Assembly: GCA_001004905.1 (NCBI GenBank)
Contig: LCRY01000002.1
Coordinates: 343,054-378,128, forward strand
Direction: 5' to 3'
DNA length: 35,075 nucleotides
From: Parcubacteria group bacterium GW2011_GWA1_56_13
GTDB taxonomy: Bacteria; Patescibacteriota; Minisyncoccia; Phycocordibacterales; Phycocordibacteraceae
The position numbers and the translations under genes are program-made. This document shows positions 1 through 35,075 of the stretch, piece by piece (the stretch's first letter is position 1; each line of letters opens with the position of its first letter). The notes under the pieces are model-generated. The model was not told the origin of the DNA. It saw only the letters and a list, made by a program, of their open reading frames with translations, and did not search any database.

Positions 1-1
1 T

Positions 2-2218
2 GTGCGCGAGCCGGTCTATGAATTCTCCGCCGATATTCGAGGTAAGTACGATGATGGTATTTTTGAAATTGACCTTGCGACCCTTGCCGTCGGTGAGGTG
101 TCCCGAGTCGAGCACCTGCAGAAGGATATTGAACACCTCCGGGTGCGCCTTCTCTATTTCGTCGAAGAGCACCACCGCATACGGGCGGTGCCGGATGCGC
201 TCGGTCAACGTGCCTGCCTCCTCATAGCCGACGTAGCCGGGCGGCGCGCCGATGAGCTTGGCGACCGAGTGCTTCTCCATGAATTCGCTCATGTCGACGC
301 GCACCAGGGCATCAATATCGTTGAACATGAACTCCGCGAGTTTCCGCGAGAGTTCGGTTTTCCCGACGCCCGTGGGTCCGAGGAAGAGGAACGAACCTAT
401 CGGACGGTTGGGGTCGCTAATGCCCACGCGGGAGCGTTTTACGGCATCGGTTACCTTTTTCACCGCATTGTCCTGGCCGATGATGCCTTTCTTCAGCGTT
501 TCCTCCATGCGGGAGAGTTTCGCCGCTTCCTCCTCGAGCATTCGGGCGACCGGGATGCCGGTCCAGCGACTTACCACCGCCGCGATATCCTGCTCGGCCA
601 CCTCCTCGTTCAGCACGCGGCGCGACTTCTGCAACGTCTTCAGGCGCTTGAGTTTCGTCTCAAGCTCTTTCCGCAAGTGCGGCATCTTGCCGTAGCGTAT
701 CTCCGCGACCGTGCCGAGATCGGCGGCCGCTTCGGCGTTATCCGCTTGTATCTTGAGCGCCTCGAGCTCGGTCTTGTTCGCACGGATGCCTTCGAGCACC
801 TCCTTTTCGTTCTTCCACTTGAGCCCGAGCTCGCTCGTTTTCTCCTTCAGATCAGCGACCTCGGCGTCTATATCCTTGATGCGCTCCTTGATCTCTTTCG
901 TACGCTCGCCGTCGAGGTCCTTTTGAAGCGCCTGCCGTTCGATCTCCAGACGGCGTATCTTGCGGTCGGTCTCCTCCAAGAGCGGCGGCTTATTCTCAAG
1001 CGCGATGCGGAGCCCGCTCGCGGCCTCGTCAATGAGGTCGATTGCCTTGTCCGGAAGGAAGCGGTCGCTGATGTAGCGAGCGGAGAGTTCGACCGCCGCA
1101 ACGATAGCGCCATCGGTGATGCGTACGCCGTGAAAGAGCTCGTACTTGTCCCTGAGTCCGCGCAAAATGGCGATACCGTCTTCTATGGACGGCTCCTGCA
1201 CGAACACCGACTGGAATCGGCGCGTGAGCGCGGCGTCTTTCTCTATGTATTTCTGGTATTCCTTGAGCGTGGTCGCACCGATGACGCGTATCTCGCCGCG
1301 CGAAAGAGCGGGCTTGAGCATATTCGATGCGTCGAGCGAGCCCTCCGCGCCGCCCGCGCCCACGAGCGTGTGAAGCTCGTCCACAAAGAGGACGACCTTC
1401 CCTTCCGCCCGCTCCACCTCTTTCATCACATTTTTCATGCGCTCTTCGAATTCGCCGCGATATTTCGTTCCGGCGATCATGAGGCCGAGGTCGAGCGAGA
1501 GCAGCTCTTTGCCCTTCAAGGATTCGGGTACATCTCCGGTCGCCATGCGCGCGGCGAGCCCTTCGGCGATCGCCGTCTTCCCCACGCCCGCTTCGCCGAT
1601 CAGGACTGGATTGTTCTTCGTACGGCGCGCAAGGATTTGGATCACCCGGTTTATCTCGATGTCGCGGCCAATGACCGGATCAAGCTTGTTCTCGGCCGCG
1701 AGCTTCGTCAGATTGCGCGAATACTTGGCGAGCGCGCGGAAACGCTTCGGCTCCACTGTTTGCCCGTCTTTCGAGCTTTTCAGTTCCTTGAGGATGGCGA
1801 GCGCGGCATCGCGGCCTATCGAGAAGCGGGCAAGGATGTCTCCTGCGGGACCCGGATGTTCTATGACCGCGAGGAACAAGTGTTCGGTGCCGACGAACGT
1901 GTCGTTCATCCGCGCAGCGATCTTTCCCGACGCTTCGAGCGCCTGGGCGAGGTCGGGAGTGAGGTAGATCTGATACGAAGGCGAGAGCACCGTGGCGCTC
2001 TCGGGCGCCTCGAGATTTTCAAGGACTGCGTCCGCGAGCATGATGGTATCGACCTCCATCCGGTCGAGCATCGAGAATACCAGCGATTCTTCCTGGAGCA
2101 CCAGGGCAGCGAGCAAATGGAGCGGCGAAACATGATTTTGTCCGCGCTCTATCGCAAGCTCGTGCGCTCGGCGCACGGCTTCCTTGGCTTTGGTGGTGAA
2201 GTTATTAAACGGCGGCAT
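2..2218 (-). CDS. clpB: ATP-dependent disaggregase ClpB, 3' end missing
   Basis: Hsp100 AAA+ chaperone that rescues aggregated proteins in the cytoplasm together with DnaK. The minus-strand reading frame is open from ATG at 2218 to the window edge (739 codons); the track lists only its plus-strand shadow. Visible in order: Clp N-domain repeats (about 1-145), D1 Walker [10 protein letters not shown] (about 209) and Walker [11 protein letters not shown], a long charged coiled-coil M domain (about 400-530) that separates ClpB from ClpA/ClpX, and D2 Walker [10 protein letters not shown] (about 612) with [14 protein letters not shown]. About 120 C-terminal residues are expected beyond the edge. 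It starts 13 nt after the HtrA-like gene, so the two are probably one quality-control operon. No clear Shine-Dalgarno is seen. ClpC is the alternative, but the M domain is too long for it. Confidence 0.96.
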
Positions 2219-2230
2219 TGTGGGGTTATT

Positions 2231-2983
2231 CTAGGTCGCAGGTGTTGAAGATACGGTGAGGAGCGCGGTTATCTTGTTTGCGGGAATAAGGAGCCCGGGC
2301 GTCCCTCCCGCACTGATGCCGATGAGGTTGCCCGAAAGGTCGACCGCCGCGCTCCCCGCTCCGATGTCCGGCAGTGTGGTGTGAATGCCGCCCTCGCTCA
2401 CGCGCGCGACGATGCCGGTGGAAGCGGAGCCGTCCGCCCCTATGGCGAGAACCGTCTGTCCGAGTTTCAGGTTGCTTGCGGTGATGAGGACCGGCGGGGT
2501 CACCTTCGGTAATGAGGCATTGTCCGCAAAACCATATACGGTGATTCCTTCACCCGCTTGCGCAAGCGACGCGGCAACATATATGCCGCCGGGAAATTCA
2601 ATGAGTGCTTCCTTCGGCAGAATGTCCCGAGACGCGGTCGCAACGACCCGGGATTTGGGAAGATAGGTGCCGACGGAGGCGATCGGCGTCGAAGTGCCGG
2701 TCTCAAGCGCGTAAATATTTACGGCGCGTGTCGCGTCCGCCCCGAGCGCGGCGGTCACGAGATCCTGATTTGACGGCGCGGGGGCCTGGACGATCGCCGC
2801 GGGCGCCGTAGCCGCGACCGTTTCGATCGTGCGTTCGACGACGCGATTCACGGTCTGCGTCACGTATGCCGGCGTATGGTCGAGCAGAGAAACCGTCAGG
2901 ATGCCGGTTGCGACCGATGTCACGAAGTTCACGAGTATCGTGAGCAATATGAGCTGGGCTTTCGAGAGTTCCTCTATATTCAT
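2231..2983 (-). CDS. Membrane-anchored HtrA/trypsin-like protein with degraded catalytic site
   Basis: A 250-residue protein: one N-terminal membrane segment (about 10-32, LILLTILVNFVTSVATGIL), an Ala/Pro-rich linker, then a chymotrypsin-fold-like domain outside the membrane. The segment KLGQTVLAIGADGSASTGIV and the ending AAVDLSGNLIGIS match the HtrA pattern VGDWVLAIGNP...GIV and GNSGGPLVNLDGEVIGI. The usual catalytic TAAH is replaced by VVATASRDI and GNSGG by IGAGSAA, so His and probably the nucleophilic Ser are lost. I infer a non-proteolytic binding or scaffold role. No PDZ domain is present. It lies directly upstream of clpB on the same strand. The start is the first ATG before the membrane segment. 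Fold assignment is moderately sure; loss of activity is an inference from two motifs. Confidence 0.75.
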   Translation of the reverse strand: MNIEELSKAQLILLTILVNFVTSVATGILTVSLLDHTPAYVTQTVNRVVERTIETVAATAPAAIVQAPAPSNQDLVTAALGADATRAVNIYALETGTSTPIASVGTYLPKSRVVATASRDILPKEALIEFPGGIYVAASLAQAGEGITVYGFADNASLPKVTPPVLITASNLKLGQTVLAIGADGSASTGIVARVSEGGIHTTLPDIGAGSAAVDLSGNLIGISAGGTPGLLIPANKITALLTVSSTPAT

Positions 2984-3018
2984 ACCACTATAATGCTACC
3001 CTTGGCCGTTGGCGTCAA

Positions 3019-3119
3019 CCCCGTACCACTTTCGGGGAATGAATAAGGAATAAAAGGTTCCATACCTCGCGGGTATGCAACAGTCATTATGCAGCCGCGT
3101 CTCCCGAAAGTGGTGCGGA
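3019..3119. repeat. Short inverted-repeat element A (ACCACTTTC/GAAAGTGGT ends)
   Basis: About 101 bp bounded by CCCCGTACCACTTTCGGG on the left and CCCGAAAGTGGTGCGGA on the right, which are inverted copies. GTCAA occurs just outside both ends (3014-3018 and 3120-3124), a possible 5-bp target duplication. The interior has a small GTATG/CATAC-type palindrome and no gene. It resembles a miniature inverted-repeat or REP-like element and shares its ends with the element at 16946-17095. The right arm supplies the last codons and stop of the neighbouring cysteine-desulfurase-like gene. Confidence 0.65.
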
Positions 3120-4214
3120 GTCAATAAACGCGACGGCTCGCGCGAGTGCGCGGGCGAAACGGACGAGTTCGGAAGAGCGGGTATCCGGCCCCCAGGAGAT
3201 CCGTAGCGTCGCGCGGGCGCGGGCAGGGTCCCCAAAGAGCGCGAGAACCGCGCGAGACCCTTCCTCCGAATCGGTTTCGCATGCGCTTCGGGTAGAAACC
3301 GCGAACCCGGCTTCGTCCATGAGAGCGACGAGGTAATCGGTGTCCCGGCCCGTCAGCGAGACGTTGAGGATGTTCGGTGCCTGCGAACGTCCTTCATTTA
3401 TATGCACGTCCGGTATGGTTCCCGTAATGGCTGAAATCAGCGCTAGTCGCTGCGCTTGTGCGGCGGCATGGAATTGTTCGCGGCCCCGCGCGGCGGCGCG
3501 AAGCGCCGCCGCGAAGCGCTGCGTGAGTTCATACGCCTCGCTTCCGGAACGCAATCCGCGTTCCTGGCCCCCTCCTTCGTAGAGCGGAACGATGGGTATT
3601 GTCCGGTGCGCGACGAGCGCGCCGATACCGCGGATGCTGCTGACTTTTGAAGCGTCGAATGTGAGCATATCGGCACCGAAATGCGCACGGGTTATCTTTT
3701 GGGTTGTCGGCGCCTGCGATGCGTCCACATGCAAAATGGCATGAACTTTTTTCAATGCCGCCGCGACCTCGCGCGTATTCCATACCACGCCGGTCTCGCC
3801 GCACACCGCTTCCATGGAAACAAGCGCCGTATCATCTCTCACTACCTTCGCAAGCGCTTGGGTATCCACGCGACAATCTCTGATCGGCAGCGGCTCGACG
3901 GCGACTCCTTCCTGTGCGAGCAGTTTCGCATTTTCTACGATGGATGCATGCGCGCTTGGTAAATAGAGCACATGAACGCTTTTCGCTCCCCTTGCCTTGA
4001 GCGCCCGCGCGTGCCCCAAGAGAGCAAGCGCGTTCGCCTCGGTCGCGCCGCCCGCGAAAATGACGTCATCCGCCTGCACTTCGGCGAGCCGGGCGATGAC
4101 GGTGCGCGCGCTTTCCAACATCTGCTTCGCCCGTCTTCCCTCCTCATGAGGGGAGGAAGGGTTGCCGCTTACGCCCGCTGCGAAATCCAAATATGCTCTC
4201 TGCTTCCAAAACAT
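3087..4214 (-). CDS. Cysteine desulfurase-like class V aminotransferase (NifS/IscS family)
   Basis: PLP enzyme of 375 residues, expected to take sulfur from cysteine for tRNA thiolation or Fe-S assembly. Visible: cofactor-stacking His in LPSAHAS (H89), Asp in HVDASQA (about D164), Schiff-base Lys in FDASKVSSIRGIGALV (K190; the usual SGHK has become DASK) and a candidate persulfide Cys in TRSACETDSEEGS (C312), followed by the family ending ATLRISWG. The track ORF begins at 4355, inside infB; I choose ATG 4214 (MFWKQRAYLDFAAG) because similarity starts there and a TAGAAT box lies 7 nt upstream. The final residues, about DSAPLSGDAAA, are encoded by repeat element A. It is transcribed divergently from infB. 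The exact sulfur acceptor cannot be told. Confidence 0.88.
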   Translation of the reverse strand: MFWKQRAYLDFAAGVSGNPSSPHEEGRRAKQMLESARTVIARLAEVQADDVIFAGGATEANALALLGHARALKARGAKSVHVLYLPSAHASIVENAKLLAQEGVAVEPLPIRDCRVDTQALAKVVRDDTALVSMEAVCGETGVVWNTREVAAALKKVHAILHVDASQAPTTQKITRAHFGADMLTFDASKVSSIRGIGALVAHRTIPIVPLYEGGGQERGLRSGSEAYELTQRFAAALRAAARGREQFHAAAQAQRLALISAITGTIPDVHINEGRSQAPNILNVSLTGRDTDYLVALMDEAGFAVSTRSACETDSEEGSRAVLALFGDPARARATLRISWGPDTRSSELVRFARALARAVAFIDSAPLSGDAAA

Positions 4215-4221
4215 AACAGGT

Positions 4222-4227
4222 ATTCTA
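4222..4227 (-). promoter_or_regulatory. Predicted -10 box of a leaderless promoter (cysteine desulfurase-like gene)
   Basis: TAGAAT lies 7 nt before the chosen ATG at 4214 and there is no Shine-Dalgarno between them, so transcription would begin at or next to the start codon. It supports the 4214 start over the upstream candidates. Confidence 0.45.
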
Positions 4228-4296
4228 CATGAGATGCCTCCATGTTGGTCGGCACAGATTGCAGTTAGGTCATTTTTGTGATGAAATAGCGTCATT

Positions 4297-5766
4297 ATGG
4301 CGCGGGAGGCACGACCGCCCGTCATTGCGGTGATGGGCCACATAGACCACGGCAAGTCATCCCTTCTGGATTACATCCGGAAGTCGAACGTCGTTGCGGG
4401 CGAGGCGGGCGGCATCACCCAGCACGTCGCCGCGTATATCGCCCTCCATAACGGCCGGCCGGTCACCTTCCTCGACACTCCCGGACATGAAGCATTCAAG
4501 GCACTGCGGGAACGCGGCGCCGCCGCTGCGGATATCGCCATCCTCGTCGTCGCCGCAGACGAAGGAGTGATGCCGCAGACGCTCGACGCTCTCGCCGCGA
4601 TACGGGAGGCGAAGATCCCGTTCATCGTCGCCATCACGAAAATAGACAAGAATAACGCCGACATCGAGCGCACGAAGCAGTCGCTCCTTGAGAATCAAAT
4701 ATTCATCGAAGGTATGGGTGGCGACATAGCGTACGCACCGGTGTCTTCCAAAACCGGCGAGGGAGTATCGGAATTGCTTGACCTCGTCCTCCTTTCGGCG
4801 GACCTTGCGGAACTTACCGCCGATCCCGAAAAGAGTGCGACCGGTTTCGTGCTCGAATCAACGCAGGACCCGAAACGGGGCGCCTCCGCCACGCTCATCG
4901 TGAAGGACGGCACGCTCGCCAAGGGAGGATTCGCCGTCGCGGGAGATGCGTACGCTCCCATACGCTTTATCGAGGACTTCCGCGGCGCGCGCGTGGAGCA
5001 TGCGGGACCGTCGCAGCCGGTCCGCATCTCGGGATTCAATACCTTGCCAGCTGCCGGCGCACTGTTCAGTGTCGCGGAAAGCAAAAAAGAGGCCGGGGCG
5101 CTCGCGGAAGAACAGGCCAAAATGCTCGCCTCCTCTTCCCAACGCGATGCGGCGGCGGAGGGAGTCGTCGAGCTTCCTCTTGTCATAAAGGCGGACGTCG
5201 CTGGTTCCGTAGACGCCATCGCTCACGAACTTCTAAAGATAACCGACGAGCGCGCGTCCATCCGCATCCTTTCTTCGGGCGTCGGCAGCGTCTCGGAGAG
5301 TGACGTCAAGGTCGCGCACGCCGCCGACGGAGTCATCATCGGATTCAACGTATCGGCGGACCCCATCGCAAGCGAATTGGCCCAGCGTGATTCCGTCGGT
5401 ATTTTTCTCTTCTCCATCATTTACGAACTTTCGGCGAAGGTCAAAGAATTGCTTGCGGCGCGCGTGCCGAGCATCGCGATCGAAAAAGAGCTCGGGCGGG
5501 CGCTCGTGCTGAAACCCTTTTCCTCCGGCGCGAAGAAGCAGGTGCTCGGCGCGCGCTACGTCTCCGGCATCCTCACCGTCGGCGACCGCGTGAAGATCGT
5601 GCGGAAGGAAATCGAGATTGCGCGCGGCAAAATAGCGAATCTTCAGCAGGCACGCGCGGACGTAAAAGAAATAAAAGTGGAAGGCGATTTCGGCGCCGAG
5701 ATCGAGGCGCGCGAGAACGCGGCGTACGGCGACGAACTCATCGCGTTCGTCGTTGCCGAATCATGA
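4297..5766 (+). CDS. infB: Translation initiation factor IF-2, short form
   Basis: GTPase that places fMet-tRNA on the 30S subunit and promotes 50S joining. The GTP-binding motifs are clear: G1 GHIDHGKSS (about 14-22), G3 DTPGHEAF, G4 as TKID instead of the common NKxD, and G5 SSKTGEG. Domains II, III and the C-terminal tRNA-binding beta-barrel follow. At 489 residues it lacks the long N-terminal extension of typical IF-2 (over 700 residues) and starts almost at the G domain, as in other reduced genomes. ATG 4297 is the only sensible start because the G domain begins within 10 residues. The stop overlaps rbfA by 4 nt (ATGA), so they are translationally coupled. Confidence 0.97.
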
Positions 5767-6095
5767 ACCCGGTCCCGGGACCGCAGGATCGCCGGCGACA
5801 GAGCGGGCGCGCGACCGAGATAGTCGCGCGCAAAGCGGCGCGCTTCATCGCGCGGGAGGCCGGCAGCGACTCTCTCATCACCGTCATTCGCGCGGAGACG
5901 CGGGCGCACGGTGAACACGTCCTGATCTTCGTCAGCGTCTTCCCCGTCGAAAAAGCCCGCGCGGCACTGGCCTATCTCGAACGCCAGCGCGGGGCATTTT
6001 CGGATTATTTAAAGGAGCACTCGCACCTGCGCCTCCCGCGCGTTGATTTTCTCCTTAACAACGGCGAACAATCAGGAGGCCCGGGCGGGAATTGA
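5763..6095 (+). CDS. rbfA: Ribosome-binding factor A
   Basis: Small KH-fold protein (110 residues) that assists 16S rRNA 5' end maturation and late 30S assembly. The C-terminal half fits RbfA: HVLIFVSVFPVEKARAALAYLERQRG, then YLKEHSHLRLPRVDFLLN, matching the family's strand, helix and LRxxPxLxF pattern. The N-terminus ([11 protein letters not shown]...) is not conserved. It overlaps infB by 4 nt, the classic infB-rbfA order. Its last 19 nt run into the opposite-strand tRNA-Cys gene, so GGPGGN is encoded by the complement of the tRNA 3' end. Family assignment rests on context plus the C-terminal pattern. Confidence 0.82.
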   Translation: MNPVPGPQDRRRQSGRATEIVARKAARFIAREAGSDSLITVIRAETRAHGEHVLIFVSVFPVEKARAALAYLERQRGAFSDYLKEHSHLRLPRVDFLLNNGEQSGGPGGN

Positions 6096-6148
6096 ACCCG
6101 CGCATAACGGTTTTGCAGACCGTCGTGTTACCACTTCACCACCGGGCC
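6077..6148 (-). tRNA. tRNA-Cys (GCA)
   Basis: A full cloverleaf can be drawn: acceptor GGCCCGG/CCGGGCC, anticodon arm ACGGU-CUGCAAA-ACCGU with anticodon GCA, short variable loop, T arm GCGGG-UUCAAUU-CCCGC, discriminator U. CCA is not encoded. The 3' end overlaps the rbfA stop region on the opposite strand by 19 nt. Confidence 0.95.
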
Positions 6149-6189
6149 TTACTACGACAATAACAGAGAAGATAGTATCATCAAAAGAT

Positions 6190-6277
6190 GCCGAGGTGGC
6201 GAAATTGGTAGACGCGCGACGCTTAAAACGTTGTAGGCCCTAATCGGCCTATGTGGGTTCGACTCCCACCCCCGGCA
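6190..6277 (+). tRNA. tRNA-Leu (UAA)
   Basis: Class II tRNA with a long variable arm. Acceptor GCCGAGG/CCCCGGC (one A-C mismatch), Leu-type D arm GGCGAAATTGGTAGACGC, anticodon loop CUUAAAA (UAA), T arm GTGGG-TTCGACT-CCCAC, discriminator A, no CCA. It ends 6 nt before the murI start codon. Confidence 0.93.
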
Positions 6278-6283
6278 CAGATA

Positions 6284-7096
6284 ATGCAAAAGAGAAACAA
6301 GCGTATAGGGATTTTCGATTCCGGATTCGGAGGATTGCACGTCCTTCGCTCGATAGTGAGTGCACTGCCGCAGTACGACTACGCGTATCTCGGCGATACG
6401 GCGCGCGCTCCGTACGGCGACCGACCGCAGGAGACGATATACGCATATACGAAACAGGCCGTGGACTTCCTCTTCCGGCATGAGTGCGGTATCGTCGTCA
6501 TCGCGTGCAATACCGCCTCGAGCGAAGCGCTCCGCAGAATACAGGACGAATATGGCGCCGCGAAAAAGGTGCTCGGTGTGCTCATTCCCGCCGCAGAGGT
6601 CGCCGTGGAGCGGACGACAAAGGGGCGTATAGGCGTCATCGCGACGCACGGAACCGTCGCCTCGAACAAATTCGTCCGGGAACTCACGAAGCTCGATCCG
6701 ACCGTGCGCGTGTTTCAGAACGCGTGCCCCCTGCTCGTGCCCCTTATCGAGTCGGGAGAACACGGCTCCGCCGAGATGGAAACCATTCTGAAAAGATATC
6801 TTGACCCGCTGCTGCGCAAAAAAATCGACACGCTTATTCTGGGCTGCACGCATTACGGCATCCTGGAGCGGAACATACGCAAGGTCGTGGGACCAACGGT
6901 GCACATCGTCTCGGAAGCAAGAGTCGTTCCGAAAAAATTAGCGGCCTACTTTAAAAAGCATGGCGAAATAGAGGCGACGCTCGGCAAGCGGTCGAACATC
7001 CACTTTTACTCGACCGACCGCACCGATAATTTCAAAATTCTCGGAAGCAAGCTCTTCGGCAAGAAAATCCAGGTCAAAAAAGCCACGCTTCGATAA
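6284..7096 (+). CDS. murI: Glutamate racemase
   Basis: Converts L- to D-glutamate for peptidoglycan in the cytoplasm. The 270 residues show the family start GIFDSGFGGL, then YLGDTARAPYG, the first catalytic cysteine in VVIACNTASSEALR (about C75) and the second in LILGCTHYG. The track ORF starts at 6251 inside the tRNA-Leu gene; the ATG at 6284 (MQKRNKRIGIFDSG) is the right start because the fold begins there. No Shine-Dalgarno is seen and the tRNA ends only 6 nt upstream, so co-transcription with the tRNA and release by tRNA 3' processing is likely. It is convergent with the next tRNA-Leu, 9 nt away. Confidence 0.96.
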   Translation: MQKRNKRIGIFDSGFGGLHVLRSIVSALPQYDYAYLGDTARAPYGDRPQETIYAYTKQAVDFLFRHECGIVVIACNTASSEALRRIQDEYGAAKKVLGVLIPAAEVAVERTTKGRIGVIATHGTVASNKFVRELTKLDPTVRVFQNACPLLVPLIESGEHGSAEMETILKRYLDPLLRKKIDTLILGCTHYGILERNIRKVVGPTVHIVSEARVVPKKLAAYFKKHGEIEATLGKRSNIHFYSTDRTDNFKILGSKLFGKKIQVKKATLR

Positions 7097-7105
7097 AGTC
7101 AGTAG

Positions 7106-7187
7106 TGCTGGGGGAGAGACTCGAACTCTCATGCCTTGCGGCGTTAGCTCCTAAGGCTAGTGCGTCTACCAATTTCGCCACCCCAGC
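7106..7187 (-). tRNA. tRNA-Leu (UAG)
   Basis: Class II tRNA. Acceptor GCUGGGG/CCCCAGC, D arm GGCGAAATTGGTAGACGCA, anticodon loop CUUAGGA (UAG), long variable arm, T arm GAGAG-UUCGAGU-CUCUC, discriminator A, no CCA encoded. The outer anticodon-stem pair is a C-A mismatch. Confidence 0.92.
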
Positions 7188-7254
7188 GCTTTCAAAGCAT
7201 ACTATGTTCTGTTATATTTTTCTTTACGAGGAACTACTTACTATTCCTCACCCC

Positions 7255-7327
7255 GCGCCCATAGCTCAGTTGGTAGAGCTGCTCCCTCTTAAGGAGAAGG
7301 TCCCAGGTTCGAGTCCTGGTGGGCGCA
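7255..7327 (+). tRNA. tRNA-Lys (CUU)
   Basis: Acceptor GCGCCCA/UGGGCGC, D arm GCUCAGUUGGUAGAGC, anticodon loop CUCUUAA (CUU), T arm CCAGG-UUCGAGU-CCUGG, discriminator A, no CCA. The outermost anticodon-stem pair is mismatched. Confidence 0.92.
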
Positions 7328-7328
7328 C

Positions 7329-7356
7329 TTGACAAGTACGTAGTTTTGTGTACCAT
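7329..7356 (+). promoter_or_regulatory. Predicted sigma70-type promoter of the SPFH operon
   Basis: A perfect TTGACA directly after the tRNA-Lys gene, 16 nt spacer, then TACCAT. It would give a leader of about 50 nt carrying the strong AGGAG ribosome site of the next gene, unlike the leaderless pattern elsewhere in the window. Confidence 0.5.
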
Positions 7357-7413
7357 ATACGCCAGAAGTCTGGCTCGATTCCGAGCTGGATACGTACATT
7401 CCAGGAGAAACCA

Positions 7414-8466
7414 ATGCTCCGAATATTCGTGGAAAAATTCGTGGATAAGGAACACAAACTGATCAGGTGGAAGACCCTCTTCGTATGGGGGCCGATTCAA
7501 GCCCTCCTCGGTTTTTTCCTGTTCTACTTCATCGCTTCATTCGCCTTCGAGTTCCTGAACGGGAGCTTGGGTGCGAAGTACTTCGTCCATAACAGCATCA
7601 CGGTTGGGGCGACATTCTTTCTTGCTTTCGCCTACTTCTATCTTCTGGCGCTTGCGAAGGTAAAAGAAGCATATGTTGGCCAACCAACGCTTCTCGGCGC
7701 TCGGCGAAATGAATTCGTTCTACCGGAAGGCTATTCTCTTATCTTGCCGTGGCCATTCATGGGTTACAGCGAGATTCCGGTTCAGCCAACCACAACCGAG
7801 CTTAAGGAGCCGATGGAAATCCTGGTGTCGAAGCAACCGGAAAAAGACAATGACGGCACTCAACCCACGCCGCCGGTCCAACCGAATCCAAACGAGCCGC
7901 CAGCTTATCAGGTGCGGATGAAAATCTCCATGTCAATTCTATGGGAGGTTGAGCCCGAAAACATCCTGAGCTACACGGCTGTCGATGGAGGAAGGGCCGG
8001 TGTTGAAAAAGCTCTGGTGGAAGTTATGCGGCGCAGCATTCGCGAAAGGGCGCAACATCTCTCTGACACGCAGGTCTTTACCGGCCAGGAGGTCTTTGCG
8101 ACAGAGGTTCAGAAAGCGCTTGAAGAAGACCTCGATAAGAACAAGCCTGGGATGAGTCTTGTAAAACGCCTCGGTATTAAAATCATCAAGGTACAGACCG
8201 TGAAGATCGTTCCGTCGGATGAGGAATTGACGAAACGGTATGAACGGCTTCGTAGCGAAGACCTCGACAAGCAGGCCGAAACGAACCAGGCAAACCATCT
8301 CGCGGACAACCTGGTGGACAAATTCAAGTCGAAGGGAGTCTCCGCTGACATGGCGTTCCTAGGTGCGCTCGCGATGACGAAGGACGCGAAACTTGTGGGG
8401 GTCGTTGGCAACGCCGGCGATTTCACGAAGGGACAAGTGGCAGCTGGTGAAGGAGGTGGGCGATGA
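7414..8466 (+). CDS. SPFH/band-7-like membrane protein
   Basis: A 350-residue protein with two N-terminal membrane segments (about 22-48 and 58-82), a Pro-rich linker (about 155-175), and a soluble domain with the band-7/stomatin look: MKISMSILWEVEPENILSYT, then VEVMRRSIRERAQHLSDTQVFTGQEVFATEVQKALEEDL and VKRLGIKIIKVQTVKIVPSDEELTKRYERL, followed by a helical tail. Such proteins form oligomeric membrane microdomain scaffolds. The track start at 7348 is too early; ATG 7414 has AGGAG at good spacing and begins just before the first membrane segment. It overlaps the next gene by 4 nt. Exact function is unknown; SPFH membership is inferred from pattern. Confidence 0.7.
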   Translation: MLRIFVEKFVDKEHKLIRWKTLFVWGPIQALLGFFLFYFIASFAFEFLNGSLGAKYFVHNSITVGATFFLAFAYFYLLALAKVKEAYVGQPTLLGARRNEFVLPEGYSLILPWPFMGYSEIPVQPTTTELKEPMEILVSKQPEKDNDGTQPTPPVQPNPNEPPAYQVRMKISMSILWEVEPENILSYTAVDGGRAGVEKALVEVMRRSIRERAQHLSDTQVFTGQEVFATEVQKALEEDLDKNKPGMSLVKRLGIKIIKVQTVKIVPSDEELTKRYERLRSEDLDKQAETNQANHLADNLVDKFKSKGVSADMAFLGALAMTKDAKLVGVVGNAGDFTKGQVAAGEGGGR

Positions 8467-8891
8467 CGTTCTACCAAAATATCGGGACCCCCGTTCGGTC
8501 ATCGGCAAAGTATCTTCTTGTCTTAGGGGTGGTCCTGCTCCTTGTCGGAATGGGGTACAGCGCGTATCTCTATAACAAAGCACGTGCTCCATCCACGCCT
8601 TCGCAGAACAGTGGCGTGCGGCCGGAAATCCCGCTTGCAGGCAGTCCGCGAGCTTCAGGAACGCTGGTCATACCGGCAGGCGGAAAGTCGGATCTTATCC
8701 CGCCTCTAGAAGGCAAGTATCCCGAGTTCACGGGGTTCGGCAAGTTCCTGACGCACAACGTGCGTCTGGACGGGACCGAGTGTGCGTTTGGGGAGGCGGG
8801 TTGCGTGAATGGCCCGCGTCTCAAGGGCTATTACATAAGCAACGAATCGGGCGCGACGATCACCGTTACGTTCGAATTCAAGCCCGGGTGA
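8463..8891 (+). CDS. Small membrane-anchored protein, partner of the SPFH-like gene
   Basis: 142 residues, no family recognised. One membrane segment near the start (YLLVLGVVLLLVGMGYSAYLY, about 17-37), then a Pro/Ser linker and a compact extracellular or periplasmic domain with two cysteines close together (GTECAFGEAGCVNGP) that could form a disulfide, ending in TITVTFEFKPG. It overlaps the SPFH-like gene by 4 nt (ATGA), so the two are translationally coupled and probably act together. A strong terminator follows. Confidence 0.75.
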   Translation: MTFYQNIGTPVRSSAKYLLVLGVVLLLVGMGYSAYLYNKARAPSTPSQNSGVRPEIPLAGSPRASGTLVIPAGGKSDLIPPLEGKYPEFTGFGKFLTHNVRLDGTECAFGEAGCVNGPRLKGYYISNESGATITVTFEFKPG

Positions 8892-8906
8892 AGTTCTTTC
8901 GGGCGC

Positions 8907-8945
8907 AAAGGTCGCACGGGTTATTCCGAGCGGCCTTTTTCTTTT
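8907..8945 (+). terminator. Rho-independent terminator of the SPFH operon
   Basis: AAAGGTCGCACGG pairs with CCGAGCGGCCTTT (one mismatch, one G-U), loop of 6 nt, then TTTTTCTTTTT. It sits 15 nt after the stop and separates the operon from the convergent pilin-like cluster. Confidence 0.88.
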
Positions 8946-8955
8946 TGTCCGTTCC

Positions 8956-9240
8956 CTACTGCGATATCTTTGTGACCGGCTTGACGTTTGGATTATCCGG
9001 GAAAACGGCTTTAAGCGCGAAATTAATGATGCCATACGCGCCGAACATGATGACGAGCCCGATAAGTCCCCACAGAATGGCCCGTTTCCCTTCCGTGCGC
9101 TTCGTTTCGTCCGCCGCATGCGCGATGAACTCAAACACGCCCCAAATGAAAAGAACGAACGCCGCACCCGCGAGGAGCAGGATAATCGGATTAACGATCT
9201 CGACGACGACCTTTCCGAGGAATTGGTCGAGAACAACCAT
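8956..9240 (-). CDS. T4SS pilin-like two-TM protein, paralogue 6
   Basis: 94 residues and no obvious signal peptide. Two membrane segments: IVNPIILLLAGAAFVLFIWGVFEFI and the C-terminal AILWGLIGLVIMFGAYGIINF, joined by a charged cytoplasmic-type loop (AADETKRTEGKR). This is the VirB2/TrbC-like pattern shared by the whole cluster (FVLFIWG..., then K/R, then WGLIG). It is the last gene of the run; its ATG follows the TAA of the preceding paralogue with no gap (TAAATG). Family name is inferred from pattern and clustering; no conjugation ATPase is in the window. Confidence 0.75.
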   Translation of the reverse strand: MVVLDQFLGKVVVEIVNPIILLLAGAAFVLFIWGVFEFIAHAADETKRTEGKRAILWGLIGLVIMFGAYGIINFALKAVFPDNPNVKPVTKISQ

Positions 9241-9603
9241 TTACCTGACCTGAACGCCTGACGTCGGGACGCCGCCGGTAGGACCCGATGTATTGCCGAA
9301 GCTCACCGTGCCGGTGAGGATGTTCACGAGACCCCAGATGGAGACCATCACGAAGAAGCCGATGAGACCCCAAAGCATGAGATTCTTTCCTTTCTCTCTC
9401 ACCTCTTCGGAATTTGCTCCGAAAATAAAGGTGTAAAACGCGCCCCAGAGGAACACGATGAAGGCGATGGCGAAGAGCACGGGGACGAGCACGTTGTTTA
9501 TGATGTTGATGATGAAAGAGCCGGCGTCCGCAACGTTGTTGATCGCGGCAAACGAAACGAGCGGCAGGGCGAATGCGGCAAGGAGGGCGAATGCTTTTTT
9601 CAT
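9241..9603 (-). CDS. T4SS pilin-like two-TM protein, paralogue 5
   Basis: 120 residues from ATG 9603 (MKKAFALLAAFALPLVSFA), a standard signal peptide; the longer track start would add 18 unrelated residues. After the cleavage region come segment one (NNVLVPVLFAIAFIVFLWGAFYTFIFG), a charged loop (NSEEVREKGKN) and segment two (LMLWGLIGFFVMVSIWGLVNIL). The core NNVLVPVLFAIAFIVFL is nearly identical to that of paralogue 3, pointing to duplication within the cluster. The C-terminus is Gly/Pro/Thr-rich. Confidence 0.8.
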   Translation of the reverse strand: MKKAFALLAAFALPLVSFAAINNVADAGSFIINIINNVLVPVLFAIAFIVFLWGAFYTFIFGANSEEVREKGKNLMLWGLIGFFVMVSIWGLVNILTGTVSFGNTSGPTGGVPTSGVQVR

Positions 9604-9729
9604 AATATTGGTAAGCGGATAACAAAGTAATTGTAACGTTCCTCCTGGCGCGGTCAAGGCGCTCCTGCGCGCCGTGTGGATAGTCCGCCGAGACGCTTCT
9701 GGGCTTGGGAGCGCGAGCGTATGGGTCTC

Positions 9730-10104
9730 TTACAATCTCGGCGGAGTCGGCGGAGCCGCCATGATGGACAGGCCGAAGGTCGTCATCACTATGTATACGA
9801 GCGCCCACACGGACAGGATGACAACAAAGCCGATAATGCCCCACAGCGTGAATTGCCGCCCCGTCGCGCGCTCGGCCTCATCATCGGCGCCGAGGATGAA
9901 ATACTTGTATACGCCGTAGAGGAACACGATGAAGGCGACCGCGATGAGTACGGGAACGAGCAGGCTGTTAATGACGCCGACGATGCTCTGTGAATACCCC
10001 TGGAGATACGTCGGGTTGATGCCGGTCTGGGCAGACGCAATGAGCGGAAATCCGGAGGAAGCGACAACGACGAGAACTGTAGCGAGATGAGAGAATTTGC
10101 TCAT
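9730..10104 (-). CDS. T4SS pilin-like two-TM protein, paralogue 4
   Basis: 124 residues from ATG 10104 (MSKFSHLATVLVVVASSGFPLIASAQ), a signal peptide with an ASA-Q style cleavage site. Segment one is NSLLVPVLIAVAFIVFLYGVYKYF, the loop is DDEAERATGRQ, segment two is FTLWGIIGFVVILSVWALVYIV. It overlaps the upstream paralogue by 4 nt (ATGA), so it is translationally coupled. The 126-nt gap before the next paralogue downstream (9604-9729) shows no ORF or clear terminator. Confidence 0.8.
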   Translation of the reverse strand: MSKFSHLATVLVVVASSGFPLIASAQTGINPTYLQGYSQSIVGVINSLLVPVLIAVAFIVFLYGVYKYFILGADDEAERATGRQFTLWGIIGFVVILSVWALVYIVMTTFGLSIMAAPPTPPRL

Positions 10105-10565
10105 TGTATTCTGTACGATTGCGGCGGCGGCGGCGCATAGGAGCCGGCAAGGCCGAAGGTGTTCGCGACGACATTCACGAGGCCCCAGAGCGATATCATG
10201 ACCACGAAGGCGATGAGACCCCACAGCAGGATTTTGTGCCCCTCATCCACCTTCCCCGGGTCGCCTTGCGAGAAAATATACTTCAACACGATGCCGTAGA
10301 GGAACACGATGAAGGCGATGGCGAAGAGCACCGGCACGAGCACGTTATTAATGATGTAGAGGATGGTGGATGCGACCTGGCAGATATTGCTCGCCCCGCA
10401 CATAAAAGGACCTCCGCTTCCAAAACTTATGGAGAAATTCCTGTTGGAGAACTGGAAATTGCCGCTTGAATCGGAATAGATGGATGTTTGGGCAAGGGCG
10501 AGCGACGGCGCCAAGAGTACTGCCGAAGCGGCCAAGACGGTGACGAAACGAGTCATTGATTTCAT
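10101..10565 (-). CDS. T4SS pilin-like two-TM protein, paralogue 3
   Basis: 154 residues from ATG 10565 (MKSMTRFVTVLAASAVLLAPSLALAQ), a signal peptide with an ALA-Q site. An inserted Ser/Asn/Gly-rich stretch with two cysteines (FMCGASNICQ) precedes segment one NNVLVPVLFAIAFIVFLYGIVLKYIF; the loop is GDPGKVDEGHK and segment two is ILLWGLIAFVVMISLWGLVNVV. The tail is Pro-rich. ATG 10556 is a possible internal start. It is the longest signal-peptide paralogue apart from paralogue 1 and the only one with the Cys pair. Confidence 0.78.
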   Translation of the reverse strand: MKSMTRFVTVLAASAVLLAPSLALAQTSIYSDSSGNFQFSNRNFSISFGSGGPFMCGASNICQVASTILYIINNVLVPVLFAIAFIVFLYGIVLKYIFSQGDPGKVDEGHKILLWGLIAFVVMISLWGLVNVVANTFGLAGSYAPPPPQSYRIQ

Positions 10566-10585
10566 ATGCGGTTCAGTATGACACA

Positions 10586-10855
10586 TCACCTAGCGGGCGC
10601 GATGCCGAGCGTGGATAACAGCAAATTCACGAGGCCCCACACCGAAAGGAGCACTACCATGCCGAGAATGCCCCAGCCGATGAATTGACGTCCTTCCGAG
10701 CGCTTCGCCTCATCCCCTCCGTGAAGGAAGAAGTAGTTTATGACCCCCCAGATGAAGACAACGAACGCGAGCGCGAAGATAAGCGGCACGATGACGGTAT
10801 TGATGACGCCGATGACGCCGGTGGAGCCGCTGCCGACGAATTGAGCGAAGGTCAT
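10586..10855 (-). CDS. T4SS pilin-like two-TM protein, paralogue 2
   Basis: 89 residues from ATG 10855 (MTFAQFVGSGSTG). A GTG start three codons earlier overlaps the GIY-YIG stop but is less likely. Segments: GVINTVIVPLIFALAFVVFIWGVINYFF and FIGWGILGMVVLLSVWGLVNLLL around the loop GGDEAKRSEGRQ. There is no signal peptide. Its start codon lies inside the TCATA duplication that flanks the GIY-YIG cassette, so the insertion kept this gene intact. Before the insertion the ATG would have followed the stop of paralogue 1 by 1 nt. Confidence 0.78.
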   Translation of the reverse strand: MTFAQFVGSGSTGVIGVINTVIVPLIFALAFVVFIWGVINYFFLHGGDEAKRSEGRQFIGWGILGMVVLLSVWGLVNLLLSTLGIAPAR

Positions 10856-11165
10856 ACCCGTCACACTAAACGGCCTCGCAGGCTGTACTGCAAGCGACGT
10901 TTAAGCGCCGCTCGCGCTCCTTGGGAGGCCTTCAGGCGAAACTCTCTTCCTTTTGCATCGGTTTGCGACATGTACGCTTCGTAGTATATCAGTTGAAATG
11001 GCAGGCGGGATCGTGTTGACCGTGCAGTTCCCATAGAATGCCCAGCGAGACGGCGTCGTAAGTCAGTTGTGAATCCAGTGTAGAGTCGGTTGTCTTTCTT
11101 ACTGTGTAGAAGATATACGTAATACATGGTCGTCTCGCAAGGCCGTTTTAGTGTGTCGGGTCATA
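10852..11165 (-). mobile_element. GIY-YIG nuclease cassette with terminal inverted repeats and 5-bp duplication
   Basis: A 300-bp-scale insertion between two pilin-like genes. The left end (10857-10879) and right end (11137-11160) are inverted copies sharing CACACTAAA and CGGCCT; over 25 aligned positions I count 2 substitutions and 1 indel. TCATA stands directly outside both ends (10852-10856 and 11161-11165), as expected of a 5-bp target duplication. Only the 88-residue nuclease ORF lies inside, and its stop codon is within the left repeat. Deleting one TCATA plus the cassette joins paralogue 1 (TAA) to paralogue 2 (ATG) with a 1-nt gap. Confidence 0.8.
10861..11127 (-). CDS. Small GIY-YIG nuclease (cassette-borne)
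   Basis: 88 residues covering a single GIY-YIG domain of the UvrC N-terminal/URI type. Visible: YYVYLLHSKK (GIY position), then LYTGFTTDLRRRLAGH (YIG position as YTG, with the conserved Arg) and the family's STRSRLPFQLIYYEAY...AKGREFRLK with a candidate catalytic Glu. No DNA-binding domain is attached. It is cotranscribed in the pilin-like operon but flanked by inverted repeats, so it looks like a mobile homing-type gene rather than a pilus gene. The ATG at 11127 is 9 nt inside the right repeat. It may act on its own insertion site; this is inference. Confidence 0.9.
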   Translation of the reverse strand: MYYVYLLHSKKDNRLYTGFTTDLRRRLAGHSMGTARSTRSRLPFQLIYYEAYMSQTDAKGREFRLKASQGARAALKRRLQYSLRGRLV

Positions 11166-11663
11166 TTACTGGCCGACCGAAAGCGCTTGCACCGTCGCTT
11201 TGATGCCGATGGCTATCGCCTGCGAACCAAGGAGAATGAGCGCTCCGACAACGGTCCATAGGAGGGCGGCTCGCGCCTCGGTTATCTTTGACTCGTTCCC
11301 CCGAGCCGCTACAAAAAGGTAACCGACGTACACCATCATCAAAATGACGACAATGGTGCCGATACGTATGACGAACGCCAGGATATTCAAGAGGAAGCTC
11401 TCTAGATTCCCTCCTCCTTGGAGCGGGTTGAGGAGCGAAGTGTAGGTGACGGGCTGTGAGAGACCGGTTTGGGTGGTGGGGCTCGTGAGGCCTTGTTGGA
11501 TATTAGTGCGCGGATCTATGGCACTGCACGTTCCATCGCTCAACCGCGGTCCGGTGACTATCTGTCCGTTAACCGTCGTCACGCAGTCGGTATCGGCATG
11601 TACAAAAAACGGCGCGCCGAATGATGCGACGAGCGCGAAGGAAACGATGATGGAGAAACGCAT
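11166..11663 (-). CDS. T4SS pilin-like two-TM protein, paralogue 1
   Basis: 165 residues from ATG 11663 (MRFSIIVSFALVASFGAPFFVHA), a signal peptide; the long track ORF upstream is a shadow of the solute-binding gene. An extracytoplasmic region of about 70 residues with two cysteines (DTDCVTT, DGTCSAI) precedes segment one LLNILAFVIRIGTIVVILMMVYVGYLFV, the loop ARGNESKITEARA and segment two LLWTVVGALILLGSQAIAIGI. It is the most divergent member of the run. It starts 2 nt after the stop of the solute-binding gene. Confidence 0.78.
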   Translation of the reverse strand: MRFSIIVSFALVASFGAPFFVHADTDCVTTVNGQIVTGPRLSDGTCSAIDPRTNIQQGLTSPTTQTGLSQPVTYTSLLNPLQGGGNLESFLLNILAFVIRIGTIVVILMMVYVGYLFVAARGNESKITEARAALLWTVVGALILLGSQAIAIGIKATVQALSVGQ

Positions 11664-11665
11664 AC

Positions 11666-12967
11666 TTATTGTTGCGAAAGGAGGGCGCCCAAGGAGCGCT
11701 CGGCGGAAACGAGCGCGGCTTCGGGCGTGGAACGACCGCTTATCACATTCCCAATCATACTCGAGAAAACCGCATCGGTGTCCAACGGCGCTGGGGACAG
11801 CCACCCTTCTGTGTACAGGGCTTCGGCATAGCTGACCGCCTTCGCAGGATCGACGGGCATCGTCGCGAGTACGTCGAGAACCGCGGGAGTGAGGCCGGCC
11901 GCGTCGGCGGCCACGACCTGCTCGGTCGAGTTGGAGAGGATCGCTGCGGCTTGATAGGCGCCCGCGGCATTCTTCGCCCCCCGCGGGATCATAAATGCGT
12001 ACATGAGGCCGTAGGCCTTCTTTGTGGCGGCGGTCGCGGGCTGCGGTAGCGGCGCGACGTCGAAATTGAGATTTGGATTCGCAGAACGCAGGTAGCGCGC
12101 TTCGGACGAATACCCGAGATAGAGCGCCAGGTCGCCGACCAGGAACATCTGCCGCGAATCGGACAGCGAGCCGTTCCATGTGTATGAGACCTTCGACGGG
12201 TCGGCGAACTGGGTGTAGAAGCCGAGTACCGCCTGGCCGGGCGGCACGCCCTCTGACGCCATCGAGCCGAGATCGGCAATGGGCGCGCCGCTCGCCGAGT
12301 AAGAAGAAAGCGGCGCGCCCGCCTGGAGGAAGAGCGCCGAGAGTATTCCGCGAGCGTCATGGACATTGCCATAGGTGCCGAGTGCGATCAGTCCGCGGGT
12401 GATCTGCCTTGCCGGAGTGAGGATCGCGACGTTTGGCACAAGGCCGGTCATCGCTTCCCAGGTCGCGGGCGGTTTCGCAATGCCATTGCTCGAGAGGATG
12501 GAGCGATTGTAAAAGAGCACGAGGGGGTCAACGAGGAACGGTATGCCGTAGTAGCCGTCCGGTCCCGTGAAAATCTCCGTCCCCTGCACGAAGGTAGAGG
12601 TGAATGCCCTTGGGGGCAGCGTATCGAACCCTATCGGCGTGATGAACTTCGTAAGCGCGAAAAGCACTTCCTGCGAAGCAAGAACCAGGTCAGGGGCGGC
12701 GCCGGTCGCTATCGCGGAGGCGAGTTCGGAGGGGAGGGTCGCCGGTTCTTTTTGTTCGTACGAAACATCCTTGAGGACCGAATTCGTTTGTGCGACCGCA
12801 ATGAACATCGCACGCATATCGTCCTTGGGGAGTGTGCCCCACACGACGACCGAACCAACCGCATCCCTGCCGCCGTTGCTTGAATATGTCGCGAAGACGA
12901 ACAGGCCGATGAGCGCGCCTAGTCCGAAAACGCCGAGCAAAATTCCTTGGAAAAGGGATAGCCTCAT
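11666..12967 (-). CDS. Extracellular solute-binding protein, ABC sugar-binding family 1-like
   Basis: 433 residues from ATG 12967 (MRLSLFQGILLGVFGLGALIGLFVFA), an uncleaved-looking membrane anchor. The body follows the family 1 binding-protein pattern: VVVWGTLPKDDMRAMF, ELASAIATGAAPDLVLASQ, GIPFLVDPLVLFYNRSIL, PPATWEAM, QMFLVGDLALYLGYSSE, and a late AYGLMYAFMIPRGAKN. Such proteins normally deliver sugars to an ABC permease, but no permease or ATPase is nearby. Instead it heads the pilin-like run with a 2-nt gap to the first paralogue. I infer a surface-exposed ligand-binding role tied to that cluster, or an orphan receptor. Confidence 0.85.
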   Translation of the reverse strand: MRLSLFQGILLGVFGLGALIGLFVFATYSSNGGRDAVGSVVVWGTLPKDDMRAMFIAVAQTNSVLKDVSYEQKEPATLPSELASAIATGAAPDLVLASQEVLFALTKFITPIGFDTLPPRAFTSTFVQGTEIFTGPDGYYGIPFLVDPLVLFYNRSILSSNGIAKPPATWEAMTGLVPNVAILTPARQITRGLIALGTYGNVHDARGILSALFLQAGAPLSSYSASGAPIADLGSMASEGVPPGQAVLGFYTQFADPSKVSYTWNGSLSDSRQMFLVGDLALYLGYSSEARYLRSANPNLNFDVAPLPQPATAATKKAYGLMYAFMIPRGAKNAAGAYQAAAILSNSTEQVVAADAAGLTPAVLDVLATMPVDPAKAVSYAEALYTEGWLSPAPLDTDAVFSSMIGNVISGRSTPEAALVSAERSLGALLSQQ

Positions 12968-13010
12968 AATTCGACGGGACTCACTATGGCCCTGAATAAA
13001 ATTGAATGGG

Positions 13011-13589
13011 TCATGGTGCGGTAAAGATAACGCCATAATGATGCGGTCCGGCGCGCAACGACTTCACTTTATGGAAGCCGCCGTTGATGAAAAGCGCTTC
13101 GGCCTGATGCTCGGACACGACTCGCTCGGGCGTGGGACCCATCCCGCCGTAGCTTCCTGCCCAATCAATGACCATGAGCTTGCCGCCTGTTTTTAGAACG
13201 CGCTTTATTTCCGCGAGAAGGCCGTCGCGGTTCTCTATCTGAAAAAGCGTATTGGCGAGTATGACCGCGTCGAGCGATGCGTCGCGCAGATGACTACCGC
13301 CCAACGTTTCGACATCGCCCCACACCGTTTCAATGATATGCCGATGGTGCTCGTGCGCATTGAGCTTGATGTGCTTGAGGACGTCCTCTTGCACGTCGAT
13401 CGCGTAGACCTTGCCGCTATACCCCACGATCGCGGCCGCCGCGCGCGCGTAATGCCCGCTCCCGGCCCCGAAATCGGCGGCCTTCATGCCTTCGCGTAAG
13501 CCGAGCTGGAGAATGTTCTCTCTCGGAGAACTGAAATGAGCGTTCATAATCGCGAGCAAATCGAAGAGCCCATAGGTATACCGTACCAT
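13011..13589 (-). CDS. Class I SAM-dependent methyltransferase
   Basis: 192 residues with Rossmann methyltransferase motifs: motif I AADFGAGSGHYARAAA (about 37-52), acidic ribose-binding end of strand 2 VYAIDVQEDVLKHI, post-motif DAVILANTLFQIENRDGLLAEIKRVLKTGGKLMVIDW. It belongs to the UbiE/methyltransf_11 broad group; the substrate cannot be told. The segment LQLGLREGMKAADFGAG resembles the PcpM/SAM methyltransferases that follow small-ligand-binding starts. It precedes the solute-binding gene by 43 nt on the same strand and may share its transcript. A terminator hairpin separates it from the small ORFs upstream. Confidence 0.85.
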   Translation of the reverse strand: MVRYTYGLFDLLAIMNAHFSSPRENILQLGLREGMKAADFGAGSGHYARAAAAIVGYSGKVYAIDVQEDVLKHIKLNAHEHHRHIIETVWGDVETLGGSHLRDASLDAVILANTLFQIENRDGLLAEIKRVLKTGGKLMVIDWAGSYGGMGPTPERVVSEHQAEALFINGGFHKVKSLRAGPHHYGVIFTAP

Positions 13590-13624
13590 GCGCGACCCGC
13601 TACGGGCCGCGTAATTAACACTAT

Positions 13625-13659
13625 GAAAAAGATGAGGGCCGCTCCTCCGGCGCGGCCCC
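13625..13659 (-). terminator. Rho-independent terminator after the small-ORF pair
   Basis: On the minus strand GGGCCGC pairs with GCGGCCC around a 9-nt loop, followed by TCATCTTTTTC. It ends the transcript of the two small ORFs upstream before the methyltransferase. Confidence 0.75.
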
Positions 13660-13669
13660 TTCGTGGGTT

Positions 13670-13870
13670 TCAGTGAAAAATGTATTTGGTCTGCTCGGCG
13701 AGCCGTTTGCGCGGCGTCATCACCGTTTCTCTCACCGCCAGATACTTCGAGAAAATATCCTCGAACGCTTCTTCCTCGTCCTGTCCGAGTCCGATGATGT
13801 CATGGGTTGATTCCTGCGGTTTGCCGTCGATCTCGAACTCGTTCGGCCCCGGCACCCGTACCACCGTCAC
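13670..13870 (-). CDS. Small hypothetical protein (66 aa), GTG start
   Basis: No family recognised. Acidic in the middle (GLGQDEEEAFEDIFSKYLAV) and basic near the end (TPRKRLAEQTKYIFH), predicted largely helical and soluble. The GTG start overlaps the stop of the 32-residue ORF upstream (GTGA), which indicates translational coupling, and a terminator follows the stop. These surroundings are the main support for it being real. Confidence 0.6.
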   Translation of the reverse strand: MTVVRVPGPNEFEIDGKPQESTHDIIGLGQDEEEAFEDIFSKYLAVRETVMTPRKRLAEQTKYIFH

Positions 13871-13965
13871 TCCGGGCCTATGAAGATATCGTAGGGAACG
13901 TCAGCCACCCTCGAGAGGCCCAGTCGGGACGCAAGCTGCTTCCTGAAGTCATCCCACGCGTTCAT
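13867..13965 (-). CDS. Very small ORF (32 aa) coupled to the 66-aa gene
   Basis: Not in the ORF track. It begins MNAWDDFRKQLASRLGLSRV and ends in IFIGPE. A GGGAG ribosome-binding site stands about 7 nt before its ATG, the best-formed site nearby. Its TGA overlaps the GTG of the next ORF. The N-terminal part would form an amphipathic helix. It could be a leader peptide or one half of a small two-protein module; function unknown. Confidence 0.5.
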   Translation of the reverse strand: MNAWDDFRKQLASRLGLSRVADVPYDIFIGPE

Positions 13966-14061
13966 GATGTTCTCCCGTTAGAACTTCGTACGCACCCCAC
14001 TACATAATATCTCCGCCCTCGCTCCCCCACAAGAGCGGGATGTGCGTACTAAAAATAGGTA

Positions 14062-16539
14062 TTACAGCGCGACCATCGAGGCAATGGAGTCGCTCGGGCG
14101 CAATTTCATCACGCGGACGCCCTGCGTAGCGCGGCCGAGCGAGGGAATCTCGGCGACCGAGGTGCGTATCACCTGTCCTTTTTTGGAAATGACGACAAGC
14201 TCCTCCTCTGCGGCATCGCCAATGATGACGCGAGCGCCGATGATCTCGCCGGTCTTCGGTGTAACCGCCGCGGTCTTGATGCCCGAGCCCCCGCGGCCCT
14301 GGACTTTGTATTCGGAGATTTTCGTGCGCTTGCCGTAGCCCTTGCTCATGATTACCAGAAGCGACGCGTCTTTCGCTCCGCCCGGAATGATCTCGGCGGA
14401 GACAATCGTATCGCCTTTTTTCACGCTCATGCCGCGCACGCCGCCGGCGGTGCGGCCCATTTCGCGCACGTCGCCTGCTTCAAAACGAATGCTCTGGCCC
14501 TTTGCCGTTACGATGGAAACGGTATCGCTCTTGCCGGCCAGGCTCGCCGAAACAAGCGTGTCGCCGCCCTTGAGATTGATGGCGATGATGCCCGAGCGGC
14601 GCACGTCGGCGAAGTTCTTCGCCGCGACCCGCTTCACCGCGCCCGCCTCGGTGACGAACACGACCGAAGACGCATTGAGCGCCGCGCCCTTCGGCACGGC
14701 GAGCACGCTCGTGACCGACTCTTCGCCCGCGAGCGGAAGGAAATTCATAATGCTCTTGCCCTTGGTCGCGCGCTTCCCTTCCGGAATGTCGTACATCTTG
14801 AGCTGATACACCTTTCCAAAGTTAGTGAAGAAAAGAAGATCGCTGTGTGCCGAAGCGACGAGGAAGTGCGTTACGATGTCTTCTTCCTTCGTCGCGATAT
14901 CCACGACGCCGACGCCGCCGCGCTTCTGTCGCCGGTACTCGCTCGGGTTCGTCCGCTTCACGTAGCCGCCCGCCGTCAGCACGAGCATGGAGTCCTCGTC
15001 CGGCACGAGGTCTTCGGCAGAAATATTCTGCACGCCTCCTTTCACTATCTTCGTCCGACGGTCGTCGCCGTACTTCTCGCCAAGCTCAAGGAGTTCCTTC
15101 TTTACCACCGCGAGGATGGTCTTTGCCGACGAGAGTATCCCTTTCAGGGCCGTGATGAGCGCCTGGACTTCCGAGAGCTCGTCCTCGATCTTCTTGCGCT
15201 CAAGGCCGGCGAGCTTGGAAAGGCGCATTTCGAGGATGGCGGCCGCCTGGGGCTTGGAAAAACCGAATTTTTTCTGCAATGCGAGCGAGGCCGCCGGAAT
15301 ATCCGCCGCCTTCTTGATGAGCGCGATGACCTCGTCGATGTGGTCGAGCGCTTTGGAGAGGCCGAGGAGAATATGCTCGCGCTCCTGCGCCTTCCTGAGG
15401 TCGAATTGGGTGCGGCGCTTCACCACTTCCTGCCGATGCTCAATGAAGTGCTCGAGTATGCCGTGGAGAGAAAGCATCTCCGGCACGCCATCCACGAGCG
15501 CAAGCATGTTGTAGTGGAACGTGCTTTCGAGCGGCGTGTGCTTGTAGAGCGCATTTAATACCGCCTGGGGATGTGCGGTGTTTTTGAGCTCGACCACGAC
15601 GCGGATATCGCCGCCGGCGGATTCGTCCCGCAGATCGCGGATGCCTTCGAGCTTCTTTTCGCCGACCAGTTCCGCGATGCGGATAATAAGCTCGCTCTTA
15701 TTCACGCGATACGGGATGGACGTAATAATGATGCGAGCATCTCTCTTGCCATCGTCGACGACCTCAGCTTCCCCGCGCACCACCACCGGCCCCTTTCCGG
15801 TACTGTAGGCATGCCGGATGTCCGCCTGATTGAACGCGACGCCTCCAAGCGGGAAATCGGGGCCTTTGATGTGCTGGAGCAGGTCCTCGGTCGTCGCTTC
15901 GGGATTCTCGATGAGATGGACGGTCGCGGCGACCACTTCGCGCAGGTTATGGGAAGGAATTTCGGTCGCCATGCCGACCGCGATGCCGAATGTCCCGTTC
16001 AAAAGGAGGTTCGGGAGCGCGGATGGGAGCACCTGCGGCTCTTCGCGGGTCGCATCATAATTCGGGTTCCATGCGACCGTCTCCTTTTCGAGATCGGCCA
16101 AGAGCGCCTCGGCGATGCGCGAGATCTTGGCCTCGGTGTAGCGCATCGCCGCCGGCGAGTCGCCGTCGATGGAGCCGAAATTGCCCTGCCCGAGCACGAG
16201 CGGATAGCGATGGGAGAACTCTTGCGCCATCTTCGTCATGGAGTCGTACACCGCCGTGTCGCCGTGCGGGTGATATTTGCCGAGCACGTCGCCCACCACA
16301 AGAGCGCTCTTGCGGAACTTCGCGCCGGGAAGAAGTCCCAACTCCTTCATCGCATACAAGATGCGGCGGTGGACCGGCTTCAGTCCGTCGCGCACATCCG
16401 GAAGGGCGCGACCCGTGATGACCGACATCGCGTAATCGACATACGACGTGCGCATCTCCGAAACGATCGGTTGGAGGATGACATTTGCGGCGACAGGTGT
16501 CGCCGCGTTGCTGTCCTGATCTGTTTTCCCGCGCGCCAT
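14062..16539 (-). CDS. gyrA: DNA gyrase subunit A
   Basis: 825-residue breakage-rejoining subunit of the type IIA topoisomerase that introduces negative supercoils with GyrB. The N-terminal winged-helix domain has [28 protein letters not shown] and the catalytic tyrosine in AAMRYTEAK (about Y134). The position matching E. coli Ser83 is Thr. The long coiled coil follows, then a six-bladed C-terminal domain with the GyrA box as QKRGGVG (about 530), which identifies gyrase rather than ParC. Length is normal. gyrB is not in the window. It begins 18 nt after the small membrane protein gene, so the two may be co-transcribed. Confidence 0.97.
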
Positions 16540-16557
16540 GGTGATACAAGTGTCTGA

Positions 16558-16905
16558 TTAGAAAGGAAGTATCGTCTGCTCCGCTTTCTTGCCCGCCGTC
16601 GCCGAGGAGTCCGCATCGACGATCTCTATGCGCGCCGGTCCGGACGTATTTGATTGAACCGCGGCAGCGGTCCCGGCAAGATTTTGCGGCCCGGCATTGC
16701 CCGAAACGGTAGGCGCCTCCGCCTCACCCGCGTTCCCCGCGAACGAAGTGTTTTTGAGCGCGAATGCGCCCGTCCCGATCGAGCTCGCGAGCCACACGAG
16801 CGCTATGAGCGCCGTGCCGGCGGCGGCGGCACCGAACGCGACCCGTCTGCGGATGTGGTGCGGCTTGCCCTGTATGTGTTCAATGTGTTGAAAGACGGTC
16901 CTCAT
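16558..16905 (-). CDS. Small single-pass membrane protein upstream of gyrA
   Basis: 115 residues, no family recognised. A His/Arg-rich cytoplasmic start (MRTVFQHIEHIQGKPHHIRRRV), one membrane helix (FGAAAAGTALIALVWLASSIGTGAF, about 24-48), then an Ala/Gly/Ser/Thr-rich low-complexity tail that is probably extracytoplasmic and ends in EQTILPF. Such short type-II membrane proteins with disordered tails are frequent in Parcubacteria. It is 18 nt ahead of gyrA. The start codon lies at the foot of a possible hairpin. Confidence 0.65.
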   Translation of the reverse strand: MRTVFQHIEHIQGKPHHIRRRVAFGAAAAGTALIALVWLASSIGTGAFALKNTSFAGNAGEAEAPTVSGNAGPQNLAGTAAAVQSNTSGPARIEIVDADSSATAGKKAEQTILPF

Positions 16906-16946
16906 GAGCTTTTTCTTAGCGAGTAATCGAGCTTAGTAAAAGCTCA
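16905..16946 (-). promoter_or_regulatory. Possible start-site hairpin of the small membrane protein gene
   Basis: TGAGCTTTT (16905-16913) and AAAAGCTCA (16938-16946) are perfect 9-nt inverted copies with a 24-nt loop. On the minus-strand mRNA the stem would end at the ATG and cover the place of a ribosome site. The outer arm touches repeat element B. Confidence 0.35.
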
Positions 16947-17095
16947 CCCCGCACCACTTTTGCGGAACGGTCGTTCCAGCGACCCGCGGGCGAATAGCCC
17001 GGCCCTATTCGGGCCAGGGTCGCTACGACCTTGTTGAAATATTGGTGATTGTTTCGAGTCGGTGACATACGGTTTAGCAAAAGTGGTGCCGGGGT
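16946..17095. repeat. Inverted-repeat element B (ACCACTTTTGC ends) with internal hairpin
   Basis: 150 bp with no gene. Ends are ACCCCGCACCACTTTTGC on the left and GCAAAAGTGGTGCCGGGGT on the right, inverted copies with one extra base. Inside lies a second imperfect 20-bp palindrome (16978-16997 with 17005-17024, AGCGACCC...GGGTCGCT). The ends match element A at 3019-3119, so this is a repeat family. No convincing target duplication is visible. It fills the space between the MBL-fold gene and the small membrane protein gene. Confidence 0.7.
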
Positions 17096-17105
17096 CTAAG
17101 AGAAT

Positions 17106-17780
17106 CTAATTCGCTTTGCTCATAACATTCTCTAAGACCAGTATACTCCCCGTTCGGCCAAGCAGGTCCTTTTTCTTCAGCGTGAGCTTATCCGCCTTCT
17201 CGCTCCCGTTGCCCGCCTCCTTAAGGAACGCTTCCAGCGCCTTCGGCTGCCCGATGCCGCTCCAGTGCATGGGGACGATGATCTTCGGCTCAAGGGAGAC
17301 CGCGAGTTCATGCGCCTTGGCTCCGGTGAGTACGCCGCCGCCGCCCACCGGCACGAAAAGGACATCTATCTCATCAATGCTCTCGCGTGCTTCCTGCGAG
17401 AGTTCGGTAGTTGCGAGTGCGCCGAGGTGCACGAGCGTCATGTCTTCGAGTTGGACGCTATATATCGTATTAATGTACCCCGGACGCTCGCCCTGTGCGG
17501 CCTTGGCCGAAGCGGGATAGGCGCTCTGCGAAAGAAATCCCTGGATGACGACGCCGGCGCGCTCGTACTCGCCGGGGCCGGTGATGGCAAAGGGAACCTT
17601 ATCGCCGTACGTCACCTCTTCGATGCCGTTCATGTCAGGGTGGTCTCGGGAGACGAGCGCGATATCCGCGCCGAAACGCACGGGCGGTAACGTCCCGTTC
17701 TTACCGATGGGGTCGAACGCGAGCGTCAGATCGCCGAAGGTCACCTTGAAGCACTGCCCGCCGTGGTGCGTAATAACCAT
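17106..17780 (-). CDS. MBL-fold metal-dependent hydrolase (UlaG-like, COG2220 type)
   Basis: 224 residues from ATG 17780 (MVITHHGGQCFKVTFGDLTLAFDP); GGAGGG precedes it at good spacing. The track's longer ORF upstream is not coding and crosses the structured RNA. The fold pattern of small UlaG-like beta-lactamase-superfamily proteins is present: THHGGQCFKV start, ADIALVSRDHPDMNG (the usual HxHxDH reduced to RDHPDMN), GPGEYERAGVVIQGF, LVHLGALA, VLFVPVGGGGVLTGAKAHELAVSLEPKIIVPMHW. Family members bind one or two metals, but the exact substrate is unknown. Loss of the first His of the metal motif may mean altered metal binding. Confidence 0.85.
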   Translation of the reverse strand: MVITHHGGQCFKVTFGDLTLAFDPIGKNGTLPPVRFGADIALVSRDHPDMNGIEEVTYGDKVPFAITGPGEYERAGVVIQGFLSQSAYPASAKAAQGERPGYINTIYSVQLEDMTLVHLGALATTELSQEARESIDEIDVLFVPVGGGGVLTGAKAHELAVSLEPKIIVPMHWSGIGQPKALEAFLKEAGNGSEKADKLTLKKKDLLGRTGSILVLENVMSKAN

Positions 17781-17878
17781 ATTTACCCTCCATTTTAGCA
17801 TGAAAACCGAGCGTGCGGTAGTGGATTTCCGGTCAAAATAATGAGAGGTCCGCAATACATACCGGAGGCGGGGACCCG

Positions 17879-17906
17879 TTGTCGAAAAACAAAATTCTGG
17901 TATATT
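17879..17906 (+). promoter_or_regulatory. Promoter of the structured RNA (extended -10)
   Basis: TTGTCG, 16-nt spacer, TATATT preceded by TGG (extended -10). The predicted start is about 17909-17913, exactly where the folded region begins. Confidence 0.65.
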
Positions 17907-17908
17907 CA

Positions 17909-18080
17909 GAGGTGGACGCCGTGTCGGAATTGGCGTCCCTGTAACCCTCAACGGATGAGGAGCAGCCGATGGACTACCGCTACGCGCCAGGGCAGGCACA
18001 GGGGGTCTGATTCCTTGGAGCGCGTGAATACCTCCCAAAGATGCACATTCGGGACCTTGCTTCGGCGGGTCCTTTTTTTT
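17909..18080 (+). ncRNA. Unassigned structured RNA, about 170 nt
   Basis: A noncoding stretch with its own promoter and terminator. Stems seen by eye: GGACGCC/GGCGTCC (17914-17920 with 17932-17938), CCTC/GAGG (17946-17949 with 17957-17960), ACGCGC/GCGCGT (17982-17987 with 18020-18025), and a closing GAGGT/ACCTC (17909-17913 with 18030-18034), giving a multibranch fold, then the terminator hairpin. I compared it from memory with SRP RNA, RNase P RNA, tmRNA, 6S RNA and common riboswitch cores (TPP, FMN, SAM, lysine, glycine, cobalamin, c-di-GMP) and none of their signatures fits. As it terminates before rpsA it could be a trans-acting RNA or an attenuator. Confidence 0.6.
18052..18080 (+). terminator. 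Rho-independent terminator of the structured RNA
   Basis: GGACC...GGTCC around GC-TTCG-GC, followed by eight T. It is a textbook intrinsic terminator. Confidence 0.9.
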
Positions 18081-18092
18081 CAACAACCCGCA

Positions 18093-18101
18093 TGCTATAG
18101 T
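18093..18101 (+). promoter_or_regulatory. Predicted extended -10 promoter of rpsA
   Basis: TGCTATAGT just after the terminator T run; the -35 position is the T run itself. It would give rpsA a leader of about 110 nt. Confidence 0.45.
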
Positions 18102-18199
18102 GCGCCCGTTGCGTGCCGGAGAACTAGGGGCCAGCTAACCCTTGCGCCGCGTATCCCAAGCTTGTCGAAGGAAACGGTTCAAGTACTGCCCGCGAAAAT

Positions 18200-18212
18200 C
18201 CGCACCACTTTT
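18200..18212 (+). repeat. Solo ACCACTTTT repeat arm before rpsA
   Basis: CCGCACCACTTTT matches the ends of elements A and B, but no inverted partner is found nearby. It lies 5 nt before the rpsA start codon, where a Shine-Dalgarno would be expected and is absent. Confidence 0.4.
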
Positions 18213-18217
18213 AATAT

Positions 18218-19393
18218 ATGTCCGAAGTGAAAGATGCGCTCGCCGGTGGCGGACCCGCCACCAGCGGGAAAGCCCTGCCTGCGCAGACAGGAGCCCCGAT
18301 ACCGACCATCCACGTCGCTGAAGGCCATCCGATGGCCTCCTTGGTTGACGCCATTCCGGCGCCGCCGGTGGCGGGTGACCTCGTCGAGGGCACCATCATC
18401 GCCATCAGCCGCGGACGCGTGTATATCGACCTGCCGCCGTTCGGGACCGGCCTCATTTACGGCCGCGAATACCTCAACGCCGCGGACGTCCTGCGCAAGG
18501 CGAATCAGGGTGACATCATCAGCGCGAAGGTCGTGGACCCGGCGGGCCGCGATGGCTATATCGAACTCTCCTTGAAAGAAGCACGGCAGGCGGCCATCTG
18601 GGGCGAAGCCGAGCGGGCTATCGTCGCACAGACGCCGTACTCGCTCACCGTCGAGGAAGCGAACAAGGGCGGACTTATCCTTTCATGGCAGGGCATTTCC
18701 GGATTCCTTCCCGCCTCGCAGCTCTCCAAAGAACATTACCCGCGCGTGCCGGAAGGCGACAAGGAGAAGATACTCGGCGAGCTCATGCGTCTTGTCGGGC
18801 ATCCGCTCTCGGTGCGCATCATTACCGCCGACGCGAAGGAGGGCAAACTTATATTCTCCGAACGCACGGGGAACGAAGCGGAAGAGAAAGCATCGCTTAT
18901 AGATAAGTACCAGGTCGGCGACGTCGTCGAGGGCGAGGTGACGGGCATCGTTGATTTCGGCGTCTTCGTGAAATTGGAGCCGGGGCTTGAGGGGCTCGTC
19001 CATATCAGCGAGCTCGACTGGGGCCTCGTGGAGGACCCGCATATGTTCTCTTCCGTCGGCGACAAAGTGAGAGTCAAAGTCATCGAGATAAAGGACGGCA
19101 AGATCTCGCTCTCCATCAAAGCGCTCAAGGAGAATCCATGGCACACCGCGGCCGAACGCTACAGCAAAGGCATGGAGGTGCCGGGGGTCGTCATTAAATA
19201 CAACAAGCATGGTGCGCTCGTCTCCATCGAGGAAGGCGTTGCCGGCCTCGTGCATGTGAGTGAATTCTCAACACCGGCGGAACTTCGCGAGACCCTGGAG
19301 CTCGGGAGGACGTACCCCTTCGTCATTTCCCTCTTTGAACCGAAGGAACAGCGCATGACGCTCACGTTCGCAGGCAAGAAAAGTAATCTATAG
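18218..19393 (+). CDS. rpsA: 30S ribosomal protein S1, four S1 domains
   Basis: 391-residue mRNA-binding protein of the 30S platform. Four S1/OB repeats are seen: about 45-120 (GDLVEGTIIAISRGRVYIDL), about 130-215 (divergent, GGLILSWQGISGFLPASQL), about 228-305 (GDVVEGEVTGIVDFGVFVKLEPGLEGLVHISEL) and about 315-388 (GMEVPGVVIKYNKHGALVSIEEGVAGLVHVSEF). The six-domain E. coli form is longer; four is common in Gram-positive-like and reduced genomes. The start at ATG 18218 has no Shine-Dalgarno; a repeat arm occupies that spot, so initiation may depend on leader features or autoregulation. An Ala/Pro-rich disordered N-terminus precedes domain one. Confidence 0.95.
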   Translation: MSEVKDALAGGGPATSGKALPAQTGAPIPTIHVAEGHPMASLVDAIPAPPVAGDLVEGTIIAISRGRVYIDLPPFGTGLIYGREYLNAADVLRKANQGDIISAKVVDPAGRDGYIELSLKEARQAAIWGEAERAIVAQTPYSLTVEEANKGGLILSWQGISGFLPASQLSKEHYPRVPEGDKEKILGELMRLVGHPLSVRIITADAKEGKLIFSERTGNEAEEKASLIDKYQVGDVVEGEVTGIVDFGVFVKLEPGLEGLVHISELDWGLVEDPHMFSSVGDKVRVKVIEIKDGKISLSIKALKENPWHTAAERYSKGMEVPGVVIKYNKHGALVSIEEGVAGLVHVSEFSTPAELRETLELGRTYPFVISLFEPKEQRMTLTFAGKKSNL

Positions 19394-19408
19394 GTCAGGT
19401 ATGAACGA

Positions 19409-19438
19409 AATCACGCGGCGCCGAGGCACCGCGTGATT
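19409..19438. terminator. Bidirectional terminator between rpsA and the 76-aa gene
   Basis: AATCACGCGG pairs with CCGCGTGATT around a 10-nt loop; TTCTTCATT follows on the plus side and TTTCGTT on the minus side. The two flanking genes converge on it. Confidence 0.75.
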
Positions 19439-19440
19439 CT

Positions 19441-19671
19441 TCATTCTGCTCCTACGCCGCCGTACGAGTCGATGGCCGCAATGCAGGCCGAGAGCTTGTC
19501 TCTCGTTTTCTGGTGCTCCGGTGCTTGTACTTGGTCGCTATCGAGATAGTCCTTCAACCTCTTTTTTAGCTCGGCCCTAACCCCACCGTCATGAGGAATC
19601 AGGAAATTCCCCTCGAGAAATTCTTTATCGAAATAGACGTTCGGAACTTTCAATGGGATCTGTTCGAACAT
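19441..19671 (-). CDS. Small hypothetical protein (76 aa)
   Basis: No family recognised. MFEQIPLKVPNVYFDKEFLEGNFLIPHDGGVRAELKKRLKDYL... then a helical acidic tail ending YGGVGAE; predicted soluble. The start ATG 19671 has no Shine-Dalgarno but TACACT lies 7 nt upstream, the leaderless pattern seen elsewhere. A terminator follows the stop immediately. It is convergent with rpsA and follows pth's downstream end on the other side. Confidence 0.65.
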   Translation of the reverse strand: MFEQIPLKVPNVYFDKEFLEGNFLIPHDGGVRAELKKRLKDYLDSDQVQAPEHQKTRDKLSACIAAIDSYGGVGAE

Positions 19672-19678
19672 GCTACAA

Positions 19679-19684
19679 AGTGTA
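19679..19684 (-). promoter_or_regulatory. Predicted -10 box, leaderless type (76-aa gene)
   Basis: TACACT on the minus strand, 7 nt before ATG 19671. Confidence 0.4.
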
Positions 19685-19690
19685 TCAGAA

Positions 19691-20290
19691 CTATTGGCGC
19701 GTGTTCGCGAATTGAGTGGCCGAACTGATACCTTCGGTCGCGAACAGGCGCAGGGCTTCGGCAGCCTTCTTGAATATCTTTTTCGCGGTCGCTTCCTCGC
19801 CGGGCTTCCACTTCCCTATCACTTGTTTAATCACTTTTTCTTCGCCCTGCACTTTTTTTGCCTGATTCTTTTTGCCCGGAGCAGAAATGCCGATGCGTAT
19901 TCTGGCGAAGTCCTGTGTCCTTGCTGCGCGCATGACGCTCTCGACCCCTTTGTGTCCGCCACTGCCGCGCCCGAATACCATCTTTATAGTGCCAAGCGGC
20001 AGGTCGAGGTCATCGTGGACGACCAGCAGGTTCTTCGCGGCTTTCGGCGACTTCACGAACGCGGCTGCCGCCTTCCCCGAGTTATTCATCATGGTCTCCG
20101 GCAAAACGAGCGTCACTGCCTCTTTCCCTATTCTTCCCGCGACGACGAGTGCGTTCGCTTTTTTATTGAAATCGAATTCTCCGAATCCCTCCTGCTTCGC
20201 AAGAAGCTCCACGGCGTTCCTTCCGGCGTTGTGCCGCGTCTTCTCGTATTCCTTCCCCGGATTCCCGAGCCCGACGATAATAAGTGCCAT
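19691..20290 (-). CDS. pth: Peptidyl-tRNA hydrolase
   Basis: Releases tRNA from prematurely dropped peptidyl-tRNA in the cytoplasm. 199 residues from ATG 20290 (MALIIVGLGNPGKEYEKTRHNAG), where the active-site Asn (about N10) and catalytic His (about H20) are visible. Further family motifs are LPETMMNNSGKA, LLVVHDDLDLPLGTIKM and GSGGHKGVESVM. The longer track start at 20476 runs into lepB and is wrong. The gene is divergent from lepB with a 60-bp gap. A C-terminal basic stretch (KKNQAKKVQGEEK) is longer than usual but inside family variation. Confidence 0.96.
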   Translation of the reverse strand: MALIIVGLGNPGKEYEKTRHNAGRNAVELLAKQEGFGEFDFNKKANALVVAGRIGKEAVTLVLPETMMNNSGKAAAAFVKSPKAAKNLLVVHDDLDLPLGTIKMVFGRGSGGHKGVESVMRAARTQDFARIRIGISAPGKKNQAKKVQGEEKVIKQVIGKWKPGEEATAKKIFKKAAEALRLFATEGISSATQFANTRQ

Positions 20291-20297
20291 GCGGAGA

Positions 20298-20303
20298 ATG
20301 CTA
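20298..20303 (-). promoter_or_regulatory. Predicted extended -10 box, leaderless type (pth)
   Basis: TGGTAGCAT on the minus strand with 7 nt to ATG 20290. Confidence 0.5.
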
Positions 20304-20338
20304 CCACGAATGAAACTTGCGCAGTTTCTACCTTTAAG

Positions 20339-20344
20339 TACAAT
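20339..20344 (+). promoter_or_regulatory. Predicted -10 box, leaderless type (lepB)
   Basis: TACAAT, then exactly 6 nt (GCCCCC), then ATG 20351; no Shine-Dalgarno is possible in this space. Confidence 0.5.
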
Positions 20345-20350
20345 GCCCCC

Positions 20351-20941
20351 ATGTCTGACACTTGGAAGGATCTTTTCAAAGATCTTTTCACACTCGCGCT
20401 CCTTATCGTCGTCGTGGTCATCCCGATCCGGGTCTTTGTCGTTTCGCCGTTCATCGTCGACGGCGATTCCATGCATCCCACGTTCGAAAATCTCGATTAC
20501 CTCATCATTGATGAACTTATCTACAATTTCAAGGCGCCTGAGCGCGGTGATATTATCGTCTTCCGTTATCCAGGCGACCCGTCCATTTTCTATATCAAGC
20601 GCATTATCGGGCTCCCCGGTGAAACGGTTTCCATCAATCGCGGCGCTGTGACTATTACTAACGCAGCCGGGGAAAAAATGACGCTCGATGAGCCGTACAT
20701 CGTGAACGAGGACGCGACGTATACTAAAAGCGTTTCGCTTCTCCCCGGAGAATATTTCGTCATGGGCGACAACCGTCCAAACTCTTCCGACAGCCGGGTT
20801 TGGGGACCGCTGCCAAAAAAGGACATTATCGGCCGCGCTGACCTGCGGCTTCTGCCCATATCGAAAGCTGCGTTCTTCCCCGGTACCGCGTCATACGCGA
20901 GCGACGACAACGAGGCCGCGACAATTCCCGCGGCACTATGA
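20351..20941 (+). CDS. lepB: Signal peptidase I
   Basis: Membrane serine-lysine protease (196 residues) that removes signal peptides from secreted proteins. One N-terminal membrane helix (LFTLALLIVVVVIPIRVFVV, about 12-31) is followed by the catalytic Ser in DGDSMHPT (about S40), the catalytic Lys in FYIKRIIGLPG (about K83) and the family box YFVMGDNRPNSSDSR (about 140-155). The ORF-track start at 19670 is spurious; ATG 20351 fits both the domain start and the leaderless -10 box. The many signal-peptide proteins in the window (pilin-like genes, deacetylase) are its likely substrates. Confidence 0.96.
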   Translation: MSDTWKDLFKDLFTLALLIVVVVIPIRVFVVSPFIVDGDSMHPTFENLDYLIIDELIYNFKAPERGDIIVFRYPGDPSIFYIKRIIGLPGETVSINRGAVTITNAAGEKMTLDEPYIVNEDATYTKSVSLLPGEYFVMGDNRPNSSDSRVWGPLPKKDIIGRADLRLLPISKAAFFPGTASYASDDNEAATIPAAL

Positions 20942-20970
20942 CCCACGCAATGCCATTCAGGGTCATAGTG
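20934..20970 (+). promoter_or_regulatory. Perfect 11-bp hairpin at the lepB stop
   Basis: CACTATGACCC and GGGTCATAGTG pair perfectly around a 15-nt loop and include the lepB stop codon. No T run follows, so it is a weak terminator at best; it may be an mRNA stability or processing element between lepB and the next gene, 14 nt on. Confidence 0.5.
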
Positions 20971-20984
20971 AGTCATATCGAACT

Positions 20985-22130
20985 ATGACACGCGACACCA
21001 TCCCGGCCGAGGAACTGTTGCATAAGGCGCGCGCGATCGGCCAGTATTACGGATTTACACCGCTTTCGCACGTAACGTCTTCCGCGCGCGGAAGCGCCCG
21101 TTCGAAAGAGCGCTATCCGGACGCGGTCACCGCGCTCGCGCTCGATTCGGTCGCCGACACGGTCGCCAGCTTCTTGCGGCAATGCCAGAAAGCCGGGTGC
21201 ACGCCCACTACGCGGCAGCCGCTGTTCCTCTGGCATACGAATATCGCTCCCGGACGGCCCGCGCAGAAGCGCGCGGTCATCCAATTCCATGCGCTCGGCT
21301 CCGATCGCGCCATCGCGGACGCCGTCGTCATTCGCGCGCTCCTCGCGCTGGCGCGCGATCTCTTCCACGAAGAGCCGACGCTGCATATTAATTCGATGGG
21401 CGATAAGGAGACGCGGGCGCGTTACGCGCGGGAACTGGCGATTTTTTTCAAGAAGCGTTCGGAAACGCTTCCGGAGGAGTGCACGGAGCGTGCCAAGCAC
21501 GACGTCTTCCTTGCCGCCGAATTCGCCATCCTCCGCGAATGCGCGGAGGACCTTCCCGCACCGACCGAACATCTCTCGGACGCGAGCCGAAAACGCTTTG
21601 AAGACCTGCTCGAATATCTGGAAATGACAGAGACGCCCTATGGGCTCGCACGCACGCTCATCAGCCGCGGCTCGGTATGGAATGATACTTGTTTCGAGGT
21701 GCGTGTCGGCGGCAACCGTGTCGCATGGGGTTCGCGCTATAACGACCTCGCGCGCCATTTTTTCCCCAATGCTCCCTTCAGCGCGATCGGCGCGGTCTTC
21801 CAGGCGACGAGCGAAGGGAAGGTCGTGGTCAAGGCGAAATCCCCGCGTCTGCGATTTTCCTTCGTCCACATCGGCGATGAAGCGAAACGGCTTTCCATCC
21901 GCCTCGCCGAAGAGTTCAGGCGAGCCCACGTCTCGCTCGCGCAGGATATCGGTGTGGAATCGCTTACCGAACAGCTGCACCTCGCCGAACGGCGTAATAG
22001 TCCGTATCTCCTCATCATGGGGCGCAAAGAGGCGCTCGAACACACGGCGATATTGCGCAATCGCCAGACCCAGGAAGAGATCATTCTTCCGCTCAACGGT
22101 CTCGCCGAGCGCCTCAAATCGTTTGCGTAA
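20985..22130 (+). CDS. Histidyl-tRNA synthetase paralogue with lost catalytic motifs
   Basis: 381 residues that follow HisRS end to end: RAVIQFHALGSD matches motif 2 RYRQFHQLGCE, ARYARELAIFFKKRSETLPEECTERAKHD matches the HisRS insertion region, and the C-terminal anticodon-type domain (YLLIMGRKEALEHTAILRNRQTQEE) is well kept. Yet the FRxE arginine of motif 2 is missing (NIAPGRPAQKR), RGLDYY of the histidine-binding loop is RGSVWN, and motif 3 GxERL is replaced by VFQATSEGK. I infer an inactive paralogue, comparable in logic to HisZ or GCN2-type HisRS-like domains, possibly a tRNA or RNA sensor. A functional hisS should exist elsewhere. The start ATG 20985 fits the domain. Confidence 0.8.
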   Translation: MTRDTIPAEELLHKARAIGQYYGFTPLSHVTSSARGSARSKERYPDAVTALALDSVADTVASFLRQCQKAGCTPTTRQPLFLWHTNIAPGRPAQKRAVIQFHALGSDRAIADAVVIRALLALARDLFHEEPTLHINSMGDKETRARYARELAIFFKKRSETLPEECTERAKHDVFLAAEFAILRECAEDLPAPTEHLSDASRKRFEDLLEYLEMTETPYGLARTLISRGSVWNDTCFEVRVGGNRVAWGSRYNDLARHFFPNAPFSAIGAVFQATSEGKVVVKAKSPRLRFSFVHIGDEAKRLSIRLAEEFRRAHVSLAQDIGVESLTEQLHLAERRNSPYLLIMGRKEALEHTAILRNRQTQEEIILPLNGLAERLKSFA

Positions 22131-22160
22131 GTCCGCGGAGATGTGGTAGAGTCCTCCCAC

Positions 22161-22433
22161 ATGACAGCAGGCACGAGAGTGGAAGTGCGCCGCGGAAAGA
22201 ACGAAAGTTCGACCGCGCTCATTCGCCGATTCACCCGCAGAGCGCAGGGGCTTGGTCTCGTGCGCGAAATGCGCGACCGGCGCTATTGGCAGCGTTCCAA
22301 GTCAAAGAACGTCGAACATAAGCGCGCGCTCATCTCGAAGGTCCGCCGCGAAAAATATAATGAGCTCGTGAAGCTCGGGAAGATCGACCCGGCGGCGAAA
22401 AGGGACTCCCGGGGTAGGGGCGGTAAGCGCTAG
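22161..22433 (+). CDS. rpsU: Ribosomal protein bS21
   Basis: 90 residues; a small basic 30S protein near the mRNA exit and anti-Shine-Dalgarno. The S21 pattern is recognisable: NESSTALIRRFTRRAQGLGLVREMRDRRYWQRSKSKNVEHKR. It is longer than the usual 60-70 because of a Gly/Arg/Lys-rich tail. ATG 22161 is preferred over the in-frame GTG at 22143; TAGAGT lies 8 nt before it. It is followed after 2 nt by ybeY, so both belong to one transcript. Confidence 0.88.
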   Translation: MTAGTRVEVRRGKNESSTALIRRFTRRAQGLGLVREMRDRRYWQRSKSKNVEHKRALISKVRREKYNELVKLGKIDPAAKRDSRGRGGKR

Positions 22434-22435
22434 GA

Positions 22436-22930
22436 ATGTCCGGCATTTCGATAAAAAATTTCACCCGCCGACATTCAAACGTGTGGGCGGATTTGCCGTT
22501 TGCGGCAGTGGCGAAGGAAATCCTTCCTGACTGGGACATTTCTCTTGTCTTTGCCGGGGCGACGCGCGCTCGCGCGCTCAACAAAAAACTGCGCGGCAAA
22601 ACATATGTTCCGAACGTGCTCTCGTATGTCGCGAACAAGAATAGCGCGGAAATCATCATATGCCCGAGCGAAGCGGGAAAACAGGCCCCCGACTTCCTGC
22701 TTCCCGCCTCCAGTTTCCTGCTCCTGCTCTTTATCCACGGCGCACTGCATATAAAGGGGTGGGCGCATGGTGCTAGGATGGAGAGATGCGAACGAGATTT
22801 GCTGGCGAAATTCCTGTCCGCGCCCACCGACGCGCTACACGCGGGTGCCCATGAGACGACGCATCGCCACCGGCATCGACATCGGGACGTACCAGGTAAA
22901 AATGGTCGTCGTCGAGGAGCTTTCCGATAA
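22436..22930 (+). CDS. ybeY: Endoribonuclease YbeY, C-terminus overlapping ftsA
   Basis: Zn-dependent RNase for 16S rRNA 3' maturation and ribosome quality control. The metal motif is present as HGALHIKGWAH (about 102-112), and LNKKLRGKTYVPNVLSY matches the family LNxxxRxxxxxTDVLSF segment, with the usual TDVLSF reduced to PNVLSY. The conserved domain ends near ERDLLAKF; the frame then stays open to 22930, adding about 35 residues that overlap the ftsA start by 80 nt and read as a His-Arg run (HRHRHRHR). Either the tail is real or the stop was lost by mutation. ATG 22436 is 2 nt after the bS21 stop. Confidence 0.88.
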   Translation: MSGISIKNFTRRHSNVWADLPFAAVAKEILPDWDISLVFAGATRARALNKKLRGKTYVPNVLSYVANKNSAEIIICPSEAGKQAPDFLLPASSFLLLLFIHGALHIKGWAHGARMERCERDLLAKFLSAPTDALHAGAHETTHRHRHRHRDVPGKNGRRRGAFR

Positions 22931-24011
22931 GCGCACAGGCGCGCGGCAGCTCCGTATCCTCGGTACCGGCCTCGCCGAGAGCAAGGGCCTGCGGCACGGC
23001 TACATCGTCAACAAGGAAGAAGTTTCAGCGAGCATTCAGAAGGCGAAAGAGGAGGCCGAATCGGTCGCCCGGGTGCCGATACGCACTGGCTTTCTGGCCG
23101 TGGGCGGCATATCGCTCGACGAGGCGCGCGCGACCGGCTCTGCCATCATCTCGCGCGCCGATCAAGAGATAACTATCCTGGACATCGAGCAGGCGGGCAA
23201 GATGGCGCGCGAAGCAGCAGCGCCGGGATTTCTCAACCGGCACGTGCTCCACAGCATTCCGCTCGAGTATCGCGTCGATGGTGCCAAAGTGCTCGGCGAT
23301 CCGCTCGGTATGCGGGGCGTCCGGCTCGAAGTCGATTACCTGTTCGTCACCTGCCTTGCCCAGCATGAGAACGTGCTTTCGCAGGCGGTCGAGGATGCGG
23401 ATATCGAGGTGATCGACCGGATGGCTTCCCCGCTCGCGGGCTCCTACGTATTGCTCGAAGGCGACCAAAAGATGAAAGGATGCGTGCTCGCGAACATCGG
23501 TTCGGAAACCATCTCCATCGTCGTCTATGACGAGGGCATTCCGGTCTCGGTCAAAGTATTTCCGATGGGCTCGAGCCACATCACGGACGATATCGCCTTG
23601 GGACTGCGCATCTCGCTCGAGGAAGCCGAGCGCGTGAAGATCGGCCGGCTCTCCGGAGCGATGTATCCGCGCAAGAAAGTGGAAACGCTCATCCAGAGCC
23701 GCCTTATGGACATGTTTGCGCTCATTGATAAGCACCTGAAATCGCTCGGGCGCCACGGCCCGCTGCCTGCCGGCATCATCATCTCGGGCGGCGGTGCGGG
23801 CGTGGGGTCCATCAGCGAGATCGCTCGGGGGTCCCTGAAACTCCCCGCACGGCTCGCGGAGTTCCGTCTTCCCGCCGATGCGAAGATTCGCGACGCGACA
23901 TGGGCGGTCGCATACGGCCTCGCTATCTGGGGGCTCACGGGCGACACGAACGCGCCGAAGAAGAGTATGGGCACGGTTATCGCGAAATTCTTCCAGCAAT
24001 TCCTTCCATAA
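22851..24011 (+). CDS. ftsA: Cell division protein FtsA
   Basis: Actin-like ATPase that tethers FtsZ filaments to the membrane. 386 residues from ATG 22851 (MRRRIATGIDIGTYQVKMVVVEE): phosphate-1 motif GIDIGTYQVK, phosphate-2 GCVLANIGSETISIVVYD, connect and adenosine motifs up to GIIISGGGAGVGSI, and a C-terminal amphipathic membrane anchor VIAKFFQQFLP. The track start at 22767 lies within ybeY and is unlikely. It is followed by ftsZ after 83 nt with a separate promoter region. The start codon is inside the ybeY reading frame, so translation is probably coupled. Confidence 0.93.
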   Translation: MRRRIATGIDIGTYQVKMVVVEELSDKRTGARQLRILGTGLAESKGLRHGYIVNKEEVSASIQKAKEEAESVARVPIRTGFLAVGGISLDEARATGSAIISRADQEITILDIEQAGKMAREAAAPGFLNRHVLHSIPLEYRVDGAKVLGDPLGMRGVRLEVDYLFVTCLAQHENVLSQAVEDADIEVIDRMASPLAGSYVLLEGDQKMKGCVLANIGSETISIVVYDEGIPVSVKVFPMGSSHITDDIALGLRISLEEAERVKIGRLSGAMYPRKKVETLIQSRLMDMFALIDKHLKSLGRHGPLPAGIIISGGGAGVGSISEIARGSLKLPARLAEFRLPADAKIRDATWAVAYGLAIWGLTGDTNAPKKSMGTVIAKFFQQFLP

Positions 24012-24094
24012 ATGACGAGCCGTATCCGCGGATTGTCAATATTTGCATATTGTTCCCTTCTGCTATCATAACGAACACATCATAATTTTCTTAT

Positions 24095-25321
24095 ATGTCC
24101 AAACGCATTGAGCCAGAGGTTGAGACGTTTGCACGGATTCGCGTCGTTGGTGTCGGGGGGTCTGGCAACAATGCGATCAATCACATGATCACGTCGAAGG
24201 TTCGGGGTGTCGAGTTCGTTGCCGTGAACTCCGATGCGCAGGATCTTCACCGCTCGCTCTCGCGCCGCAAGATCCACATCGGCAAGAATCTCACGCGCGG
24301 GCTGGGTACGGGCATGAATCCCGACCTCGGAAAACGCGCCGCCGAGGAGACGCGCCAGCACATTCAGGAGAGTTTGCAGGGATCCGACATGGTGTTCATC
24401 ACCTGCGGCATGGGCGGCGGCACGGGCACGGGCGCGGCGCCAATCGTCGCGAAGATCGCGAAAGAGGTCGGGGCGCTCGTCATCGCCATCGTCACCAAGC
24501 CTTTCGGATTCGAAGGCGCGCAGCGCAAGGAGATCGCCGAACGCGGTCTCGCCGACCTCAAGAAAGAAGTTGACGCGTACATCGTCATCCCCAACGACAA
24601 GCTGCTCGGTGTCGTCGAGCAGGCACTTTCGCTGAAGCAGGCCTTTGCGCTTTGTGATGAGGTCCTGCGCGAGGCGGTTGAGGGCGTGTCTGACATCATC
24701 CGCACCCCGGGCGACATCAACACCGACTTCAACGACATCAAGGCGGTCATGGAAGGCGCCGGCCCGACCCTGATGGGCATCGGCATCGCCGAGGGCGACG
24801 AGCGGGCGAAGGAGGCGGCGAAGCGCGCGGTCAATTCTCCGCTACTCGATATTTCCATCTCCGGCGCCAAGGGAATTCTCTGGGTCGTCGCGCACTCGGA
24901 CGATCTCGGCATCATGGAGGTGCACGAGGCCTCGAAGATCATCAGCGAGTCGGTGGACAAGAACGCCAAGATCATTTGGGGCGTGATGAAGGACAATAAG
25001 CTCAAGAAGGGACAGGTCCGCATTATCGTCATCGCCACCGGATTCCCCGAAAGCGCGGTGCACGCCTCCCACTCCGCAATGGAACGTTCTCTCTTCAGCA
25101 TGCCCGCGGAGAAACGCGAGGACGAGCGCGGGCGTATTTATCACGAAATGCTGAAGCGGGACGATAAGTCCGAGGCGAAGGAAGAAAAAGCCGCGCCGAT
25201 GCCAAAGGAAGACCCTATCGTGACCGCCATCCCCCACAAGCGCGAAGAGACCCCTCCCGCTCCGGAAGACGACGAGACCTGGGGCGCCATTCCGGCATTT
25301 TTGCGCAGACACAAGAAATAG
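24095..25321 (+). CDS. ftsZ: Cell division GTPase FtsZ
   Basis: Tubulin-like GTPase forming the division ring. 408 residues with VVGVGGSGNNAINHM, the tubulin signature GMGGGTGTGAAP (about 105-116), the T7-loop NTDFNDIKAVME, a charged disordered linker (about 340-390) and the conserved C-terminal tail ETWGAIPAFLRRHKK that binds FtsA. It has the typical length. The 83-bp gap upstream is AT-rich and contains TGCTATCAT (24064-24072), a candidate extended -10 with a leader of about 15-20 nt. Confidence 0.98.
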   Translation: MSKRIEPEVETFARIRVVGVGGSGNNAINHMITSKVRGVEFVAVNSDAQDLHRSLSRRKIHIGKNLTRGLGTGMNPDLGKRAAEETRQHIQESLQGSDMVFITCGMGGGTGTGAAPIVAKIAKEVGALVIAIVTKPFGFEGAQRKEIAERGLADLKKEVDAYIVIPNDKLLGVVEQALSLKQAFALCDEVLREAVEGVSDIIRTPGDINTDFNDIKAVMEGAGPTLMGIGIAEGDERAKEAAKRAVNSPLLDISISGAKGILWVVAHSDDLGIMEVHEASKIISESVDKNAKIIWGVMKDNKLKKGQVRIIVIATGFPESAVHASHSAMERSLFSMPAEKREDERGRIYHEMLKRDDKSEAKEEKAAPMPKEDPIVTAIPHKREETPPAPEDDETWGAIPAFLRRHKK

Positions 25322-25342
25322 GTGGTAGTGAGTAGTGTGTAG

Positions 25343-25348
25343 TAGAAT
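25343..25348 (+). promoter_or_regulatory. Predicted -10 box, leaderless type (thioredoxin reductase-like gene)
   Basis: TAGAAT, then 6 nt (ACAAAG), then ATG 25355. Confidence 0.5.
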
Positions 25349-25354
25349 ACAAAG

Positions 25355-26278
25355 ATGTTTGATTTGATGATTATCGGCGGGGGGCCCGCCGGAGTGGCGG
25401 CTGGCGTGTATGCGGCGCGCAAACGATTAAAGACCGTGCTTATTGCCGAAGAGATCGGTGGGCAGTCCGTCGTCTCTGAGGGGATTGAGAATTGGATCGG
25501 GTCGCCGAAGGTACATGGGACTGAACTCGCGAAAATGTTCGCGGCTCACCTTGATACGGTAAAAGGCGATGTCGTCACGCTTGAGCTAGGTCAGCGCGTA
25601 ACTAAACTTGCAAAGATCGAGGGAGCTTTCAAAGCAACAACGAAAAACGGGTCGGGGTACCGTGCAAAGGCGGTGCTCGTCGCCTCGGGCGCCGGGCGGC
25701 GAAAACTCGATATTCCGGGAGCGGAAAAATTCGAGAACAAAGGCGTCACCTACTGCGCCTCCTGCGACGGCCCCCTTTTCGCGGGTCAGGACGTCGCGGT
25801 GGTCGGAGGCGGCAACGCCGGCTTTGAAACGGCGCTCCAGCTACTTGCGTATGCGAAGTCCGTCACGCTCATCCACAAGCATAAAGAATTCAAGGCCGAC
25901 CCGGTAACCGTCGAGAAGGCCCGAGCGCACCCGAACATGCGTGTCATTGCCCATGCGGAGCCGACTGAGATCATGGGCGATCAGTTCGTGACCGGCCTTA
26001 AGTATTTGGATAAGGATTCGGGAGAAGTGAAAGAGTTCGCCGTCTCCGGCGTGTTCGCCGAAGTTGGCGTCATCCCGAATACGAGCTTCGCCGAGGGGTT
26101 GCTCGAGCTTGATGCGATAAAACGCATCAAGGTGGACCCGCGCAATCAGCGTACGAGCGTTGACGGAATATGGGCCGCCGGGGACGCCACCGACGAGCTC
26201 TACCACCAGAACAACATCGCCGCAGGCGACGGCGTCAAGGCGCTCGAGGACATCTACCTCTGGGTCAAAAAGCATTAA
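25355..26278 (+). CDS. trxB: Thioredoxin reductase-like FAD/NAD(P) oxidoreductase
   Basis: 307 residues. FAD-binding GGGPAGVAAGVYAARK (about 8-23), redox-active CASC in VTYCASCDGPLF (about C134/C137), NAD(P)-binding GGGNAGFETALQLL and the C-terminal FAD motif GIWAAGDATDELYHQNNIAAGDG. This is the low-molecular-weight TrxR layout that passes electrons from NADPH to thioredoxin. The nucleotide-preference loop reads LIHKHKEFKADP instead of the common HRRxxFRA, so cofactor use is uncertain. No thioredoxin gene is adjacent. Length and order are normal. Confidence 0.93.
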   Translation: MFDLMIIGGGPAGVAAGVYAARKRLKTVLIAEEIGGQSVVSEGIENWIGSPKVHGTELAKMFAAHLDTVKGDVVTLELGQRVTKLAKIEGAFKATTKNGSGYRAKAVLVASGAGRRKLDIPGAEKFENKGVTYCASCDGPLFAGQDVAVVGGGNAGFETALQLLAYAKSVTLIHKHKEFKADPVTVEKARAHPNMRVIAHAEPTEIMGDQFVTGLKYLDKDSGEVKEFAVSGVFAEVGVIPNTSFAEGLLELDAIKRIKVDPRNQRTSVDGIWAAGDATDELYHQNNIAAGDGVKALEDIYLWVKKH

Positions 26279-26284
26279 CTGTAT

Positions 26285-26315
26285 AAAAAATCAGGGCAGC
26301 GACGTGTCGCTGCCC
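26285..26315 (-). terminator. Terminator of the 205-aa membrane protein gene
   Basis: GGGCAGCGAC pairs with GTCGCTGCCC, followed on the minus strand by TGATTTTTTA. It also lies just after trxB and may stop that transcript too. Confidence 0.85.
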
Positions 26316-26339
26316 GGTTAGGCATGTGCCCGAAGATTC

Positions 26340-26957
26340 TTACCGCGTCGCCCAGAGCGAGAGACCGATGAGCGCTGCGGCGAGTCCTCCGAGCGTGAAC
26401 GCCGTGGGGAGATCGACGATCGGCCCCGTCGGGTACCAAATCGGGTTTCGAATGGCGACCCATATCTTGAACGGCACGTGCGTGCCAATCACGAAATGCA
26501 GGAACAGGAGCCCCGACACAGTCCAGACTTCCGCGGGGGAATGTATGGACGGTGCTAGATAGAACAGCACGAGTACCGCTATGCCGGCAGTCATGTAGAA
26601 CAGGTGGATCCAGCCCGCGGTAGTCAGCATCCCATCATGCGTATGCGCTTCCGGGATTTTCATCCCGCCCGGCACATAGAGATACATGTGCATGGCGTAA
26701 CTGGCAGCGAGACCGAAGGCGAGGGCGATGAACAGGAGCTTCCATTCCCATGTCCCTCCATGCGTGTCGATGATGTACGCCATGAGCGGCGCAAACAGAA
26801 ACACGTCCGACCACATCCCGCCGTGATAGAGGAACGGCAATCCGTACGTCTGGCGGAAGAGGACGTCCGTCGGCGTGAAAAAGTCATCCCTGTAGGCGAA
26901 CATTCCCTGCAACAGTACCGGTACGACGAAGACAACAAGCCACGTTTTAGAGAACAC
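26340..26957 (-). CDS. Multi-pass membrane protein, unknown family (205 aa)
   Basis: About six membrane segments: WLVVFVVPVLLQGMF, VFLFAPLMAYII, WKLLFIALAFGLAASYAMHMYLYV, GWIHLFYMTAGIAVLVLFYLA, VWTVSGLLFLHFVIGTHV and a final FTLGGLAAALIGLSLWA. Several His residues lie at membrane edges (HMYLY, EAHTHDG, GWIHLFY), which could bind a metal or haem, but I do not recognise the family. The start is GTG 26957, chosen because AGAGG stands about 6 nt before it. It is transcribed divergently from the alpha/beta hydrolase and has its own terminator. Confidence 0.75.
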   Translation of the reverse strand: MFSKTWLVVFVVPVLLQGMFAYRDDFFTPTDVLFRQTYGLPFLYHGGMWSDVFLFAPLMAYIIDTHGGTWEWKLLFIALAFGLAASYAMHMYLYVPGGMKIPEAHTHDGMLTTAGWIHLFYMTAGIAVLVLFYLAPSIHSPAEVWTVSGLLFLHFVIGTHVPFKIWVAIRNPIWYPTGPIVDLPTAFTLGGLAAALIGLSLWATR

Positions 26958-27048
26958 TTCACACCTCTTTTTCGGTTAGTGAATTACAAACAGTATAACA
27001 AAACGATATTGTTTGTCAATGGCGTTGGCGATGTGTGAGAATGCACTC

Positions 27049-27858
27049 ATGCGCGAGTATTATTTTGCGGAGCGCGGCATCTGCTATCGGACGAATGAGT
27101 TTCAGACTGGTAGACAGACGCTGGTCTGGATTCATGGGCTATCCGGCAGCGCGTCCGCGTGGTTTCCCTACGAACGGATTTTTGAGAAATATAATCTGCT
27201 CACATTTGACCTACGAGGACACGGCAAGTCTGGCAGGCCTAAACACTACGAGGATTATGGGCTGAAAGAATGCGCCGATGACGTGTATGAACTGCTTGAA
27301 CATTTGCACATTGATACATGCATTATCGTGAGCCACTCGTTTGGCACTCTCATAGCGCTTGAGTTTGAGAACACATACAAGAGAAAAGTATCTGCACTTG
27401 TTTTATTAAGTCCGACGTCATTTTTATATCAAATCAGATTGCACAAGTTTGTAAGGATTGCAGTCCGAGCCGTAATTAGCATTTGCAGGATTCTGCCGTT
27501 TCGCACCATGAGGCGGGGCCGCGTAGATTATTCTATATTTTCATATACCGGCGATTGGGACCTGCGGAGGATAGTACGGGACATTTACAACACAACCGTT
27601 CATTCGTATATATATTGTCTCAGTCAGATGTATGCAAAGAGCTACGATGAAGACTGGAAAAGAATTTCGGCACCTACATTGATAATGCATGGCATAAGCG
27701 ATGGATACGTTCCCGTGCAAAATTCAGTGCGGTTAGCAAACGAAATTCCACAATCCGAACTTGTACTACTAAAGGGAGCAAATCACATCATTGTTCTCAA
27801 CAACATTGCCGAAGTTTCGGAAAATATTGAACGTTTTTTGACTTCCACTAGGTCTTAA
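27049..27858 (+). CDS. Alpha/beta hydrolase, AT-rich
   Basis: 269 residues. Oxyanion region LVWIHGLSGSASAW, LRGHGKSGRP, the nucleophile elbow as VSHSFGT (catalytic Ser), late acid in HGISDGYVPVQ and the catalytic His in GANHIIV. An esterase or lipase-like activity is probable but the substrate is open; a basic cap (RAVISICRILPFRTMRRGR) lies between. In-frame ATGs at 27019 and 27031 are alternatives; similarity starts at MREYYF. The base composition is clearly more AT-rich than all neighbours and codons end in A/T far more often, suggesting recent transfer. Its stop overlaps the convergent glycosyltransferase gene by 11 nt. Confidence 0.85.
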   Translation: MREYYFAERGICYRTNEFQTGRQTLVWIHGLSGSASAWFPYERIFEKYNLLTFDLRGHGKSGRPKHYEDYGLKECADDVYELLEHLHIDTCIIVSHSFGTLIALEFENTYKRKVSALVLLSPTSFLYQIRLHKFVRIAVRAVISICRILPFRTMRRGRVDYSIFSYTGDWDLRRIVRDIYNTTVHSYIYCLSQMYAKSYDEDWKRISAPTLIMHGISDGYVPVQNSVRLANEIPQSELVLLKGANHIIVLNNIAEVSENIERFLTSTRS

Positions 27859-29026
27859 AGTCGTCTATCGCACTCTCGTAAATATTTTCCCATTCTCGGG
27901 CGATAGTGTCGGGAGAGAATTGCTTGACGAAGTTGCGCGCGCCGGCGCTCATGCGCTCCTTGAGCGCCCGGTCGATAAGCAGCAATGAAATTTTTTCCGC
28001 GAGCGCCCGGTAATCGCCGGGTTCTACCAGAAAGCCGCAGTCGCTCGGCGTGTAATCGGGCAGCCCGCGGGAGCGGGCGCAGACCGCCGGAATGCCGCTT
28101 GCGTATGCTTGCATGAGCGCGATGGATTGGCTGTCAGAGGTGGACATCATCGCGAACACGTCGGCTGTTTTATATACGTGCGGAAGGGTCGCGCGGGAAA
28201 GAAATCCGGTGAACTGCACGTGCCTGCTGATGCCGAGCTTCCGCGTGAGCGCTTTAAGTCCCGGTTCGGCTGCGCCATGGCCGGTCGCGACGAACATGAG
28301 TGTCGGGAATTTTTTTACCAAAAGCGCGACGGCGCGCAATACGACGTCTATCCTCTTTTCCGTGCCGAGGCGGCCGACAAAGAGCACCACGGGACCCGTG
28401 AGACCGAATGAACGCCGGTGGTCGGCTTTCTCTCCCGGGGTCGCCGGCAAGAAAGCGCCGAGCTCCGCGGGGTTGGCGACCGCGCGCGCCGGTCGACGGA
28501 ACCCCTTCTCCCGCATGCGGGTTATGAGCCCCTTGTATGGCGTGGTGACAAAACCGCAGTGGTTGTAGTACCACGCGTCGTATGCGCGCATGATCGGCGG
28601 CACGGGGAAGAAATCTTCGATCGCGGTATGGTTCGTGCCGATAAGCGGCACGGAGAGGCGTCGCGCGGCGTGCAGGGCTTCCCAACCGACGCCGTAGGGG
28701 CTCTGCGTGTGAATGAGGTCGGGTTTGAACGCCGCGAGAAACGCGAAACTCCCGCCAAGCGGAAGGACGAAGCGCGACTGCCCGGTGGGAGAGAAAGGCA
28801 GAGGCAGGGACGGCAGCCGCACGATCGGCATACCGTCGATAGTGTCGTCTTCCCTTCTCTCTGGATGCTGGCGTTTGGCGATGCGGTAGTCCCTCGGCGA
28901 ATAGTGCGGGCCGACGTAACATATCTCGTACCCGCGTCTTTGTAATTCTAGGCCGGTCGTGATGATGGTGTCGGTGATGCCGGAGAGTTCCGGGTAAAAG
29001 TTATCGCTGAAGAAGGCGATGCGCAT
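27848..29026 (-). CDS. GT4-family glycosyltransferase (GT-B fold)
   Basis: 392 residues. N-terminal MRIAFFSDNFYPELSGITDTI with the nucleotide-sugar glycine-rich entry, central DLIHTQSPYGVGWEALHAARR, then the C-terminal donor domain VVLFVGRLGTEKRIDVVLRAVALL, VQFTGFLSRATLPHVYKTADVFAMMSTSDSQSIALMQAYASGIP and GFLVEPGD. The usual EGFG donor motif is DSQSIALMQA. It resembles lipid-linked mannosyl- or glucosyltransferases of the PimB/MgtA type; the substrate is unknown. A -10 box lies 6 nt before ATG 29026. It is divergent from a second glycosyltransferase, so the pair probably build the same envelope glycan. Confidence 0.92.
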   Translation of the reverse strand: MRIAFFSDNFYPELSGITDTIITTGLELQRRGYEICYVGPHYSPRDYRIAKRQHPERREDDTIDGMPIVRLPSLPLPFSPTGQSRFVLPLGGSFAFLAAFKPDLIHTQSPYGVGWEALHAARRLSVPLIGTNHTAIEDFFPVPPIMRAYDAWYYNHCGFVTTPYKGLITRMREKGFRRPARAVANPAELGAFLPATPGEKADHRRSFGLTGPVVLFVGRLGTEKRIDVVLRAVALLVKKFPTLMFVATGHGAAEPGLKALTRKLGISRHVQFTGFLSRATLPHVYKTADVFAMMSTSDSQSIALMQAYASGIPAVCARSRGLPDYTPSDCGFLVEPGDYRALAEKISLLLIDRALKERMSAGARNFVKQFSPDTIAREWENIYESAIDDFKT

Positions 29027-29032
29027 CGTTAG

Positions 29033-29040
29033 AGTATACT
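29033..29040. promoter_or_regulatory. Palindromic divergent promoter, both sides leaderless
   Basis: AGTATACT reads as TATACT on both strands. The plus copy is 6 nt before ATG 29047 and the minus copy 6 nt before ATG 29026, so one 8-bp palindrome can supply both -10 boxes. Confidence 0.6.
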
Positions 29041-29046
29041 ACCGGC

Positions 29047-29799
29047 ATGAAAGTAAGTTTCTCCATCCCGGCCTATAACGAAGAGGCCGCCATTGGGGGA
29101 TGCCTGCGCTCGGTCCTCGCGGAAATAGAACGAAGCGGGGTCAGTGCCGAGGTCGTCGTCGTCGACAATGCCTCGACGGACCGGACGAAAGAGGTCGCGT
29201 CGGGCTTTCCCGGAGTGCGCGTGGTTTCTGAAGCGACAAAAGGGCTCACGCATGCACGGGCCGCCGGCATGCGCGCTACTGACGGGGACATCCTCGCGAA
29301 TATCGACGCCGATACGCTGCTCCCGCCGGGATGGCTTACGACCGTCGCAACGCGGTTCTCGGCCGACCCTCGCCTCGTGGCGCTTTCCGGCCCGTTCATT
29401 TATTACGATCTCTCTCCGTTCGGCCGCGCGCTCACGCGCTTTTTCTACGGCATCGGCTATCTGTTCCACCTGTTCAATCACTATGTCCTGCGGACGGGTG
29501 CCATGCTCCAGGGCGGTAATTTCGTCATTCGCCGCGACGCGTTCGAACGGGCCGGCGGGTTCGACACGTCCATCGTGTTCTACGGAGAAGATACGGACGT
29601 GGCGTGCCGGCTCGCGAAAGTAGGAAAAGTCACCTGGACGTGGCAATTGCCCGTCTATTCCTCGGGCAGGCGCCTCAAGGCCGAAGGCATCGTCACGATG
29701 GGCTGGCGGTATACGCTGAACCACCTTTCGGTCATTTTCCTCAGACGCCCAGCGACGACGCACTACAAGGATGTCCGTGAACGGAAAGTGCCGAATTGA
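29047..29799 (+). CDS. GT2-family glycosyltransferase (GT-A fold)
   Basis: 250 residues. VSFSIPAYNEEAAIGGCLRSVL start, VVVVDNASTDRTKEVA for UDP binding, the metal motif in ILANIDADTLLPPGWL, and the acceptor-side GGNFVIRRDAFERAGGFDTSIVFYGEDTDVACRL with the ED base motif. One hydrophobic stretch ([16 protein letters not shown]) suggests membrane contact. It is likely cytoplasmic-face and adds sugars to a lipid-linked or polysaccharide acceptor. It shares a palindromic promoter with the divergent GT4 gene and is 2 nt short of the convergent DedA gene's end. Confidence 0.93.
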   Translation: MKVSFSIPAYNEEAAIGGCLRSVLAEIERSGVSAEVVVVDNASTDRTKEVASGFPGVRVVSEATKGLTHARAAGMRATDGDILANIDADTLLPPGWLTTVATRFSADPRLVALSGPFIYYDLSPFGRALTRFFYGIGYLFHLFNHYVLRTGAMLQGGNFVIRRDAFERAGGFDTSIVFYGEDTDVACRLAKVGKVTWTWQLPVYSSGRRLKAEGIVTMGWRYTLNHLSVIFLRRPATTHYKDVRERKVPN

Positions 29800-29801
29800 T
29801 A

Positions 29802-30440
29802 TTACGATTTCGCCCCCCCGCCGGGCGGCGGCATATTTTCGGCTTCTTTTTCCTCTTTAAGGAATCGCCTGCGCATGCGCCAGCTCAAAATGTAGTATCC
29901 GGAGATGACGATGCCGATGAACACGGCCGCGTATTGCACGTTCTCGATGATATTTCCGATGCTTCCTCCGAGCGAGGCCCCCAGGAAATACCCGAGGAAA
30001 AGGAGCGTGCCGTACTGCAGGACGGCTACGACACTGCCGTAGGCGAAGAATGTGCGAAGCGGCATCTTCACCATGCCGGCGACCACGATGAATGCGGAAG
30101 CGATGCCGTAGGAAAGTTTTCCGATGAGCATTGTCATGCCGGGACGCCGTTCCCATAATACGCGCACGTGCTCCAGGTGGTCCGGCGTGACCCCGATTTT
30201 GGCGAGCATGCGTTTCGCGAAATCCGTGCGGCCGCCGAAGTGGCCGATGGCGTAATACATCAAGTCGAGTCCCACATCGCGCACGAAAAACAGCGGCGCG
30301 AGAAAATATATGTTGAAGTAACCCAGGGCCGCGAGCGTTCCGGCGACGAACGCGACCACGGGGCCTTCGATAAAAGACAGCGGGATGAGTATCCAGTAGC
30401 GGTACTGAAGAATGATTTCCGTGATCGAATCCATCGGCAT
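29802..30440 (-). CDS. DedA-family membrane protein
   Basis: 212 residues with about five membrane segments and the family signatures EGPVVAFVAGTLAALGYFN, FFVRDVGLDLMYYAIGHFGG and the central GKLSYGIASAFIVVAGMVKMPLRTFFAYG. DedA proteins are thought to be lipid (undecaprenyl-phosphate or phosphatidylethanolamine) flippases/transporters linked to the proton gradient. Here the classic FxGR is KLSYG (R replaced by K earlier). The start is ATG 30440 with ATG 30434 as alternative; TATACT lies 11 nt before the former. Its neighbours are glycosyltransferases and surface hydrolases, which fits lipid-carrier recycling. Confidence 0.85.
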   Translation of the reverse strand: MPMDSITEIILQYRYWILIPLSFIEGPVVAFVAGTLAALGYFNIYFLAPLFFVRDVGLDLMYYAIGHFGGRTDFAKRMLAKIGVTPDHLEHVRVLWERRPGMTMLIGKLSYGIASAFIVVAGMVKMPLRTFFAYGSVVAVLQYGTLLFLGYFLGASLGGSIGNIIENVQYAAVFIGIVISGYYILSWRMRRRFLKEEKEAENMPPPGGGAKS

Positions 30441-30451
30441 GGTTTGCGGTC

Positions 30452-30459
30452 AGTATACT
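30452..30459. promoter_or_regulatory. Palindromic AGTATACT promoter between the DedA and deacetylase genes
   Basis: TATACT on both strands again. The minus copy is 11 nt before the DedA ATG; the plus copy would give the deacetylase a leader of about 75 nt. Confidence 0.45.
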
Positions 30460-30540
30460 ACGCGCGTCCGCGCGGAACGCTCTCTGGTCTCATCGGATTT
30501 TCACCCCGCATGCCCTATCCTACCCTCTCCGTCTCACCGT

Positions 30541-32421
30541 ATGACCCGACGAAGACATGCTCTGCAGATGATCGGTTCGGCCGTGGCGCTCTTTTTTTTA
30601 GCAAGCACTCTTAGCCCCACTGTCATTTGGGCGGTCTCCAAGCAGGGCTATACGCCCTCCGGACTCGTGGACACGAGCGGCAATGTCCTGTACGTCGAGA
30701 GCAGCACGACGCCCGACGTCTATCGGGCCGCGCCAATTCCCTCATCCACGTTTACCACTTCTCCGACTTTCTCGGCTCTTTCGACCAGCTCGCTTTCTAC
30801 GCAGAGCGCTGCCGCACTCGGGCCGAACCTCATTCCGAATCCGTCGCTTGAAACATCGGACGCAAGCGGCTTGCCGACCGGATGGAAAAAAGGAGGGTAC
30901 GGGACCAATACGCGCGTGCTCACCTACCCGACAACGCCGGCGCAGGATGGTGCCAGGGCCGCACAGGCGTCCATCACCGCATACACGTCCGGCGATGCGA
31001 AGTGGTATTTCAACCATATTCCCGTCACTGCAGGCCAGACGTACCAATTCTCGGATTGGTCCTTCTCGAACGTGAGCTCCGAAGTGGACGTACAGGTAAA
31101 AATGAATGATGGAACATTCAGGTATATCGTACTCGCGCACCCCGGACCGAGTGCCTCGTACCAAAACACGACGGCGCAATTTACCGTGCCCGCCGGTGCC
31201 GTATCGCTCACCGTTTTTCATGTCATCAAGCAAGTCGGTTCGCTCACCGTTGACAATTATTCGCTGAACCAGGTCACATCCGGAAATTCGGGAAACCTGG
31301 TGGTAAACGGCGACTTCGAGACCGTCGGTTCCGGTAGCTTGCCTGCGAATTGGAACAAGGGCGGCTGGGGTACAAATACCCGCTCCTTCTCCTATCCCGT
31401 TTCCGGCGTCGGCGGGAGCAAGGCCGCACGGGTTTCGATTACGAATTATGCGTCCGGTGACGCTAAGTGGTATTTCACCCCCCTTTCGCTCGCAAGCGGA
31501 TTCTATACGTATGCCGATTCGTATCAATCAAATATCCAGAGCATCGTGGTCGCGCAGTATCACCGTACCGACGGGACATTCACGTATGATGACCTCGCCA
31601 CTGCGCCGCCGGCATCTACCTTCACGCGGCAATCGGTTAATTTCGCCGTGCCTGCTGGCACGCAGGATGTCACAGTGTTCCGCGTTATCAAAGGAGTCGG
31701 CACGCTCACGCTGGACAACGTATCTATCGTTCCGAGTACCAACACCGCAATCGGAGCTTTCCCCAACGGTGCTGTCACGCTTTCTTTCGACGACGGGTGG
31801 CTGTCGCAGTATCAAAACGCCATCCCCTCGATGAACGCGCACGGATTCAAAGGCACGTTCTATATCGTTTCCCACCGGTTTGCCGATACCGGTTTCCCCG
31901 GGTTCATGAGCAAGACGCAGATCCAGGATCTGTTCCGCATGGGCCATGAGATCAGCGCGCATACAGAGACCCATCCGCACTTGACCCAGCTCACTGCCGC
32001 CGAACAACAGCAGGAAATCAGCGGCTCGCGGCAAGACCTGTTAGCCATGAATGTGGGCCCGATCAATGCTTTCGCATATCCCTACGGCGAATACGATTCG
32101 ACCACCATCCAGATAGTGAAGGACGCCGGATTCTCAAGCGCCCGAAGCACCATTAACGGATACGCCACCGCCGCTTCGGATCATTACCAGCTGCCTCGCC
32201 AGGTCATACTCAATACGACGACCGCGAGCCAGGTGCGGGGATGGGTCGATCAGGCGGTCTCGCAAAAATCCTGGCTCATCATCGCGGTCCATCAGGTTGA
32301 TGGGAGCGGAGAAGCGTACTCGACCACCCCGGCCACGTTCGGCCAAATCGTGGATTACCTGGCGCAAAAAGGAGTGCCGGTCATCACTATTGATCAGGGG
32401 GTGCAGAAATTGGCGCCATGA
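30541..32421 (+). CDS. Secreted polysaccharide deacetylase with two carbohydrate-binding-like modules
   Basis: 626 residues from ATG 30541 (MTRRRHALQMIGSAVALFFLASTLSPTVIWA, a twin-Arg-like signal peptide). Two homologous beta-rich modules follow: about 95-250 (NLIPNPSLETSDASGLPTGWKKGGYG) and about 252-400 (NLVVNGDFETVGSGSLPANWNKGGWG), each ending SLTVDNYSL or TLTLDNVSI. The C-terminal NodB domain has VTLSFDDGWLSQY (about 413; metal Asp), the zinc-binding HTETH (about 474-478), FAYPYGEYD and LIIAVHQV. CE4 enzymes remove N-acetyl groups from peptidoglycan or chitin-like glycans. The longer track start contains no signal peptide. It is convergent with a GH18 hydrolase, sharing the same terminator region. 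Confidence 0.92.
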   Translation: MTRRRHALQMIGSAVALFFLASTLSPTVIWAVSKQGYTPSGLVDTSGNVLYVESSTTPDVYRAAPIPSSTFTTSPTFSALSTSSLSTQSAAALGPNLIPNPSLETSDASGLPTGWKKGGYGTNTRVLTYPTTPAQDGARAAQASITAYTSGDAKWYFNHIPVTAGQTYQFSDWSFSNVSSEVDVQVKMNDGTFRYIVLAHPGPSASYQNTTAQFTVPAGAVSLTVFHVIKQVGSLTVDNYSLNQVTSGNSGNLVVNGDFETVGSGSLPANWNKGGWGTNTRSFSYPVSGVGGSKAARVSITNYASGDAKWYFTPLSLASGFYTYADSYQSNIQSIVVAQYHRTDGTFTYDDLATAPPASTFTRQSVNFAVPAGTQDVTVFRVIKGVGTLTLDNVSIVPSTNTAIGAFPNGAVTLSFDDGWLSQYQNAIPSMNAHGFKGTFYIVSHRFADTGFPGFMSKTQIQDLFRMGHEISAHTETHPHLTQLTAAEQQQEISGSRQDLLAMNVGPINAFAYPYGEYDSTTIQIVKDAGFSSARSTINGYATAASDHYQLPRQVILNTTTASQVRGWVDQAVSQKSWLIIAVHQVDGSGEAYSTTPATFGQIVDYLAQKGVPVITIDQGVQKLAP

Positions 32422-32428
32422 GCCGCCG

Positions 32429-32457
32429 CAAAAATCGCCCGGCACAAAGCCGGGCGA
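32429..32457 (-). terminator. Terminator of the GH18 gene
   Basis: On the minus strand TCGCCCGGC pairs with GCCGGGCGA around a 5-nt loop, followed by TTTTTG. It is placed between two convergent stops. Confidence 0.85.
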
Positions 32458-32469
32458 TGGCGCACTGAC

Positions 32470-33444
32470 CTACGGAGAACGGAATAGGTTCCAAATGCCT
32501 GAATCTTCCCCGCCGAGCCGCCAAAAAGCGAATTTCTGGATGCCCAGCGCGCGAGCTATCCGCACTTTTTCCCCGACGCTCTGCGCGTTCTCGTACTGCA
32601 CGATGCCTCGCAGGTCGGTATAACGGGACATCTTGCTCGCCGCATCCACCAAGGGCGTGATGCGCTGCTCGTCGGCGCGCACTTGGTACTGCATCCATGT
32701 GCCGCTGCCCACGTTCGGGCTCCAGTCCAGGCCGTAGATGGCGATGCCGTGCGAAAGCTTCTGCACCGGTATCGCCTTGAGGGCGCGCTCCAGATGCAGG
32801 CGCATTTTGTCGAGCTCCATGATCGGTCCGGGCCTCGCCGGCTTCGAACCGTACGTCATGAGGCGCACGGAATCCGCGACCTTGCCGATGCGCATCCATG
32901 ACGGAATAACTCCGTCGCTTCCCTGCACTTCAAGCGAAACGGCAAGCGTCTTCCCTTCCCGGTGCAATGCCGCCGCGAGTTCTTCGACAAGCGACGCTAA
33001 CTGCTCGAGCTCCGGCATGCGGATGCCTTCGTAATCGAGGTCAATGCCGTCGTAATGCCCCCAGACAACGAGGTCCGCCAATTCCTTTGCGTGTGCGGCG
33101 CGGCGCGCCCGGTCGCGCAGTATCGGGAGAACGGATTCAACCTTGGTGTCGGCGGTCCCGACAAGCGGCCGTAGGATGATGCCATTGGCTCGCGCGATAT
33201 CAACGAGCTGCGCGTCATTGACGAACGCCTTCGGTATGGCGATGACCCTTCCCTCCGGCGAGATCATGTACCACGCCGGCGCGACTTCGGCGATGAGCTT
33301 CGCATGTTGCTGTACCGATTCCACCGCGGCAGCCCAGTCCCGCTGATGCAGCCACGCAGTGACCGTTCGCGCATCCTTGGCTTCATTCACCTGCGAGAAC
33401 AGCGCCACCGCGATCGCTAGAAACGCATCGGCTTTTTTGGGCAT
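32470..33444 (-). CDS. Glycoside hydrolase family 18-like protein (YaaH/chitinase type)
   Basis: 324 residues from ATG 33444, preceded by AAAGGAG at 7-nt spacing. TIM-barrel of the YaaH/spore-lytic type with WYMISPEG RVIAIP, the catalytic DGIDLDYEG (about 132-140; family DxxDxDxE with Glu as acid), LAVSLEVQG, VRLMTYGSKPARPGP and the final FAFWRLGGEDSGIW. It likely cleaves peptidoglycan or chitin-like chains outside the cell; only a weak N-terminal signal (ADAFLAIAVALFSQ) is seen. It pairs naturally with the neighbouring convergent deacetylase. Substrate is inferred. Confidence 0.88.
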   Translation of the reverse strand: MPKKADAFLAIAVALFSQVNEAKDARTVTAWLHQRDWAAAVESVQQHAKLIAEVAPAWYMISPEGRVIAIPKAFVNDAQLVDIARANGIILRPLVGTADTKVESVLPILRDRARRAAHAKELADLVVWGHYDGIDLDYEGIRMPELEQLASLVEELAAALHREGKTLAVSLEVQGSDGVIPSWMRIGKVADSVRLMTYGSKPARPGPIMELDKMRLHLERALKAIPVQKLSHGIAIYGLDWSPNVGSGTWMQYQVRADEQRITPLVDAASKMSRYTDLRGIVQYENAQSVGEKVRIARALGIQKFAFWRLGGEDSGIWNLFRSP

Positions 33445-33481
33445 CACTATACTCCTTTGGTCATGTTGTTGAAGAAGGAAC

Positions 33482-33506
33482 GGAACGCATACACAGTATG
33501 CGTTCC
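33482..33506. repeat. Perfect 11-bp hairpin
   Basis: GGAACGCATAC-ACA-GTATGCGTTCC, no T run of note on either side (minus side GTTCCTTCTTC). It might weakly terminate the dehydrogenase transcript. The rest of 33445-33737 holds no convincing gene. Confidence 0.55.
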
Positions 33507-33588
33507 CGGGGCACAGGGTATATGAGGGATAATGTCATTTTGATTAACTCCAAAACCCGGCATTCCTGTGCAAAAAATCACGCCCGCT

Positions 33589-33655
33589 CCACAATACAAG
33601 GTGGAACCCCACAATACAAGGTGCCCACAATACAAGGTGGAACCTTGTATTGTGG
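33589..33655. repeat. Triple CACAATACAAGGTG repeat ending in a 14-bp hairpin
   Basis: Three direct copies of CCACAATACAAGGTG at about 33589, 33609 and 33625 are followed by one inverted copy (ACCTTGTATTGTG). The third copy and the inverted copy make a 14-bp stem with a GGA loop. This repeat cluster encodes the odd STLYCG repeats in the track ORF 33447-33713, which I do not believe is a gene. Confidence 0.75.
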
Positions 33656-33737
33656 ATTCGCCCAACGGAACCCCAACGCGAGGACGGCTCGGCAGGAGAG
33701 GTTGGGCTCTCAATGGTGCGGTGCCAAGCCGCGTACC

Positions 33738-34862
33738 CTACAAACCGAGCGACGCCGGGTCGACCTTAATAATGCGGTCATCGGAAGCTATCGGATTCCC
33801 GCGACCGTCGCGATTGTTGGTGAGCACGTAGAGCATGCCGTCCGGGCCGAGGGCTACGGTGCGCAGCCGACCGTATGTTCCCCGCACATAGGCCTTCACG
33901 TCGGCTGCTCTGCCGCTTGAAATGTCGGCAACGTAGAGCGATGCGCCGCGCAGCCCGGCGAACAGCACATGTCCTCGCAGGTACGCCATGCCCGATGGTG
34001 CCCATGTCTCGGACGGACCCGAATTCACCTGCGGGCTCACCATACCTTCGCGCGATTCATCGCCCTCTATGACGGGCCAGCCGTAGTTCGCCCCTTTCAC
34101 TATTTTATTGAGTTCGTCGTAGCCCGATCGTACCCCCGAGCGCCCGTGCTCCGTCGCCCACAACTGTCCCGTATCATCCCAGGCGATGCCTTGCACATTG
34201 CGATGTCCGTATGAATAGACCGCATTGCCGAAAGGGTTGTCGGAAGGAATGGTGCCGTCACCGTTCACGCGCAAGATTTTCCCCGCGAGTGTCTTTGTGT
34301 CTTGCGACCTGTTCTCATCGCCCGCGTCGCCAGTCGTAATGTAGAGCATGCCGTCCGGGCCGAACGCGATGCGCCCGCCGTCGTGATTGGCGGCGCCGGG
34401 AATATGTTCGATAATGACGGTCCGTTCGGAGAGTATCGTCCCGCGCAGTACGTAACGCTCAACACGATTCATGAGACCGTCGCCGCTCGCGGTCGTCATG
34501 TAGAGATAGATCCAGCCGTTCCTCACAAAGTCGGGATGAAGCGCGAGGCCAAGCAGACCACCTTCCCCGCGATGCGCGACACCAGAGACCTCGATGGCAC
34601 TCCGTCCCGTCCCGATGCGAAGCATCCTTCCGGGTCGCTCCGTCACTAACAGGTCACCTCCCGGCAAGAAGGCGATCTCCCACGGTATGTTGAGTTTGTC
34701 GGCTATTACTTCCTCGTCCTGCGCCGCGCCCTCCGTTTTTCCACTCTCAAGCACGCTCCCCGTCGGTTGGAAGAGGTAAGAACGGATTTCGGCCCGGTAC
34801 GCATACAACGCGAACACGGCGAGGAGCACCAGCAAGGCAAACGTAATGTGCGTCTTTTTCAT
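33738..34862 (-). CDS. Membrane-anchored glucose/sorbosone dehydrogenase-like (PQQ-type) protein
   Basis: 374 residues. An N-terminal membrane anchor (ITFALLVLLAVFALYAY, about 5-21), then a six-bladed beta-propeller: LNIPWEIAFLPGGDLLVTERPGRM, HRGEGGLLGLALHPDF with the candidate catalytic His, AANHDGGRIAFGPDGMLYITTGD, and SYGHRNVQGIAW...LWATEHG. This is the soluble-glucose/sorbosone dehydrogenase (sGDH/YliI) family that oxidises aldoses with PQQ. Whether PQQ is available in a CPR cell is unclear, so it could have another use. The start ATG 34862 has TAAAAT 6 nt upstream. It lies with hydrolases in the envelope block. Confidence 0.9.
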   Translation of the reverse strand: MKKTHITFALLVLLAVFALYAYRAEIRSYLFQPTGSVLESGKTEGAAQDEEVIADKLNIPWEIAFLPGGDLLVTERPGRMLRIGTGRSAIEVSGVAHRGEGGLLGLALHPDFVRNGWIYLYMTTASGDGLMNRVERYVLRGTILSERTVIIEHIPGAANHDGGRIAFGPDGMLYITTGDAGDENRSQDTKTLAGKILRVNGDGTIPSDNPFGNAVYSYGHRNVQGIAWDDTGQLWATEHGRSGVRSGYDELNKIVKGANYGWPVIEGDESREGMVSPQVNSGPSETWAPSGMAYLRGHVLFAGLRGASLYVADISSGRAADVKAYVRGTYGRLRTVALGPDGMLYVLTNNRDGRGNPIASDDRIIKVDPASLGL

Positions 34863-34868
34863 CGTACG

Positions 34869-34874
34869 ATTTTA
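34869..34874 (-). promoter_or_regulatory. Predicted extended -10, leaderless type (dehydrogenase gene)
   Basis: TGGTAAAAT on the minus strand, 6 nt before ATG 34862. Confidence 0.5.
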
Positions 34875-34887
34875 CCAAATCGGGTTC

Positions 34888-35073
34888 TTACATTTTAGCA
34901 AAATGGTTCTTAATAATAAATGCGCGACCAGATCCTGACTTGAGATATCTCTCAAATGCGAATGCTTTGTATTTGTCTTCGACAGCAAAGTAAAATTCTA
35001 GAGTCACCGGTAAACGGTTAGCGGTTGCTGGCACATTGCCTTTTTGATGCCTCTCTAAACGGTCTGCGACATT
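34888..35073 (-). CDS. GIY-YIG nuclease, C-terminal part, cut by the right edge
   Basis: Missed by the ORF track. The last 61 codons read NVADRLERHQKGNVPATANR, LPVTLEFYFAVEDKYKAFAF and ERYLKSGSGRAF up to TAA 34888. This is the second half of a small GIY-YIG nuclease: RLxxHxxG, then TxxRxPxxLxFY, then A-x-x-x-ExxLKSGxGR. It is clearer than in the cassette copy at 10861. The 5' end and any flanking repeat are outside the window. The region is more AT-rich than the dehydrogenase gene next to it. Confidence 0.85.
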   Translation of the reverse strand, partial: NVADRLERHQKGNVPATANRLPVTLEFYFAVEDKYKAFAFERYLKSGSGRAFIIKNHFAKM

Positions 35074-35075
35074 GT

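Follow-up and report, generated by a model that had tools for sequence, protein, structure and literature searches.

A 304-bp cassette lying between two pilin-like genes in a pilus operon of the ultra-small Parcubacteria group bacterium GW2011_GWA1_56_13 almost certainly belongs to a family of mobile elements, each of which consists of short terminal inverted repeats (TIRs) starting with CCC and a single gene for a GIY-YIG nuclease of 80 to 100 amino acids, with some families including gene-less miniature copies as well. This family is large, spread over the candidate phyla radiation (CPR), and apparently undescribed. Taken as a whole, the observations are best explained by a minimal transposon-like family of the CPR with a self-mobilizing nuclease, a reading that we hold to be quite probable.

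The window (the whole 35,075-nucleotide stretch analyzed here) contains the element on its minus strand, where the order is pilin-like gene, TAA, TATGA, CCCGACACACTAAAACGGCCTTGC, GIY-YIG gene, GCGAGGCCGTTTAGTGTGACGGG, TATGA, and the next pilin gene (Table 1). A reading made from the sequence only had described near-perfect inverted repeats framing an 88-residue GIY-YIG gene, TCATA on both outer sides, and a duplication containing the downstream pilin gene's ATG; all of these are present, the repeats measuring 23/24 nt and the downstream open reading frame (ORF) opening at the ATG within the second TATGA copy. The nuclease gene is also, as had been claimed, the sole gene of the element, with its TGA stop codon inside the terminal repeat. 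The flank-to-flank inverted-repeat score of the element was matched by none of 20,000 Markov shuffles and at none of 1,327 window positions of equal geometry. Known transposases (DDE, DEDD, HUH, Tyr, Ser, and Cas1) were searched for in the element and none was found, PF01541 being the sole domain match. Solo ends of this kind (type A) have no further copy in the 704-kb genome of the organism when up to 2 mismatches are allowed. An intron or other known RNA element was rejected, as there was no Rfam match at window positions 10500 to 11500, and no intron family was found in L002, L005, or eight further loci; viral origin was rejected after scans of viral contigs turned up one distant match and nothing related to the window protein. 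Elsewhere in the window, CCACAATACAAGGTG is repeated threefold and has an inverted copy at 33588 to 33656, forming strong hairpins, and another small GIY-YIG gene, with no detectable terminal repeats, begins at about 34930 to 35075 (L006).

Table 1. Features of the element and its host junction in the window
Feature	Position	Strand	Basis or remark
Whole element, 304 bp	10857-11160	minus	Terminal repeats, duplication, and empty sites
TIR at gene 3' end, CCCGTCACACTAAACGGCCTCGC	10857-10879		Sequence; same ends in L031 and L177
TIR at gene 5' end, (reverse complement) CCCGACACACTAAAACGGCCTTGC	11137-11160		Sequence
Target duplication, downstream copy, TCATA (coding strand TATGA)	10852-10856	minus	Holds the downstream pilin ATG; single copy in relatives' empty sites
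Target duplication, upstream copy, TCATA	11161-11165	minus	Sequence
GIY-YIG nuclease gene, 88 aa, UPF0213/SLX1-like	10861-11127	minus	PF01541, E 7.5e-14
Downstream T4SS-pilin-like host gene, 89 aa from the duplicated ATG	10586-10855	minus	PF18895, E 1.9e-9
Upstream pilin-like host gene	11166-11660	minus	PF18895/TrbC weak match, below family cutoff

The locus was located across the genus (Candidatus Kaiserbacteria) by means of the upstream solute-binding-protein gene, and 29 relatives were found. The nuclease is absent from the pilin-pilin junction in all 28 that can be read; the contig of the 29th ends too early. The uninterrupted junction predicted beforehand, TAA-TATGACCTTCGC (TAA-T-ATG), was recovered from same-genus relatives: L068, L077, and L089 are letter-perfect empty sites reading TAA-TATGAC with one TATGA, L076 and L080 read stop-TATGACCTTCGC, also with one TATGA, and several same-genus sites read exactly TAA-TATGACC. 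The empty junction sequence is TAATATGACC, in which the TAA of the upstream pilin-like gene is followed by T-ATG. Since several relatives have exact empty sites with a single TATGA, the element of the window was inserted there with duplication of 5 bp; the cassette entered a once-intact junction and duplicated its target. Together with the relatives that carry the same ends, these sites bear out the proposal of a mobile minimal element that has terminal repeats and a 5-bp duplication but lacks a transposase. No relative was found to keep the nuclease in place without the repeats, and the repeats do not occur solely as operon hairpins at a junction that has no empty form. The idea of an immobile gene whose repeats serve the pilin operon as control hairpins draws on their location within the operon and beside a start codon; its chance is practically negligible, and we rejected it, given the 28 relatives with an empty site and the dispersed copies in which the same ends surround the same type of nuclease at unrelated loci.

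The search for other GIY-YIG genes with these ends, which the sequence-only reading had also proposed, returned L031 (yebC/ruvC) and L177/L199 (a single locus), likewise with TATGA duplications, and dozens of further families. In the organism's own genome there are five further GIY-YIG matches, one of them UvrC-sized; two of the others, L002 and L005, also have terminal repeats, and L005 is located in arm P3 of the RNase P RNA. Of 132 small GIY-YIG loci in the genus and family, 32 scored above the 99th percentile of a null built from mismatched flanks (expectation, about 1.3); among 80 named loci across CPR phyla, 43 exceeded the 99% mismatched-pair null and 22 had no TIR. CCC-type inverted repeats were present at 86 of 202 GIY-YIG loci, and about half of the rows in the wider non-YhbQ nuclease clade are without a TIR. 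The repeats begin with CCC, and the end families include CCCGACACACTAAAACGGCC, CCCCCACACCTTTTATCTCAT, and CCCGTTAGAGATA; types A and B each occur at several unrelated genes. Two kinds of repeat were excluded from the main argument, the type F ends, which have no clear target duplication, and the tRNA-adjacent repeat of L048; at L048 (G017) the GIY-YIG gene adjoins a tRNA gene, and the inverted repeat, ATCGAGGAT..CGATTCATAAA, is of a type other than the CCC ends. A few matches fall in bins labeled Omnitrophota, Nanoarchaeota, or Methylobacter, for which misbinning is possible; the copy in Algoriphagus sp. A40 (L277) is in a Bacteroidota genome that carries no MAG label. The same strain has, at L343 (G106:C65:33312-34248), three tandem GIY-YIG matches about 360 bp apart in near-identical repeat units, each with a tRNA gene after the GIY-YIG gene.

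In the nuclease tree, the element nucleases separate with good support (100/98) from the chromosomal YhbQ-like genes, which, unlike them, lack terminal repeats in the same genomes: none of the 57 YhbQ-like nucleases of the sister clade has such repeats, and these rows therefore serve as an internal negative control. When the TIR families were mapped as labels onto the tree, 13 changes were needed, which is the minimum possible (mean with shuffled labels, 37.4), and repeat families correspond one-to-one with nuclease clades. The end sequence is thus specifically paired with the nuclease clade.

The elements are dispersed over many different insertion sites, with a target-site duplication (TSD) of 4 to 7 bp. 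A flush or near-flush TSD of at least 4 bp was present in 46 of the 86 elements with TIRs (permutation mean, 8.9; maximum, 18; 2,000 permutations), its length varying among 4, 5, and about 7; the other 40, several of which are RNA-gene insertions or older copies, have no detectable TSD. Over all elements, 19 of 22 distinct TSD sequences conform to YNNR (p 2.5e-9). ATG is found in 27 TSDs and CAT in 0, and in 25 of these 27 an ORF of 64 amino acids or more begins at the right-hand ATG; as a few are one insertion in sister species, the 27 are not all independent, and the orientation bias has a p of ~5e-7 when about 22 independent cases are counted. At the right ends of L221, L270, and L275 a second CCC-type end, e.g., GGGGGTACACCCCCACACC, stands directly past the duplication, as if elements insert side by side.

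Structured RNA genes are targets as well. Seven elements adjoin the 5' ends of tRNA genes, where an upstream 5' tRNA fragment remains (6 to 11 of the first 11 bases matching) and the terminal GGG of the element completes the restored tRNA. In RNase P RNA, the insertions of L005, L180, L212, L229, and L258 occupy the P3 arm and those of L029, L040, and L173 another arm, and relatives' arms are short at these places; L038 is an insertion in 23S rRNA, although most copies are found outside it, and the elements are therefore not confined to 23S rRNA helices. Based on these patterns at start codons, tRNAs, RNase P RNA, and 23S rRNA, the elements insert where their ends and the duplication restore the interrupted target, whether a start codon, the 5' end of a tRNA, a helix of RNase P RNA or 23S rRNA, or, for miniature copies, an in-frame peptide, which may reflect either targeting chemistry or selection. 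All examined insertions at these four kinds of target are codirectional with the target, and many insertions sit in structured RNA helices that the paired ends lengthen, as one would expect if the element spread at the RNA level, its repeats acting as RNA hairpins, like those of 23S rRNA intervening sequences, and an excised RNA or hairpin DNA being inserted with the nuclease merely assisting. We consider this very improbable: a reverse transcriptase plays no part in the element, and clean 4-bp TSDs mark many insertions into intergenic or coding sequence.

Gene-less copies were located by scanning for single type B ends. The end CCCGTTAGAGAT has 48 exact matches in 93 genomes, versus 5 for the reversed control, and many of these matches form inverted pairs 60 to 120 bp apart with no gene between them; a very short hairpin pattern (loop of up to 30) for type B was found in none of 39 genomes. 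An exact 4-bp TSD accompanies 14 of 23 gene-less type B copies (null mean, 1.6; maximum, 6; 2,000 permutations). Some are read in frame within proteins: 60-bp copies, adding 66 bases, lie in recJ (L291 and L317) and gatB (L304), where family models place the inserts inside RecJ and GatB, and in the organism's own genome a 63-bp in-frame copy with a TTTA duplication sits in a prepilin leader (L279/L320, G000:C7:7013-7075), which then reads MHPRGF-IPLE...SLTG-FTLIELLVV. The RNase P RNA of L180 combines one gene-bearing copy with three gene-less arms bounded by the same ends; in L115, P3 carries a bare hairpin. At L005 (1444 to 2335; G000:C2, about 397860 to 398750), as at L180, RNase P RNA is expanded by several arms sharing the end CCCCGTGAGATAA, one with the nuclease gene and the others being gene-less inserts of about 95 nt with a common inner sequence, and in L116 (G037) it has short hairpins with type A-like ends, CCCGCCACACTTCTGCAGTGTGACGGG, a type A element being present elsewhere in that genome (L031). 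A peptide-deformylase-like start codon (MK[DE]IVQ[DE]GA.VLRDI) has a gene-less type B copy in L314 (G065) and a nuclease-bearing copy in L139 (G101).

The miniature copies thus have the features of MITEs, being short and noncoding, with TIRs, TSDs, and ends in common with a nuclease-bearing element. The type B nuclease was found in 5 of the 11 genomes with type B miniatures and in 6 of the 82 without (Fisher p 0.003); in the remaining six miniature-bearing genomes, no type B nuclease was seen. We infer that the nuclease-bearing partner of these copies is autonomous.

A free-standing homing endonuclease gene, copied by recombination into intact alleles that it has cut, could also travel with incidental or RNA-folding repeats. 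GIY-YIG is the fold of homing nucleases such as I-TevI, and in both the I-TevI class and T4 Seg, as here, a catalytic domain of this type recurs at one site in related hosts: the pairs L024/L046 and L045/L144 are orthologous insertions at one site in different species, and conserved targets (RNase P P3, tRNA 5' ends, and start codons) recur. However, TSDs, TIRs, and gene-less copies at unrelated loci are not products of homing, a single end and nuclease family is found at several different genes, and the protein, at 88 amino acids, lacks a DNA-binding domain. Homing is in our judgment quite unlikely to account for the family.

The protein encoded in the window is a nuclease domain with no attached DNA-binding domain. 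Among PDB profile matches the UPF0213 proteins are nearest (1zg2 and 1ywl), followed by SLX1 and then I-TevI, and an AF2 model built with 46 window and locus sequences (pLDDT 88.6) gave 1zg2 as its top Foldseek match and the same ranking of structures; UPF0213/YhbQ and SLX1 (1zg2, 1ywl, and 6seh) are thus nearest to the element nuclease in both fold and sequence. The expected catalytic Tyr, Tyr-Gly, Arg, His, and Glu columns are invariant in A1 and A3. Between copies, the nuclease has a dN/dS of 0.04 to 0.33, indicating purifying selection and therefore a protein that has been kept functional.

What moves the element is judged from the genomes and from the pairing of ends with nucleases. Two transposase families, DDE_Tnp_1 and rve, were searched for: both are absent from the genome of the window and from G088, a genome with several miniature copies, and among 92 genomes of the genus DDE_Tnp_1 occurs in 6 (the window's genome being among the 86 without it) and rve in 25. 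This absence, together with the strict pairing of ends with clades, favors the nuclease as the mobilizing enzyme, and we hold with moderate confidence that the UPF0213/SLX1-like nuclease mobilizes its own ends. The elements could instead be passengers, MITEs with a nuclease gene that a conventional transposase moves in trans, the nuclease being cargo or an aid to recombination. TIRs with a short TSD are the anatomy of DDE transposition, some genomes have miniature copies and no matching nuclease, and rve-type transposases do occur in the genus; such passengers seem rather unlikely in view of the genomes that lack these transposases and of the fit between end families and nuclease clades, which takes as few changes as possible and would not arise from a shared helper.

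Under self-mobilization, the nuclease would recognize its own ends. These would probably form a hairpin or cruciform, the kind of substrate to be expected for a structure-specific enzyme resembling SLX1 and UPF0213 (SLX1 is itself structure specific). The nuclease would cut beside the CCC/GGG ends, a YNNR target would be cut with a stagger of about 4 bases, and host ligase and gap repair would finish the insertion. GIY-YIG enzymes are hydrolytic nucleases, and we know of no strand-joining activity for the fold; ligation would therefore have to come from elsewhere, and host repair is invoked. The balance tips slightly toward the fullest version of this proposal, in which a GIY-YIG nuclease mobilizes a new class of minimal DNA transposon (~270 to 350 bp) by its own CCC-type ends into YNNR sites, with start codons, tRNAs, and structured RNAs rebuilt at the insertion, and also spreads gene-less hairpins, which turn into in-frame peptides and into expansions of RNase P or rRNA helices across the CPR.

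TIRs, short TSDs, dispersed sites, and gene-less miniatures liken these elements to DNA transposons, insertion sequences, and MITEs; they differ in having no DDE, HUH, Tyr, or Ser recombinase and a GIY-YIG nuclease as their sole gene. To our knowledge, no transposon class has a GIY-YIG nuclease as its only enzyme, and none was found in a search of full-text literature (subscription papers and preprints lay outside its scope). The intervening sequences (IVS) of 23S rRNA are similarly inserted in a variable rRNA helix that their paired ends lengthen, but they have the four-helix IVP where these elements have GIY-YIG, and the targets here extend far beyond rRNA. Rickettsia palindromic elements (~150 bp; reviewed in PMC10969869) are likewise short palindromes in frame within conserved protein genes (here recJ and gatB), whereas the miniatures described here are about 60 to 120 bp and have ends in common with a nuclease-bearing candidate mover. 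Within the same scope, the only directly relevant paper found was PMC11270868 (J Bacteriol 2024), which in its passages on the subject counts GIY-YIG ORFs among those rRNA insertions of CPR bacteria that match no group I or group II intron and judges them to be outside a homing context. These small ORFs in rRNA resemble our 23S insertion, L038. The paper covers rRNA genes only, and those passages do not mention inverted repeats, TSDs, miniatures, or targets in RNase P, tRNA, or protein genes; the element family would explain its nonintron GIY-YIG insertions, and its range reaches far outside rRNA.

CPR genomes are small and, judging from the two families tested, apparently poor in conventional transposases, and yet insertions abound in their rRNA and other RNA genes. 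For part of these insertions the family is a concrete vehicle, a single-gene element of about 300 bp with its own miniature copies, and it supplies testable substrates in the form of defined ends, a defined target (YNNR, TATGA), and known empty sites. If the nuclease does the moving, it would be a new enzyme class in transposition, and the element would rank with the smallest autonomous DNA elements, one that spares its targets.
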